From a virus, in the IMG/VR virus record IMGVR_UViG_3300036766_000675, positions 1-38,460 of that record: 38,460 bases of DNA. One strand, written 5' to 3'. Within the stretch, counting starts at the first letter, position 1; every line of letters starts with the position of its first letter. Shown here one piece after another: positions 1-38,460 of the stretch. The position numbers were made by a program, and so were the translations under genes. The notes below the pieces were generated by a model that worked only from the letters and a program-made list of their open reading frames with translations, was not told the DNA's origin and did not search any database.

Positions 1-113
1 CTAGTGACGCTGCTGGGGCCGCTGCTTGGGCCGCTGCTAGGGACGCTGCTGGGGCCGCTGCTGGGGACGCTGCTAGGGCCGCTGCTTGGGACGCTGCTGG
101 GGCCGCTGCTATG
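1..113 (+). repeat. 12-bp tandem repeat, left part
   Basis: Imperfect 12-bp units of the form GCTGCT, then a variable codon (AGT, GGG, TGG, AGG or ATG), then GCC or GAC. They are in frame with the surrounding gene. This is the same array that occupies the right end of the window. It is a coding minisatellite, not a CRISPR, because no spacers separate the units. Confidence 0.9.
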
Positions 114-173
114 TCCGACTTCGAGGCATACTTGAGGTTGATGATTAAAGATGAATTAAAATTAGTGAAATGA
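1..173 (+). CDS. C-terminal part of alanine-rich tetrad-repeat protein (continues from the right end of the window)
   Basis: The open frame enters at base 3 and reads repeated units of two alanines, a variable residue (Gly, Trp, Arg, Ser) and Ala or Asp. From about base 111 it becomes a non-repetitive tail, MSDFEAYLRLMIKDELKLVK, and stops at 171-173. It is the end of the gene that starts at 37868: bases 38391-38452 are identical to 1-62 and the reading frames agree when overlaid. The next gene starts inside its stop codon (ATGA at 170-173). The function is unknown, and the true repeat number is uncertain because assembly breaks in such repeats. Confidence 0.7.
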   Translation, partial: SDAAGAAAWAAARDAAGAAAGDAARAAAWDAAGAAAMSDFEAYLRLMIKDELKLVK

Positions 174-325
174 ACAAATCCGAGACCAAGGCCGAAAAGA
201 AAAAGCCCAGAGTTAGATTTTGCTGGGAGTGTGGGAAAAAACTTCGGGGAAATCATTTTATTGAAGTTGAAATAGATGGTCACAAAAGGATTCTGCACAA
301 AGCTTGTATTGAGGTTTATGAATGA
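170..325 (+). CDS. Small zinc-finger-like protein (51 aa)
   Basis: The ATG at 170 overlaps the stop of the repeat gene by 4 bases, and the stop at 323-325 overlaps the next ATG in the same way. The basic N-terminus (NKSETKAEKKKPR) is followed by FCWECGKK and later HKAC. This gives a Cys-X2-Cys pair plus His and Cys that could bind one zinc ion. Tight coupling on both sides supports a real gene. The function is not recognised; a small nucleic-acid-binding or host-takeover protein is one possibility. Confidence 0.6.
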   Translation: MNKSETKAEKKKPRVRFCWECGKKLRGNHFIEVEIDGHKRILHKACIEVYE

Positions 326-546
326 CACCAAGCGAGCGACTGAAGGGGATTGAAAATGAAATTCCAAAGCTTTTTGTATCTAACTATGTGAAACATGAAA
401 TGAAATGGCTTGTAAAAAGAATCCGGCAGTTGGAAGGAGCAATAGAGTTATCGCTTTCTTTGCACACTACCGCAGAACAGGCACAAGACGAAGAATGGGG
501 CGAGGATTTACTTAAAGTACGCAAAGCCCTTGAGGAAAACCCATGA
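322..546 (+). CDS. Hypothetical small protein (74 aa), probably helical
   Basis: Starts with an ATGA overlap with the upstream gene and ends with another into the next. The protein is charged and apparently all helical, with ERLKGIENEIPKLF and VRKALEENP at its two ends. It has no cysteine pair, signal peptide or membrane segment. I do not recognise a family. Its place in a chain of coupled small ORFs suggests an early phage accessory protein. Confidence 0.6.
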   Translation: MTPSERLKGIENEIPKLFVSNYVKHEMKWLVKRIRQLEGAIELSLSLHTTAEQAQDEEWGEDLLKVRKALEENP

Positions 547-803
547 GCCAGAAAAGACGGGAGTACCATCTAAGACCTACGCCAGAGAATGAGGGATTTG
601 TTATTGCCCAACAGTACAATGGTATAAAACTTGAGCCACATTGGATTCACGTAGTCGAAGTCCTCGACGAGCCAGATCGTGAGGTAGTAATCGAGAAGAT
701 AGTGGAGGCATTGAAAGAGGAGACAAGGCACCATGGGTTATATGGATCAGACGTTGATTGCAAGTCTTGTGAAGCTCTCGCAGCATGGGAGAAATTAAAA
801 TGA
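543..803 (+). CDS. Hypothetical small protein (86 aa)
   Basis: Coupled at both ends by 4-base ATGA overlaps. The sequence is soluble and mixed. The second half holds an acidic/basic helix (REVVIEKIVEALKEETRHH) and a CKSC pair near the C-terminus, which with the upstream His pair could form a metal site. No family is recognised. It belongs to the same small-gene operon as its neighbours. Confidence 0.6.
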   Translation: MSQKRREYHLRPTPENEGFVIAQQYNGIKLEPHWIHVVEVLDEPDREVVIEKIVEALKEETRHHGLYGSDVDCKSCEALAAWEKLK

Positions 804-1063
804 GCGGCATGCCTAGAAAGTGGAAAGATGTCATTAAGAAAGAGTCTTTGTCATATTTAGACGCCAAGATTTTTATTGGAACTTCTGACGGAGATTATAA
901 AAATGGCGCCATGGTCTGGGCTAAGAGATGTTGGGAGATGATGGAGGCTTTGAATAAAGTAATTTCTAGCTATGATTTTACGTGCGCTTATCATGGTGAA
1001 AAAGCAGACAAAGCTCTTAAACAAGCCCTTGAAAAACTAGATAAAGAGGTGCGGGGTGAGTGA
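800..1063 (+). CDS. Hypothetical small protein (87 aa)
   Basis: I place the start at the ATG at 800, which overlaps the previous stop (801-803) and has GGGAG at 787-791 upstream. An in-frame ATG at 785 would lengthen the overlap and is less likely. The product is basic, with aromatic residues in the middle (MVWAKRCWEMMEALNK) and a charged C-terminal helix. No known domain is visible. It overlaps the next gene by 8 bases. Confidence 0.55.
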   Translation: MSGMPRKWKDVIKKESLSYLDAKIFIGTSDGDYKNGAMVWAKRCWEMMEALNKVISSYDFTCAYHGEKADKALKQALEKLDKEVRGE

Positions 1064-1280
1064 TATACGTCCAACCGGACGACTTCGTTTTATTGAACGT
1101 GACGGAAAGAAAATTCTACAGCAAGAATTTGAACACTATGCCGACGATGGTGAGACCGAAGACGGCGGAACAATCATAGACACTTGGGGCGAGCACTGGA
1201 GAGATGTTCCATTTGGAGAAAGGAACGTCTTTAAAATGGACTACTTCGTGAGTCTTAATGGAAGTCAAATAAAACGCTGA
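1056..1280 (+). CDS. Hypothetical small acidic protein (74 aa)
   Basis: Starts at GTG 1056, inside the end of the upstream gene. The protein begins SDIRPTGRLRFIERDGKKIL and has an acidic stretch (DDGETEDGGTIID) and several tryptophans (WGEHWRDVPFG). It is the last gene of the small-ORF operon; no classical terminator is visible before the convergent gene that ends at 1326. I do not recognise the family. Confidence 0.55.
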   Translation: MSDIRPTGRLRFIERDGKKILQQEFEHYADDGETEDGGTIIDTWGEHWRDVPFGERNVFKMDYFVSLNGSQIKR

Positions 1281-1325
1281 GAGAAGGAACAAGAGGAATG
1301 AAGTGACAGATGATAGCAGAATTTT

Positions 1326-1496
1326 TTAAGGAGCCCCAGGCCATTTCTGCTTGCAACAAGGGCACACAGACAAAGACTGATTGATGATCTCCTCGACGTA
1401 ACTGGAGTAGTTTTTCAACTTCTTGAGCTCCTTAATTACGTGTGGGTGAAGAGCGACTGAGATGCGACCTTTTGGTTTGAACTTTTTGTTTGCCAT
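1326..1496 (-). CDS. Ribbon-helix-helix regulator candidate with a Cys cluster (56 aa)
   Basis: The minus-strand ORF runs from ATG at 1496 to TAA at 1328-1326. A basic N-terminus is followed by a strand (RISVAL), a helix (HVIKELKKL), a turn (NYSS) and a second helix (YVEEIINQSL). This is the strand-helix-helix order of Arc/MetJ-type dimeric repressors. It ends with CPCC, which may bind a metal. The gene lies divergently next to the ParB-like gene at 1553, a natural place for a regulator of that operon. No Shine-Dalgarno is visible, but a candidate promoter lies directly upstream, so the message may be leaderless. Most RHH proteins are of similar size. Confidence 0.65.
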   Translation of the reverse strand: MANKKFKPKGRISVALHPHVIKELKKLKNYSSYVEEIINQSLSVCPCCKQKWPGAP

Positions 1497-1502
1497 GAAA
1501 AT

Positions 1503-1531
1503 CATATAGCGGTAATAAATTCAGGAAGCAA
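1503..1531 (-). promoter_or_regulatory. Candidate sigma70-like promoter for the RHH gene
   Basis: Read on the minus strand, TTGCTT (1531-1526) is followed after 17 nt by TATATG (1508-1503). The predicted start of transcription falls about 6-7 nt further on, at or next to the ATG at 1496, so the message would be leaderless. The match to consensus is partial. Confidence 0.4.
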
Positions 1532-1552
1532 CTCTTTTTTGAGGTAAAATAA

Positions 1553-2194
1553 ATGCAGACCGAGATACCAAAGGACCTAAACATACACTGGGTTGATATC
1601 GACTCGATTAAACCCTTCGCAGGTAATCCAAGGAAAATTGCCACTGCGATCCCTGAGGTAAAAAAATCACTCCAGTCCTTTGGATGGCAACAACCTATAG
1701 TTGTGGATCCAGACTCCCTAGAGATCATCGCAGGAACCGTTCGCTGGCACTCAGCCAAAGAATTATATTTGACTCAGGTTCCCGTCACTTACATGAGGCA
1801 ATCGGAAGCCAACAAACGCGCTTACCGCGTAATGGACAATCGAACCAATGAGTTTGCAGCCTGGGACAAAGAGCTACTGCTTAACGAGATCAACGAAGTG
1901 AAAATACTTGATCCAGATATGGACGCAAAGTTCCTTGGGTTTGATCTAATAAATATCGACGAGCGAACAGAAGAAGAGAAGTGGGATTACGGTAAGGTCA
2001 CAGACAAGTTTGTAATTACGATACAGGGCGATCTCAAGCTTCAGCCTGACGTAATATCAGCGCTCCAGAACATTCAAGGTATTGAAGTTGAAACCGCGCA
2101 CCTTAAGCAACAAGGTGGGCAATGGGTGGATCAAGATGGAAAACGAAAAACAGCGCGTAAGAATAAAACTCAAAACGAAACGTCTCTCGGTTAA
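1553..2194 (+). CDS. ParB-like N-terminal domain protein (213 aa)
   Basis: Residues about 10-110 match the ParB/sulfiredoxin-like domain found at the N-terminus of many phage DNA-modification proteins: GNPRK (24-28), SFGWQQPIVVD (42-52), IIAGTVRWHSAKEL (58-71) and DNRTNEFAAWD (95-105). In those phage proteins this domain often precedes a DNA methylase. Here the methyltransferase-like function is on a separate, overlapping gene (2136-2789). The C-terminal half is unassigned and ends in a basic tail. GAGGT lies just upstream of the ATG. A partition role is unlikely without ParA or parS-like repeats; a DNA modification or NTP-dependent switch role is an inference. Confidence 0.75.
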   Translation: MQTEIPKDLNIHWVDIDSIKPFAGNPRKIATAIPEVKKSLQSFGWQQPIVVDPDSLEIIAGTVRWHSAKELYLTQVPVTYMRQSEANKRAYRVMDNRTNEFAAWDKELLLNEINEVKILDPDMDAKFLGFDLINIDERTEEEKWDYGKVTDKFVITIQGDLKLQPDVISALQNIQGIEVETAHLKQQGGQWVDQDGKRKTARKNKTQNETSLG

Positions 2195-2789
2195 GGATTT
2201 TTCACAAAACCAAAACACAAGCTTCCAAGACAAGGTGAAGGTACGTCACCACGTAATTAAATCCCTTGGACTAACCGATCCAATGATCCTTGACGTGTTC
2301 GCAGGTCGTGGTGAGATGTGGAAAACCGCCTATAATAAAACAAAAAATTATCTAGGCATTGAGCAGAAATTTTTGACCAACGATCCAAGGCGTATGGTGT
2401 TCTGCGAAAACACTCGTTTCCTTAGACAAGCGGACCTTGATGAGTTTGACTTATTTGATCTGGACGCCTGGGGCTTGCCGTTCGAGCAGCTCGCTATCAT
2501 CTGCTCAAGACTTGAGTTCACGAAACGTAAAAAAGTCGGCATCGTTCTAACCGATGGTACCGGCTTCAATGCGAAGTTTGGAACTATGAACAAAAAGTTT
2601 TTACGCTTCCTTGAGGTACCAGGCAACGTATCAAACCAGTTCCAGTTTAGATTTAGAGATCAAATGATTTTCACAGCCATTGAGAAAACTGCGGACCTGG
2701 CCGGAGCCAAGCCCGCAAACGTACTTGTCGCCAAAAAACAAGGCGGCGGTTTCATGCGTTATATTGGGTACACGCTTGAAAAACTTTAA
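2136..2789 (+). CDS. SAM-dependent methyltransferase-like protein (217 aa)
   Basis: I place the start at ATG 2136, which overlaps the ParB-like gene by 59 bases. The Rossmann motif I appears as LDVFAGRGE (residues 52-60), followed by an acidic strand end (GIEQK, 74-78). A motif-IV-like FDLFDLDAWGLP (104-115) resembles the DLDPYG motif of Trm1-type RNA methyltransferases and the TcmP family rather than the DPPY of adenine methylases. TcmP proteins are known as genetic partners of three-Cys DUF5131 proteins, and such a gene lies at 3598-4509. The replacement of the usual Pro-Tyr/Phe by Ala-Trp could mean altered chemistry or loss of activity. The substrate is unknown. Confidence 0.6.
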   Translation: MENEKQRVRIKLKTKRLSVKDFSQNQNTSFQDKVKVRHHVIKSLGLTDPMILDVFAGRGEMWKTAYNKTKNYLGIEQKFLTNDPRRMVFCENTRFLRQADLDEFDLFDLDAWGLPFEQLAIICSRLEFTKRKKVGIVLTDGTGFNAKFGTMNKKFLRFLEVPGNVSNQFQFRFRDQMIFTAIEKTADLAGAKPANVLVAKKQGGGFMRYIGYTLEKL

Positions 2790-3208
2790 AACGGTATCTC
2801 CTCGTAATTCGCAGCGTCGTATTTTTCCAGACCGTTCTCCTGGACAAAAGCCTTTGCAAACTGCCTAAAATCATAATCAACGTGCGCCTGAGCTCCGGAA
2901 GCCACCTTCCTTAAAGCCAGGATAAGCCCTGGCAATACTTTATACACCTTTGGCTCTCCAGACTCAGCCCTTAGCCTTCGCGTCTCCCAAGCCTTTTTGG
3001 CACGTTCTGAGAGCATCTTTTTACGTTCAGGATCAAGTCGACTATAGTACTCATCGGCGAAACGGTCGGCTTTTTTTGTTTCTCGCTCGTTAAGCATGGC
3101 CCTTGTTTCGTCCGGGTCAAACTCTCGACCGCCAGCGCTTTGAAAATTGTTTTCTTTGACTAACCGCAGAAACTTAACGGTCGAGTTCTTAGGTGGCGTA
3201 TTCAACAT
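2786..3208 (-). CDS. Hypothetical protein, last gene of the DUF5131 operon (140 aa)
   Basis: The minus-strand start at 3208 has a strong Shine-Dalgarno (GAGGAGGT) located inside the upstream gene, and the two genes overlap by 20 bases. The protein is soluble and rich in Arg, Lys and Glu. It has a long helical segment around residues 35-80 (ETKKADRFADEYY, MLSERAKKAWETRRL) that may form a coiled coil. Its stop overlaps the stop of the convergent methyltransferase-like gene (2786-2789), so the two operons meet tail to tail with no room for a terminator. The function is not recognised. Confidence 0.6.
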   Translation of the reverse strand: MLNTPPKNSTVKFLRLVKENNFQSAGGREFDPDETRAMLNERETKKADRFADEYYSRLDPERKKMLSERAKKAWETRRLRAESGEPKVYKVLPGLILALRKVASGAQAHVDYDFRQFAKAFVQENGLEKYDAANYEEIPF

Positions 3209-3392
3209 GGCTTACCTCCTCGACGACGAAACTCTTAAGCTGGCGCTCGAACTTTTTACGCTCTGCCTGCGCTTCCGATAGATCCCTGAAAGCTTTAGCC
3301 GCCTTCCGGGAGCTCGAAACGTTGACGATCAGCCCTCCGATCATGCTTATATAAAAAACTGGCACCTTCTCATTACTTCTTAAAACAAACAT
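3189..3392 (-). CDS. Hypothetical small protein (67 aa)
   Basis: Starts at ATG 3392 with GAGGAGG on the minus strand about 6 nt upstream, overlapping the zinc-ribbon gene by 20 bases. The N-terminus holds a short hydrophobic stretch (VFYISMIGGLIVNV), possibly one membrane segment or a buried sheet. A charged helix follows (FRDLSEAQAERKKFERQLK). No family is recognised. The good ribosome site and tight overlaps support translation. Confidence 0.55.
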   Translation of the reverse strand: MFVLRSNEKVPVFYISMIGGLIVNVSSSRKAAKAFRDLSEAQAERKKFERQLKSFVVEEVSHVEYAT

Positions 3393-3579
3393 CGCAAGCC
3401 TCCTCGCTTTTGGTTACTTCTTGATAGTGGAACTCCATACCTTCGCAAAGCTGGCAGACCATTACCTTTCGGTAATCGTCGAACCTCGCCCACCGTCCGC
3501 GGTGCAATTTGAAAACATTATTACAGCCCGCGCACCGAAACTCGTTTTCACCTACTTGTCTATTTTTTTGACGCCTCAT
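3373..3579 (-). CDS. Small zinc-ribbon protein with three Cys pairs (68 aa)
   Basis: Contains CAGC (C16, C19), CQLC (C42, C45) and CDVC (C62, C65). The first two pairs form a plausible four-Cys zinc ribbon, and the third pair is close to the C-terminus. AGGGGG lies just upstream of the start on the minus strand. It is encoded directly downstream of the DUF5131 gene, so it is probably co-expressed with it. The likely role is nucleic-acid or protein binding; I cannot assign more. Confidence 0.65.
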   Translation of the reverse strand: MRRQKNRQVGENEFRCAGCNNVFKLHRGRWARFDDYRKVMVCQLCEGMEFHYQEVTKSEEACDVCFKK

Positions 3580-3597
3580 TTTTCCCCCTACCGATTG

Positions 3598-4509
3598 TTA
3601 AGTCGCTTTGAACTTATCGTCAGTAAATGCCTCATCGAACGCCGGAACCTCAAACCCGTCGGGCATCTCTTTAATGTAAACGCCGTCTAGCTTTGAGCCT
3701 CCCTTTCCGATTGGATCATTTCGCTTAACCCACACCGCCCCGGAAATTCCGTCGATTGCCTGCTTATAGAGCGGGTTATTTTTTACCTGCCCGTACTGCT
3801 TAAAAAAATGTTTCGCACCGTACTTTCGGCAAAGGTCATGCACCTCTCTGACCCAGTCGGCGTCCATATATCGGGCTCCAGGTCCAGACTCACCGCCGGT
3901 AATAACCCAGTCAATGCCTGAAAAATCTACAGCCAAAAGCGGCGCTATTAAGGGCTCAACCGATAAGAACTTAATACGAGCCGGAAACCACCGCACGAAG
4001 TCGATACGCTCCCGGACTCTGGCGTCCTCAACGGTCGCACCGATCCAAACGTTATCAGGGAAGCGCTCGCGGTTTCCGCACTTCTTTAAGACGGGTAAAA
4101 TGTTCTCAGGCCGTTTCGTTAAGACTTGAAATTGATGTCGGGGCCAGCCCGCCATAAGTTCGAGCGCTCGGGCTTGCAACTTCCAATCGACTGACTCATG
4201 GAAAAAATCACTCATAGAGTTAACGAAAAAAATCGACGGCTCCTTAACTCGCTCCGGTCGCTCCCAGGTCGCGGGCGAGCTCGCATTTATTCGACCGCTC
4301 CATACCGTATTAGGCCCGACTCGTTTCGTCGTGCCCGCGTATGCTTTTTGGCCCATAAGTTCGAGCCGCTCGGCGAGCCTCATAGCGTAGCAGTTTTTAC
4401 AGCCCGATGACTTAACCGTACAGCCAACGAAAGGGTTCCACGTCTCCGTGGCCCACTCAATGCCGGTCGTTCGTTTTTGTTTCGCACCTTCGTACCGAAT
4501 AGCCTCCAT
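3598..4509 (-). CDS. DUF5131 / phage Gp37-Gp68 family three-Cys protein (303 aa)
   Basis: The full family pattern is visible: WNPFVGC, then Cys at 30, 37 and 40 (three-Cys cluster), NSMSDFFH (97-104), LTKRP (130-134), SVEPL (183-187), GGESGPGAR (205-213) and FFKQYG (235-240). The family is widespread in phages and mobile elements. Its biochemical function is unclear to me; the three cysteines look like an iron-sulfur or zinc site. The first gene of a leftward operon, it has a strong ribosome site (GGGGAGGT) and its own promoter. A TcmP-like partner candidate is nearby on the opposite strand. Confidence 0.9.
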   Translation of the reverse strand: MEAIRYEGAKQKRTTGIEWATETWNPFVGCTVKSSGCKNCYAMRLAERLELMGQKAYAGTTKRVGPNTVWSGRINASSPATWERPERVKEPSIFFVNSMSDFFHESVDWKLQARALELMAGWPRHQFQVLTKRPENILPVLKKCGNRERFPDNVWIGATVEDARVRERIDFVRWFPARIKFLSVEPLIAPLLAVDFSGIDWVITGGESGPGARYMDADWVREVHDLCRKYGAKHFFKQYGQVKNNPLYKQAIDGISGAVWVKRNDPIGKGGSKLDGVYIKEMPDGFEVPAFDEAFTDDKFKAT

Positions 4510-4546
4510 TTTTACCTCCCCTTATATTCGTTTTAAGCGTTAAGGG

Positions 4547-4575
4547 CTTATAACAAAAATAGCGTGATATTACAA
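4547..4575 (-). promoter_or_regulatory. Sigma70-like promoter for the DUF5131 operon
   Basis: On the minus strand TTGTAA (4575-4570) is followed after exactly 17 nt by TATAAG (4552-4547). Transcription would start near 4540, leaving a leader of about 30 nt that carries GGGGAGGT before the ATG at 4509. The region is AT-rich and diverges from the rightward promoter at 4636. Confidence 0.65.
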
Positions 4576-4635
4576 AAATAATACTGTGTTAATTTTTCAG
4601 TCGTGATTTGGCATATTTACCCACGATGAATTACT

Positions 4636-4664
4636 TTGACGCGAAGCGCCTTAGAGGGCATAAT
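4636..4664 (+). promoter_or_regulatory. Sigma70-like promoter for the zinc-protein/ERF operon
   Basis: TTGACG (4636-4641), a 17-nt spacer and CATAAT (4659-4664) give a near-consensus promoter. Transcription would start near 4671, at the foot of a small hairpin (CGGTCG 4674-4679 with CGACCG 4688-4693) in the short leader of the gene at 4711. Together with the leftward promoter this makes the 201-bp gap 4510-4710 a divergent control region. Confidence 0.7.
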
Positions 4665-4710
4665 AGATACATACGGTCGTAATAACGCGACCGAAAACGG
4701 GAGAAAAAAA

Positions 4711-4890
4711 ATGAAACATTTAAGTAAAGCCGACCGTCGTAAAGTAGCACTTAAAGCAGCCCGAAGCCGTCGAGCGAACGATAAGGCTCGAAAAATGGCA
4801 GCCGTTAAGGCTTGGGTTAAGCGATATATGAACGACCGCGATTACGCTGCGGCTCGGGAACAACGCGCCGACCTTAAAAAATTGGCTTAA
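4711..4890 (+). CDS. Small, very basic protein (59 aa)
   Basis: The ATG at 4711 is preceded by GGGAG with suitable spacing; earlier in-frame starts would lie in the promoter. The product is strongly basic and apparently a single helix or pair of helices (KADRRKVALKAARSRRANDK, VKAWVKRYMNDRDYAAARE). This composition suits binding to DNA, RNA or an acidic partner, but no family is recognised. It is the first gene after a near-consensus promoter and is followed by a weak terminator, so it may be expressed above its downstream neighbours. Confidence 0.6.
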   Translation: MKHLSKADRRKVALKAARSRRANDKARKMAAVKAWVKRYMNDRDYAAAREQRADLKKLA

Positions 4891-4898
4891 GTTAACGA

Positions 4899-4918
4899 GC
4901 CCACGGACGGGCGTTTTT
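4899..4918 (+). terminator. Weak intrinsic terminator or attenuator
   Basis: GCCC (4899-4902) pairs with GGGC (4909-4912) around a 6-nt loop and is followed by GTTTTT. The stem is only 4 bp, so it more likely attenuates than fully ends transcription before the genes downstream. Confidence 0.4.
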
Positions 4919-4932
4919 ATTGGAGGTATGCT

Positions 4933-5100
4933 TTGAAGCGAAAAACGAAGCCTTTAAAAGCACGTAAAAATAAAAACACCGGATATCCTTGCCCATTATG
5001 CGGGAAGCCGAATCAGTTTAAGGTAAAACAACGAGCCGTAAACTGCCTCGACTGTATAATTAACTTTGGCCATATAGATACGCCTTACGGTGGCAAGTAA
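4933..5100 (+). CDS. Small zinc-ribbon protein (55 aa)
   Basis: GGAGG at 4922-4926 points to a TTG start at 4933. The nearby ATG at 4928 stops after two codons. The N-terminus is very basic, and CPLCGK and CLDC follow, forming a classic four-Cys zinc ribbon. It is one base from the next start. The likely role is nucleic-acid binding; no specific family is recognised. Confidence 0.6.
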   Translation: MKRKTKPLKARKNKNTGYPCPLCGKPNQFKVKQRAVNCLDCIINFGHIDTPYGGK

Positions 5101-5101
5101 A

Positions 5102-5260
5102 ATGAAACCCTCGTGCCCTGGTAAAGCGTGCAACCTTTGCGGTCTTAAATACGAGCGCGTGCCTGACGATGCGGTACCGTGGACGCACGACGGTCAAATA
5201 TGCGGCTGGCTTTGGTTGTGCCGATGCGGAACGAGCCTATTATTTAAAATACGACTGTAA
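5102..5260 (+). CDS. Small cysteine-rich protein (52 aa)
   Basis: The ORF opens with ATG 5102, directly after the stop at 5098-5100, and encodes CPGKACNLCG near the N-terminus and CGWLWLCRCG near the C-terminus. Six cysteines in 52 residues, arranged as two clusters, suggest a zinc-binding fold. There is no good Shine-Dalgarno, so translation would depend on coupling to the upstream gene. The function is unknown. Confidence 0.5.
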   Translation: MKPSCPGKACNLCGLKYERVPDDAVPWTHDGQICGWLWLCRCGTSLLFKIRL

Positions 5261-5280
5261 TACCCTTGCAAAGCCTTAAG

Positions 5281-5311
5281 CCTCGCGCTATTACCCTGCC
5301 TTAAAGCGAGG
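5281..5311 (+). promoter_or_regulatory. Hairpin masking the ribosome site of the ERF gene
   Basis: CCTCGC (5281-5286) pairs with GCGAGG (5306-5311), and the second arm contains the Shine-Dalgarno GAGG used by the ATG at 5318. A G-U pair can extend the stem. This could lower ERF translation until a factor or ribosome movement opens it. It is inferred from pairing only. Confidence 0.4.
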
Positions 5312-5317
5312 TAAAAA

Positions 5318-6088
5318 ATGGATCCAATTAAAACTTACGACGGGCCAACGAGCCCGCAACAAGGGCTTATTTTTCGAGCGATACCTTTGGCAATGAGCCA
5401 AATGGAAGCGGTCGCGAAGTCGCGCAACAACGCACAGCAAGGCTTTAAGTATAGAGGCATTGACGATATTTACAACGAATTGCACTCGATACTGGCGAAC
5501 GTCGGCGTTTTTACGGTCCCTAAGGTCTTAAGCATTACGCGAAACGAGCGTGCAGCGAAAACCGGCGGCGTCCTAATGTTTACGACACTTGAAATCGAAT
5601 ACAAGTTTTACGCGGTCGACGGCTCCTTTATTGAGGCCAAAGTAATCGGCGAGGGTATGGACTCGGGCGATAAGTCCTCGAATAAAGCTATGGCAGTCGC
5701 ACATAAGTACGCGCTGCTCCAGGTTTTCGCGATACCGACCGAGGACGACAAAGATCCCGACGCTCAAAGCCACGAAGTAAAACCAAAAGAGGCGGCGCAG
5801 CCCGTGAAGCCGATATCTACTCCGAAACCAAAAGCAGAAACAAAACCAGAAAATAAGACCGAGGCTCCCAAAGAGCCAGAAAAACCAAAAACGCTTGGCG
5901 ATACCGTAATGTCTGGAGGACCGTTTGGCGGTATGACGTTCCGGGATATATGGTCGAAAAACAAAAGAGCAGCGCAGGCCACCGCTGAAAATGTAATCAA
6001 AGCCATTGCCTCGGGCAAAGAAGTTGGACAATTGTGGAAGGATTTTCTAACCTACGGGGAGCAGGTTATGAACGAGGTAAAAAAATGA
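5318..6088 (+). CDS. erf: ERF-family single-strand annealing protein (256 aa)
   Basis: The N-terminal 145 residues match the ERF recombinase family: FKYRGIDDIYNELHSILA (43-60), GEGMDSGDKSSNKAM (111-125) and KYALLQVFAIPT (130-141). ERF proteins anneal single-stranded DNA during phage recombination and genome circularisation. A proline/lysine/glutamate-rich linker (about 152-188) leads to a separate C-terminal domain (190-256) that may bind a partner. No exonuclease partner or SSB gene is evident beside it. The only other recombination gene seen is the RecU-like nuclease at 36227-36694. Confidence 0.9.
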   Translation: MDPIKTYDGPTSPQQGLIFRAIPLAMSQMEAVAKSRNNAQQGFKYRGIDDIYNELHSILANVGVFTVPKVLSITRNERAAKTGGVLMFTTLEIEYKFYAVDGSFIEAKVIGEGMDSGDKSSNKAMAVAHKYALLQVFAIPTEDDKDPDAQSHEVKPKEAAQPVKPISTPKPKAETKPENKTEAPKEPEKPKTLGDTVMSGGPFGGMTFRDIWSKNKRAAQATAENVIKAIASGKEVGQLWKDFLTYGEQVMNEVKK

Positions 6089-6456
6089 GCGAGCTCAGGT
6101 TGTGGCCCAAAGGGTACCGACCGCACGAAACAAAAATAAGAAAACAAGACGATAGCGGTAATTACGTCGAAGTCGTGAGGCTTGACGATGATAAGAGCCA
6201 GGGCTTAACGATTGACGATGTCTGGTATCGTAAAAAGGAACTTGACCGTAAAAACGGCGTTAAGTTTTTCGCCTGTTGGTTCAACCACCATGAGAGCGAC
6301 TCGGCTAAGTGCATTGGCTGTCAAAATGAAATATCTCAAGGTATTCATTTTTACGACAAAACAGTCGAGGATCATATTTCAAAATATGCCTGCTGTAAAA
6401 AGTGCAGCGGTCTTGAGCCGAGATACTTCCAACAGCTTCCGGATTTTGTGAGGTAA
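6085..6456 (+). CDS. Hypothetical zinc-binding protein (123 aa)
   Basis: Starts at ATG 6085, overlapping the ERF stop by 4 bases (ATGA), so it is probably translated together with ERF. The N-terminal half is charged. The C-terminal half holds CIGC (76, 79) and CCKKC (103, 104, 107), with His residues at 68-69 and 88, consistent with one zinc site. No family is recognised. Its position suggests an accessory role in recombination or early takeover. Confidence 0.65.
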   Translation: MSELRLWPKGYRPHETKIRKQDDSGNYVEVVRLDDDKSQGLTIDDVWYRKKELDRKNGVKFFACWFNHHESDSAKCIGCQNEISQGIHFYDKTVEDHISKYACCKKCSGLEPRYFQQLPDFVR

Positions 6457-6457
6457 T

Positions 6458-6670
6458 ATGGATCCATTTGAGCCCTGTCCATTTCATAACGGACCTCCGG
6501 AATATCAATCAGTCGTTGGGTTTCAAGCGCATTGTTTTAAGTGCGGCTCGCCACCGCCGAAGTTTATTAAGACCTGGCGCTTCTTAACCTACTCAATCAA
6601 CGGGCATCCAGGGACCTGCGTAATTTGCCTTGAGTGCTTTTTTAAAGCTGAGGACGGCACTCTTAAATAG
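6458..6670 (+). CDS. Small zinc-finger protein, Lar-like in pattern (70 aa)
   Basis: CPFHNG near the N-terminus followed by CFKCG (26-29) recalls the CPFCGG...C-X2-CG pattern of Lar-type restriction-alleviation proteins. Here the second Cys of the first pair is replaced by His. A second cluster CVICLEC (54-60) follows. The ribosome site GAGGT lies in the end of the upstream gene. The Lar comparison is based on motif spacing only. The ORF ends in TAG, after which the same frame stays open for 16 codons before a TGA. Confidence 0.55.
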   Translation: MDPFEPCPFHNGPPEYQSVVGFQAHCFKCGSPPPKFIKTWRFLTYSINGHPGTCVICLECFFKAEDGTLK

Positions 6671-6820
6671 GTTGAAACTCTTAAAAAAACTAAAACCCGA
6701 CCGGACCTTGAGCCTAGTTGAACCTTTGACCTTGATTTTTATCTTAAATACTCCGACTCTAATTTCAGGGCTCGGCTTGTCAACGCGACGTTTCAGTTTT
6801 ATTTTAAAGGTGAGGACTCA
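6671..6820 (+). other. Gap in the same frame as both flanking genes
   Basis: This 150-nt gap keeps the frame of the genes on both sides. After the TAG at 6668-6670 only one other stop, TGA at 6719-6721, interrupts it. The 33 codons just upstream of the ATG at 6821 look protein-like (FDLDFYLKYSDSNF...) and end in FYFKGED, resembling FFKAEDG at the end of the upstream gene. It may be a decayed gene segment, a read-through region or chance. The ATG at 6821 has its own good ribosome site. Confidence 0.35.
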
Positions 6821-7267
6821 ATGATATTGATAGCATTGATCGGTGGCCAAAATACAGTCACAGGCATCGTTCAAATTGATAGTTATGATGAAATCCAAAT
6901 GTTCACAAAGATTTATTCTCAAGTGATTGATATTACAAACGTTCAACCACTACCTCAGATTGGATGGTCGTTTGATGGTCAAAACATCGTCGGCACTTCC
7001 CCATCGAAAAAAATAACTAAACTAGCGATGAACCAAAGGTTTACTGTTCCCGAGATGCTCGGTCTATTGGCGTATGTTGAGGCGCAGCCAGCCAGTATCG
7101 TTGACCTTTTACTCAAGAGACTTGAGGTAGCGACCTATATTGACCTATCCCGATCGGACACACAGGCCGGAGTTGGCGTTCTGGTTCAATTAGGACTTAT
7201 AACTTCAGAACGAGCCACCGTGATATTGACAACACCACCTAACGCATATGAGGCTTACATCGGATGA
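6821..7267 (+). CDS. Hypothetical phage protein, probably virion-associated (148 aa)
   Basis: ATG 6821 is preceded by AAGGTGAGG. The sequence is ordered and non-repetitive: a beta-like N-terminus (ILIALIGGQNTVTGIVQID), the segment PQIGWSFDGQNI, then a helical C-terminal half (FTVPEMLGLLAYVEAQ, SIVDLLLKRLEVATYIDL). It overlaps the peptidase-like gene by 4 bases and sits in front of fibre genes, so a role in the virion or its assembly is likely. The family is not recognised. Confidence 0.6.
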   Translation: MILIALIGGQNTVTGIVQIDSYDEIQMFTKIYSQVIDITNVQPLPQIGWSFDGQNIVGTSPSKKITKLAMNQRFTVPEMLGLLAYVEAQPASIVDLLLKRLEVATYIDLSRSDTQAGVGVLVQLGLITSERATVILTTPPNAYEAYIG

Positions 7268-7743
7268 AATTGGTCTGGACAAAATCAGGATCACCATTGT
7301 CAAAAATAATCCGATGGATTAGTGGACAAGATTGCTCACACTTTGCTTTCGTGTTTGAGTCAAAAGCCTCGGGCCTTATGTTTGAGTCAAACCTTTTTGG
7401 AACTCATCCAGCGTTTTATTTGACTTCCCTTAAGACTCACGAAGTAGTCCATTTTAAAGACGTTCCTTTGTCGATTGAACAAGAGGACACTATCTGGGAC
7501 CTCATAGTACAGAAGTACGACGGCAAACCGTACAATTATTTGGGAGCTCTATATCTTGGCTGGCGGATGCTTTTGCACAGGTTTTTTAAAACTGAAGTAC
7601 CAACCGAAAACGCTTGGGCGAAATCAGACAGCTATTACTGCGACGAGTTATATGATGTTTTCAACCACATTGACGGACTACCTAAGATCAACGTTGTTAA
7701 GGGGATGAAAACTCCCCACGATGTTTGGGAGCACTTGAAATGA
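7264..7743 (+). CDS. Permuted papain-like (YiiX/NlpC-P60-type) cysteine peptidase candidate (159 aa)
   Basis: A conserved-looking DCSHFAFVFES (His26) near the N-terminus and SYYCDELYDVF (Cys126) near the C-terminus give the His-first, Cys-last order of circularly permuted NlpC/P60 relatives such as YiiX. KYDGKPYNYLGALYLGW lies between them, as is typical for the family. Such enzymes cut peptidoglycan stem peptides or amide/ester bonds. Coupling by ATGA overlaps to a virion-type gene and a fibre gene suggests a virion-associated or tail-entry role. Catalysis is inferred from the residue order only. Confidence 0.6.
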   Translation: MKLVWTKSGSPLSKIIRWISGQDCSHFAFVFESKASGLMFESNLFGTHPAFYLTSLKTHEVVHFKDVPLSIEQEDTIWDLIVQKYDGKPYNYLGALYLGWRMLLHRFFKTEVPTENAWAKSDSYYCDELYDVFNHIDGLPKINVVKGMKTPHDVWEHLK

Positions 7744-9599
7744 AAGCATTGCCTCTAGACTTAACCGCCGATATTGTCTCAAGTTATGATAAGACAAAAA
7801 CCACCGTTCTCGGACGTGCTGCAAAGAAAACTCTCAGCGCTCTTCAGGGTGGTAAAGTAGTCGTAGGCACGCCCCTTGTTGGATGGACAGATACGATTAC
7901 CGATGCAGTAGTTACTACGACCAGAACCTGCGTTTCAGATAACGGACACGAACTACAGTTTGTCGCATCAACCGCGGGTGGTGTTCTGCAAGTCGTTCTA
8001 TACGACGTAAACGAAACCACAGGCGTAAGAACATACGTCGGAAAGATAACGCTACAACTTCCAGCCACTACGCACACCGTCAGGGGCGTTCGCTTATTCA
8101 ACGACTCAGGAGCCTCTGGTTGGATAATAATGGTAACGACAATCGGTACAACGGCAGCCTTAGGTGGCCTGTTCAGTGCTGAAAACATTGCAAAAGCAGA
8201 CTTTGCACCATCAATACCGACTCCAATTCCGGTCGCTACCGCTGCGGGCCAAAAAGCTGTCTACTGGCATCAAGAGACGGGTGGAACGAATAACCTGACA
8301 GTAGCTCAAGGTTTCGGATTTGAAAAAGATACCGGACTGTCAGGAACGAAGATCGTAGTGGCGAATGGACTTGTGGCGACTCCTAACTTTTACAACTTTG
8401 ATATGGGCCTGACCATCGTCACAGTCCTCGCAGGAGGGATTACCACCGACTGGTACGTATCAAAAACAGGCACGATCGCAGGTTTGGTTGGTACGTTTTT
8501 ACTTCTAAATAACTACAGTATGTGCGTACCGGACGCCTCATCTGGAGCCCCGGTATCACTGCAAGGATCTACCTGTCTCTTTGTGCCCGGTTCTACTGGA
8601 TTTGGGCTTGGAAAAATATCTGAGCTATCAAGTGGTGCGACTACTTGGCCGAGCTATTCTACCGCCGATGTTAACAACGTACCAAATACAAGTGTTGCTC
8701 AATTACCTGCAACAGCTCACTATTCTCAAACACTTCAAAGAGTAATTGCTCAGCTTAATTCTGGTCGATGGTTTATTAAAAAGTTCATGACCGGAACTTA
8801 TGAGCTTGAGTTCGGAAGCTCGGAAAATCCTCAGTATCGAACCAACCAGCCCTTAGCCTTCTATGAGTTTGGCGGAACGTCAGTCACAAGCACCTACGAG
8901 CACGCGGGTTGGTTGTATACCGTTAACGCCGTGGCAGGACAAATCGGCGGAAACAACTTCGACCTAAGAAGTCTTTACCAATATGATTTTTCTTCGATCA
9001 TTTCAAAGGTAGTAGACATTCCCTTAGGTTCTCAGATTGTAAGCTTCAGCGTTAATAGCCCAATTAGATCATTCGGAAGATTTTTTTACAGAACAAACTT
9101 GGTATGTGATTTCTCAGACACAACCACAGGATGGACTCTTATGCCTCAAGATAGAGTCTTATCTGCGATATCATTCGCAGGTGTAACGCAAATCCAATAT
9201 AAAATGCAGTCCAGAATGGAGCGTGACAGCTCAACCATACCGCTTCAGATCATTGAAGCTCATCACATGTATATTCCGCTCAGCGAATTGTCTGACAAGT
9301 GGGTTGGATCTGTTGATAACACATCTACCGGAAGCCCATCGAGATCCGCATTTAGATTGGTTAAGACCTATACTTCCGTTGTACCAAACCTATTTTTCAG
9401 AGCATACGACGACTCTGGAGTTCTGGTCGCATCGGCTGACACTGTAACAAATCCAAGCTTTTTTGAGTACTCGACGAACAACGGTACTTCGTGGAGCCCG
9501 CTCGGAACTATTCCAAACGTGGCACTCACAACTGAGCTCCGATACAACTGGGCTTCACCTCCTGGAGTCAGAGTCACCGTTTCTATTAGGGAGAGCTGA
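7740..9599 (+). CDS. Large fibre or appendage protein (619 aa)
   Basis: The ATG at 7740 overlaps the previous stop and has GGGAG about 8 nt upstream. The protein is rich in Thr, Ser, Gly, Val and Asn, low in charge and beta-type throughout, as usual for phage fibres and receptor-binding proteins. The first 60 residues could be a virion-attachment part (LTADIVSSYDKTKTTVLGRA). Runs such as NYSMCVPDASSGAPVSLQGS suggest a beta-propeller or jelly-roll body. It is the first of three structural genes just before the terminase genes, an unusual place for fibres. No catalytic motif is seen. Confidence 0.65.
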   Translation: MKALPLDLTADIVSSYDKTKTTVLGRAAKKTLSALQGGKVVVGTPLVGWTDTITDAVVTTTRTCVSDNGHELQFVASTAGGVLQVVLYDVNETTGVRTYVGKITLQLPATTHTVRGVRLFNDSGASGWIIMVTTIGTTAALGGLFSAENIAKADFAPSIPTPIPVATAAGQKAVYWHQETGGTNNLTVAQGFGFEKDTGLSGTKIVVANGLVATPNFYNFDMGLTIVTVLAGGITTDWYVSKTGTIAGLVGTFLLLNNYSMCVPDASSGAPVSLQGSTCLFVPGSTGFGLGKISELSSGATTWPSYSTADVNNVPNTSVAQLPATAHYSQTLQRVIAQLNSGRWFIKKFMTGTYELEFGSSENPQYRTNQPLAFYEFGGTSVTSTYEHAGWLYTVNAVAGQIGGNNFDLRSLYQYDFSSIISKVVDIPLGSQIVSFSVNSPIRSFGRFFYRTNLVCDFSDTTTGWTLMPQDRVLSAISFAGVTQIQYKMQSRMERDSSTIPLQIIEAHHMYIPLSELSDKWVGSVDNTSTGSPSRSAFRLVKTYTSVVPNLFFRAYDDSGVLVASADTVTNPSFFEYSTNNGTSWSPLGTIPNVALTTELRYNWASPPGVRVTVSIRES

Positions 9600-10192
9600 T
9601 GAACCAGCTTTTTGATGGCCTGTTCGAGCACTCAACCACAAACGCCTGCGTTTCTGACCTCACACCTCCGACCTTCACAGGTGTTTCACTTCTAACGCCT
9701 CAGGCAATGGGATCAATTAAAGTTGACTACCCCGCTGCCACCGACGCCACACCTCCGATCAATTATGAGATTTATATTTTACCTGGAACGGTTTCGGCTG
9801 CGACTTTGTTCGCAAGTACTCCAGCCATTATTACCAGAGCACTTACGGCGTACCCGTTCCTTGATGGAAACGGAAATTTCATCGTCAAGGGAACGACCTA
9901 TACCGTTGGAGTTAGAGCTCGTGACGCCGCGAATAATCTAAACACAAACACCGCGGTACTTACGACCGTTGCGACTGGATCCGCAAACCTCGCTCAAATA
10001 TATCAAGACCTTGCCACTGCGTTTGATGCCACGGAAGCACTACTTGCATCCGACGTCACAAACCTTGAAAATGCTATATCAAACATTACCTTCGGCGGAT
10101 CATTACTAAGCGCCGAGATAATTGAAACAGTACTCAACGCGTCTTTAATTGAAACCGTTCTCACAGTCGAACTGATTGAGGATGTAATTTAG
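9599..10192 (+). CDS. Fibronectin-III-like structural protein with amphipathic tail (197 aa)
   Basis: Starts with ATG 9599 overlapping the previous TGA. Residues about 20-130 have the look of a fibronectin type III or related beta-sandwich domain: DLTPPTFTGVSLL, a middle strand NYEIYILPG, then YTVGVRARDAANN before the last strand. A helical region follows (IYQDLATAFDATEALL), and the C-terminus repeats an I-E-T/D-V pattern (IIETVL, LIETVL, LIEDVI) that could trimerise. Such domains decorate phage virions and bind surface sugars. It forms one cluster with the fibre gene before it and the small gene after it. Confidence 0.6.
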   Translation: MNQLFDGLFEHSTTNACVSDLTPPTFTGVSLLTPQAMGSIKVDYPAATDATPPINYEIYILPGTVSAATLFASTPAIITRALTAYPFLDGNGNFIVKGTTYTVGVRARDAANNLNTNTAVLTTVATGSANLAQIYQDLATAFDATEALLASDVTNLENAISNITFGGSLLSAEIIETVLNASLIETVLTVELIEDVI

Positions 10193-10201
10193 GGGGATCC
10201 A

Positions 10202-10564
10202 ATGGCTCTACCAGTAAAGTTCATCGGCGACACTATTAAGTTTAGGCTCCAGCTCAGAGTCAAGGATCAGATCAACCCAACGCTTGAAAACGCGTTTCCA
10301 CTTCCGACAACCAGAACAATTGAAGTTAGGCTCCCAGGTGCCACCGCCACCGTCTCCGTCACTGAAGCAGGAGGCGAGATCGCAGTAATTGACGCAGCAC
10401 TTTCAACTCTTGACGTAACGGTACCTGTTGCCAAATCAACTCTTCTTAAAGCCACCGACGTTACGGTTGACTGCATCGTCACGGATACCTCTCCGACTCC
10501 TAACGTAGTAACAACGTTTGAGAAAATTAAAGTGTTCACCGCTGAAGCGAGAGCCAATGGCTAG
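10202..10564 (+). CDS. Small beta-rich virion protein (120 aa)
   Basis: GGGGG lies 5 bases before the ATG at 10202. The sequence is almost all short beta strands (VKFIGDTIKFRLQLRVKD, TIEVRLPGATATVSV, TDVTVDCIVTD). This resembles an immunoglobulin-like or baseplate-upper-protein-like domain, though I cannot name a family. Its 3' end overlaps the small terminase gene by 8 bases. It is likely a fibre accessory or adaptor. Confidence 0.5.
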   Translation: MALPVKFIGDTIKFRLQLRVKDQINPTLENAFPLPTTRTIEVRLPGATATVSVTEAGGEIAVIDAALSTLDVTVPVAKSTLLKATDVTVDCIVTDTSPTPNVVTTFEKIKVFTAEARANG

Positions 10565-10940
10565 AACAGGACGCCCACGCGTAACGATTGACTGGGAAGT
10601 GTTCGACAAACTCTGCGGGATGCAATCCACTGAGGTCGAAATAGCTGCGTGGTTCAACTGCTCAGTCGATACAATTGAACGTGCTGTTAAGCGTCAACAC
10701 AAGCTCACTTTTGCGGAGTACTATAAAACGAAGTCTGCCAGGGGCAAAATAAGCCTCAGGCGAAAACAAGTAGAGGTCGCGCTCAATGGTAGCGTTCCCA
10801 TGCTCATCTGGCTCGGGAAGCAACACCTTGGACAAAAAGACCGACAAGAACTAGATATCCCACCATCGAACGACACCATCACGATCTACAAAGCTGAGTG
10901 GGGAAATGCTTCAGAAGAACCAACCAATAACTCAGACTAA
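10557..10940 (+). CDS. terS: Terminase small subunit-like protein (127 aa)
   Basis: The start at ATG 10557 gives ARTGRPRVTIDW at the N-terminus. A helix-turn-helix follows (TEVEIAAWFNCSVDTIERAV), then a helical middle with SLRRKQVEVALNGSVPMLIW and the typical small-terminase end LGKQHLGQKDR. Small terminases bind the packaging site and load the large subunit. The gene overlaps terL by 35 bases, the usual arrangement. No packaging site could be picked out nearby. Confidence 0.8.
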   Translation: MARTGRPRVTIDWEVFDKLCGMQSTEVEIAAWFNCSVDTIERAVKRQHKLTFAEYYKTKSARGKISLRRKQVEVALNGSVPMLIWLGKQHLGQKDRQELDIPPSNDTITIYKAEWGNASEEPTNNSD

Positions 10941-12261
10941 AGTTTTAAGGCTTTACAAACCTCACGAGGTTCAAAAGCAGCTCCACGTCTTCGACGCCAG
11001 ATTTCGAGTAGGCGTGTGGGGACGTCAGTCAGGAAAGTCAACGTGGTGCCTCAACGAGATATTACGACGCGCATGGGAAAAACCAGGCACGACGTACTGG
11101 TTCATCGCTCCCACGTACTCTCAAGCCAAAGTCCAATACCGAAGGCTCGTCGGTATGCTTTGGAACTGCAAAGGAATACTCTTAAAAAAGAACCAGACTG
11201 AGCTCCGCATTAAGCTTGCCAATATGAGCTCAATCCTTTTTGTGTCAGGAAACGAGATTGACAACCTGCGCGGTGAAACCCTTCACGGCTCCGTTATTGA
11301 TGAGGTCAGGGATCAATCGCCTGAGTTATGGCCAATGGTGATCCGGCCCATGCTATCCACAACAAGGGGCTGGTGCGCGTTCGTTTCGACTCCCAATGGC
11401 TTTGACGCCTTCTATGATCTTTACGATCGAGCCAAAAACGACACGACTGGACGGTGGGCTGCGATCCAAGCTCCCTCGACCGCAAACCCTCTCTTCAGCC
11501 AAGAGGAGTTCGAGCTGGCCCGCCAGGATATGAGCGAGCCTCAATTCGCGCAGGAGATCCTCGCGGACTTCAGGGACCTAACAGCTGGCAAAGCTTACTT
11601 CGCCTTTGGACCTCATAACATCTTGCCTCACACGCCGTTCAAGACCTCAGACCTTGAGCAGATCGTATCAGACAGGCTCCCCGTGGTTGTCACAATGGAC
11701 TTTAATTTGCATCCAATGGCTTGGGAGCTCGGACAAACCGACGGTAATCGCTGGTATTGGTTTGATGAGATATTCCTTGAGAACTCAAACACTCAGGAGG
11801 CCACCAAAGCCCTGATTGAAAAATTGCGAGTGCTCAAAGCCCGGGGACTTCTAAGATCCTCTCCTGAAATAGTAATCTGTGGAGACTCAGCTGGAAAAGC
11901 CGGACAACGCGCCGCCGCCGGTCAATCCGATTATGATATCGTCTTGGGTATGCTTAAAGCCGCGGGCTTCACCTACGACAATGCGGTACCAGAGGCAAAC
12001 CCGATCGTTAAGGACCGAGTCAATAACACCAATGCCAAACTTAAGTCTGCCTCAGGCGAAGTTTTCATGTGGTTTCATCCATCAATGGTCAAGGCTCAGC
12101 GAGACTTCCAAAGAACGGTCTGGAAGGCGGCAGGAGTTCTTGAGAAAACAAAAGATCCAATGTTGACACACTCCAGCGATGGAATAGGCTATGCAGTAAC
12201 AGAGCTCACACCGATTAAGTCGATCAACGACGTCGGAACCTTGCAGGTAATTATTAGATGA
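10906..12261 (+). CDS. terL: Terminase large subunit (451 aa)
   Basis: The ATPase motor shows Walker A GRQSGKST (residues 39-46), Walker B GSVIDEV (128-134) with Glu following Asp, and the coupling motif VSTPNG (160-165). The RNase H-like nuclease domain shows MDFNLHP (Asp265), CGDSAG (Asp327) and a final SSDGIGYAV near the C-terminus. The length is normal for the family. It pumps DNA into the prohead and cuts concatemers. Its order with portal and head genes is canonical. Confidence 0.95.
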   Translation: MLQKNQPITQTKVLRLYKPHEVQKQLHVFDARFRVGVWGRQSGKSTWCLNEILRRAWEKPGTTYWFIAPTYSQAKVQYRRLVGMLWNCKGILLKKNQTELRIKLANMSSILFVSGNEIDNLRGETLHGSVIDEVRDQSPELWPMVIRPMLSTTRGWCAFVSTPNGFDAFYDLYDRAKNDTTGRWAAIQAPSTANPLFSQEEFELARQDMSEPQFAQEILADFRDLTAGKAYFAFGPHNILPHTPFKTSDLEQIVSDRLPVVVTMDFNLHPMAWELGQTDGNRWYWFDEIFLENSNTQEATKALIEKLRVLKARGLLRSSPEIVICGDSAGKAGQRAAAGQSDYDIVLGMLKAAGFTYDNAVPEANPIVKDRVNNTNAKLKSASGEVFMWFHPSMVKAQRDFQRTVWKAAGVLEKTKDPMLTHSSDGIGYAVTELTPIKSINDVGTLQVIIR

Positions 12262-12515
12262 AAACCGTTGCAAAAGTGACACAAACCTTCGACTTTGATG
12301 CTTCCGGGTGGGTTATGAGCGATCAGATACGACGTTTAGTCAACAAAAGTGATGTAAAATTCCAACAGATTACGTTTTCCCCTATAGGCGATCTCTACGG
12401 TCTGGACGTCCAGGGTAGAGTCTGGGTGTTTGATCTCGTAATTAAAGAGTGGATCGAAATAGACGGTCCTCAAAGGGCTGAAACCAAACAACCCATGAGA
12501 GAGGTCCAAGAATGA
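12258..12515 (+). CDS. Hypothetical small protein between terminase and head genes (85 aa)
   Basis: ATGA overlaps at both ends couple it to the large terminase and to the head-morphogenesis gene. The middle (ITFSPIGDLYGLDVQGRVWVFD) looks like a single beta-propeller-like repeat, with strands ending in a W/Y-rich turn. The C-terminus is charged. No family is recognised. Conserved position in the packaging block suggests a head role. Confidence 0.55.
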   Translation: MKTVAKVTQTFDFDASGWVMSDQIRRLVNKSDVKFQQITFSPIGDLYGLDVQGRVWVFDLVIKEWIEIDGPQRAETKQPMREVQE

Positions 12516-13564
12516 GCTCTCCTGCGTACAGGCGCTTCGTGGATGCACGTAATAGGATCCTAGAGTACTTGCTTGATAACGCGAGGCTTGAGATAAGCGA
12601 TAACCTGAACGGTTGTTTCAATATGATGATCGCCACGGTCCTGGCAAGAGGACCAGACGCCTTTATTGACTCCGCGATACATACGACCGCGCAGAACATC
12701 CAAAGAGTCGTGGACCGATTGAGGCACCGAGTCACGATACTAACGACGGTGTCCGAGGCGGAGATCCTGGGACGAATAACAGGCAAGAAAACTCGAGTCC
12801 AGACAAAGCCGAGCCAAGGACGAGAGCTCGAAGCGGGCGGCTCGGTGGCCGACCGCGCTGCCTATTACTTGGCCAAAATTAAAAACAAGATGCTGGAGCG
12901 ACAACGTTTATTTGAACTGACAGAAGAGCAGCTCACGGCTTCCGACCTGTTCCAATGTCTACCTAAGCGCAAGCGACTATCGACTGCCAGGCCTGAACTT
13001 CGGAAAACTCCTAGACTTCAGGAGAAGGCCAAAGATCCAGAAAAATTCGTCAATATGGCGGATAGTTTCGTTTCACCATCCGAGTGGAACGACATCGTTG
13101 ATGCCTACACCGACAAGTACGTTCCATTCAACCGAAGTCCAGACGTTTCTTTTGGCCTTGACGATGTAGAGGAACTCAGGCCAGGATTTGAAGCAAGGCA
13201 TACTGACGCGGTTTACCAATGGGAGCTCGAACAGGACGTGACTAATGATTTTGTCAGTCTCGTCCGAGAAGGCCAGGTAGATGCTGCGAATCAAAACGGA
13301 TATACTGACTTCGTTTGGATTGCGGTCGTTGACGATGTGACCGACGACTGTTGTTTGTGGCGCGACGGGTTATTGACTTCAGAGATTGAAGCCGAGCTCA
13401 AGAAACGAAAAACTGATAAGTGCCAGGTGAGCGTACCTCCCGCGCACTTTAATTGCAGATGTTCAATTGCCCCGGTGACGGATGCGATTGACGAACAAAA
13501 CGTCCCTGACTTTGACATCGGAGATTTCAACGCGTGGCTCGATCAAAAAGCAAAAAGCGCCTGA
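12512..13564 (+). CDS. SPP1 gp7 / Mu F-like head morphogenesis protein (350 aa)
   Basis: The C-terminal domain holds the signature of this family: DDVTDDCCLWRDGLL, then a spacer and VPPAHFNCRCSIAPV, including the conserved His, Cys and Arg-Cys residues. The N-terminal 200 residues are helical and charged. Members are minor head proteins bound to the portal and are needed for correct head assembly or DNA ejection. The gene precedes and overlaps the portal gene by 31 bases; in many phages it follows the portal instead. Confidence 0.8.
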   Translation: MSSPAYRRFVDARNRILEYLLDNARLEISDNLNGCFNMMIATVLARGPDAFIDSAIHTTAQNIQRVVDRLRHRVTILTTVSEAEILGRITGKKTRVQTKPSQGRELEAGGSVADRAAYYLAKIKNKMLERQRLFELTEEQLTASDLFQCLPKRKRLSTARPELRKTPRLQEKAKDPEKFVNMADSFVSPSEWNDIVDAYTDKYVPFNRSPDVSFGLDDVEELRPGFEARHTDAVYQWELEQDVTNDFVSLVREGQVDAANQNGYTDFVWIAVVDDVTDDCCLWRDGLLTSEIEAELKKRKTDKCQVSVPPAHFNCRCSIAPVTDAIDEQNVPDFDIGDFNAWLDQKAKSA

Positions 13565-15339
13565 CAAATCGGAAGGTGAAAAAATCTGTTGCGGTGGTAA
13601 TACCTCCAGCTCAACAAACTCAAAAAACATTCGACAACCTGCGCGCCCAGGTCCTTAAGAGCCGACTAGATTTCAATGAGGACGAAAACCAATACAGTGA
13701 CGGTTTCGTTCCTGAGTCAAACCTAACGCCTCATTCTGTTCACACAACGGCTGAGCTCGTAGGACTTTTAGAAAAAGATAAGTCAATCGAGATCGACGCA
13801 AAGGTGATCGAGCTCGGTCCTAACAAACAATTTCAAATGAAAACGATCCGCGGGCGTGAGAACTTCCTTAAGGAGTTCAAAGCCGCTGACAAAAAATGGA
13901 ACGATGGAATAAAAAAATATCAGGAGTCAAACGACTCATTCCTTACGGATGCCGACGGTGTTTCAAGCATGGTTGGCAACGACTTCCTTCCCATTCTCGG
14001 TGGCCCGTTCTATAAGCAATTATATCAATACGACTATTTGCGAATGATAGCCGCCGCGTACTATGCCTTCCATCATGATCCGATTGCAAAGCGTACCGTT
14101 AACATCATCAAGGATTTCGTTTTAGGTCGAGGATTTAAGGTCGACTCAAAAGATAAGACGGCGCTGGCTTTGTGGGACGCGTTCTACAAGGTCAATGATA
14201 TGTACCAGATGCTCGAATGGCTCGTAACTGAGATAGAAGTTTATGGCGAGGTTATGATATGGAAGCTTCCGGATCACGCCACAAAGATCGGGTATCAGCT
14301 TTTGCCTGGTCAGGAACCTCCAAAAGGAATTATTCCAAGAATAAGATTGATTGATCCCTCAGCTATTTGGGAGATAGTTACATATCCAGAAGACATTACA
14401 CGCAAACTTTATTACCAGTACATCGCTCCAACCCAATACCAAACTTACACCGCTCCAGGTGTACCCACCACAAAGTTTATTTTCCAACAGATCCCCGCAG
14501 ATCAAGTGATGCACTACAAACTAAACAGCGTGTCAAACGAGAAGAGAGGACGCTCCGAGCTCTTCGCTTCCCTTGGATATCTAAAACGACTTCGCGACTC
14601 AGTTAACTACTCCATCGTTGGGCTTCAAAAAGCCGCGGCGTGGAGCATTGACACGACCGTCGAAGGTAATACCGCGGACATGAACGCTTATGCTGAGAGC
14701 CAAAAGTCACTCGGGACTATCCCAAGTGCTGGCTCTGAGTTTATTCACACCTCCAAAGTCAAACGAGAATACCTTGGAAATACTGCGAGCTCCCGCGGCG
14801 GTAATTCAAATTCGTTTGAATGGGCACTCTCAATGATCTGCGCAGGTAATGGAATACCCGTTTCGTGGTATGGAACGCACTTATCAGGAGGCCAGACAAG
14901 AGCCTCAGCGCTTGTTGCCACCGAGCCAGTCGCCAAACTAATGGAGTCACGCCAGCTTTTGGTTGAGCGCATCGTGCGAGACTTGTTTACATGGCTCACA
15001 AAAGCCGACTGCGAAGTAACATTCCCTGAGATCATTACGCAAGACTCATCTCAGAAACTTAAAAACATTGGGTTCGCCGATCAAGCTGGATACATATCAA
15101 AGAAACGCGCTGCCAACATGGCCACCAAAGAGCTCAACGTCACAGAGTTCGACTTCGATCAAGAGATCCAAGAAATTAAAAAATACGACTCAATGGAACC
15201 AGAGGGACAAAATCCATTGAGTGCTCCAGGAGCCGCAGGTATTGGGGCGAGCGGAGCATCGAGCGCACAAGCGCCGCGTAAACCTTCAGCCGTTACAGGA
15301 CAGGACCGCGCAAAAGTAAAGGCGACCGATGGATATTGA
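13534..15339 (+). CDS. Portal protein (601 aa)
   Basis: GTG 13534 is the likely start, inside the end of the upstream gene. The body has the portal pattern: YDYLRMIAAAYYAFHHDPIA (fast exchange of short helices), FVLGRGFKVDSKDK, LEWLVTEIEVYGEVMIWKL, IRLIDPSAIWEIV, VMHYKLNSVSNEKRGRSEL and AMICAGNGIPVSWYGT-like stretches. The C-terminal 60 residues are low complexity (Gly, Ala, Ser, Pro). It forms the dodecameric ring for DNA entry and exit. Length and gene order, after terminase and before the protease, agree with this call. Confidence 0.85.
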   Translation: MARSKSKKRLTNRKVKKSVAVVIPPAQQTQKTFDNLRAQVLKSRLDFNEDENQYSDGFVPESNLTPHSVHTTAELVGLLEKDKSIEIDAKVIELGPNKQFQMKTIRGRENFLKEFKAADKKWNDGIKKYQESNDSFLTDADGVSSMVGNDFLPILGGPFYKQLYQYDYLRMIAAAYYAFHHDPIAKRTVNIIKDFVLGRGFKVDSKDKTALALWDAFYKVNDMYQMLEWLVTEIEVYGEVMIWKLPDHATKIGYQLLPGQEPPKGIIPRIRLIDPSAIWEIVTYPEDITRKLYYQYIAPTQYQTYTAPGVPTTKFIFQQIPADQVMHYKLNSVSNEKRGRSELFASLGYLKRLRDSVNYSIVGLQKAAAWSIDTTVEGNTADMNAYAESQKSLGTIPSAGSEFIHTSKVKREYLGNTASSRGGNSNSFEWALSMICAGNGIPVSWYGTHLSGGQTRASALVATEPVAKLMESRQLLVERIVRDLFTWLTKADCEVTFPEIITQDSSQKLKNIGFADQAGYISKKRAANMATKELNVTEFDFDQEIQEIKKYDSMEPEGQNPLSAPGAAGIGASGASSAQAPRKPSAVTGQDRAKVKATDGY

Positions 15340-15703
15340 TACCGCCGCCCGACTACACGAAATGCAGCTCCAAGAGCTACTCAACGATCCAAAGAAGTTC
15401 GGAGCTCCAACGTTTGAAGAGTTCTGTAAAAATCACGATAAGTTTGCTACACCGTATAATTCTTTTGGTTCGATCGCCAATGGTTCAAAGATGTTTGGCG
15501 AGCTCGTTCAAAAGCACGAATACGAGATCATGGGCTATCGAGTTAAGTCTCTCGAACAAGTTGAGAAGGTGGCCCGTGATCACGGTTTGAAGCTTCACGA
15601 AATGGGCTGGACCGCCGAGCTCGTTCCCCAAGGTGGCGGGTGGGCAAACCATGTCTTTAAGTTCATGCCCAAAGCAGAGAAGGAGCGCCGTGAAACCTGG
15701 TAA
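15329..15703 (+). CDS. Hypothetical head-module protein (124 aa)
   Basis: ATG 15329 overlaps the portal end by 11 bases. The protein is soluble and partly helical (FEEFCKNHDKFATPYNSF, GYRVKSLEQVEKVARDHGLK), with a glycine-rich VPQGGGWANHVF near its end. Its 3' end overlaps the protease gene by 14 bases. No family is recognised; the position suggests a minor head or assembly factor. Confidence 0.6.
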   Translation: MDIDTAARLHEMQLQELLNDPKKFGAPTFEEFCKNHDKFATPYNSFGSIANGSKMFGELVQKHEYEIMGYRVKSLEQVEKVARDHGLKLHEMGWTAELVPQGGGWANHVFKFMPKAEKERRETW

Positions 15704-17174
15704 ACAAAAACAATCTGACTCGGCTTCAGCAAATACTCCCTTCGTGCGCGCGCGCGAGGACGGACCTGATGGATCCAATGGGGCACCGATAAGTCGCAAC
15801 CTTGAGGGGGATCTCACCAAGGAAGGTAAAAGGTTCAAGGTGATCCTCATTCAAGAGGGATTGGGAAACCTTCACGATGGGTTTTATTATACTCGCGAAG
15901 CCCTTGAGGCTGCGGTTCAGAATAAAGTTTTCGAAGGTAAAAAGGTTTACGCAAATCATCCAAGCGTTTCAGAAGAGGCAGACCGTCCCGAGCGTGACGT
16001 CAGAGACATCATTGCCTATATTGAGAACTCAAAGATTTCACAAGTTCCGGGCGATGGTTCCCGCGCTTGTATTGAAGCTGAGGTTTGCTTAAGCCAAAGC
16101 CCTTCTATCGACTGGGCTCGTAATCTCATGACTGAAACCATCGGGTACCGTCAAAAGCATCCAGATCAAGACTTCGTGGGTTTGTCGATCAATGCGTTTG
16201 GCGATGCTGAAGAAGTTCCGATCGAAGAATTTTTAAAAACATATCAAGTGCCAACGTCTGTGAAACCAAAACTGGCAGAGGCTCTGAAAAACGGTTTGAG
16301 TGCAATTAGAGTAACAAAAGAAATTTCCGAGGCCCGCTCCGTCGATCTAGTGACAGAGGCCGGAGCTGGAGGAAAAATTTTACAACTTATGGAGGGTTCT
16401 ATGAAGACCAAGAAAAAACCGGCCAAAGTCACTGAAGCCGATCAAGCGGCTGCTGACGACGGTCAACACGACGATGCGGAACAGGACAAGAAACTAATCG
16501 CTGACATGCTTAAAAAGTATCTCGGTGATGGCGACCACAGCGAAGAGGACGAAGCTGAGTTCGCCAAAACAAAGGAAGCCTATTCAGAGATGGGATATTC
16601 CGAGGAAGAGGCTATGGAAGCTGCTGGCCATGCGATGAAACTCGCAAAGCACAAGCAGAAAAAAGAGGCTACCGAAAAAGAAGAGGAGAACGAAGCAGAT
16701 CCTGTACCGCCTAAAAAAGACGGTGAAGGTGAAGACGAAGGCGAACCAGATGCCGACGATAAGAAGGCTCCTCCTTCTCAAGAGTCTGAGGACGGACATC
16801 CTCCCGTCGTGCCTCCTTCAAAGGAATCAAATGTTAGACTCAACGATCGTGAATTGAAACTCATGGCAGAAACCGCTGCAATCCGCAAAGAGCGCGACGG
16901 TCTTTTGCTTGATAAGCATATTGATCAAAAATTGCAAGAGAGCAAACTGGATCGCTCTGTCACAAAAGGTTTTATGAAAGAGGCGGGACCGTTCAAGTCG
17001 GTGAAGGACTTCGATCGTTCTCTTGCCGTTTTCAAAAAAGGCTATGAACAAGCCCTACAAGAGTCACGGTTAGGTGACTTCGGGTTCGCTCTGAGCTCTG
17101 GAAACTCGACGCAGACAGCAGATGCAGTTAAAACAAAAGCCGCAGCGGACTTTTCCGACTGTGTAACTAAGTGA
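15690..17174 (+). CDS. Capsid maturation protease fused to a scaffold domain (494 aa)
   Basis: AAGGAG just upstream favours the GTG at 15690 as the start. Residues about 45-235 look like a capsid maturation serine protease: DGFYYTREALEAAV, ANHPS (His90), VGLSINAFG (Ser166) and ARSVDLVTEAGAGG (Asp219), the last being typical of the end of this domain. Then follow an acidic, Lys/Glu-rich low-complexity linker (about 240-385) and a helical C-terminal part (to 494) that would be the internal scaffold. This fusion lets one gene supply both functions. Autocleavage would release the protease after assembly. The exact peptidase clan is inferred from residue order. Confidence 0.8.
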   Translation: MKPGKQKQSDSASANTPFVRAREDGPDGSNGAPISRNLEGDLTKEGKRFKVILIQEGLGNLHDGFYYTREALEAAVQNKVFEGKKVYANHPSVSEEADRPERDVRDIIAYIENSKISQVPGDGSRACIEAEVCLSQSPSIDWARNLMTETIGYRQKHPDQDFVGLSINAFGDAEEVPIEEFLKTYQVPTSVKPKLAEALKNGLSAIRVTKEISEARSVDLVTEAGAGGKILQLMEGSMKTKKKPAKVTEADQAAADDGQHDDAEQDKKLIADMLKKYLGDGDHSEEDEAEFAKTKEAYSEMGYSEEEAMEAAGHAMKLAKHKQKKEATEKEEENEADPVPPKKDGEGEDEGEPDADDKKAPPSQESEDGHPPVVPPSKESNVRLNDRELKLMAETAAIRKERDGLLLDKHIDQKLQESKLDRSVTKGFMKEAGPFKSVKDFDRSLAVFKKGYEQALQESRLGDFGFALSSGNSTQTADAVKTKAAADFSDCVTK

Positions 17175-17182
17175 GGTGACAA

Positions 17183-17677
17183 ATGGCTGGAAAAAATACA
17201 AGAACCAGAAGCGTCGCTACTAAGAGTTTATTTGAGTCCGCTCAAGGCGTTATCAGCGCTGCGGTCTCATTGAACCAAGGCGACTTTGCTATTCTCAGCT
17301 CTAACCTTTTGGCGGCTCCGGCGGCTGAGGGTGATGGAGCCAACCTGTTGGGCGTAATGCGTGACGATGTGGTACTCGGTAAACTCCGACGTCCATATTC
17401 CACGGATGTTGACGCATCTGCTGCGGTCTCCGATGTTGGTGGCCCTCAGTATGGCGACGTGTTCAAGTGTCAGCTTAAAGCTGGCGACAGCTTGAGCCCC
17501 GGAGACAAAGTTTACCTGCATCCTGCGACCTCAAGTCGTGGCGTTCAGGCTTCCGGAACCAAGGCAATTGGTATTTACCAAGGCGCCTCTGCTGTCACTG
17601 GCGGGCCCAGTGATAACCTGACAGAAATCGAATGTCTCATCGGCGCTCGTTTTCCTGACGACGTCCTGAAGTTTTAA
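17183..17677 (+). CDS. Capsid decoration/cement protein candidate (164 aa)
   Basis: GAGGTGAC precedes the ATG. The small beta-rich protein has DFAILSSNLLAAP, GANLLGVMRDDVV, AGDSLSPGDKVYLHPA and GTKAIGIYQGAS. These recall DUF2190-like cement proteins, in which GD-V/LY-W/H and G-A/V/I-A motifs recur. It lies directly before the major capsid gene, the usual site for a decoration protein. The call rests on motif resemblance and position. Confidence 0.65.
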   Translation: MAGKNTRTRSVATKSLFESAQGVISAAVSLNQGDFAILSSNLLAAPAAEGDGANLLGVMRDDVVLGKLRRPYSTDVDASAAVSDVGGPQYGDVFKCQLKAGDSLSPGDKVYLHPATSSRGVQASGTKAIGIYQGASAVTGGPSDNLTEIECLIGARFPDDVLKF

Positions 17678-17687
17678 GGGGGAAAAT

Positions 17688-18860
17688 ATGAACCTAAGAG
17701 AAAGAAACTTGGCGACTATTAAAAAAGCCGTTGAAACTACTCCCGAAGTAAAAAGCTTCATGGAGTCGTTGAAACGACGCACTGGATTGGATGCCTCCGA
17801 TCCCAAGACCTTCCCGGTCCATGAGTCCGGATTTTCTTGGAAGGCTGTGAAAGAAAAATGCGAACTCAAAGAGGCTGACGCCTCTTCTGCCTTCGTGCAA
17901 TTCCTTCGCGCTGGTATTCAGACTTTGACTAACTCGATGTACCAATCCCATCCGACAACGTTTGAGGAGTGGGTCACCGTAATTCAGTCAAAGCTTGATA
18001 CTGAGCTCTATCCTACAAACCAAGGGATCGGTTTTCCCCGACAGATTGGGTATAATGAACTATACCCTGAAGTCGGAGCCGCAGCTTTGGATCTTCAATT
18101 GAAAAACCTTAAGTTCGGAACGGTGTACGCTGTTCAAAAGGAACTTTTGGAGAATGATCAATCTGGATCCTTCCAAGCCCAGGCCGGGAGAATTGGTGAG
18201 TACATGAAACTACTCGCTGAAGTTCTCTGCTATGGTAAGTTGGCCTCGGTAGCAAATATGCAGTACATTGATTACAAAATCCCAACATCTGAAACGAAGC
18301 CGAGTTATGAGGCTACCTGGCCCTACTCTCAGGCTTTGCGTGGTGGTGGTAAAAACCGTCCCGCAAGTTTCGGTGCGTTGAGTGCTACCACGATCCAAGC
18401 TGGACGCGTGGCCTTGATGAACCAAAAGAATTTGCAAGGCATCAAGATGTCAGTGCAGCCCAAGCGTTTGATCGTTGGGCCTAACAACGAGCTTGACGCT
18501 GCCACGATCTTGAACTCGACCTGGTACCCGTCCAATCTGGCCGGTGTTGCCGGAGCTCCTGGACAAGTCGGTGCGGTCAACTTCTTGAAAGGTTTATTGC
18601 AGCTCACAGTCAGCCCCTACGTTTTCAAAAACGACGGGACCGTGGCTGGAGACTCAAAAGCATGGTGGATTGCCGACGATGGTAAACCATTCTTTGTTCT
18701 GCAATTACGCGAGGTCGCAACCGTGGAACAAGAGGCCGTAAACTCCGGAGAAAGTTTCAACCGGGATATTTATCGCTTTAAAGGTCGTTCTCAGATGAAC
18801 GCTGACTTCATTGACAGCCGTTTCGTTTGGCAAGGTAACGATGGAAGTATCACGACCTAA
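17688..18860 (+). CDS. Major capsid protein, Mu gpT / HK97-fold type (390 aa)
   Basis: A strong ribosome site (AGGGGGA) and a terminator directly after the gene suit a highly expressed protein. The N-terminal 70 residues are a charged helix of the delta-domain kind that may be removed by the protease. FEEWVTVIQSKLDTELYPT and TVYAVQKELLENDQSG match the Mu-like major head protein pattern, as do the P-domain-like stretches KRLIVGPNNELDAATIL and KPFFVLQLREVATVEQEAV. The size is normal. It assembles as the capsid shell. Confidence 0.85.
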   Translation: MNLRERNLATIKKAVETTPEVKSFMESLKRRTGLDASDPKTFPVHESGFSWKAVKEKCELKEADASSAFVQFLRAGIQTLTNSMYQSHPTTFEEWVTVIQSKLDTELYPTNQGIGFPRQIGYNELYPEVGAAALDLQLKNLKFGTVYAVQKELLENDQSGSFQAQAGRIGEYMKLLAEVLCYGKLASVANMQYIDYKIPTSETKPSYEATWPYSQALRGGGKNRPASFGALSATTIQAGRVALMNQKNLQGIKMSVQPKRLIVGPNNELDAATILNSTWYPSNLAGVAGAPGQVGAVNFLKGLLQLTVSPYVFKNDGTVAGDSKAWWIADDGKPFFVLQLREVATVEQEAVNSGESFNRDIYRFKGRSQMNADFIDSRFVWQGNDGSITT

Positions 18861-18885
18861 CCTGTGAAGGTTAAGTCGTTGCTAG

Positions 18886-18921
18886 GAGGGGAGGCCACAA
18901 TCTCCCCTCTCCCTTATTTTT
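18886..18921 (+). terminator. Intrinsic terminator after the capsid gene
   Basis: An 8-bp perfect stem, GAGGGGAG (18886-18893) with CTCCCCTC (18902-18909), has an 8-nt loop and is followed by TTATTTTT (18914-18921). It would end or reduce transcription between the head and tail genes, giving more capsid than tail mRNA. Confidence 0.8.
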
Positions 18922-18932
18922 AGAGGATTGAG

Positions 18933-19316
18933 ATGAAGCAGGAAAAACTGGCACTCAAGGTTAACAAAAATGCGGGTACATTTGACGAGAAGAGCGAGGG
19001 CAATAAACCTCCTCCAAAGCGTTTCATAGATCAAAGCCAGGCGGCTCAGATCGCCCGCGACGCGTATACCGTTATAAATTGGTATTACGACGGCGGTCGT
19101 GAGGCGTTCCCTCATGAGCCAAAGATGTGGACCGTTGACAAGTATTTTCCATACGCTGAGGGAGAGCCATTACTGGCTGACGAACCTCAAAGCGTTCAAG
19201 AGATTAAAAACTGTATTCGCAAAGCCAAACTCCTTGAGGAGCTCGAATACAGGTACGCGATTATTCACAATTCAGAAGAGATTGACGCAAACACCTGGAA
19301 GGAGCCCGTAAACTAA
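18933..19316 (+). CDS. Hypothetical head-tail region protein (127 aa)
   Basis: AGAGGATTGAG lies before the ATG. The N-terminus is basic and probably disordered (KQEKLALKVNKNAGTFDEKS). The rest is soluble and helical, with SQAAQIARDAYTVINWYY and EIKNCIRKAKLLEELEYRY. It overlaps the connector gene through a shared TAATG. No family is recognised; the first place after the capsid terminator suggests a head-completion or minor capsid role. Confidence 0.55.
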   Translation: MKQEKLALKVNKNAGTFDEKSEGNKPPPKRFIDQSQAAQIARDAYTVINWYYDGGREAFPHEPKMWTVDKYFPYAEGEPLLADEPQSVQEIKNCIRKAKLLEELEYRYAIIHNSEEIDANTWKEPVN

Positions 19317-19969
19317 TGGCCTGGGATACCGCGATCGCAGATATTAGAGCCTACTTAAGTGACGGAGCCAAAGATAAGTACAGGTTTCGCAAGAAGGTAT
19401 TTGGAGAGATCGACGGTAATAATACTCGTTTTAAAACCCTTGAGATTAGGCGCATTACAGATTTTACGAGCTCAGACCTTCCAGAAGGCGTTTTCGTTAA
19501 CGGGGAGCTCGCCACAGTGTCAGAGGACTCCGTTGAAACCGGCGACTTTATTATGCAAGACGCTCCCACCGAGGGACAACGCATTGAAGCATCGTACTAC
19601 TCTCAGTATTTTTTAGATGAGGAGCTAAACAAGTTCCTTCAGAACGCCAGTAATTGGTTAAGTCTTGGACCTCAGTATGTTAACATCCAGCCAGGACTAG
19701 TTCCGGCTGCAATTCAGTTTGCGGCTGGCGACGCTTATCGAAAACTCGCGATGAAGTTCGCAGAACATCAAAGTGAGCAGTACAGAGTTGAGGACTCTCA
19801 GGATCCAAAGCGACTAGAGATCGTCGCTCAGTATGAGGCTGCGTCAAAAGCTGCCTATGAGCAGGCCAAAAACTTCAGAAACGAATTTTACACTAGAGCC
19901 GGACAGCCTCTACAGCCTTTGTTTTTGTCTCTATCCGGTGCGGTTCAAGATCCGCAACCAAAGAGGTAG
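19316..19969 (+). CDS. Head-tail connector/adaptor candidate (217 aa)
   Basis: The helical start WDTAIADIRAYLSDG and the beta middle KVFGEIDGNNTRFKTLEIRRI with FVNGELATV resemble adaptor proteins that sit under the portal. The ends of such proteins are also helical, as here (LVPAAIQFAAGDAYRKLAMK). Position between capsid and tail-completion genes matches. The family is not certain. Confidence 0.55.
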   Translation: MAWDTAIADIRAYLSDGAKDKYRFRKKVFGEIDGNNTRFKTLEIRRITDFTSSDLPEGVFVNGELATVSEDSVETGDFIMQDAPTEGQRIEASYYSQYFLDEELNKFLQNASNWLSLGPQYVNIQPGLVPAAIQFAAGDAYRKLAMKFAEHQSEQYRVEDSQDPKRLEIVAQYEAASKAAYEQAKNFRNEFYTRAGQPLQPLFLSLSGAVQDPQPKR

Positions 19970-19972
19970 ACG

Positions 19973-20434
19973 ATGAAGGGTAAAGCTGCGATCAGAGCAT
20001 CTGAACAAGGGATAGAGCGCCAGCTTAAGGCTATGACAAGACGCGCGAAAAATGTTCGAGGTTTTCTCAATCGTCAGGTTTACCCTTATTACAAGAATCT
20101 TCAGGCAGATCGTTGGAAAACAGAGGGAGCCTCTCAAAACTTTAAGTGGAAGCCTCTAAACAAAGATTACGCTATTAAAAAGAAAAAGTTATATGCAGCT
20201 TTTCCCGGTTCCGGAGCAAATATGCTTGTTGGAACGGGAAAGCTGTTCAATTCGGTGGTGGGGAAAGGTCCCGGCAAAGGCAAGATAGTCATAGAACGCA
20301 GGCTCAGAGTATACACAACCGTTCCCTACGCGCCGTTCGTCGACGAAAAACGTACCTTCACTAAATGGAACCGATCAACGAGTCTTAAAATTGGACTCAT
20401 GCTTAAGCGCTATTTGAAGGGGTATGCTGATTGA
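19973..20434 (+). CDS. Tail completion protein, HK97 gp10 / Mu G-like (153 aa)
   Basis: A basic helical N-terminus is followed by FKWKPLNKDYAIKKKK, LVGTGKLFNSVVGKG and TVPYAPFVDE. This is the pattern of the virion morphogenesis / tail-completion group: W-X-P-L, a LVxTGxL core, then an xYAxxHxxG-like region, here YAPFVDEKR. Such proteins sit at the head-tail joint. The gene overlaps the next by 4 bases. Confidence 0.7.
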   Translation: MKGKAAIRASEQGIERQLKAMTRRAKNVRGFLNRQVYPYYKNLQADRWKTEGASQNFKWKPLNKDYAIKKKKLYAAFPGSGANMLVGTGKLFNSVVGKGPGKGKIVIERRLRVYTTVPYAPFVDEKRTFTKWNRSTSLKIGLMLKRYLKGYAD

Positions 20435-20943
20435 CGACACCATACGCCCACAACATCGTTGAGAGTACGGTCACGATGATCCGAGACGATATAAAGTCTA
20501 GGATCGCGCAGGTTCTATCTGACTTGAGAACCGATCGCGACGATCCAACGGTGAGCACTGAGCCACCACCATCGCAAAGCTATTTTCTTTACGATGGAGC
20601 GTACGCGTTCCGAGCTCCAGCGGTGTTTATTATTCCAAGAGGTGTGACGTTCAACCTGGACCGCGGTCAGAACTTTATAAACTCAAAGCAGGATGTAGTG
20701 GTTTCGGTTGTCGTTGAGGATCGAGACAAGGAACGTTTACAGCTTAAGTCCTATAGGTATTTGGATGCGCTGCATACTTTATTACATGGGACTCAACTTG
20801 ATCACACAAACGGTCGAATAAGAATTGTAATTAAGGTTCTGGAGGTTTCGTTTTCTGAGACCTTCTCGAACCAGGACGATAACACAGTATTTAGAAAAGA
20901 AACTGCGCTGATTTGCGAGGTTGAGCACTTCGAGCAGTCTTAA
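20431..20943 (+). CDS. Tail terminator-like protein (170 aa)
   Basis: The TTG start at 20431 overlaps the previous stop (TTGA). The protein has an N-terminal helix (VTMIRDDIKSRIAQVLSDL), a beta core with VFIIPRGVTF and VVVSVVVEDRDKERLQL, a helix YRYLDALHTLLHG and a final strand. This is the alpha/beta layout of tail terminators that cap the tube. It sits just before the tail tube gene, the expected place. Confidence 0.6.
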   Translation: MTTPYAHNIVESTVTMIRDDIKSRIAQVLSDLRTDRDDPTVSTEPPPSQSYFLYDGAYAFRAPAVFIIPRGVTFNLDRGQNFINSKQDVVVSVVVEDRDKERLQLKSYRYLDALHTLLHGTQLDHTNGRIRIVIKVLEVSFSETFSNQDDNTVFRKETALICEVEHFEQS

Positions 20944-20963
20944 GAAACCTATAGGAGGAATTT

Positions 20964-21536
20964 ATGCCGCCGGTATCATTTGCAAGCGTGGACACCACAA
21001 AGATGGAGTTAACTCCGGTGCGTGTGATGTTCCAAGGACCTTCCGACCTCGCTCCAAGCGATGTTGGTGGCACCTTAGGGAACGTCACCATCACTGCCAA
21101 GTATGGTAAGGCAGAACTCAAGGCAGATCAATTTGGTGATACTGTCTTGGACCGAAGAGTCAATTCCATTGTGCTTCAAGTCACAACGGAGTTCACACAG
21201 ATCCAGAAAAAAGACTTGTTCAGGATCATATTCCCTCACGGATCCAAGATCGACGGTACTGGCGGTTATTCCGGCCAGGATGCGTTTGACTGGAACTCTG
21301 CGATTGGGGATGGAGACCTGGTAAACTCTGGTCTTTTAATCCTTCATCCGTTGTCGAAACCCGACACTGACAAAACCACGGACTGGGCTTTTTACAAAGC
21401 TTGTGCTGCGGCTGAGTCTGAGTTTGTGTACGGTCCCAACGATCAGGTCCGGGCAAAAGTTGTATGGAACATCATGCCTGATACCTCGGTCACTCCGCCT
21501 CGATTTGCTCGATACGGTGATAAGGACCTCACATAA
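20964..21536 (+). CDS. Major tail tube protein (190 aa)
   Basis: Strong ribosome site AGGAGG at the right distance. The protein begins with MELTPVRVMFQGPSD, GTLGNVTITAKYGKAEL and DQFGDTVLDRRVNSIVLQ, the layout of tube proteins in which a beta-sandwich starts with a P-X-V/L-GxxDLG-like strand and a DQxG motif. Size and order (terminator, tube, chaperones, tape measure) agree. It polymerises as hexameric rings around the tape measure. Confidence 0.75.
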   Translation: MPPVSFASVDTTKMELTPVRVMFQGPSDLAPSDVGGTLGNVTITAKYGKAELKADQFGDTVLDRRVNSIVLQVTTEFTQIQKKDLFRIIFPHGSKIDGTGGYSGQDAFDWNSAIGDGDLVNSGLLILHPLSKPDTDKTTDWAFYKACAAAESEFVYGPNDQVRAKVVWNIMPDTSVTPPRFARYGDKDLT

Positions 21537-21886
21537 TGGATCAAGAGCTGTACGCAGACCTCGACGCTCTGATAGCTCAGGACCTTCGCGTGAAGTGTAA
21601 CGGGAAGATCCTGACTATTAGGGCGATTGATACTTTAAGTTTCATGAACTTCTCAAACGAGTGGCTGGCGCTCCTTGATGTAATGAAGCTCCCTTCGATT
21701 ACTGAAGCGGAGCTCAAGGAGCGTTATGTTAAGCTGTTCAAGACCTTATCTCCTGACATTGACGTTTCAATCGTCGACGGTATGAGGCAAGAACAGATCG
21801 CAGGGTTTTTCCAAGCGTGCATTGAGTCTGTCACTGGACGCGCTCATGCAAAAAAAAAAGCGATGGCAGCCCCGACGACGACGTAG
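21536..21886 (+). CDS. Tail assembly chaperone, short form (116 aa)
   Basis: Starts in a TAATG overlap with the tube gene. Soluble helical protein (IRAIDTLSFMNFSNEWLALL, EQIAGFFQACIESV) ending after a lysine run in a short Ala/Pro/Thr tail. It corresponds to lambda gpG by position and size. Ten A bases near its end form a slippery site; a -1 shift there would extend it by the downstream frame to about 232 residues. Such short/long chaperone pairs coat the tape measure before tube assembly. Confidence 0.8.
   Translation: MDQELYADLDALIAQDLRVKCNGKILTIRAIDTLSFMNFSNEWLALLDVMKLPSITEAELKERYVKLFKTLSPDIDVSIVDGMRQEQIAGFFQACIESVTGRAHAKKKAMAAPTTT
21850..21859 (+). other. Programmed -1 frameshift site (A10 slippery run)
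   Basis: In the zero frame the codons are GCA AAA AAA AAA GCG. This includes an A AAA AAA heptamer where tRNA-Lys can slip back by one. After a -1 shift the frame is open without a stop through 21859-22230 into the downstream protein. RNA polymerase slippage on the run would give the same product by adding one A. Position and geometry match the lambda G/GT system. Confidence 0.8.
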
Positions 21887-22233
21887 AGAGAGTCAGTGTA
21901 AACGCAAAGAGGATGATTTTGGAGGTCTGCGAGCTCTACCATTGGACGGTGGAATATGTTCTCAGGATGCCCGCGAAACTGTTTTTTACTTGCCTTGAGG
22001 ATGGTGTCAAGCTTCGCAGAGAGCGTGAAGCTGAGAAATACCGTGAGCTCTGCGGCATCGCGTTCATCGGACAGTCGACCGTCGAATACAAGCAAAGTCT
22101 CGAAGAGCTTTACTACAAAAGATATAACAAGGTTGTTGACCGGTCGTCGAAGTTTGAGCTCGACGATCCGATTGTTTTCAACTTTTTGAAGAGCGCGATC
22201 GTACAGAAACGGAGATTGATGTTTGGGCGGTGA
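21859..22233 (+). CDS. T domain of the frameshifted tail chaperone (G-T fusion)
   Basis: This frame lies -1 to the short chaperone and is open from the A10 run on. A free start exists only at ATG 21913, preceded by weak signals. It encodes about 124 residues with ILEVCELYHWTVEYVLRMP, FFTCLEDGVKLRRERE and KYRELCGIAFIG, and a charged C-terminus. It is read as the C-terminal extension of the chaperone, as in lambda gpGT, where this part binds the tail tube protein. The end overlaps the tape measure start by 11 bases. Confidence 0.75.
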   Translation, partial: SDGSPDDDVERVSVNAKRMILEVCELYHWTVEYVLRMPAKLFFTCLEDGVKLRREREAEKYRELCGIAFIGQSTVEYKQSLEELYYKRYNKVVDRSSKFELDDPIVFNFLKSAIVQKRRLMFGR

Positions 22234-24229
22234 AAACGAAACCCAGATTTTTGAGCTCGATTTAGATAACGAGGAGTTCCTTAAAAAGACTAGGGACTCC
22301 TTGAACGCTGTTCGAGGCATTGGTAAATCCGAGAACCTACTCGGGTTAACGGAGGGGCTCGCCGACGCTACTAAACTTTTGGGTGTGGTGGGTGTTGCAG
22401 CACTGGCTCTTAAGGCCACGATGGACGCCGTATTTGAAGGCGAACAGATCAAAGCGATCAATTACCAGTTTGATCTCTTATCTAAAAATGCTGGACTTGC
22501 CACCGAGGAGCTCAAGAACGAGCTCAAGGCAGTGTCTGAAGGTTTCGCGAACACTCCTGAGGTTTTAAAGGCTTCAAATAAAGCAATCGTTGAGCTCGGT
22601 AAAAATGCCAAAGAGCTCCCTCAGCTTTTTGAAGTCGCCACAAAGGTAACAAAAGTTTTCGGTGGCGATGTGGTTGGCAATTTCGAGGCGATCAACCAAG
22701 CGGTCGCAACAGGTAATTTAAGAATTTTAAAACACATGGGTATAATCGTCGACGCTGATAAGGCGACGAAGGAATACGCCAAAGCCCACGGTTTACTTGC
22801 TTCGACTTTGAATGAGTCTGGTAAACAGCACGCGATCATGGAAGCCGTGATCAAAAAAGCCAACCAGGCTTTGCCTCCGACAACAACTGACGTAAAAGAA
22901 AATGAGTCAGCCTGGCGTCACCTTAAGATTGCACTAAACGAAGCGTGGGAAGCCGTTGCAAAGGTTATTAATGATAAGCTTGGCAAAAAGACTGCGGACA
23001 CGATGCAGGGCTCCGCTGATATTATCAAGGAACAAACAGACCGTTTCGTTTCAACGTTTGGCTCTGGCCAGGACCAGATCAAGGCTCAGATCGCCACCGC
23101 TGAGAAAACGCTCGATGAACAGATGAAGTTGATTAAGCGCCTTGAGGATCTACAAACTAAACAAGGCGGAAAATCTGGTTTCAGCGGTGAGAACTTCGAG
23201 CGTGATATTGCCTCAGCCAAAAAACGAACCGAAGAGCTTGATGCTTCGCTCGAAAAATTATACGCCGAGCAGCAAAAGCGTGAAGCCCATACCTTTGTTA
23301 AGGAACGCCAAGGCAAAGAGGGCGAGGACTCAGAGAAGCAAGAGATTGACCTTGAGAAACAGCGCAAGCAACGCTCTGAGTTTGAAAAATCAATGCTTGA
23401 GCTACGTAAAAAACGAGTTGCCGACGAGATGTCTGTAGCTGATAGCTATGAGCAGGTTGATCGACTTCACATGGAGGAGAAAAAACTCCTTGAACAAGAA
23501 AACCAAAACGCGATCTCCGAGATTAAACGAAAAGCAAACGATGAGCAGTCAATAAGTCAATCTCAGGCCAGAATGTTAATTGAACAACAAGAAATGGATC
23601 ACAAAGCAAAGCTTATTGCACTTGAGCAGAACCTTGAACAAGAGAGACTTAGGTCACTTGATAACTATGAACGTAAAGCAACGGGCGTCGCCGATGGAGT
23701 CTCTAGAGGAATGATGGCCGCAAGCAAACGAGATGCGATGGAAGTTCAAAAGTTCGCAAAGCTTGGAGCCATTGCTTTTGATGTATTAAAAAAACGATCT
23801 GGCGACATGTTTATAGCAATGGGAGAAGGAGCCGAGAGCGCTGGCGACTTGATGAAGGGTTTCATGTTCAACTCTTTGGCTGACATTGCTGAGGCAGAAG
23901 GTCGAACTCTACTGGGTTCGGCTTTAATAAATCCAGCCAATGGAGCGGCGGGAGCGGCTCTTTTAATTTTGTCAGGAGTCTTAAGATCACAAGCAAAAAA
24001 ATCAGGCGGTGGGCTTGGCGGTGGTAGTGGAGGAGGTGGCGGTGGAGATTATGGTGGGTCCTATGAGGGATCAGAGTCTAGGCCAGCAGCAGCCGCAACG
24101 AAAAAGGCCGTTAACATTTCGGTGCAAGGCAATTATTTTGAGACAGAGCAGACAAAACAGCGACTCGTTGAGATGATAAGAGAGCACACAGACGCGACGG
24201 ATTTTGCTTACAAGCAGATTGGACAGTAG
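22223..24229 (+). CDS. Tape measure protein (668 aa)
   Basis: TTG at 22223 is favoured by GGAG 8 nt upstream and by overlap with the chaperone. After a soluble start (GGENETQIFELDLDNEEF) come a hydrophobic helix at about 52-71 (LLGVVGVAALALKATMDAV), a long central coiled coil rich in Glu, Lys and Gln (about 270-480), a second Ala/Gly/Leu-rich hydrophobic part (about 520-590), a Gly-rich run and an ordered C-terminus (VNISVQGNYFETEQTKQRL). It sets tail length and helps DNA entry. Six hundred sixty-eight residues fits a tail of about 100 nm by the usual 0.15 nm per residue. Confidence 0.85.
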   Translation: MGGENETQIFELDLDNEEFLKKTRDSLNAVRGIGKSENLLGLTEGLADATKLLGVVGVAALALKATMDAVFEGEQIKAINYQFDLLSKNAGLATEELKNELKAVSEGFANTPEVLKASNKAIVELGKNAKELPQLFEVATKVTKVFGGDVVGNFEAINQAVATGNLRILKHMGIIVDADKATKEYAKAHGLLASTLNESGKQHAIMEAVIKKANQALPPTTTDVKENESAWRHLKIALNEAWEAVAKVINDKLGKKTADTMQGSADIIKEQTDRFVSTFGSGQDQIKAQIATAEKTLDEQMKLIKRLEDLQTKQGGKSGFSGENFERDIASAKKRTEELDASLEKLYAEQQKREAHTFVKERQGKEGEDSEKQEIDLEKQRKQRSEFEKSMLELRKKRVADEMSVADSYEQVDRLHMEEKKLLEQENQNAISEIKRKANDEQSISQSQARMLIEQQEMDHKAKLIALEQNLEQERLRSLDNYERKATGVADGVSRGMMAASKRDAMEVQKFAKLGAIAFDVLKKRSGDMFIAMGEGAESAGDLMKGFMFNSLADIAEAEGRTLLGSALINPANGAAGAALLILSGVLRSQAKKSGGGLGGGSGGGGGGDYGGSYEGSESRPAAAATKKAVNISVQGNYFETEQTKQRLVEMIREHTDATDFAYKQIGQ

Positions 24230-24232
24230 GGT

Positions 24233-24997
24233 ATGGCGCTTCGCGGTAAAAGTTTATTCTTATATGGGTTTGAAGTAACGACGCTGAACTCGTCGGTTGA
24301 CTTCAAAAACGCCTCTGGCGGTCCCGAGATACGAGCCACCTTGAGGCTTGGGTTCTACTCGCTGACGTCACTTGGCATTGAAATTGTTAGAGCGATGCAG
24401 GCAGCGGATCCAGCGAACTTATATAGTTTTTCCGTTGATCGAACCTATAACGGTGGTATTGAGAACCGGATAACTATTTCGACGTCGGGTATTTTCTTAA
24501 GCCTGTTATTTGGCTCGGGATCAAGGGCTGCGTCGACGGTGGCACCTCTTATCGGGTTCTCTGGCGATCAAACAGGATTGACCGCATATATCAGTACTGC
24601 AAGCGCTGGAACTGTTCTCATACCTGACTTGGTGTTCTACAATTACTTGCCAACGACTCACTGGCGCAAGGTTCAGGGTACTGTCAACATTACGGCTTCA
24701 GGTCAAAAGGAAGCTATTGTGTTTCAGATCCAGAGGTTTTTACAATTTCAAGTTAAGTATGAGCCTGAGGCGAAGGTAATCGTTGAGTGGACGCCGTTCA
24801 TTGACTGGATCATTCAACAAAGGCTTTGGGAGTTCACGCCTGATTACGCGTCGGCTCCAAGTACATATCACGAAGTTACTTTGGAGCGATCGTCTGACGA
24901 TGGTAAGGGCTTGGGTTTCAAGTTCACCGAGATGCTCCCAAATTTTCCGTTCAACTATGATACCGGGGTATTGATGCTCCGTGAGAGGCAGGACTAA
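24233..24997 (+). CDS. Distal tail protein candidate (254 aa)
   Basis: First gene after the tape measure, the usual place of the distal tail (Dit) protein that starts the tail tip. The sequence is beta-rich (KSLFLYGFEVTTLNSSVDF, ISTSGIFLSLLFGSGS, LIPDLVFYNYLPTTHW). A late domain holds aromatic strands (VIVEWTPFIDWIIQQRLWEF). No sequence signature of the Dit family was verified; the call rests on position and size. Confidence 0.5.
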   Translation: MALRGKSLFLYGFEVTTLNSSVDFKNASGGPEIRATLRLGFYSLTSLGIEIVRAMQAADPANLYSFSVDRTYNGGIENRITISTSGIFLSLLFGSGSRAASTVAPLIGFSGDQTGLTAYISTASAGTVLIPDLVFYNYLPTTHWRKVQGTVNITASGQKEAIVFQIQRFLQFQVKYEPEAKVIVEWTPFIDWIIQQRLWEFTPDYASAPSTYHEVTLERSSDDGKGLGFKFTEMLPNFPFNYDTGVLMLRERQD

Positions 24998-26266
24998 ATG
25001 GGCGGCGTAGTAGACGGACAAGCGGTTTCAGCGGGAGTCACAGATCCTGCCTTTATATTTAAAAATGCCGACGATATCATGCCTAATCAACTCGGTATGA
25101 GCCATGCTCTATCGGGTACGACTTTAATTTCTGCACAAAAAGCGATCAATACAGCACTTGATACCACCGGAGCCACTGAAGGAGTTCCCGGAACAACTTA
25201 CGGAGCTCCTGCGAATACCATATTGGACGGTGACAACCATCAAACAGCTCTCACGAAGCTTGCGAATAAGTTTTCTGGCACTCCGTCGCCTGGCCATACG
25301 CACGACGGTATCAATGGTAATGGTCCAAATATAAACGCGTTTGACTTGGCGGTGGTTCCGCTAAGAGGATTTGTTCGCCAGGGCGTGGATCAAATCGGAG
25401 TCACTGGAACGAGTACTGACGTCAGCACTGACATGACTGGCAAGACTCCATCGCCTGGGGCCGGTACTCCTGGCGTCGTGGTAACTGCTCCAGAAAATAA
25501 ATTACTAATCAGGTATGCTTCAGGTGTTAACGAAAACGACCAGATCGTCGACGGCTCCGGAAACGTAGTCTATGGGCGTATCACTGAGAGCTCTGGCGTT
25601 TGGACTTTAAGCTATTTCGTTGACTTGAGCGGAACTGAAACGCCGTATTCCTTTGGCTCTGCTACTGACGTCAGATGGTATTACCAGGAGCTATTCAATC
25701 CAATGGTTAACCCTCCGACGTATTCGGAGTATGCCGTTATTCCTTCAGACAATGCGACCTTAGACGTAATCCAAGCGACGAGCTCTGAGTACGGGAAAAC
25801 GATACTTCAGAACTCAGCCAGCGCTGATATTGGATCCGCTGGAACCACGGGAACCGCAAACGGTCGGGTGGCAAACGAAAACCATGTTCATCGAGGCGTT
25901 AGAAGTCTTAAAAAGACAGGCGGGCCTTCTGATATATTTGGAGACGTTGAGCTCGAACAGGGAACAAACGTAATCATAACCCAGAACGGTCAAAAGCTTA
26001 ACATCGCATCCCAGGGCACCGAGTATCGAGCGGGCCAGGAGACAATACCGAGCGACGTCGATACAATTAGCGTGGTTTATTCGACTCCAATGCCTGACTC
26101 TAACTATGCTCTGCATCTCCAATTGGTAAATCCGTCGGATACGAGCCCTCAGTTTCAAAGCCCGTTGGTTTCTAGTTTCTCAACCGGCGGTTTTACGGCA
26201 AAGTGGAACGTGCCGACTGACTCTAATAATTATTCGCTGCATTATACAGCGATTGAAAACCAGTGA
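24998..26266 (+). CDS. Tail fibre-like protein with HxH motifs (422 aa)
   Basis: Begins GGVVDGQAVSAGVTDPAF and has GHTHDGINGNG (about residue 101) and ENHVHRGVRSL (about residue 295). HxH pairs in phage fibres often bind iron or zinc inside trimeric shafts. The last 75 residues (VVYSTPMPDSNYALHLQL, GGFTAKWNVPTDSNNYSLHY) look like a small beta-sandwich tip domain similar to H-type-lectin-like folds. It is followed by a jelly-roll fibre, so the two may form one receptor-binding apparatus. Confidence 0.65.
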   Translation: MGGVVDGQAVSAGVTDPAFIFKNADDIMPNQLGMSHALSGTTLISAQKAINTALDTTGATEGVPGTTYGAPANTILDGDNHQTALTKLANKFSGTPSPGHTHDGINGNGPNINAFDLAVVPLRGFVRQGVDQIGVTGTSTDVSTDMTGKTPSPGAGTPGVVVTAPENKLLIRYASGVNENDQIVDGSGNVVYGRITESSGVWTLSYFVDLSGTETPYSFGSATDVRWYYQELFNPMVNPPTYSEYAVIPSDNATLDVIQATSSEYGKTILQNSASADIGSAGTTGTANGRVANENHVHRGVRSLKKTGGPSDIFGDVELEQGTNVIITQNGQKLNIASQGTEYRAGQETIPSDVDTISVVYSTPMPDSNYALHLQLVNPSDTSPQFQSPLVSSFSTGGFTAKWNVPTDSNNYSLHYTAIENQ

Positions 26267-26274
26267 GGTAGCAG

Positions 26275-28455
26275 ATGGGAACGTTTCAACAAGGATCATT
26301 GGTCGAGCGCTTTTTAAGCACTTCGACGGCTGGAGGCACAACGACATTGACTGCCTCTTCGCGAACGATCCAACAGTTTACGGGTAGCTCAAACCAAACG
26401 GTTAAGCTTCCGGATGCAACCACGATGAAAATGGGGCGTCGTTTTTACATTGCCAATCGTTCTACTGGAGTCGTGACGGTTAACTATAACGACAATTCTC
26501 AGGCGAAAATTATTAAGCCTGGCACTGAGAGAACGCTGATTTTAATTGATAATTCTACCAGTAATGGAGCATGGGATATCTCAACAGGCTCGGGCTCTGG
26601 TTCAGGGGGAGGGGGCTCGGGCCTGAACCTTCTGTCAGTCGCCGATCTAAACTTCGATGCTGAGGCGTCCACAACAAACTGGAACAATTACAACGACGGC
26701 GCGTCAACGGATCCTGTGGCTGGTACCGGAGGCTCTCCTTCATGGAACCTCACGCTCGCGCGTACCACGACCGCGGGCGAAATACTCGACGGTATTGGAA
26801 GCTTTAAGCTATCTAAAAATGCGAACTCAACTCAAGGTGAAGGTGTTTCGATCGACGTTCCTGTTCCAAAGGGATATCGAGGGCAGCCTTGCGAGGTTAT
26901 GTTTCCGTTTCTAACGAGCGCAAACTTTGTCGGTGGCGATCTATCAGACCTTAGGATTTGGCTGTACGACGTCACAAACGCTAAGCTTATTCAGCCAGAC
27001 GATCACAGAATACAGGTTCCCGGTGGCTTTGGGGATATCTATAGAGCTTTTGGTTCCATCCCTTTGTCGTGCGATACGATAAGGATTATTTTTCACGTAG
27101 CCACAACGAACGCGGTCGCCTGGGATTTCATCTACGACGACGTTTCGTTGATACCCGCGAGCCCGATCGTCGACACTTCGGACGCGATTACTACGGCAAA
27201 AACTCACTCTACGACAAACAGAACAACGGCAACAGGAGTTTACACTACAGTAATTTTTGACGTTCTAGACTATGATGAGCAGGCCCTTTTCAATGGAACA
27301 ATTGATACCGCCACAATTAAAAAGGCTGGAAAATATCGCCTTAGTGGTTCGATATGGTTTGCCGGAAACGCCACTGGAGTCAGAGGCATTGCATATAGAG
27401 TCAACGGTGGATCGGAAAGTGAAATAGCTCAACTTGCTACAGCCGCCGACTCTTCCGAGGTAATAATTCCATTTGCAATTGAGGATAACTTTGAAGTCGG
27501 AGACACAATTGAACTTAGATCATTTCAAAACTCAGGAGGAAATTTAAACGTTGACGCTAATAGTACTTTTGTTCTATCACGTGTCGCCTCTCTTTTGGCT
27601 GGACCTGAAACAAAAGACAGCTCAGTAAACGCTTATGGAACCGCCACTGGGACACTTAACGGATCTTTGAACGTTGTTAAGTTCCCCGCGGCTGAAGTTG
27701 ACACCGACGTTCAATACGACTCATCAACTGGACTTATAACGGTAAAAAAACCAGGAAGGTTTTTCATAATCGGGTCTGTTGGAGTGCAGCAAACTGGAGG
27801 AGCCTTTCAAATTGCCGTCGGTAGAAACGGATCAAGCGAGCTACACGGTAAGATTGACTCTGCGACGTCAGGAACGAGCGCATGGAGTACGGTTCACGCG
27901 ATTGTAGATTGCGTTGTTGATGATACGTTAGGCATATACGCCGCAGCTACCGGAACTAGCCCAGTATTTGGAACTGATAACCAAACTTTGTCGATGTTCA
28001 GAGTTCCAGGAGGTCAGCAAGCTGGTGTTCCGCAAAAGATCGTTGCAAGTTATTTGACGACTACAGCCGGGAGCTATGCTGACGGAACTGAGACCGTCGT
28101 AGATTTCGACACGAAGGACTCTGACGATATGGGCCTCGTGACAACTGGCGCCTCATGGAACTTTACTGCCAAGGTCGCTCAATGGTATAAATACAGTGCT
28201 GTAATAGGCTTATCTGTGAGCGCCTCGACTGGAGCGTCGTTCAGTTTACACGCAAGGAAAAACGGAACCGTTATAAATCGAAACGCTCAGACGGTTGTAG
28301 GCGGTGGCTCTGACGATAGCTCTCAGGTTGTTGGAGCTGTTTTCTTAAACGTCGGAGACACGTTAGATTTCACTATTAGAAACGATCTGGGTAGCGCAGT
28401 AGGTCTTCAGACTGGCGCCGGATATAACTCAGTGCAAATTACTGCAAACGTATAG
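26275..28455 (+). CDS. Fibre protein with carbohydrate-binding-like and C1q-like domains (726 aa)
   Basis: The layout runs as follows: a trimeric adhesin head (about 1-100, TASSRTIQQFTGSSNQTVKL), a Gly/Ser linker (about 103-115), a jelly-roll of carbohydrate-binding-module type (about 117-295) and three C1q/TNF-like jelly-rolls in tandem (about 300-440, 440-590, 590-726). The C1q-like units share patterns such as ATIKKAGKYRLSGSIWF, LITVKKPGRFFIIGSVGV and AKVAQWYKYSAVIGLSV, and each ends in a VGDTIEL or VGDTLDF-type strand. C1q-like heads trimerise and bind surface targets. The protein likely defines host range. Confidence 0.7.
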   Translation: MGTFQQGSLVERFLSTSTAGGTTTLTASSRTIQQFTGSSNQTVKLPDATTMKMGRRFYIANRSTGVVTVNYNDNSQAKIIKPGTERTLILIDNSTSNGAWDISTGSGSGSGGGGSGLNLLSVADLNFDAEASTTNWNNYNDGASTDPVAGTGGSPSWNLTLARTTTAGEILDGIGSFKLSKNANSTQGEGVSIDVPVPKGYRGQPCEVMFPFLTSANFVGGDLSDLRIWLYDVTNAKLIQPDDHRIQVPGGFGDIYRAFGSIPLSCDTIRIIFHVATTNAVAWDFIYDDVSLIPASPIVDTSDAITTAKTHSTTNRTTATGVYTTVIFDVLDYDEQALFNGTIDTATIKKAGKYRLSGSIWFAGNATGVRGIAYRVNGGSESEIAQLATAADSSEVIIPFAIEDNFEVGDTIELRSFQNSGGNLNVDANSTFVLSRVASLLAGPETKDSSVNAYGTATGTLNGSLNVVKFPAAEVDTDVQYDSSTGLITVKKPGRFFIIGSVGVQQTGGAFQIAVGRNGSSELHGKIDSATSGTSAWSTVHAIVDCVVDDTLGIYAAATGTSPVFGTDNQTLSMFRVPGGQQAGVPQKIVASYLTTTAGSYADGTETVVDFDTKDSDDMGLVTTGASWNFTAKVAQWYKYSAVIGLSVSASTGASFSLHARKNGTVINRNAQTVVGGGSDDSSQVVGAVFLNVGDTLDFTIRNDLGSAVGLQTGAGYNSVQITANV

Positions 28456-28463
28456 GGGGATTT

Positions 28464-28676
28464 ATGAAATTAGTTTTAGATTGGGTTCAGCTTCACGGTG
28501 GTTTTTTAGGAGTGTTGGTTTTCTGTAATGCTATTCTGACGTCAATTAAAGTTATCGTTGATAAGGTTCAGGAGTTTTTGGGAGAGAAGCCTGGAAAAAT
28601 CAGCCAGCTTTTGTCTACGGCTTTAATTTGGGCCGGGAAGCTGCTTGATATCGGCTCTGCGAACAAAGAGCACTAA
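28464..28676 (+). CDS. Small membrane protein, holin candidate (70 aa)
   Basis: GGGGG lies upstream of the ATG. One hydrophobic segment (about 8-30, LHGGFLGVLVFCNAILTSI) and a second, weaker one (about 48-64, QLLSTALIWAGKLLDIG) are joined by a charged loop. The short length and C-terminal charge fit a holin. It is placed 4.3 kb before the endolysin, in the tail module, so a tail or injection role remains possible. Confidence 0.45.
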   Translation: MKLVLDWVQLHGGFLGVLVFCNAILTSIKVIVDKVQEFLGEKPGKISQLLSTALIWAGKLLDIGSANKEH

Positions 28677-28679
28677 CGA

Positions 28680-29036
28680 ATGGACGTAACGGAGATCATA
28701 AGTAAACTGATCCCCGCCGTCGCAGGCGTCCTCTGGGCTCTCACTCTCCGCAGTCTTAAAAAGCGAGATGAGGAGAGAGCCGAGGAACGCCAGTCTTTTT
28801 TGCGCCTTAACATTGAAAAAGAAGATCGCCAAAGTAGGGAGATCGAGTCCCTTAAGGATGAAATTAAAAAACTTGAGTCAAGAGTTGACGCACTGGTTCT
28901 AGAGTATCAGACTTCTTCTGCCAGGCACTCGGAAGTAATTGCCTACCTCCGTGAGTTCTTGGCAAAGGTCGAGAAGAGAGTCGACACGCAAGACAAGCTC
29001 TTAGAAGAGTATGGACGCGTAATTTTCAGGAAGTGA
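28680..29036 (+). CDS. Membrane-anchored coiled-coil protein (118 aa)
   Basis: An N-terminal membrane segment (about 6-23, IISKLIPAVAGVLWALTL) is followed by a long charged coiled coil (about 28-105, EIESLKDEIKKLESRVDAL). This topology is shared by holin-associated haemolysin-XhlA-like proteins and by i-spanins. It follows the holin candidate by 3 bases, so the two could act together at lysis. The function is inferred from topology only. Confidence 0.5.
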   Translation: MDVTEIISKLIPAVAGVLWALTLRSLKKRDEERAEERQSFLRLNIEKEDRQSREIESLKDEIKKLESRVDALVLEYQTSSARHSEVIAYLREFLAKVEKRVDTQDKLLEEYGRVIFRK

Positions 29037-29040
29037 GACG

Positions 29041-31527
29041 ATGCCGTTTACCGATTATCCTGATAAGTTTTTAAGATATAACGATCAGCAGACAAAAAAT
29101 CTGAACATGGTTGTCGTTATCGAGGACGCTCCCGATATTCTAGGGCTTGTTAATACTTATACAAAAATCAGATACGGGGATCCAATTAAGTACGGGGATC
29201 CCGGCATCGTTTACGGTGGGCTCAGGAAAGCTGACAACCAGCGCTCATACTTATCGGTGCAGTCAAACTTGACAATCGGCCAACGAATTGAGCCAGAACA
29301 AGGTAAGGGATCCGTTGGGATTATGAACCTCGTTTTCGTCGACGTGGACGGATATATCAGCCAGCTTTTGTCACGAAACGTCGTGCTTGATGAGCCTATC
29401 AACAAGATGGTTCGAGTCAGGCTAGGCTACGTTCAAACCTCATACCCTGAGGATTACTTTACAGTTTTCAGAGGATACATTTCAGGAATTAAGACCTCTC
29501 CTGGACTTATTCACGTACAGATTTCAGATCCTCAAGCCAAGCGAAGAGCTCAGGTATTTTTCACACCGACTACAAGGCTTGATGGTAATATAGATAACTC
29601 AACAACGACGATACCTGTTGTTAAGACCGATGGATTTTACCAGCATATACTTGGGCCAAACCTTGCTTACGATGTGTCGGTGAAAACTTATATCCAGATC
29701 GACGATGAAATTATGTTCTATGGTCCTGGAGGTGTGGGTCCGGCAAACTTCACAACCGTTGTTAGGGGCTCAAGAGGAACAGGGGCAGCCTCCCATACCG
29801 CGGACACTGAGGTTTCAAATAAGATTGAGCTCTCAGGAAATTGCATTGATATAGCTCTTAAGATTATGCTCTCCGGTTGGAACGGACCTTGGAAGGAAAA
29901 CCAAACGATATTGAGTATTGCCAACACGCTTGGCGGTCCAACCAATATGCGCGTTATCATGCTGCCAAATAATGTTGATGCAAAGGACGATCTTGGATTG
30001 AGTTCTGGCGATTACGTTTACGTCACGGGATCCACCGCTGGAAATGATGGGACAAAAATCGTTTCGTCGATCTTAAGCCTTAACGATCGAAAAAATAACG
30101 CGATACTTGTTACAACTGACTTTGCATCTGTGGAGTTCCCTGCGACCGCGGTTAGGCTGGCGTTTCGATCAAAGTACGACGTGCTACCAATCGCAGCCGG
30201 TCTTAAGATGAAACCCACTGAGATCGAAGTTGACCGATTTGAGCTCATTAGAAATCAATTTTTCTCTCAGAACGAATACCGTATGCGGTTTTATTTGGAC
30301 AGTGCTACCTCAGGCAAGGACTTCATTGACTCACAGATCATGCTTCCAATCGGTGCATACTCAATCAGTCGCTTTGGATTAGTGTCCATTACGACAACAA
30401 AGCCACCGATCGCTGGCGAAAAACTTATCGTTTTAAGCAAGGACACCATTGTCGCGCCTGAGCAAATCAGTGTGGAGAGATCTACAAACAACCGTAAATT
30501 TTTTAATGAGGTTCAATACTCATACGACAAAAACGATGCTGGAGAGTACACGACAGTCGATGATGTTTTGGACACTGAGAGCCTAACGAAAGTCGATCAA
30601 TCCTCAGTACTTCCGATCAAGGCTGACGGGTTAAGGACTGACTTAAGCGCTCCGACTCTTATCGCAAGACAAGCGAAGTATTTGGTTAACAGGTATAAGA
30701 ATTGTGCTCTGCTTTTGGACACTACAGCTATTTGGGGCACTGGCGTTTTAATTGAAACAGGAGACGTCGTTTTACTTGTAGATGAGGGAAATCTCCATAT
30801 AACAAACTTTGAAAATGGAACTCGAAACATCGGGACTCAGCTTTTTGAAGCGATTGACGTTCAAAAGGATCCAAAGACCGGGCTTGTTAAGCTTAAGCTT
30901 TTGTCAAACTTAGGATACCAGATCACGGATCGGTTCGCGACTATAAGCCCGAGCTCGTTACTTGACAATGGCTCCACGACCTCAGCACTTAAAATTAAAG
31001 ACTCGTTTGGAGCTCTGTATCCTGGCAATGAGCGTCTGAAGTGGATTGATTTATTGGGTGAGAAACTTATTGTTCACTCATACGACTGGAGTTTTCAAGA
31101 GGAGACTTCACTTGTTGATTTTGATACCGGCGACGATTACCGTATGCTTATTAACCCGCCTTTGTCGATCGCTCCTCCGTCTGATTACATCGTGGATATT
31201 GGATTTTACCCGAACAGCGTGGATCCACTTGAAGGTAAGCTCTCGAAGCTTTTGTTTTCGCATCTGACACCGACCATTGACGTGGTTTCTGGCGCTGACG
31301 ATACGCATTTCGACGTCGCTCCTTCGGATGCTTCACAATTCACGGTTGGGCTTCCGGTAATAGTTCATAATGATACTTACGGAGTCTTGAGCAACGAAGT
31401 TTTTGTTAAGTCAATTGCTGGACCGACTATTGAAACTGCAACGAGTTTAGGTTTTACTCCAAGTGGGGGAGAGAGAGTCGACCTCATTGGATACATCGAC
31501 GGAGGCGGACCTTACCGCTGGTTATGA
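29041..31527 (+). CDS. Large tail tip/baseplate hub protein (828 aa)
   Basis: Soluble and beta-rich. It begins FTDYPDKFLRYNDQQTKN and has GQRIEPEQGKGSVGIMNLVF (a hub-like strand with a D-V-D-G turn after it) and VRLGYVQTSYPEDYFTVFRG. Its middle and C-terminal parts (DFIDSQIMLPIGAYSI, LARQAKYLVNRYKNCALLL-like, QTGDVVLLVDEG-like) resemble hub and tail-tip proteins that organise the fibres. It lies downstream of the Dit-like and fibre genes and has no transmembrane segment. The exact family is not certain. Confidence 0.6.
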   Translation: MPFTDYPDKFLRYNDQQTKNLNMVVVIEDAPDILGLVNTYTKIRYGDPIKYGDPGIVYGGLRKADNQRSYLSVQSNLTIGQRIEPEQGKGSVGIMNLVFVDVDGYISQLLSRNVVLDEPINKMVRVRLGYVQTSYPEDYFTVFRGYISGIKTSPGLIHVQISDPQAKRRAQVFFTPTTRLDGNIDNSTTTIPVVKTDGFYQHILGPNLAYDVSVKTYIQIDDEIMFYGPGGVGPANFTTVVRGSRGTGAASHTADTEVSNKIELSGNCIDIALKIMLSGWNGPWKENQTILSIANTLGGPTNMRVIMLPNNVDAKDDLGLSSGDYVYVTGSTAGNDGTKIVSSILSLNDRKNNAILVTTDFASVEFPATAVRLAFRSKYDVLPIAAGLKMKPTEIEVDRFELIRNQFFSQNEYRMRFYLDSATSGKDFIDSQIMLPIGAYSISRFGLVSITTTKPPIAGEKLIVLSKDTIVAPEQISVERSTNNRKFFNEVQYSYDKNDAGEYTTVDDVLDTESLTKVDQSSVLPIKADGLRTDLSAPTLIARQAKYLVNRYKNCALLLDTTAIWGTGVLIETGDVVLLVDEGNLHITNFENGTRNIGTQLFEAIDVQKDPKTGLVKLKLLSNLGYQITDRFATISPSSLLDNGSTTSALKIKDSFGALYPGNERLKWIDLLGEKLIVHSYDWSFQEETSLVDFDTGDDYRMLINPPLSIAPPSDYIVDIGFYPNSVDPLEGKLSKLLFSHLTPTIDVVSGADDTHFDVAPSDASQFTVGLPVIVHNDTYGVLSNEVFVKSIAGPTIETATSLGFTPSGGERVDLIGYIDGGGPYRWL

Positions 31528-31536
31528 GGAGAAAAT

Positions 31537-32343
31537 ATGTCAGATATTGCACCGAGTACTAATCCGATACAGGTAGAGGGCGCGAGAACTAGGGCTCCAA
31601 CATCTGAGTCGTTAATTCAAAGCATAGGCGGGGCGATCAACGAGATCCTTACAAGGTTTTTACAATTCACTTCGGCTGATTATACTGCAAGCGGATCGTT
31701 CACGCCTCCCGCGGGAGTGACAAAAGTTTTCGTGGAAGGTTGTGGTGGCGGAGGCGGTGGAGCCTCAGGAACTGGCTTAAATCCTGGTGAGGGAGGTCCT
31801 GGATCCGGGGGCGGAGGCGGCGCAGGAGCTCCTTGGATTGGGAAGTGGATTGACGTAATCCCACTGACACCATATTCAATTACGATTGGAACTCAAGGAA
31901 GTGGAGGGGGCTCAACAGGATCCTCTTCTGGAACAAACGGAACCGACGGCGCTGATAGTGCTTTCGGAGGCACACTATTTCCGGGTGGCAAGGGTGGCAA
32001 GGGTGGAAAAGCTTCAATACCTGCGCTGGCTGGAATAATTCGAGCGTATAATCCTGGCCAGGGCGGACAAGGTGGATCAACTGGACAAAATGGATCATCT
32101 AGTCCGTCAATTATTGGAGGCAGCCCCTCTTCAGCTTTGGGAACCAGTGGCGGGGCAGGTGGTGGCAGCATTACTGTAGGTGGATTTGGAGGAGCTGAAA
32201 ATTCTGGAGCAGGTGGAGCTCCGGCCGCAAATTCTGGAGCAGGAGGAGGCGGCGGAGGGGGAGCAGGAAGCGGCGGAACTATTTCAGGATCAGGTAATCA
32301 GGGCGGAACTGGTTTCATTCGTGTGACTTATATTCAATGGTAG
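31537..32343 (+). CDS. Glycine-rich tail tip adhesin candidate (268 aa)
   Basis: After a 45-residue N-terminal part comes a typical glycine-rich domain: SADYTASGSFTPPAGVTKVF, then many GG and GGG runs with P, S and A, ending GTGFIRVTYIQW. In phages such domains form glycine-rich bundles that hold polyglycine-II-like helices with loops between them; loops at the tip bind receptors. The GC-rich, repetitive DNA can vary by slippage, which would fit a host-range role. It is the last structural gene before lysis. Confidence 0.75.
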   Translation: MSDIAPSTNPIQVEGARTRAPTSESLIQSIGGAINEILTRFLQFTSADYTASGSFTPPAGVTKVFVEGCGGGGGGASGTGLNPGEGGPGSGGGGGAGAPWIGKWIDVIPLTPYSITIGTQGSGGGSTGSSSGTNGTDGADSAFGGTLFPGGKGGKGGKASIPALAGIIRAYNPGQGGQGGSTGQNGSSSPSIIGGSPSSALGTSGGAGGGSITVGGFGGAENSGAGGAPAANSGAGGGGGGGAGSGGTISGSGNQGGTGFIRVTYIQW

Positions 32344-32350
32344 GAGAGTT

Positions 32351-32515
32351 ATGGCAAAGCACTTAATGATATCTTTGAACGTCCACAAAATGCCATTTTG
32401 GCAGAGGTTTTTGTTCTCTGTACGGTTATTTTTCGGAATACCGTCGACTGTTAGAACGCCTCCGTTTGCGTCTTTAAGGCATGGCGCGAATATAATCGAC
32501 GCCTTCGAGATCTGA
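32351..32515 (+). CDS. Small basic protein (54 aa)
   Basis: GGAG lies 4 nt before the ATG at 32351, and the ORF fills the gap between the Gly-rich gene and the membrane protein at 32517. The sequence MAKHLMISLNVHKMPFWQ and later FLFSVRLFFGIPS is basic and partly hydrophobic. It could be a short single-pass membrane protein or a leader for the lysis genes. No family is recognised. Confidence 0.45.
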   Translation: MAKHLMISLNVHKMPFWQRFLFSVRLFFGIPSTVRTPPFASLRHGANIIDAFEI

Positions 32516-32516
32516 A

Positions 32517-32747
32517 ATGTTCAACATCAATCCTTGGACCGTACTTTTGACGATGCTGGCGGGAGTTGTGACCTTTACGATTGCAAGAATTACTTGGTTG
32601 TCGTGGAAGGTGAAGCAACTTGAGTCTGAGAAAACTTTAAAGGAACAAAGCGATGAGATCAAAAAAGAAGTTCAGAGTTTGTCTGATAGTGAGCTCCGTT
32701 CTCAGCTTAAGTCTGAGCTCGACCGGAAGGACTCAGGAGGACGCTGA
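32517..32747 (+). CDS. Spanin-like inner-membrane protein candidate (76 aa)
   Basis: An N-terminal membrane segment (about 7-29, WTVLLTMLAGVVTFTIARI) is followed by a charged coiled coil (about 33-75, QLESEKTLKEQSDEIKKEVQ). This is the type II topology of i-spanins (Rz-like). The following gene overlaps it by 95 bases in another frame, the arrangement of Rz/Rz1 pairs. It lies next to the endolysin. Spanins join and fuse the two membranes of a Gram-negative host. Confidence 0.55.
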   Translation: MFNINPWTVLLTMLAGVVTFTIARITWLSWKVKQLESEKTLKEQSDEIKKEVQSLSDSELRSQLKSELDRKDSGGR

Positions 32748-32940
32748 CTTTTGTTTTACGCGCGAGGAGTCAGAGGAGTGTTTGGTTTGCAAGCGTCGCC
32801 TTCCGGGTTTGGAGGATCAACTTAGAGCTCTTCAATACTTAAAGCCTGAGGAGATGGGGGATGCCAGCAAATATATGATCGGCGGTACTATCGGTTTGGT
32901 TCTTGGCGTCCTGGTCTTTCAACTGGCGAATAAAAAATGA
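32653..32940 (+). CDS. Second membrane protein of the lysis cassette (95 aa)
   Basis: ATG 32653 with AAGGAA upstream. A basic N-terminus with a hydrophobic stretch (residues about 8-22, RVCLIVSSVLSLSLSSTG) looks like a signal peptide; the cysteine at 9 is not in a good lipobox. A CLVC pair and a helical part follow, then a C-terminal membrane segment (YMIGGTIGLVLGVLVFQL). It overlaps the first spanin-like gene and ends in an ATGA overlap with the endolysin. This topology resembles unimolecular spanins, but no lipoprotein signal is clear. Confidence 0.5.
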   Translation: MRSKKKFRVCLIVSSVLSLSLSSTGRTQEDADFCFTREESEECLVCKRRLPGLEDQLRALQYLKPEEMGDASKYMIGGTIGLVLGVLVFQLANKK

Positions 32941-33380
32941 ACAAACCAACAAAAATTATACTGCATTGTGCCGCAAGTCCTGACTATGAGCCTGAGGATC
33001 CAAAGTTTGATCACGTCACGGCTCAAGTAATTGATAAGTGGCACCGTGAGCGAGGCTTTGACTGCATTGGATACCATTGGGTTGTCAGGCGTTCAGGGAT
33101 AGTTGAGAAGGGACGTCCTGAGTCTCAAATTGGAGCTCATTGTTTGGGGCAGAATGAGGCCTCTATTGGCATCTGTTGGGTTGGAACGCATAAACCCACG
33201 CCCGCACAGATCAACGCACTGGACGCGTTTTACAGGCGTTTCCAGAGTGAAAAACAATGGGGACCTGAGTCTTGGCATGGTCACAACGAGTTTACGAACA
33301 AAGAGTGCCCTGGGATCTCAATGGAATGGCTTAGGCTGCATTTTATTTCACTTGAGACCGGAGAGAGCGTCGATGATTAG
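32937..33380 (+). CDS. N-acetylmuramoyl-L-alanine amidase, endolysin (147 aa)
   Basis: The amidase_2 / T7 lysozyme pattern is clear. His10, His116 and Cys124 are the zinc ligands and Tyr46 and Lys122 the catalytic pair; the spacing from His116 to Cys124 (8) and to Lys122 (6) matches T7 lysozyme His122, Cys130 and Lys128. Other blocks are ILHCAAS, GYHWVVRRSG and GAHCLGQN. It cuts the bond between muramic acid and L-alanine. There is no signal peptide or binding domain, so it needs a holin. It overlaps the upstream membrane gene by 4 bases. Confidence 0.95.
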   Translation: MNKPTKIILHCAASPDYEPEDPKFDHVTAQVIDKWHRERGFDCIGYHWVVRRSGIVEKGRPESQIGAHCLGQNEASIGICWVGTHKPTPAQINALDAFYRRFQSEKQWGPESWHGHNEFTNKECPGISMEWLRLHFISLETGESVDD

Positions 33381-34376
33381 GGCTCTTTTTTTGTTTACCT
33401 TATCAAGTGTTAAGTTCTCCAGTATGTACTTCCAAGACTCATTGGACGCTGCGTGTAATTTCGACCTGTCTTCTTTTGCCTGACAAATCATTTCATCGAG
33501 CGTATTTCGGAAGTCTTTGTCGGAGTCGTAACTTTTTATTCCTGGCATGGTCCACTCAGGCCACCGCGGTGCGATGGTGGCGGCTCCGGCCATTGTTCCT
33601 TCGATCCAAGCGATGTTTGACTTAGACTTATTGAACGTGTTGTCAGCCAGTGGGACGATAAGAATATCCGGACGGAAGGCTCGCATGGTCTTATGGAACT
33701 TGATTACGTCAGAGGGTGAGATATCAACACCGTTTTCGATGCACTTAACGATCCACCACGGTCTAAAGCCGTGAAAAATAAATTTTACGTCAGGATGTTT
33801 TTTGGCGACCTCGACTATTTCGAGCCCGTAATCTGTTAGATCGGCTTGGTGGTGTTTGGATCCTCTCCAGTAAACCCGGATCTCCTCGGAACGCTCTGCC
33901 ATATTGGTGCCAGACCTATCACGCCACGGGAAAAATTCTGCTGGTATTGCGTTGGGAACTATTTGAAGTAATCCCTTTGCCAAGCCTTTGAGTTTTTCAT
34001 AGAGATCGGGAGTTGATACGCTTACAGCGTCAGCGTGTCTGACCATGTGAGCGATGCGCTGCTTTACGTCTTTGTCCATATAGGTATCGAAAGTAGCGTT
34101 GTCGATTGGGATATTAAAAAGATCGTCGTCGTAATCGAGCCAAATCTTTGTGCCTGTAGCTCTGGCGTTCTCAAAAATGTCTAAGTGCTGAAGGCTGAAC
34201 GGTCGTTGCATGAAAACGATATCAGAGAGTGCGAGTTCAGCCCAGGACACTCGATCGACGTGCATATAGATTAGGTTAACGTCACGTCTGGATTTTCTGA
34301 GTCTGCCAAGAGGTCCGGTGTGACGCCAGAACGCGCCAGAGGCTGAGATGCTATCAACGACCATTACTATGTCCAT
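33348..34376 (-). CDS. GT-B-type glycosyltransferase (342 aa)
   Basis: Begins DIVMVVDSISASGAFW, a Rossmann-like first strand. It has KIWLDYDDDLFNIP, VSVSTPDLYEKLK and PNAIPAEFFPW in the middle, and KSNIAWIEGTMAGAATIA near the C-terminus, the place of the E-X7-E donor-binding motif of GT4-like enzymes. Family GT4-like enzymes transfer sugars from nucleotide donors to glycans. It is the last gene of the leftward cassette. Its 3' end overlaps the endolysin gene by 33 bases head-on. Likely modifies host or phage surface glycans. Confidence 0.75.
   Translation of the reverse strand: MDIVMVVDSISASGAFWRHTGPLGRLRKSRRDVNLIYMHVDRVSWAELALSDIVFMQRPFSLQHLDIFENARATGTKIWLDYDDDLFNIPIDNATFDTYMDKDVKQRIAHMVRHADAVSVSTPDLYEKLKGLAKGLLQIVPNAIPAEFFPWRDRSGTNMAERSEEIRVYWRGSKHHQADLTDYGLEIVEVAKKHPDVKFIFHGFRPWWIVKCIENGVDISPSDVIKFHKTMRAFRPDILIVPLADNTFNKSKSNIAWIEGTMAGAATIAPRWPEWTMPGIKSYDSDKDFRNTLDEMICQAKEDRSKLHAASNESWKYILENLTLDKVNKKRALIIDALSGLK
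33362..33392 (+). terminator. Intrinsic terminator at the end of the lysis genes
   Basis: AGAGC (33364-33368) pairs with GCTCT (33382-33386) over a 13-nt loop that contains the amidase stop, extended by G-U and A-U pairs. A run of seven T (33386-33392) follows. It lies in the overlap with the end of the leftward glycosyltransferase gene. It would separate the late operon from the leftward cassette. Confidence 0.6.
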
Positions 34377-34378
34377 TG

Positions 34379-34588
34379 TTACCCTTCCATTTTTTGAGGT
34401 ATGGTGAGCTCTTTAATTTGATCTATGAGTTGGCGTTTTACGTGATCCAATGTGAGTTCAATTGAAGTTTCGTTTTCCTCAGAGATTGAAATACGCATCG
34501 TGTTCATTCTAACAACGACTTCGACCTTATCCTCTCCGTCAATATAATCACGGCGTCGTTCTATTCCAATTCGGAAGTGACCGATCAT
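34379..34588 (-). CDS. Hypothetical small protein between glycosyltransferases (69 aa)
   Basis: ATG 34588 overlaps the end of the GT2 gene by 4 bases. The protein is charged, with strands and a helix (KVEVVVRMNTMRISIS, LTLDHVKRQLIDQIKELT). No signal, membrane or metal-binding motif. The tight coupling on both sides supports expression with the glycosyltransferases. The function is unknown. Confidence 0.55.
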   Translation of the reverse strand: MIGHFRIGIERRRDYIDGEDKVEVVVRMNTMRISISEENETSIELTLDHVKRQLIDQIKELTIPQKMEG

Positions 34589-35337
34589 AGTGGATCTCTT
34601 AAGGTAGGCAGCGTTTCACGAATACCTATTTCGTGGTAATTTTTTACCCGCTCTCCCATGAGTTGAGCATTTCGAGTGAGTGACTCGTCTTTCATTCGTC
34701 GGTAATCGGAGTCCTCTCCGACGTCGTGAACGATGTGGTTTGATTTTAAAATTGTATTCGGAACGTAAAAAGAATTGAAGCCTGCGAGGTTGACTCTATT
34801 ATTAAAATCGGAGTCCTCAAGTCCATACGGGTAAAAAGCATCGCAGAAAAATCCGAGCTCTTCGATCAAGTGGCGTTTGAACATACATACTCCGAAAACC
34901 TTATCGAGTACTGGAGTGAGCCAGTGAGCTACAACTCCGAATTTTCTGTCAATGGGTGGCATACCTGAATGTCCCCAGTCAATTCCGCAAATACCTGGGT
35001 TTGGGATATTATCTAAATAAGCGATCATAGTCTTGGCCCAATTGGGTGGCAAAAGAATATCGTTTCCAAGCAGACAGATGTACTCGCCAGTGGAGCGTAA
35101 AAAAAGTTGATTGAACGCGCGGCCCACTCCCTCGTTGACTGAGTTAACTCGATGGTATGCTGGCTTTACTTGATCTTGAACAAACTCAACGATACGCTTA
35201 TCGGTAGAGCCGTTGTCTGCGATTAGGAGCTCTCCGTCTTCGTGTCCTGAGTGCTGGATATTATTTGCGAGCACCGCGGGAGTGACGTCGAAGCGGTCCA
35301 AAGTTATCATGAGACAAGATAGTTTACCTTTAATCAC
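34585..35337 (-). CDS. Family 2 glycosyltransferase (250 aa)
   Basis: GT-A fold with LSCLMITLDRFD, LIADNGSTDKRIVEF, VNEGVGRAFNQLF, GEYICLLGNDILLPPNW (the DXD-like site) and FYPYGLEDSDFNNRV, the ED motif of inverting GT2 enzymes. The order and spacing are typical of rhamnosyl- or other O-antigen glycosyltransferases. GTG 35337 overlaps the preceding small gene by 4 bases. It would act with the GT-B enzyme to add sugars to a glycan or lipid. Confidence 0.85.
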   Translation of the reverse strand: MIKGKLSCLMITLDRFDVTPAVLANNIQHSGHEDGELLIADNGSTDKRIVEFVQDQVKPAYHRVNSVNEGVGRAFNQLFLRSTGEYICLLGNDILLPPNWAKTMIAYLDNIPNPGICGIDWGHSGMPPIDRKFGVVAHWLTPVLDKVFGVCMFKRHLIEELGFFCDAFYPYGLEDSDFNNRVNLAGFNSFYVPNTILKSNHIVHDVGEDSDYRRMKDESLTRNAQLMGERVKNYHEIGIRETLPTLRDPL

Positions 35338-35567
35338 GCGTTGATTTCTCCCTCACCTACAGGCTTGATAAGTTTTACGGCTTCGTCAACTGTTTTCATA
35401 TCATCTTCGGACTTTGCGTTTGTGTATCCGTTATTCAAAATAAGCTCTTTGGCTGAGTCAAATCCGTTGAGCCAAGCCTCCTCGTATATTTTTTGATAGA
35501 GCTGTTCATCGTCGTAACTGAAGCGTTCCTGAGCTCGTTGAGACGCCCAAAGTTCCTTTTGCTTCAC
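35334..35567 (-). CDS. Hypothetical small protein in the glycan cassette (77 aa)
   Basis: GTG 35567 overlaps the acyltransferase stop by 4 bases. A charged, helical protein (QRAQERFSYDDEQLYQKIYE, DMKTVDEAVKLIKPVGEG). No known domain is visible. Its coupling to the genes on both sides suggests a role in the same process. The function is unknown. Confidence 0.5.
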   Translation of the reverse strand: MKQKELWASQRAQERFSYDDEQLYQKIYEEAWLNGFDSAKELILNNGYTNAKSEDDMKTVDEAVKLIKPVGEGEINA

Positions 35568-36220
35568 TTTTTTCGCTCCTCATCTCTGAATTGAAACCGA
35601 GCCACGTATATCGCTCGAAGCTTGGCGATCTTTTCACCATTGAGTTGAGCCTTATCGAGTGCGATTTTATTTTCTTTAAGGAAGCGGGCGGGATTACCGA
35701 CGTAGATATTACCCGGAAGTATTGCAGTCGTTTTGTTGGCAATGGCTCCCATCCCGAGCATGGCGTGAGCGCCGATGAGACATCGCTGGTGAACCATTGA
35801 ACCAAGCCCTAAGTTTGAGCCTTCACCGATTTCGGAGTGCCCACCGAGGAGTACTGAGCATGAGATCGTTACGTCGTTATGAACGATTACGTCGTGCCCT
35901 GCGTGCGAGTTTCTGAGCATTATTACACCATCACCAATACGGGTAGCGCGGGAGGTTCCAGAGTTGATCGTTACAAACTCCCGGAAAATGTTTTTTGAAC
36001 CAATGATAACGCCAGCGCCGTCAATTAAAAAGTGTTCACGACTCTCTGGCGGAGCTCCGACTGACACGTAGGCTTCAAACCTGTTGTTGTCACCTATTTG
36101 AGTTTCACCTTGGATTAGACAAAATGGACCTATGAAATTGTAGTCGCCTAGTTTTACCTTAGGCCCGATCAACGCGGTATGGTGTATTAAGTTTGTACGA
36201 CTCTTAAAATATCCGTCCAT
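35564..36220 (-). CDS. LpxA-like left-handed beta-helix acyltransferase (218 aa)
   Basis: Hexapeptide repeats run from about residue 12 to 160. The LpxA-type core is present: IFREFVTINSGTSR (78-91), SHAGHD (105-110), GGHSEIG (126-132) and VHQRCLIGAHAMLG (143-156). His106, His109, His128 and His144 keep the exact spacing (3, 19, 16) of His122, His125, His144 and His160 of E. coli LpxA, His125 being catalytic. The protein is 218 residues against 262, so most of the C-terminal helical domain is missing. LpxA adds a hydroxyacyl chain to UDP-GlcNAc, the first step of lipid A. A different sugar-nucleotide acceptor is possible here. Confidence 0.85.
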   Translation of the reverse strand: MDGYFKSRTNLIHHTALIGPKVKLGDYNFIGPFCLIQGETQIGDNNRFEAYVSVGAPPESREHFLIDGAGVIIGSKNIFREFVTINSGTSRATRIGDGVIMLRNSHAGHDVIVHNDVTISCSVLLGGHSEIGEGSNLGLGSMVHQRCLIGAHAMLGMGAIANKTTAILPGNIYVGNPARFLKENKIALDKAQLNGEKIAKLRAIYVARFQFRDEERKK

Positions 36221-36226
36221 TTCGCC

Positions 36227-36694
36227 TCACCTGAATAAATTACCTAGCGCAAAACTCTCATAATTGCCAAGGTATTCTCCATCCAGGGGAGAGACTGACT
36301 CTCCGGTCTTTAATTTTTTAAGCTTTGAGGCGTCGTAAAATACGACGTGGTTATCCTTTCGGAACCAGATAAGAAAACCCGCTCGGCATTTCATGTGCTC
36401 AATGGAGTCAAGGAACTCGATTTGATGAGGGGATTTTATGTCAGACTTTGAAAAAGTATTCTTATCAACGGTCTTACAGTCAATGAAAACTGAGAGCCCA
36501 AGGCTGCATAAAATATAATCGAAAGGTGTCTTGACTGGGATCCACTGGCGCATTGAGGCAATGAACCTAGCGCCGTTTGGGATCTTAATTGGAAGTACTC
36601 CCTGCATACGACACTGAAGCTCCAGAAGGCTCTCGAATTGCTTGCCCTGGAGTACTGCGGCTGAACCAGCCCTGCTCCTCCAATGTTTGCTCAT
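36227..36694 (-). CDS. RecU-like Holliday-junction resolvase / PD-(D/E)XK nuclease (155 aa)
   Basis: Shows GKQFESLLEL (Glu21), TPFDYILC (Asp59), VFIDCKT (Asp72-X-Lys74) and SPHQIEFLD (Gln91), then AGFLIWF. This is the order of active-site residues of RecU-type nucleases. Such enzymes cut four-way junctions during recombination and packaging. It is first in the leftward cassette, without a clear Shine-Dalgarno before ATG 36694. Its promoter lies so close that the message may be leaderless. It could work with the ERF protein. Confidence 0.75.
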   Translation of the reverse strand: MSKHWRSRAGSAAVLQGKQFESLLELQCRMQGVLPIKIPNGARFIASMRQWIPVKTPFDYILCSLGLSVFIDCKTVDKNTFSKSDIKSPHQIEFLDSIEHMKCRAGFLIWFRKDNHVVFYDASKLKKLKTGESVSPLDGEYLGNYESFALGNLFR

Positions 36695-36702
36695 ACTTAC
36701 AA

Positions 36703-36729
36703 AATCTATTTATTACGACGGTGCGTCAA
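36703..36729 (-). promoter_or_regulatory. Candidate promoter of the glycan cassette
   Basis: On the minus strand TTGACG (36729-36724) is followed after 15 nt by TAGATT (36708-36703). The spacer is short, but the -35 box is near consensus and equals that of the promoter at 4636. Transcription would start near 36696, only one or two bases before the ATG at 36694. Confidence 0.5.
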
Positions 36730-36742
36730 GGGAAATAAATTA

Positions 36743-36778
36743 GGTCCCAGATCCAGAAGTTAATCTAGACCTGGGACC
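36743..36778 (-). terminator. Hairpin terminator-like element on the minus strand
   Basis: Read on the minus strand, a 15-bp stem forms with two G-U pairs and a 6-nt loop. Its outer arms are GGTCCCAG and CTGGGACC. TAATTTATTT follows directly. On the plus strand the two G-U pairs become A-C mismatches, which favours the minus strand. It would stop leftward transcription entering the cassette from the right. Confidence 0.55.
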
Positions 36779-36840
36779 AGTCTGTTTCACGAGTCGAAGG
36801 AGCATTTAATTGGGACATGCGAGCTATAGAAGTAATCGGT

Positions 36841-36883
36841 AAAAAAAAACGGAACTTGAGCGAGGCACCACAACAAGTTCCGT
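36841..36883 (-). terminator. Strong intrinsic terminator, leftward
   Basis: CGGAACTTG (36850-36858) pairs perfectly with CAAGTTCCG (36874-36882), extended to 10 bp by an A-T pair. On the minus strand it is followed directly by nine T (36849-36841). This would end a leftward transcript coming from the hairpin-rich region, for which no gene is known. Confidence 0.7.
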
Positions 36884-37060
36884 CAACATGGGGATGTTCC
36901 AGATAAGGAACTGGCGGAAGTTATGATTTAGTGTTCATGGAGTCAACACCAAAATTAAGCCAAACTTAAACCAAGGTCTATTATGAAGTGCGTCACACAA
37001 TTATTACGATCTTACGTAAAGAGTCAGGACCTTAATAATACAACGCCCGGAAAATTCTTT

Positions 37061-37090
37061 TTGACAGAATAAGTCCGGGCGTCATATGGT
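37061..37090 (+). promoter_or_regulatory. Candidate rightward promoter in the structured region
   Basis: TTGACA (37061-37066), a perfect -35 box, is followed after 18 nt by TATGGT (37085-37090). A transcript from about 37097 would carry the structured part 37107-37451 and then the small genes. The -35 box lies in the loop of the 37043-37082 hairpin. Confidence 0.4.
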
Positions 37091-37507
37091 TTTGTTTGCA
37101 ACAACAAAGTTGGATCTAGTCTTCCTTTAATCAATCCAACTTGTCAAGCACTCGATGCAAAGCCTCGGCGAGTATAACTACAGGCTTCGGATTTCAGTAA
37201 TGGAATAGGACACTGGACAAAAAGAGCCGTGGTTAAGTTTGCTACTACGACGGGAACCATATCTTCCGGTGTCTGGCATAGAGAATAGTGATAAGGGGAT
37301 TTAGGGATAACGTACCGGGAACAAAAGATACCGGACCTCAATTCGCAAGCTTCAGAGGTGAAAGTCACTTTGAACGCCTGGTGAGAAAGTGCCCCAGGAA
37401 TTACGTGTCCAGCCCTTAAAAAGATTCTTGAGCAGTAACGTAGGGGGACACAAGTGTGCCTGCCTGATAGCCCGTCGTGTATCTTAAAATAAGTGTGTAA
37501 AAATGAT

Positions 37508-37536
37508 TTGATTTTAAAGTGTGACGGAAGTAATAA
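37508..37536 (+). promoter_or_regulatory. Candidate promoter of the small-gene operon
   Basis: TTGATT (37508-37513) is followed after 17 nt by TAATAA (37531-37536), 27 nt before the leader ORF. The -10 match is only moderate. It would read the operon that crosses the window seam into 170-1280. Confidence 0.4.
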
Positions 37537-37563
37537 GGCAGTAATAAAAAGGAGTGTCCGGCG

Positions 37564-37605
37564 ATGAATGAACTGTTGGATTTGTTAGAAGAGTTAAGTC
37601 TATGA
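37564..37605 (+). CDS. 13-codon leader ORF
   Basis: GGAG about 10 nt upstream precedes ATG 37564, encoding MNELLDLLEELSL, leucine and glutamate rich. Its stop overlaps the ATG of the next gene (ATGA at 37602-37605). It may be a translational coupling leader, or a leucine-sensing attenuator given five leucines in thirteen residues. The peptide itself has no known family. Confidence 0.45.
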   Translation: MNELLDLLEELSL

Positions 37606-37871
37606 CCCGCAAAGAAGAGACTGAGGCAGCGGCCAAAGAAAACATCTTAGGATGGGGTGAAAACGCGCACATGATTTTTAAATTAGGCGCTGAGTGGGCT
37701 GACCAAAACTTACCCGACTCTTTCAAAGAACTTTTAAGAGAGAAGGACAAGTTTAGTCGGGCACTAGAACAAAAGGTCATGCTACTTGAGGAGCAGTTGA
37801 AATTAGCATTGGAAACTATCAGGGATCTGCTTGCGGACAAAATCACCGCGCTGGCAAAGGGGGATGAGTGA
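37602..37871 (+). CDS. Hypothetical helical protein (89 aa)
   Basis: Coupled to the leader ORF by ATGA and to the repeat protein by GTGA. A soluble helical protein: EETEAAAKENILGWGENAHM, EWADQNLPDSFKELLREKD, then a coiled coil (about 45-85, ALEQKVMLLEEQLKLALETI). No family is recognised. It is co-translated with the alanine-rich protein, so the two may act together. Confidence 0.6.
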   Translation: MTRKEETEAAAKENILGWGENAHMIFKLGAEWADQNLPDSFKELLREKDKFSRALEQKVMLLEEQLKLALETIRDLLADKITALAKGDE

Positions 37872-38460
37872 AGTTTGAGATTACATATCAAGACATCGCA
37901 GACAAAAAACCTTGCTATGATCCGTCAAAGTTTATTCCAAAAGACTGGTCTGGGACCCTAATAGATATTTTGGATGTGAACTCCTGCTCATTTGAAGACC
38001 GTCTTTGGGTTGTGACTTGGTTTTTGGGCGACAAACTGAACCGACTTTTTGCGGTCTATTGTGCTAGACAAGCTCTGCATTTAATTGAAAACCCCGATCC
38101 AAGAAGCATCAATGCGTGTGATGTTGCTGAGCGTTTTGCTATTTGTAAAGCTACTAAAGAAGAATTGGCCGCTGCTTGGGCCGCTGCTAGTGACGCTGCT
38201 AGGGCCGCTGCTTGGGCCGCTGCTAGGGACGCTGCTATGGCCACTGCTTGGGCCGCTGCTAGGGACGCTGCTGGGGCCGCTGCTAGGGCCGCTGCTAGTG
38301 ACGCTGCTTGGGCCGCTGCTAGTGACGCTGCTGGGGCCGCTGCTTGGGCCGCTGCTAGGGACGCTGCTGGGGCCGCTGCTAGGGCCGCTGCTAGTGACGC
38401 TGCTGGGGCCGCTGCTTGGGCCGCTGCTAGGGACGCTGCTGGGGCCGCTGCTAGGGCCGC
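37868..38460 (+). CDS. Alanine-rich tetrad-repeat protein, N-terminal part (runs off the window)
   Basis: GTG 37868 overlaps the previous stop by 4 bases and has AAGGGGG upstream. About 100 ordered residues come first (FEITYQDIADKKPCYDPSKF, CSFEDRLWVVTWFLGDKLN, LFAVYCARQALHLIENPDPR). Then ERFAICKATKEELAAAW leads into tetrads of [A/D]-A-A-X with X = W, R, S, G or M. The N-terminal part resembles a family found in many phages and bacteria with Ala-rich helical tails, as far as I recall. The gene resumes at base 1 and stops at 173. Role unknown; a helical shield or binding surface is a guess. Confidence 0.75.
   Translation, partial: MKFEITYQDIADKKPCYDPSKFIPKDWSGTLIDILDVNSCSFEDRLWVVTWFLGDKLNRLFAVYCARQALHLIENPDPRSINACDVAERFAICKATKEELAAAWAAASDAARAAAWAAARDAAMATAWAAARDAAGAAARAAASDAAWAAASDAAGAAAWAAARDAAGAAARAAASDAAGAAAWAAARDAAGAAARA
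38168..38460 (+). repeat. 12-bp coding tandem repeat, right part
   Basis: About 24 units of GCTGCT + NGG/AGT/ATG + GCC/GAC in one open frame. Variation is confined to the third codon of each unit and to GCC versus GAC in the fourth, with one ACT. The final 70 bases match bases 1-70 except for two positions near the end. The array breaks the assembly, so its true length may differ. Confidence 0.9.

Follow-up and report, generated by a model that had tools for sequence, protein, structure and literature searches.

An 869-nt hairpin-rich non-coding gap in a siphovirus record: a probable early control region

Introduction

Why would a compact phage genome hold 869 consecutive nucleotides that seem to encode no protein? 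The question is raised by IMG/VR virus record IMGVR_UViG_3300036766_000675, which was analysed over its full 38,460 nt (hereafter the window). A preliminary description of this sequence had drawn attention to a gap rich in hairpins near the right end, and had proposed a large structured phage RNA as one explanation, with an opposing pair of RNAs and a long leader as the alternatives. Divergent early control regions are known from siphoviruses, with the lambda immunity region as the type. In phage ICP1, an RNA of about 800 nt from a space without ORFs is the most abundant transcript, as seen by RNA-seq (PMC7567579). Proximity to tRNA islands is frequent, but not obligatory, for the large RNAs GOLLD and ROOL (PMC12286853). 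Here, the coding status of the gap, its excess of hairpins, its promoter-like and terminator-like sequences and the divergent layout in related phages were computed directly.

Results

Extent and coding status of the gap

The gap spans 869 nt, bounded on the left by the start codon of a RecU-like gene on the minus strand (36694) and on the right by the first ATG of the rightward strand that a good Shine-Dalgarno sequence precedes (37564). It is flanked by a leftward RecU/glycan block and a rightward early operon.

36695-37563, no strand: divergent intergenic region between genes on opposite strands, non-coding according to ORF scores and six stop-masked frames
36227-36694, minus strand: gene for a RecU-like Holliday-junction resolvase, first of the leftward block (Pfam RecU, 4.6e-8; PHROG 843, 2.5e-17)

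We compared per-codon coding scores of the ORFs within 36695-37563 with those of shadow ORFs (mean -0.121, 95th percentile 0.001) and real genes (mean 0.118, minimum 0.033), and found no ORF with a convincing coding character. The longest ORFs in the gap, of 74 and 43 aa, scored -0.155 and -0.084 per codon, respectively, and most scores were shadow-like. Three ORFs slightly exceeded the shadow 95th percentile, at lengths of just 15-29 codons, and are unconvincing. When the gap was translated in six stop-masked frames, no match was found in Pfam and the best E value in PHROGs was 0.42, and a decayed known gene was rejected on these grounds. ARAGORN detected no tRNA anywhere in the window (38.5 kb). 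The window has another divergent gap, at 4510-5317, which on inspection seems to contain small genes.

Hairpin excess and folding

Perfect stems with loops of at most 40 nt were counted in the gap and in 200 dinucleotide shuffles of it. Four stems of at least 8 bp were observed against 0.40 expected, and three of at least 9 bp against 0.1 expected; 0 of the 200 shuffles reached these numbers. Stretches of equal length elsewhere in the window contained 0-2 perfect stems of at least 8 bp each. These counts bear out the preliminary description in two respects, namely that the 869 bases are hairpin-rich and, together with the coding scores, Pfam and PHROGs, that they hold no convincing ORF. Its figure of at least eleven stems reflects a real excess, but the number itself varies with the cut-off (seven perfect stems of at least 7 bp), and the excess is confined to four hairpins within 36743-37142. 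Hairpins near the promoter and at the right end of the gap were placed as follows:

37038-37087, minus strand: hairpin of 14 bp with an inner 5-bp stem, in which both plus-strand mismatches are G-U pairs on the minus strand
37107-37142, no strand: perfect 9-bp hairpin with an 18-nt loop, which starts the predicted rightward leader and is weakly terminator-like leftward
37446-37559, plus strand: long interrupted hairpin (GGACAC/GTGTCC, CTGCCT/AGGCAG and inner stems) that extends into the Shine-Dalgarno sequence

Folds of the whole gap were more stable than those of shuffles (plus strand z -2.87, minus strand z -4.29), which, with its size and ORF-free setting, is compatible with a single large RNA. 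The distribution of the signal argues against it. On the minus strand, the stretch from 37150 to 36840 folded with z -4.94 (0 of 100 shuffles equally stable; plus-strand z -2.48), and its MFE and centroid structures were concordant on the main helices; these values point to a leftward RNA. Part of the stability is supplied by a terminator, as the minus strand from 36995 to 36884, which excludes it, gave an unremarkable z of -1.18. The right half folded like random sequence. Sliding-window z values in 37120-37440 were mostly near zero on both strands, with chance-level folding in 37143-37440, and the plus-strand fold of 37096-37445 had z 0.01. The predicted leader plus the short ORF that follows it (37097-37606) was equally shuffle-like (z -0.35), and the 114-nt hairpin at 37446-37559, with z -1.06, lies inside the shuffle range and alone does not exceed chance. 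These values leave unsupported the large plus-strand RNA that had been suggested for the right side.

The same description had held that, on the right, three G-U pairs favour a plus-strand RNA. Where structure is strong, we found the opposite. The four long, imperfect hairpins within 36743-37142 contained 8 mismatches, of which 6 were A.C on the plus strand and thus G.U on the minus strand only, and none were G.T on the plus strand. Elsewhere in the window this class makes up ~28% of the mismatches by a hand count, which yields p ~0.008. Hence, the wobble bias toward the minus strand, which favours a leftward RNA, is modest or moderate.

Rightward promoter, leader and early operon

The following features were identified on the right side of the gap:

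37061-37090, plus strand: sigma-70-type promoter TTGACA-18-TATGGT, predicted start ~37097
37097-37563, plus strand: predicted untranslated leader of the early operon, ~467 nt, placed from the promoter and the first ORF
37564-37605, plus strand: leader ORF MNELLDLLEELSL of 13 codons, with AAGGAG upstream
37602-37871, plus strand: first early gene, 89 aa, with a positive coding score and no convincing family match

The TTGACA/TATGGT promoter named in the preliminary description is indeed present, and ranked 3-4 among the 76,868 positions scored on both strands of the window by a rule that assumes a sigma-70-like polymerase in the host. Its -35 box sits within the hairpin at 37038-37087 (stem 37042-37082), the most stable hairpin of the gap. 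This promoter would start the early operon ~467 nt before its first ORF. A long untranslated leader would then precede the 13-codon ORF, which would be coupled to the first gene; the stop codon TGA of this ORF and the start codon of the first gene overlap as ATGA. From the gene content of relatives, we infer that the right-hand block consists of early genes. Hairpins in an early leader near the promoter offer, by description, a possible parallel to the put leader RNAs of phage HK022 (PMC9378689). In contrast to HK022 put, a search of the predicted leader (37097-37563) yielded no rightward terminator that would need to be overcome.

Both ends of the contig (1-173 and 37868-38460) lie in one Ala-rich tandem-repeat ORF of the AAWAAARDAA type, in the same frame. 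Therefore, the map behind the linear record is probably circular or permuted, with the break lying in the repeat, and the operon to the right of the gap would resume at window position 1. Neither a repressor nor an operator could be identified in the phage; a 59-aa ORF at 1326-1505 (minus strand) looked ribbon-helix-helix-like by eye.

Leftward terminators and the RecU/glycan block

On the left side, the features all point toward the RecU-like gene:

36840-36884, minus strand: intrinsic terminator of textbook form, with an 11-bp stem, a loop of 15 and then T9; it includes the hairpin named at 36849-36883
36743-36778, minus strand: 15-bp hairpin followed by TAATTTATTT, a second, weaker terminator-like site
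36840-37164, minus strand: putative leftward non-coding RNA or RNAs, with the 3' end at the T9 terminator

Both hairpins had been named before, and leftward termination ahead of the RecU/glycan block is supported at the sequence level. The stem at 36743-36778 is unbroken on the minus strand alone, where two G-U pairs complete it. By a single rule, eight minus-strand terminator-like sites were detected in the window, two of which (36884 to 36840 and 36778 to 36743) fall in the gap, where 0.18 would be expected from its length. They would halt leftward transcripts ahead of the block, which would seemingly be driven by its own weak promoter beside its start codon. Since no leftward gene lies just to the right of the terminators, the RNA that they end most likely runs leftward and is non-coding. 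Candidate leftward starts were found at ~37164, ~37111, ~36993 and ~36911; their promoters are weak or at best middling, ranking about 60-175 in the window. A leftward non-coding RNA of about 70-325 nt could thereby overlap the rightward promoter and reach ~50 nt into the leader.

No clear Shine-Dalgarno sequence precedes the RecU-like gene. A promoter-like TTGACG-15-TAGATT has its predicted start at ~36696, ~2 nt before the ATG, and the mRNA is possibly leaderless. A hexapeptide transferase and a family-2 glycosyltransferase are also encoded in the leftward block. Two proteins of its glycan-modification part (33348-36220, minus strand) have relatives in one related phage, G012 (33% and 54% identity), where their orientation relative to the structural genes is different; hence, the glycan cassette moves within the phage family.

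Searches for homologues and RNA families

Rfam gave no match at gathering threshold in the whole window, and at E<=10 the stretch 36600-37700 yielded just three chance matches to eukaryotic snoRNAs. No homologue of the gap was found in phage and plasmid records, although close relatives of the record may be missing from the sets searched. The same result was obtained in 22 related records, by blastn and nhmmer across 217 loci, and via two exact DNA seeds in IMG/VR. The RecU-like and gene-1 proteins retrieved nothing when used as bait in IMG/VR. In GTDB genomes, RecU likewise gave nothing, and the portal profile, with which hosts or prophages were sought, found none. With respect to antisense immunity RNAs of the P1/P4 type, there was no C4-type Rfam match, and for leader complementarity of this type the best repeats of the gap elsewhere in the window were no better than those of control stretches.

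Divergent gaps in related phages

About 60 related IMG/VR contigs were reached solely by terminase and portal profiles, and 22 of them were fetched whole. The complete relatives have collinear structural genes, and at the equivalent position their leftward and rightward blocks are separated by a gap of 57-567 nt. The 869 nt of the window form the longest divergent gap among those compared. Sequences read by eye placed an HNH-type nuclease as the leftward gene at the gap in three relatives and an RNase H-like protein in one, and Erf-like, YqaJ-like and HTH proteins among the rightward genes in several.

In three relatives (G004, G008 and G009), the divergent gap contains a terminator-like hairpin on the rightward strand. 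Their stems differ, and the loop TAAAA(A)GTC is common to all three:

L191:10588-10632, plus strand: shared-loop hairpin
L114:3344-3388, plus strand: shared-loop hairpin
L183:17281-17328, plus strand: shared-loop hairpin

The window and 13 relatives were scanned whole or nearly whole for this loop, with at least four A, in stems of at least 6 bp with 4 G/C. It occurred in a qualifying stem at these three gap sites alone; the hairpin was sought in the window and is absent from it. Rfam gave no match to it in any of the three relatives. Their alignment revealed changes on both sides of the stem, with pair counts that are indicative only, as the G004 stem is off by one base. These hairpins suggest that rightward leaders of the phage family carry regulatory RNA hairpins, and the shared-loop hairpin is possibly such a regulatory leader RNA.

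Two further observations concern single relatives. Before the Erf-like gene of G008, at L191:10728-10798 (plus strand), Rfam gave a sub-threshold match to DUF3800-IX RNA (22.2 bits, gathering threshold 36.8, E 0.026). In G011 (L197, about 17627-18197), an ORF-less stretch follows a 372-aa ORF, and part of it resembles, by eye, most of a reverse-complemented tRNA-Leu gene. This sequence is a possible attachment site, which, if true, would imply temperate members in the family.

Discussion

The preliminary observation of a non-coding, hairpin-rich gap is confirmed, and its interpretation is partly supported. Its fallback readings, a pair of opposing RNAs or a long leader, agree with our results, whereas a single large RNA is unlikely, as the right half folds randomly. 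The best explanation, which we hold to be probable, is an early control region in which a long leader is combined with leftward terminators acting as insulators, on a probably circular siphovirus map of ~38.5 kb. The gap lies between divergent blocks with early genes on one side, and, at the sequence level, it has a strong promoter directed toward these genes. It thereby resembles the divergent control regions of siphoviruses, which likewise combine opposite blocks, a non-coding gap with promoter(s) and terminators, and early genes downstream. In contrast to the lambda type, no CI/Cro pair or operators were identified here, the gap is unusually long, and the window contains no sign of lysogeny. 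From these features we infer transcription of the gap, the leader, the insulating role of the terminators and a leftward RNA.

Several points argue against a control region. The gap exceeds that of every relative, and a plain promoter function leaves its excess length unexplained. Furthermore, a promoter within the most stable hairpin would equally suit an operator or an inverted repeat acting at the DNA level. The candidate leftward promoters are weak, no repressor or operator came to light in this phage, the rank of the rightward promoter presumes a sigma-70-like polymerase, and no homologue of the gap was found.

The main product of the left half might instead be a separate leftward RNA, structured and functional, of about 155-325 nt (starting at ~37164 or ~36993 and ending at 36840), a possibility that we regard as real but rather unlikely. 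Such an RNA would work in trans, or as an antisense to the beginning of the early leader, in the manner of short leftward phage RNAs with an intrinsic terminator at their end. Besides the stable minus-strand fold and the wobble bias, it would account for a clean T9 terminator that no nearby leftward gene explains. Against it stand the modest size of that bias, the contribution of the terminator to the stability, the weak promoters and the lack of a homologue. A more specific version is more doubtful still: an abundant ~300-nt leftward RNA (about 37160-36840), ended at T9, that would regulate the early operon through its overlap with the promoter and leader of the operon, in a family where this site holds another leader hairpin in relatives, one whose stem changes are paired.

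The inverted repeats might also act as DNA, in a replication origin or a protein-binding region, as their occurrence at the promoter and the position ahead of the early genes would allow. We consider this improbable. DnaA boxes were not enriched: the gap has a single site with 1 mismatch, and the window has 22 against 26 expected. A DnaA-box origin was rejected on this basis. Moreover, a repeat search of the gap found no iteron array, and no stretch was notably A+T-rich (local GC 0.39-0.47).

Least probable by our estimate is that a single large non-coding RNA, structured and about 500-850 nt long, fills the gap: ICP1 offers a precedent without tRNA neighbours, in a compact phage genome with a roughly 0.9-1 kb ORF-less gap (PMC7567579), and GOLLD and ROOL share the length class and phage context (PMC12286853), but any RNA from our gap is putative, the above-chance structure of the gap is limited to the left part, strong terminators and a strong promoter lie inside the gap, and neither Rfam, the ~60 related contigs nor phage or plasmid records provided a match. 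Kinship with GOLLD, ROOL or OLE, a possibility raised earlier, is not supported by the covariance models, and the tRNA island is lacking as well.

If the gap is merely an early control region, it is ordinary, yet it locates the probable early switch in a phage family that has been reached only through metagenome contigs, and it shows where to seek the regulatory RNA of this family. If the leftward RNA is real, it would be a regulatory RNA that is structured but has no relatives in Rfam, and the shared leader hairpin of the relatives would become a testable regulatory element.
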